A stretch of 6,979 bases of DNA from Symbiobacteriaceae bacterium (lineage in GTDB: Bacteria > Bacillota_E > Symbiobacteriia > Symbiobacteriales > Symbiobacteriaceae). Under the pieces are notes generated by a model. The model was not told the DNA's origin. It did not search any database and saw nothing but the letters and a program-made list of their open reading frames with translations. Positions 1-6,979 of this stretch are shown in pieces; position 1 is the first letter of the stretch; each line of letters opens with the position of its first letter. A program made the position numbers and the translations under genes. The stretch covers positions 1 to 6,979 of the forward strand of contig DAHVXO010000226.1 of assembly GCA_027356675.1 (NCBI GenBank), in the 5' to 3' direction.

Positions 1-2
1 CC

Positions 3-224
3 GAAGAGGATCCCGGCGTGGTCAACCCCTTCTCGCTCAACCCCCCCAAGAACGACCGCAGGGATAACCGCTTGACGGAGGCTCCGGTACCCGCCACCGC
101 AGGCGAGCCTGGCGCAGCCGCACCGACCGAGGGCGCCAGGCGCACCAAGGTGGGCGCCAGGCGGCCATCACGGCCCCGCGGCGGGTCCGCTGGGGCGCCG
201 ACGCCCAACACGCCCACCGAATAA
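3..224 (+). CDS. C-terminal tail of upstream gene, probably RNase R (partial)
   Basis: An open frame enters from the left edge and stops at TAA 222-224. The visible 73 residues are a low-complexity tail rich in Pro, Ala, Gly and Arg, with basic clusters and no recognisable domain. Within it a 12-bp direct repeat (GGGCGCCAGGCG at 131-142 and 152-163, 21 bp apart) encodes two GARR-containing heptads. The assignment to rnr rests on two things from general knowledge: rnr commonly lies just upstream of smpB in Firmicutes, and RNase R often ends in a disordered basic tail after its S1 domain. Neither the catalytic nor the S1 domain is inside the window, so the identity is an inference. The GTG at 18 is not a credible start because the frame is already open before it and no ribosome binding site precedes it. 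Confidence 0.55.
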   Translation, partial: EEDPGVVNPFSLNPPKNDRRDNRLTEAPVPATAGEPGAAAPTEGARRTKVGARRPSRPRGGSAGAPTPNTPTE

Positions 225-229
225 AGCCC

Positions 230-260
230 AACCCGGCTGCCGAGGTGGTGGCCGGGTTTC
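230..260 (+). terminator. Hairpin terminator after the upstream gene
   Basis: AACCCGGC (230-237) is perfectly complementary to GCCGGGTT (251-258), with a 13-nt loop that can pair further (CC/GG). It begins 5 nt after the stop codon and is followed by only a short T run (257-259), so it resembles a weak-tailed intrinsic terminator. It separates the upstream gene from the smpB promoter. Confidence 0.65.
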
Positions 261-284
261 CATATTATGGTGTCCTTGGGGCTC

Positions 285-313
285 TTGACAATTCAAACAA
301 CCGCGCTCATAAT
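285..313 (+). promoter_or_regulatory. Sigma-A-type promoter for smpB-ssrA
   Basis: A perfect -35 box TTGACA lies at 285-290. After a 17-nt spacer comes CATAAT at 308-313, which matches the -10 consensus in 5 of 6 positions. Transcription would start near 320 and give a leader of about 20 nt before smpB. No terminator lies between smpB and the tmRNA gene, so this promoter probably also supplies tmRNA precursor. Confidence 0.85.
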
Positions 314-340
314 TATAAGTCCGGTGCGAGGTGAACAGTC

Positions 341-835
341 GTGGCGAAAACCCAGGCGAAAGAGCCAGCAGGCGGCATGAAGAGCATCGCTGAGAATCGC
401 AAAGCCCGCCACGACTACTTCGTTGAGGAGACTTATGAGGCGGGCCTCGCGCTCCAGGGAAGCGAGGTCAAGTCTTGTCGGCTGGGCCGAGTCAATCTGC
501 GCGATAGTTACGCCCAGATTCAGAACGGCGAGATCTTCCTATATAATACTCATATCAGCCCTTATGAGCAGGCCAACCGCTTCAACCACGAACCGCTGCG
601 CGTCCGCCGGATGCTCATGCACAAGGACGAGATTCGGCGTCTCTTCAGCAAGGTCCGTGAAAAGGGCTACACGCTGGTGCCACTCCGCCTCTACTTCAAG
701 AAGGGTATGGTCAAGGTCGAACTGGCCCTGGCCAAAGGCAAGCAGTCCTTCGACAAGCGTGACGACATCGCTGCCCGCGACGTCGAGCGCGAAATGGCCC
801 GAGCCGTCCGGGGCAAGTACCGGGACGACGACTGA
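341..835 (+). CDS. smpB: SmpB, tmRNA-binding protein
   Basis: SmpB binds the tRNA-like domain of tmRNA, delivers it to stalled ribosomes and places its C-terminal tail in the empty mRNA channel, starting trans-translation. The 164-residue protein has the family hallmarks: ENRKARHDYF (18-27), GSEVKSCR (40-47), NLRDSYA (52-58), the HISPYEQANRFNHEP block (71-85), and KGYTLVPLRLYFKKG (108-122) followed by VKVELALAKGKQSFDKR (124-140). It ends in the charged helix-forming tail RDVEREMARAVRGKYR that enters the mRNA channel in known SmpB structures. The start is GTG at 341, with GAGGTGA at 328-334 and a 6-nt spacing; an internal ATG at 377 has no comparable site. Length is normal for the family (about 150-165). 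It sits 40 nt upstream of its RNA partner. Confidence 0.97.
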   Translation: MAKTQAKEPAGGMKSIAENRKARHDYFVEETYEAGLALQGSEVKSCRLGRVNLRDSYAQIQNGEIFLYNTHISPYEQANRFNHEPLRVRRMLMHKDEIRRLFSKVREKGYTLVPLRLYFKKGMVKVELALAKGKQSFDKRDDIAARDVEREMARAVRGKYRDDD

Positions 836-848
836 CCCACGGGTTCCC

Positions 849-863
849 GCCGGCCCAGCCGGC
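849..863 (+). other. Hairpin between smpB and ssrA
   Basis: GCCGGC (849-854), loop CCA, GCCGGC (858-863) forms a 6-bp GC-rich hairpin in the 40-nt gap between the smpB stop and the tmRNA 5' end. It has no T tract, so it is not a normal terminator. It could mark or protect a processing site in the smpB-tmRNA precursor; that role is inference. Confidence 0.4.
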
Positions 864-875
864 TACCATATAAAC

Positions 876-1249
876 GGGGGCGAATTAGTCTCGACGGGGG
901 ATGCAGCGTTCAGGATAGCGAGCCGAGGTGCGGTTGCCTCGTAAAACTGGCCGCAGGCATTTAACTGCCAACAACAATTACGCTCTAGCTGCGTAAGCAG
1001 CCTGCGGCCTAGCCGCAGAACGCTCCTCCGGAAAGTGGGCTCCGTGCGCCGGAGTTGTAGCGTCAACTAACGGGCTGTTCCACCCGAGGTCGCCAGGGAC
1101 TCGGGAGGCGAGGAACTTTTCGTGGCTGGTGGGGACCGTAGCCCGCTGCTAGGCGGCGGCCCTCTCGACAATAAATTAGCGGCTACGCTCGTAGAAGTCC
1201 TGTCTGGTGCTCTTTCGGACGCGGGAGGCAGAGCCCGCCGCCTCCACCA
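876..1249 (+). ncRNA. ssrA: tmRNA (transfer-messenger RNA), with atypical T-loop
   Basis: One-piece tmRNA of 374 nt. The 5' end GGGGGCG (876-882) pairs with CGCCTCC (1239-1245), followed by A and an encoded CCA (1247-1249). The conserved 5' block (TCGACGGGG near 891, TAGCGAGCCGAGG, CTCGTAAAA) is present. The tag frame runs from resume codon GCC 967 to TAA 994-996 and encodes ANNNYALAA, giving AANNNYALAA with the Ala carried by tmRNA. The stop codon lies in the loop of hairpin GCTGC (988-992)/GCAGC (997-1001). GGCTACGCTCGTAGA (1182-1196) and CTTTCGGACGCGGG (1212-1225) match the usual 3' portion. Oddity: the T-stem GCGGG/CCCGC (1221-1225/1234-1238) encloses AGGCAGAG rather than a TTCRANT-type loop. 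SmpB is encoded directly upstream. Its 5' end is probably made by RNase P, since CATATAAA (867-874) is too close to 876 to serve as its -10. Confidence 0.96.
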
Positions 1250-1255
1250 ATGCTG

Positions 1256-1295
1256 AAAAAGGCCCGGTGGCAACGAATTGCCGCCGGGCCTTTTT
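1256..1295 (+). terminator. Strong intrinsic terminator of smpB-ssrA
   Basis: GGCCCGG (1261-1267) pairs with CCGGGCC (1284-1290). The stem continues inward through a T-G pair and GGCAA (1269-1273)/TTGCC (1278-1282) to the tetraloop CGAA, giving about 13 pairs. TTTTT (1291-1295) follows, and a matching AAAAA (1256-1260) precedes it, so it may also act on the other strand. It begins 7 nt after the tmRNA CCA. Confidence 0.95.
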
Positions 1296-1403
1296 CGCGC
1301 ATGAAACCGGGCGCCCCCGCAAGGAGTCAAACGGGAAGCGAACTTAGTTTAGCAGTCGACAATTTCCACCGGACACCTGAAAGGCTTTCAATCACCGCAG
1401 GCG

Positions 1404-1453
1404 AATTTTTTTGTGACAATGTTATATTTGGGTTCGAACATAATCGAGGAGGA
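1404..1453 (+). promoter_or_regulatory. AT-rich probable promoter region and RBS of the amidase gene
   Basis: The 1296-1464 gap contains one markedly AT-rich patch (about 1404-1444) in an otherwise GC-rich sequence. TATATT at 1423-1428 is a plausible -10, but no good -35 sits at 16-18 nt from it, so the promoter is tentative. An 8-bp palindrome GTTCGAAC (1432-1439) lies just downstream. The ribosome binding site GAGGAGGA (1446-1453) is strong, with an 11-nt spacing to the ATG at 1465. I see no riboswitch or small ORF in the rest of the gap. Confidence 0.4.
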
Positions 1454-1464
1454 CTCCGTATACG

Positions 1465-3459
1465 ATGATAGAGACACAAAACATGAAGCTCACTAAGATC
1501 TTTGTCCTCCTACTTGCCGCCCTTCTCAGCCTCGCCGCTGCACCCCGCAGGGTGGACGCTGCCGCACCGGCCGCCGTCAACATCACCGTAGAAGGTAGCC
1601 CACTGGCCATGCCGGTCCCGCCGATTATCATCGAAGGCAGAACGCTGGTCGGGGTCCGCTCCGTCGGCGAGGCCATCGGTGGCACTGTCGACTGGGATCC
1701 GGTCAAGAGGGCTGCCACGGTCACCCGCCGATCGGACACCGTGGTCCTGACCCTGGGTAAGCAGGAAGCCCTGGTTAACGGCAAGCCCCAGACCATGGAT
1801 GTCCCGGCCCAATTGGTGGGTGACCGCACCATGGTGCCGCTGCGGTTTATCGCCGAGGCCCTCGGTGGGGCGGTCGAATGGAACCCCGACACCAAGACCG
1901 CCAACATCCTGCGCAAGCCGACCTTCATCACCGCCATGAGCTACCTGCGGGACGTGGGCAAGACCAGCGTCGTGCTCACCCTCTCCGAACCGCCCGCCTC
2001 CATCAAGCCGCAGGCGACGGATGACTCCCTGACACTCGACCTCTACCCCGCCGTGATCAAGACTGACCAGCCCACGCAGCTGCCCTTCGATGCGCTCATG
2101 AAAGCCGTGGGGCTCCAGGCAGACGGACGGACGGTGCACCTGCAGGCCCAACTCTGGAACCCGCCGACCTACCGCTACGCCCTCTCGCCCGACGGGACCC
2201 AGTTGACCATCGAGTTCGATTACACGGTGACCGGCATCCAGTATCAGCAAGATGGGCGCATCCCAGTGATCTACGTGGCCGCCACCGGCCGCTTGAACTA
2301 CAACACCATCGACCTCGCCGACCCCAACCGGCTGGTGCTAGACCTGGCTGGGACCCATTTCAGCCCGCTCGTGCCCGCCACCATGGACGCCGGGCCGACC
2401 CTGGTTTCAAAGGTCCGGACAGGCCTCTTCACCAGGAACCCCGACACCGCCCGCATCGTGCTGGAGACCAGCCGCAAGCACCCTTACGAGATTGTGAGCA
2501 CCGATCTCGGGCTACTCGTGCGATTCGTCCCCCGGATTGAGGCGCTCACGACCCAGAAGCTCCAAGGCAAGACTCGGCTGACCTTCGCCACCAGCCTCCC
2601 CGTCGATGCAAAAGTCACTGTGGCTGATAACAAACGGGCGATCACCATCGAGATTCCCCAGGCGATCAGTGGCCTGACGGACAGCGTCACCCAAATCGCC
2701 GATGGCACCATCGACACCGTGACCGTGGCTCCCGGGTCCGCCAAGAATTCTACGCTCATCACGGTGGCGCTTCCCTACTACCTCGGTCATAACGTGGTCT
2801 CCAAGAACGGCGATTCCGCCGTAATCCTGGAGATCATCACCTCGCCGGTCTACGGCAAGCGCATCTGGATCGATGCCGGACACGGGAAAATCCCCGGCGG
2901 CGCAAACGATCCCGGGACCATCGGGACGACCTACAAGACCCGTGAGGTGGACATGAACCTACAGGTTGCGTTGGAACTCCAGAAGCGGCTCCAGGACGCC
3001 GGCGCCATCGTCTTCATGACCCGCACCGGACCCGAGGGCATCGACTTTCAACAGCGCCCCGATGTGGTCAACGCTCAGAAGCCGCCAATCGATGCGTTCA
3101 TCTCCATCCACCACAACTCGATGGACGGTGGTCCCGCGATCCGGGGCACCGAGACCTACTACTGGTCCGCCTACCCCAAGAGCGCGGCCCTGGCGGCCAA
3201 GGTGCATCCAGCCGTAGTCAAGGCGCTGGGCTTTCCCGATCGGAAAGTCCGTAACGACCAGGGCTTTGTCGTCATCAAGAAGACCCTGGCTCCCGCGATC
3301 CTGGTTGAACTCGGATACCTTTCCAACGCCGCCGAAGAAAAGGCGATCGCAGAGCCGGGCGTGGCCATCAAGACCTACCCAGGCAAAGCAGCCGAAGGAT
3401 TGAAGAACGGTCTATTTGACTATTTCTGGCAGGAAATGCAGCCGGCGGCTCCACGTTGA
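1465..3459 (+). CDS. Secreted N-acetylmuramoyl-L-alanine amidase with CuAO-N1 and AMIN domains
   Basis: This enzyme should cleave the amide bond between N-acetylmuramic acid and the stem peptide in peptidoglycan, outside the membrane. Residues 7-33 form a signal peptide (KLTK, hydrophobic core, likely cleavage after VDA near 32). Residues 40-149 contain two copies of the GRTLVGVR/DRTMVPLRFIAEALGG type, the Cu-amine-oxidase-N1-like domain common in surface proteins of Clostridia. Residues about 153-455 hold one clear AMIN domain (about 255-355) and two weaker AMIN-like beta repeats, thought to bind cell wall. Residues 466-655 are an Amidase_3 zinc hydrolase: H473 in DAGHG, E494 in TREVD, H549 in SIHHN as zinc ligands, and catalytic E615 in VELGYLSN. 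All key residues are present, so it should be active. The ATG at 1465 has the better RBS distance, but the ATG at 1483 begins directly at the signal peptide and cannot be excluded. A role in cell separation or sporulation is possible; the sequence does not decide. Confidence 0.93.
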   Translation: MIETQNMKLTKIFVLLLAALLSLAAAPRRVDAAAPAAVNITVEGSPLAMPVPPIIIEGRTLVGVRSVGEAIGGTVDWDPVKRAATVTRRSDTVVLTLGKQEALVNGKPQTMDVPAQLVGDRTMVPLRFIAEALGGAVEWNPDTKTANILRKPTFITAMSYLRDVGKTSVVLTLSEPPASIKPQATDDSLTLDLYPAVIKTDQPTQLPFDALMKAVGLQADGRTVHLQAQLWNPPTYRYALSPDGTQLTIEFDYTVTGIQYQQDGRIPVIYVAATGRLNYNTIDLADPNRLVLDLAGTHFSPLVPATMDAGPTLVSKVRTGLFTRNPDTARIVLETSRKHPYEIVSTDLGLLVRFVPRIEALTTQKLQGKTRLTFATSLPVDAKVTVADNKRAITIEIPQAISGLTDSVTQIADGTIDTVTVAPGSAKNSTLITVALPYYLGHNVVSKNGDSAVILEIITSPVYGKRIWIDAGHGKIPGGANDPGTIGTTYKTREVDMNLQVALELQKRLQDAGAIVFMTRTGPEGIDFQQRPDVVNAQKPPIDAFISIHHNSMDGGPAIRGTETYYWSAYPKSAALAAKVHPAVVKALGFPDRKVRNDQGFVVIKKTLAPAILVELGYLSNAAEEKAIAEPGVAIKTYPGKAAEGLKNGLFDYFWQEMQPAAPR

Positions 3460-3469
3460 GAAATCGTAC

Positions 3470-3524
3470 CGAATTTCAGTCATTTTGACTTGTAGGGTAA
3501 CTGAAATTCGTGTATGGTAACCAT
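3470..3524 (+). promoter_or_regulatory. Inverted repeat and probable operator/promoter of the MarR gene
   Basis: CGAATTTCAGT (3470-3480) and ACTGAAATTCG (3500-3510) form a perfect 11-bp inverted repeat separated by 19 nt. Inside the spacer lies TTGACT (3485-3490), a -35-like box. A second symmetric element, ATGGT-A-ACCAT (3514-3524), follows immediately. No -10 at ideal spacing is obvious; TATGGT (3513-3518), 17 nt after TTGTAG (3490-3495), is a weak alternative. MarR regulators usually bind palindromes in their own promoter, so autoregulation is likely by family analogy. The arms are too AT-rich and lack a T tract, which argues against a terminator for the amidase gene. Confidence 0.55.
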
Positions 3525-3565
3525 TAGCCAGACTTGGGCTAATAAATCATGTGGAGGTGACTAGT

Positions 3566-4015
3566 GTGCCGACGAAGACCACAGTTGACCGGCATGTGGT
3601 GGAGATTGAGGAACTGCTCCGAAACGTGAGCACGATTCTCAAGAAGCGGGGGCGCGACATACTCAGCAACTTTGACATCACCCCCCCCCAGCTGGACGCC
3701 CTTCTCGTGTTGCGTGAGTTCGGCGAGCTGACCATGGGCGAGCTGTGCGGCAAGATGTTCCTGGCTTGCAGCACCGCCACCGACCTGATCGACCGCATGG
3801 AGCGCAACCATCTGATCGAGCGGGTCCGCGACACCAACGACCGCCGTGTCATCCGGCTGCGGGTGCTAGCCAAGGGAGCGTCGGTCATCGACGAGGTGCT
3901 CGAGGCTCGTCGCGGTTACCTCGCCACCATCCTCTCTGAAATCGATGTAGCAGACAAGGAGCGGCTGATCCAGTCTCTCGAGCAGTTAAACTATTTGATG
4001 ACTAGAGAGATCTAA
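3566..4015 (+). CDS. MarR-family transcriptional regulator (YsmB-like position)
   Basis: A 149-residue winged-helix regulator that should bind DNA as a dimer. An N-terminal dimerisation helix (about 8-34) is followed by the winged helix-turn-helix: helix-turn GELTMGELCGKMF (53-65), recognition helix CSTATDLIDRMERNHLIER (68-86), and a wing with the characteristic DTNDRRVIRL (89-98). C-terminal dimerisation helices end at 149. Start choice: GGAGGTGA (3553-3560) lies 5 nt before GTG 3566; the in-frame GTG at 3551 overlaps that Shine-Dalgarno site and is rejected. Two cysteines (C61, C68) fall in the DNA-binding domain. The ligand and targets are unknown. Its place just before murI matches ysmB before racE in B. 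subtilis, as I recall that order, but terminators separate it from murI here, so it is probably transcribed alone. Confidence 0.9.
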   Translation: MPTKTTVDRHVVEIEELLRNVSTILKKRGRDILSNFDITPPQLDALLVLREFGELTMGELCGKMFLACSTATDLIDRMERNHLIERVRDTNDRRVIRLRVLAKGASVIDEVLEARRGYLATILSEIDVADKERLIQSLEQLNYLMTREI

Positions 4016-4057
4016 GCCGTCCGTTCCGTTGTTACATTGCACGTTATTTGTCGGAAG

Positions 4058-4080
4058 CGCCACCCCGTGGGTGGCGTTTT
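4058..4080 (+). terminator. First of two tandem terminators after the MarR gene
   Basis: CGCCACCC (4058-4065), loop CGT, GGGTGGCG (4069-4076), then TTTT (4077-4080): an 8-bp GC-rich stem with a T tract, 42 nt after the stop codon. Its tail is copied after the second hairpin. Confidence 0.85.
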
Positions 4081-4138
4081 CGCGCCTCCCGCAGCTAATA
4101 GGCAACCCAACGGGTTGCGTTTTCGCGCCTCCCGCAGC
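4074..4138 (+). repeat. 22-bp direct repeat forming the tails of the tandem terminators
   Basis: The 22 nt at 4074-4095 recur without mismatch at 4117-4138, 43 bp later. The unit begins with the last stem bases (GCG), then TTTTCGCGCC, and ends in CCGCAGC. With the hairpins included, the whole terminator unit appears to be a tandem duplication. The shorter string TTTTTCGCGC also follows the tmRNA terminator (1291-1300). Confidence 0.9.
4102..4123 (+). terminator. Second tandem terminator before murI
   Basis: GCAACCC (4102-4108), loop AAC, GGGTTGC (4112-4118), then GTTTT (4119-4123). Compared with the first hairpin, one stem pair has changed from C-G to A-T with both partners substituted, so the structure is kept. 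Together the two should insulate murI from the MarR gene. Confidence 0.8.
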
Positions 4139-4191
4139 ATGGCTGGTGCGTTATAGAAGTACGCTAAGCACAGGAGCGGAGGTGAGCGACC

Positions 4192-5010
4192 GTGACTCCC
4201 GGACCCATGGACCCGCGCAGCCCGATTGGTCTCTTCGACTCCGGCGAAGGTGGGCTCACCGTGGCCAGGGCGGTCGCTGACCTGTTGCCGGCGGAGAACC
4301 TGGTCTACGCCTGCGACACAGCCCGGTTTCCCTACGGGCCCCGGCCCCTGAACGAAGTCCGCCAGTTCTTCCTGCGGTTCATGGAGTTCTTTGCAGCCCA
4401 GGGCTGCAAACTGGTGGTCGTGGCGTGCAACACGGCCACAGCGGCGGCCGTGGACCTGCTGGACAGTGGCCTGCGAATCCCGGCCATCGGCGTAGTGGCG
4501 CCCGGGTCGCGGGCGGCCGCAGCGGCCTCCCGCTCCGGGCGCATCGGGGTCGCTGCGACCCAGGGCACCTGCGATTCGGGCATCTACCCGCGGTTCATCC
4601 GGTCTGCGCGCTCGAACGCCGAGGTGCTGCAGCAAGCATGCCCGATTCTGGTCATCAGGGCGGAGGAGGGGGTCATCACAGGACCGGCCGTGCGGGCCGA
4701 AGTGGCACGCTGCCTCGCACCCCTGCTGGACGCTGGGGCGGATACCCTGGTGCTGGGCTGTACACACTTTCCCCACATGCGGGGCGTGATCGCAGACGTG
4801 GCGGGTCCCAGCGTGACCCTGATTGATCCGGGCATCGCCACTGCGGCCGAAGTGGCGGAGCGACTGCGCCGGGAGGGGCTCGTCAACCGCGGCGTTGGCC
4901 AGGGACGGCGGTCGTTCTTCACCACCGGCGACCCCGAGCGGTTCGCCAAGGTTGCTGCACGCCTCTGGCCCGGCGGTCTGGACACGGCCGAGCAGATTCG
5001 GATTGACTAG
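4192..5010 (+). CDS. murI: Glutamate racemase
   Basis: Interconverts L- and D-glutamate in the cytoplasm, supplying D-Glu for the peptidoglycan stem peptide; it is cofactor-independent and uses two cysteines as acid/base. The 272-residue protein shows [12 protein letters not shown] (13-24, with D16-S17 of the active site), [11 protein letters not shown] (43-53), the first catalytic cysteine C79 in [10 protein letters not shown], the [10 protein letters not shown] segment, and the second C190 with H192 in LVLGCTHFP. Length is normal (about 265). The position usually occupied by V/L/I in DSGxGG is Glu here, a mild oddity. GTG 4192 is chosen because GGAGGTGA (4178-4185) lies 6 nt upstream; ATG 4207 is in frame but too far from it. 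It heads the murI-rph-rdgB-phosphoesterase run, with rph starting 20 nt after its stop. The promoter was not identified with confidence. Confidence 0.96.
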
Positions 5011-5030
5011 ATGGGGGAGAAAGTGCTGCA

Positions 5031-5852
5031 ATGCGGGTAGATGGACGATTGCCCAACGACTTGCGCCCGGTGGTCATCACACGCGGATACATGGAGCATG
5101 CCGAGGGATCCGTCCTCATTGAAGTCGGGAAGACCCGGGTCATCTGCACGGTGACGTTGGAGGAAAAGGTTCCGCCTTTCCTGAAGGGGAGAGGAGAAGG
5201 CTGGATCACCGCCGAATACGGAATGCTCCCCAGGGCGACCGGACAGCGCAGCCAGCGGGAAGTCACACGCGGCAAGCCCGGCGGGCGCACCATGGAGATC
5301 CAGCGCCTCATTGGCCGTGCTTTGCGATCTGTGGTGGACCTGCGGGCCCTGGGCGAGCGGACCCTCTGGATTGACTGCGACGTCGTTCAGGCCGATGGCG
5401 GCACACGTACCGCCTCTATCACAGGGGCGTTTGTAGCGCTGGTGGATGCGTTGGACCGGCTGCGCCGCAGCGGGGGAACGGCTCACCTGGCTGTGACGGA
5501 TTACCTCGCGGCGACCAGCGTCGGGATTGTCGATGGACAACCGTTGCTGGATCTGGCCTACGTCGAGGACTCCCGTGCTGCTGTGGATCTGAACCTGGTC
5601 ATGACCGGCGGCGGCGGCCTGGTGGAGCTGCAGGGCACAGGGGAGAGTGGCCCCTTCTCTCGCGACGATCTTGCGAGACTGATGGCATTGGCAGAGAGCG
5701 GAGTGCAGCGCCTCATCGCCATACAACGAACGGCCCTGGGCGGACTGGGAGCGGAGGTTGAACGACATGCAGGTCAAGCGGTTGGTGCTCGCCAGCAAGA
5801 ACCCCGGCAAGCTCCGGGAGTTGCAGGCGCTGCTCAAGGACTCTGGCATTGA
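5031..5852 (+). CDS. rph: Ribonuclease PH with C-terminal extension overlapping rdgB
   Basis: A phosphorolytic 3'-5' exoribonuclease that trims tRNA precursors at the CCA end, normally as a hexameric ring. The N-terminal [29 protein letters not shown] (24-41), [19 protein letters not shown] (52-70) and [12 protein letters not shown] (85-96) are typical. Phosphate-binding R86 and R126 ([12 protein letters not shown]) are present, as are putative metal ligands D180 and D186 ([16 protein letters not shown]). The family core ends near residue 237 ([10 protein letters not shown]). The frame then runs another 36 residues, rich in Ala, Gly, Arg and Gln, to TGA 5850-5852, overlapping rdgB by 86 nt. 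Typical RNase PH is about 240-255 residues, so the tail is either a real read-through extension or the mark of an indel near the end. A GGGGGAG site (5013-5019) lies 11 nt before the ATG. Confidence 0.95.
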
Positions 5853-6366
5853 TGTAATCGGATTGGACCCCAACTCGCCGGACATCGAAGAGACGGGCAG
5901 TACCTTTGAAGAGAACGCACTGCTGAAGGCGCGGGCGGCTTGCGCGGATACAGGTCTGCCGTCGCTGGGGGAGGATTCTGGGCTCGCCGTGGACGCCCTG
6001 GAAGGCGAACCCGGCATCCGCTCGGCCCGCTGGGTGCCGGGCACCGATGCCGACCGGGTCGAGGCGCTGCTGCGACGAATGTCCCATATCCCAGACGGCC
6101 AGCGCACCGCCCGCTATGTGTCGTGTATCGCCCTGGTCTCGCCCATCGGACAGGAGCACATCGTCCGGGGTGAGCTAGAGGGTGCGATCGGGCACGAGCC
6201 GCGGGGAACCAACGGGTTTGGGTATGACCCGATCTTCGTGCTGCCAATTGGTACGACCACCGCCGAGATTCCCCTGGTCGAGAAGAACAGGATCAGCCAC
6301 CGTGCGAACGCTTTCAAGAAGGCCATGCTGCTCCTGCCGGGACTGCTCGGAGGCCCTTCGGTATGA
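5767..6366 (+). CDS. rdgB: XTP/dITP pyrophosphatase (RdgB/HAM1 family)
   Basis: Hydrolyses non-canonical purine nucleoside triphosphates (dITP, ITP, XTP) to monophosphates and pyrophosphate, keeping deaminated purines out of DNA and RNA. The 199 residues carry [12 protein letters not shown] (8-19), [15 protein letters not shown] (41-55), the metal site [17 protein letters not shown] (67-83), [11 protein letters not shown] (147-157) and the C-terminal [12 protein letters not shown] (172-183). The first Asp of the common DDSGL motif is Glu here (EDSGL), a conservative change. The start is ATG 5767, with GGAGG at 5753-5757 nine nt upstream; a TTG at 5758 would touch the RBS and is rejected. Its first 86 nt lie inside the rph frame. 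Its stop overlaps the next gene as ATGA. The rph-rdgB-phosphoesterase order equals rph-ysnA-ysnB of Bacillus. Confidence 0.96.
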
Positions 6367-6851
6367 TCCGCATCGCCGTCATCAGCGATACCCATGGCGA
6401 CTTCCGCAACGTTGGGCGGGTGCGGGCCCAGCTTGGGGGCGTGGACTGGTTGCTCCACGGCGGTGACCACTTTCACGACGCTCCGCGCCTTGCCGTGAAC
6501 CTGGGCGTCGATCCGTCGCGGGTGCGGGCGGTGGCCGGTAACTGTGATGACCCGGTGAGGGAGCCCACCCAGCAGGTGCTCGAGCTCGAAGGCATCAAGA
6601 TCCTCCTGACCCATGGGCACCACGAGGGGGTCAAGCATGGCTTTCAGCAAATCTACCGGCGCGCCGTCGAGGCGGGCGCCCGGGTCGTTATCTTCGGGCA
6701 CAATCACATTGCACTGAACGATGACGATGGGCGCGTGCTGATGCTCAACCCGGGGAGCCTCACATTGCCGTACGTCTCCACGGACCGACCCTCGTGCGCG
6801 TTGCTGGAGATCAGAGAGGGTCGGGTCGCGGCCAGGCTCATCTTCGCCTAG
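6363..6851 (+). CDS. YfcE/MJ0936-family metallophosphoesterase (YsnB-like)
   Basis: A small calcineurin-like phosphoesterase; family members hydrolyse phosphodiesters in vitro, but the physiological substrate is generally unknown. Its 162 residues contain the complete set of dinuclear metal ligands in order: D9 and H11 (ISDTHGD), D35 (HGGDHFHD), N60 (AGNCDD), H84 (LTHGH), and H113/H115 (FGHNH), followed by LNPGSLTLP (128-136). Where relatives often have Arg after this LP, Tyr is found. No signal peptide or membrane segment is visible, so it is cytoplasmic. It starts at ATG 6363, overlapping the rdgB stop by 4 nt (ATGA), which implies translational coupling. Position and family match B. subtilis ysnB. 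It ends the run; a hairpin-capable repeat follows at 6869-6905. Confidence 0.93.
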   Translation: MIRIAVISDTHGDFRNVGRVRAQLGGVDWLLHGGDHFHDAPRLAVNLGVDPSRVRAVAGNCDDPVREPTQQVLELEGIKILLTHGHHEGVKHGFQQIYRRAVEAGARVVIFGHNHIALNDDDGRVLMLNPGSLTLPYVSTDRPSCALLEIREGRVAARLIFA

Positions 6852-6868
6852 AAGCTCAATTGGATGAA

Positions 6869-6905
6869 ACCTCTGTCCGGCGCAGATTTTAACTTTGACA
6901 GAGGT
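6869..6905 (+). repeat. Inverted repeat between the phosphoesterase gene and tRNA-Pro, overlapping the -35
   Basis: ACCTCTGTC (6869-6877) and GACAGAGGT (6897-6905) are perfectly complementary, separated by 19 nt. The right arm shares GACA with the -35 box of the tRNA promoter. As RNA it could be a weak terminator for the upstream operon, since GAAA (6866-6869) could also pair past a bulge with TTTC (6910-6913), but there is no proper T tract. As DNA it could be an operator over the tRNA promoter. Confidence 0.6.
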
Positions 6906-6924
6906 CGCGTTTCTGGGATATACT
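6895..6924 (+). promoter_or_regulatory. Sigma-A-type promoter of the tRNA-Pro gene
   Basis: A perfect TTGACA at 6895-6900, an 18-nt spacer, and TATACT at 6919-6924 (5 of 6 matches). The expected start near 6931 gives a leader of about 12 nt before the mature tRNA end at 6943, consistent with a stable-RNA promoter. Confidence 0.85.
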
Positions 6925-6942
6925 CATTCGTGCAGGATTCGA

Positions 6943-6979
6943 CGGGGTGTGGCGCAGTCTGGTAGCGCGCTTGCTTTGG
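6943..6979 (+). tRNA. tRNA-Pro(UGG), 5' part only (cut by the window end)
   Basis: The first 36-37 nt of a tRNA are visible: acceptor 5' strand CGGGGTG (6943-6949), T8-G9, D-stem GCGC (6952-6955)/GCGC (6965-6968) around AGTCTGGTA, G26, anticodon-stem 5' strand CTTGC (6970-6974), then TT and TGG (6977-6979). Reading TGG as positions 34-36 gives anticodon UGG for proline, and the sequence resembles bacterial tRNA-Pro. The window stops exactly at the end of the anticodon, so the 3' half and CCA cannot be checked. Confidence 0.9.

Follow-up and report, generated by a model that had tools for sequence, protein, structure and literature searches.

Joint replacement of elbow positions 18 and 55 in the tmRNA of a Symbiobacteriaceae bacterium and in tmRNAs of related bacteria and viral contigs

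The 6,979-nucleotide stretch of DNA analysed here (the window) probably carries, judging from sequence comparison, a working tmRNA gene with a second, recurrent solution to the tRNA-like elbow, in which A18 and G55 stand for G18 and U55 and G19-C56 is kept. Positions 18 and 55 have changed together many times among the tmRNAs compared. The UUC/GG elbow is treated as near-universal in tRNA and tmRNA.

The one-piece tmRNA model RF00023 scores 153.5 bits on the window (gathering score 47) and is covered over model positions 1-374; the permuted (two-piece) model RF04321 reaches 26.9 bits, below its gathering score of 47. The gene (Table 1) shares with the standard one-piece tmRNA of RF00023 its architecture, an acceptor stem of seven pairs including G3-U70, a tag frame, an encoded CCA and an adjoining smpB gene, which supplies a dedicated SmpB partner. 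A G3-U70 pair is the mark of alanine tRNA-like domains, and it is found with a tag ending in AA, degron-like in the window, in all seven tmRNAs checked. The window gene differs from the standard in two places, as its T-loop AGGCAGAG is not UUCRANY (canonically U54 U55 C56 R57 A58) and its D-loop has AG (A887 G888) rather than G18 G19. T-loop numbering was inferred from the GC[AG] core common to the variants, giving G54 = 1227, G55 = 1228, C56 = 1229, A57 = 1230 and G58 = 1231. The RF00023 alignment leaves the 8-nt loop between the T-stem strands, and in a single-strand fold of the T-arm a 5-bp stem with an 8-nt loop makes up 98% of the ensemble. We also considered whether the T-loop conceals an intron or has taken up an insertion, and rejected this, the loop being just 8 nt long and aligned straight through by the Rfam model. 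An earlier note, made from the window sequence alone, had described a tmRNA without a UUCRANY loop between otherwise well preserved flanks, and we find its loop, its acceptor pairing, its T-stem and its encoded CCA as it gave them. Its wider statement of an otherwise well preserved tRNA-like domain holds for these stems and the CCA but not for the D-loop, where AG replaces GG; this dinucleotide, which would dock on the T-loop, was absent from the note and is the key feature of the present analysis.

Table 1. Features of the tmRNA locus in the window (all on the + strand)
Feature	Coordinates	Strand	Basis or remark
smpB, protein partner of tmRNA	341..835	+	directly upstream of tmRNA; NCBIfam NF003843, 221.3 bits (cut-off 130)
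tmRNA (ssrA), one-piece form	876..1249	+	RF00023 match
Acceptor stem 5' strand GGGGGCG	876..882	+	pairs with 1239-1245; includes G3-U70
D-loop AAUUAGUCUCGAC	883..895	+	A18 = 887, G19 = 888; GG in canonical tmRNAs
Tag reading frame GCC...UAA, tag ANNNYALAA	967..996	+	starts at tmRNA position 92; read from sequence
T-stem 5' strand GCGGG	1221..1225	+	sequence, RF00023 alignment, fold
Non-canonical 8-nt T-loop AGGCAGAG	1226..1233	+	sequence, RF00023 alignment, relatives
T-stem 3' strand CCCGC	1234..1238	+	sequence, RF00023 alignment, fold
Acceptor stem 3' strand CGCCUCC, then A73 and encoded CCA (ACCA 1246-1249)	1239..1249	+	
Possible intrinsic terminator of ssrA (A-run, GGCCCGG...CCGGGCC, T-run)	1256..1295	+	by eye, weak

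The hairpin after ssrA was not among the results of a simple terminator scan. Directly before the tmRNA 5' end stands TACCATATAA, both in the window (864-875) and at locus L001 of the nearest genome, with GCCATATAA at the same place in L102; this may serve as a promoter element close to G1 or as a processing leader, and a sigma-70 scan of window positions 800-1400 returned no promoter-like site. Further along the window, the rph frame (5031-5852) extends about 37 residues beyond the part that the RNase PH profile matches, and it overlaps the beginning of the frame listed for XTP/dITP pyrophosphatase (5758-6366).

The nearest genome (G001, a Bacillota MAG) and 60 relatives were searched with RF00023, yielding matches over the cut-off in 55 of the 61, all of which were read. 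A GC[AG] T-loop core together with a D-loop AG was present in 54 of these 55 genomes and in the window, the AG standing where canonical tmRNAs have GG, before a conserved CGA/CGC. The identical 8-mer AGGCAGAG is found at L001, whose SmpB is 79% identical to that of the window and whose tmRNA has diverged from the window's outside the T-loop, and in four further genomes (G002-G005), so the loop is neither an error nor chance; the six carriers lie within one group of the SmpB tree (SH-aLRT 94). The earlier note had proposed looking for the loop in relatives and had offered two readings of it, and its local sequence error falls with the recurrence of the same 8-mer in six tmRNAs. Its lineage-specific variant is borne out as a real variant that relatives keep, but not as one confined to the lineage, since tmRNAs of viral contigs carry such a change. 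Other relatives have the T-loops GGGCAGAA, GGGCAGTTC, GGGCAGTGC, GGGCAGCAC, GGGCAGTAC and GGGCAGCTC, or TGCAACT, TGCAAAT, TGCGATT, TGCGAA and similar loops; the bacterial loci L093, L100 and L111 combine the 6-nt loop TGCGAA with A18. G009 is the sole genome of the 55 with a UUC T-loop (TTCGACT), and it has a D-loop GG. Its tmRNA (L122, minus strand) joins the UUC loop and G18 to a 6-bp T-stem, GCCGGG/CCCGGC, and is a candidate double reversion.

An automatic count recovered a tmRNA from 157 of 201 bacterial loci, its motifs missing L122 (UUC loop on a 6-bp T-stem), which was read separately. Among loci of unambiguous register, G55 is accompanied by A18 in 85 (67 distinct sequences; 83 loci without the duplicates L081 = L001 and L102 = L116) and U55 by G18 in 50 (29 distinct). 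Another 22 loci, all with U55, have the ambiguous AGG register that arises where AGG precedes the conserved CGAC, and contradictory combinations (G55/G18 or A18/U55) number zero among the 157 bacterial tmRNAs. Of all acceptor and D-loop sites, position 18 separates the two classes best, with a divergence of 1.0 in the bacterial set and 0.757 in the viral one; the base after G19 comes next (0.477 and 0.356), these class divergences taking no account of kinship. The search patterns fixed C56, which was free only in the RF00023 search of the 61 genomes and the reading of the 55. Within the phylum of G001 the variant-arm pattern had matches in 44 of 398 genomes and the canonical pattern in 249; both were matched by G230 and G342, and neither by 107. 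The only pattern matches of G230, G061 and G342 were judged to be chance matches; the genuine variant arm of G061 lies outside the pattern. Among the first 30 variant loci the D-loop AG was seen in 28, and also in L160; L141 is a chance match. One extra base in the 5' strand of the T-stem (e.g. GCTGGG/CCCGC) is seen in canonical-loop tmRNAs of further genomes of the phylum, such as G148, G110 and G356, and may resemble the oddity that the accessible text of PMC1168896 describes for Carboxydothermus.

The same coupling was found in IMG/VR contigs, which presumably derive from phages. Three T-arm patterns were compared. A 7-nt TGC arm had at least 120 matches, with a D-loop found in 108 and none in 12 of the 120 listed; an RGGCAG arm had 112 (the complete set), of which 108 passed the stem filter, with a D-loop in 90 and none in 18; and a UUC control arm had at least 120, with a D-loop found in 84 and none in 36 of the 120 listed. 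Both permuted and one-piece tmRNAs are represented among those with a D-loop, in numbers of 107 and 1 for the TGC matches listed, 65 and 25 for GGCAG, and 51 and 33 for the UUC matches listed. Among the matches listed, TGC arms have A18 in 96 (72 distinct) and an ambiguous register in 12, and UUC arms have G18 in 64 (52 distinct), an ambiguous register in 19 and A18 in one, L388, the sole contrary match, whose D-loop was judged spurious by eye. GGCAG arms have A18 in 86 (49 distinct), with one ambiguous (L483) and one neither (L577); L577, L536 and L556 offer no usable D-loop, theirs being judged spurious by eye, and the short D-loops of L536 and L556 were left uncounted. Viral totals for the unambiguous register, among the matches listed, are 221 for G55/A18, many of them near-identical, and 84 for U55/G18.

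The T-stem is often longer by one pair in the variants. In bacteria a sixth pair forms in 39 of 83 tmRNAs with G55 versus 1 of 72 with U55. As an exclusive hallmark of the variant it was rejected, since it also occurs with U55 in viral contigs, where 30 of 37 UUC matches form six pairs (G18 in 20, ambiguous in 5), a figure obtained with a pattern built to allow a sixth pair; that search gave one further row of ambiguous register that does not form six pairs. The corresponding TGC search gave 53 of 56 with six pairs, and A18 in 39 of the 39 with a D-loop found. Bacterial loops measure 6-8 nt beyond the stem, and up to 9 nt when the sixth pair is not counted. The window has 8 nt, and several relatives have 9, that is, a sixth pair and a 7-nt loop; folding of one such example indicates that, with the extra G-C pair formed, the loop is back to 7 nt (GGCAGNN). 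In the 8-nt loop of the window the purine mismatch A1226/G1233 may take the place of this extra pair.

The number of independent switches was judged on two trees. On the SmpB tree alone the starred branches force one change only (one starred pair), and as this tree holds too few supported switches the coding half of the tmRNA was used. A FastTree was built from 403 distinct DNA sequences of the coding half, with acceptor, D-loop and T-arm columns left out; it is approximate because this short RNA aligns poorly. Here 15 independent starred-branch pairs differ at position 55, and position 18 is concordant in 15 of 15 (p = 6.1e-05). Across 221 aligned positions of the coding half, L543 (GGCAG, A18) and L357 (UUC, G18) share 86% identity. 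Both positions have also switched in L142 (G401; TGC, A18), which nests on the SmpB tree among canonical rows (87% SH-aLRT), its neighbours L347-L350 being UUC/G18, and this switch is seemingly recent.

In the canonical tRNA elbow residue 18 inserts between T-loop residues 57 and 58 and contacts 55, and residue 19 pairs with 56 (PMC4810234 and PMC7912444, in their accessible parts). According to the available text of PMC3968760, tmRNA uses the same loops, the contact between them is reported to be needed for SmpB binding, and the T-loop normally carries m5U and Psi. Compared with this elbow (G18-Psi55, G19-C56), the variant would keep D/T-loop docking and has the G19-C56 bases, but A18 and G55 replace G18-Psi55, and a G-G pair would stand in for U-A at 54-58 in the GGCAG class. 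G19 and C56 stay while 18 and 55 swap jointly, which suggests that one contact has been exchanged for another and that the elbow itself persists. A18 would then touch G55 directly. The T-loop itself has shifted to a GGCAG core with an altered loop length. The variant tmRNA would still be charged, and its delivery with SmpB and EF-Tu would continue; lacking U at both 54 and 55, it would also escape T-loop modification at these positions, and from its sequence the window T-loop, with G at both positions, should be unable to form m5U and Psi. We give about even chances to a fuller account, in which the elbow has a second stable state, A18/G55, to which bacterial and phage tmRNAs have switched many times, perhaps with a return in G009, and in which the GGCAG form, often set on a lengthened T-stem and lacking U54 and U55, makes the tmRNA invisible to T-loop modification enzymes and distinct from the tRNAs of the cell.

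The tRNAs and the SmpB proteins found beside the variant bear on whether a single ligand (SmpB, RNase P, a modification enzyme or the ribosome) might instead read positions 18 and 55, the two bases not touching one another. RNase P RNA and the L1 stalk of the ribosome are known to recognise the elbow (PMC4810234, accessible part) and SmpB binds it in the tRNA-like domain (PMC3968760, accessible part), and the base after G19 shifts between the classes too. G002, a carrier of the window loop, has 97 RF00005 matches; 30 loci were fetched, in which ARAGORN reads 57 distinct tRNA sequences. A TTC T-loop is present in all 57, directly in the printed output for 56 and with an offset of one base for the last, which reads TTCGAGT; all 57 also pass a loose D-loop test, with GG somewhere in positions 14-24. 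The elbow change thus looks tmRNA-specific, as far as the tRNAs of this one variant genome tell, and any general elbow reader in G002 must still accept the usual T-loop, which counts against such a ligand. SmpB was found for 148 of the 157 loci and compared in 143 distinct rows, where none of its residues is fixed between the two tmRNA classes, the best difference being an R/K shift at position 54 (divergence 0.41); a co-evolved SmpB residue was rejected as the cause on this ground. As the same coupling moreover appears in viral-contig and bacterial tmRNAs, we regard a shared ligand as unlikely. Relaxed constraint, under which SmpB would hold the tRNA-like domain while the T-loop drifts and the elbow contact is lost, would fit the variable length of bacterial loops and the absence of both U54 and A58 from the GGCAG class; drift predicts neither a GC[AG] core in 54 of 54 variant genomes read nor a position 18 that tracks 55 in every credible unambiguous case, and this disfavoured explanation seems very improbable to us. 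Decay or sequencing damage of the window gene is refuted and keeps hardly any credence, for although ARAGORN misses it, calling neither a tRNA nor a tmRNA anywhere in the window, the same loop recurs in five other genomes, G001 has a single match over the tmRNA cut-off, and the tag with its AA end, G3-U70 and the CCA are intact and, like the adjacent smpB, consistent with retained function.

A joint A18/G55 replacement therefore remains our preferred reading of the window tmRNA, and part of it has precedents. The accessible text of PMC1168896 (2005) describes a T-loop U342 to G change in Caulobacter crescentus tmRNA, GG for U341 U342 in the mitochondrial tmRNA of Reclinomonas americana, and a possible sixth pair in Dehalococcoides tmRNA; on our alignment U342 of Caulobacter is position 55 and U341-U342 of R. 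americana are 54-55. T-loop substitution in tmRNA is, on that text, already known and not new, and UUCRANY is typical of tmRNA and not definitive since tmRNAs without the motif are described there. The Caulobacter tmRNA is two-piece and that of the window one-piece, and the same text makes no mention of a change in the D-loop partner, of a GGCAG loop of altered length or of spread in Bacillota or viral contigs. A 2025 paper on a tmRNA database of 97,179 sequences treats introns in the T-loop (PMC11915505), and its accessible part does not discuss a T-loop variant of the AGGCAGAG type. Our literature search met no account of 18/55 coupling, with older tmRNA papers partly outside its reach and priority uncertain.

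The variant has a practical consequence for annotation and a wider one for the elbow. ARAGORN detected 0 of 26 bacterial GGCAG-class tmRNAs versus 66 of 72 with UUC, and the Rfam model does find the GGCAG class, so that lineages with this loop may appear to lack tmRNA when searched with ARAGORN. The coupled replacement, repeated within one RNA family, in a setting where the tRNAs of G002 are canonical, provides a natural double-mutant series on the need for G18-Psi55 and for the T-loop modifications.
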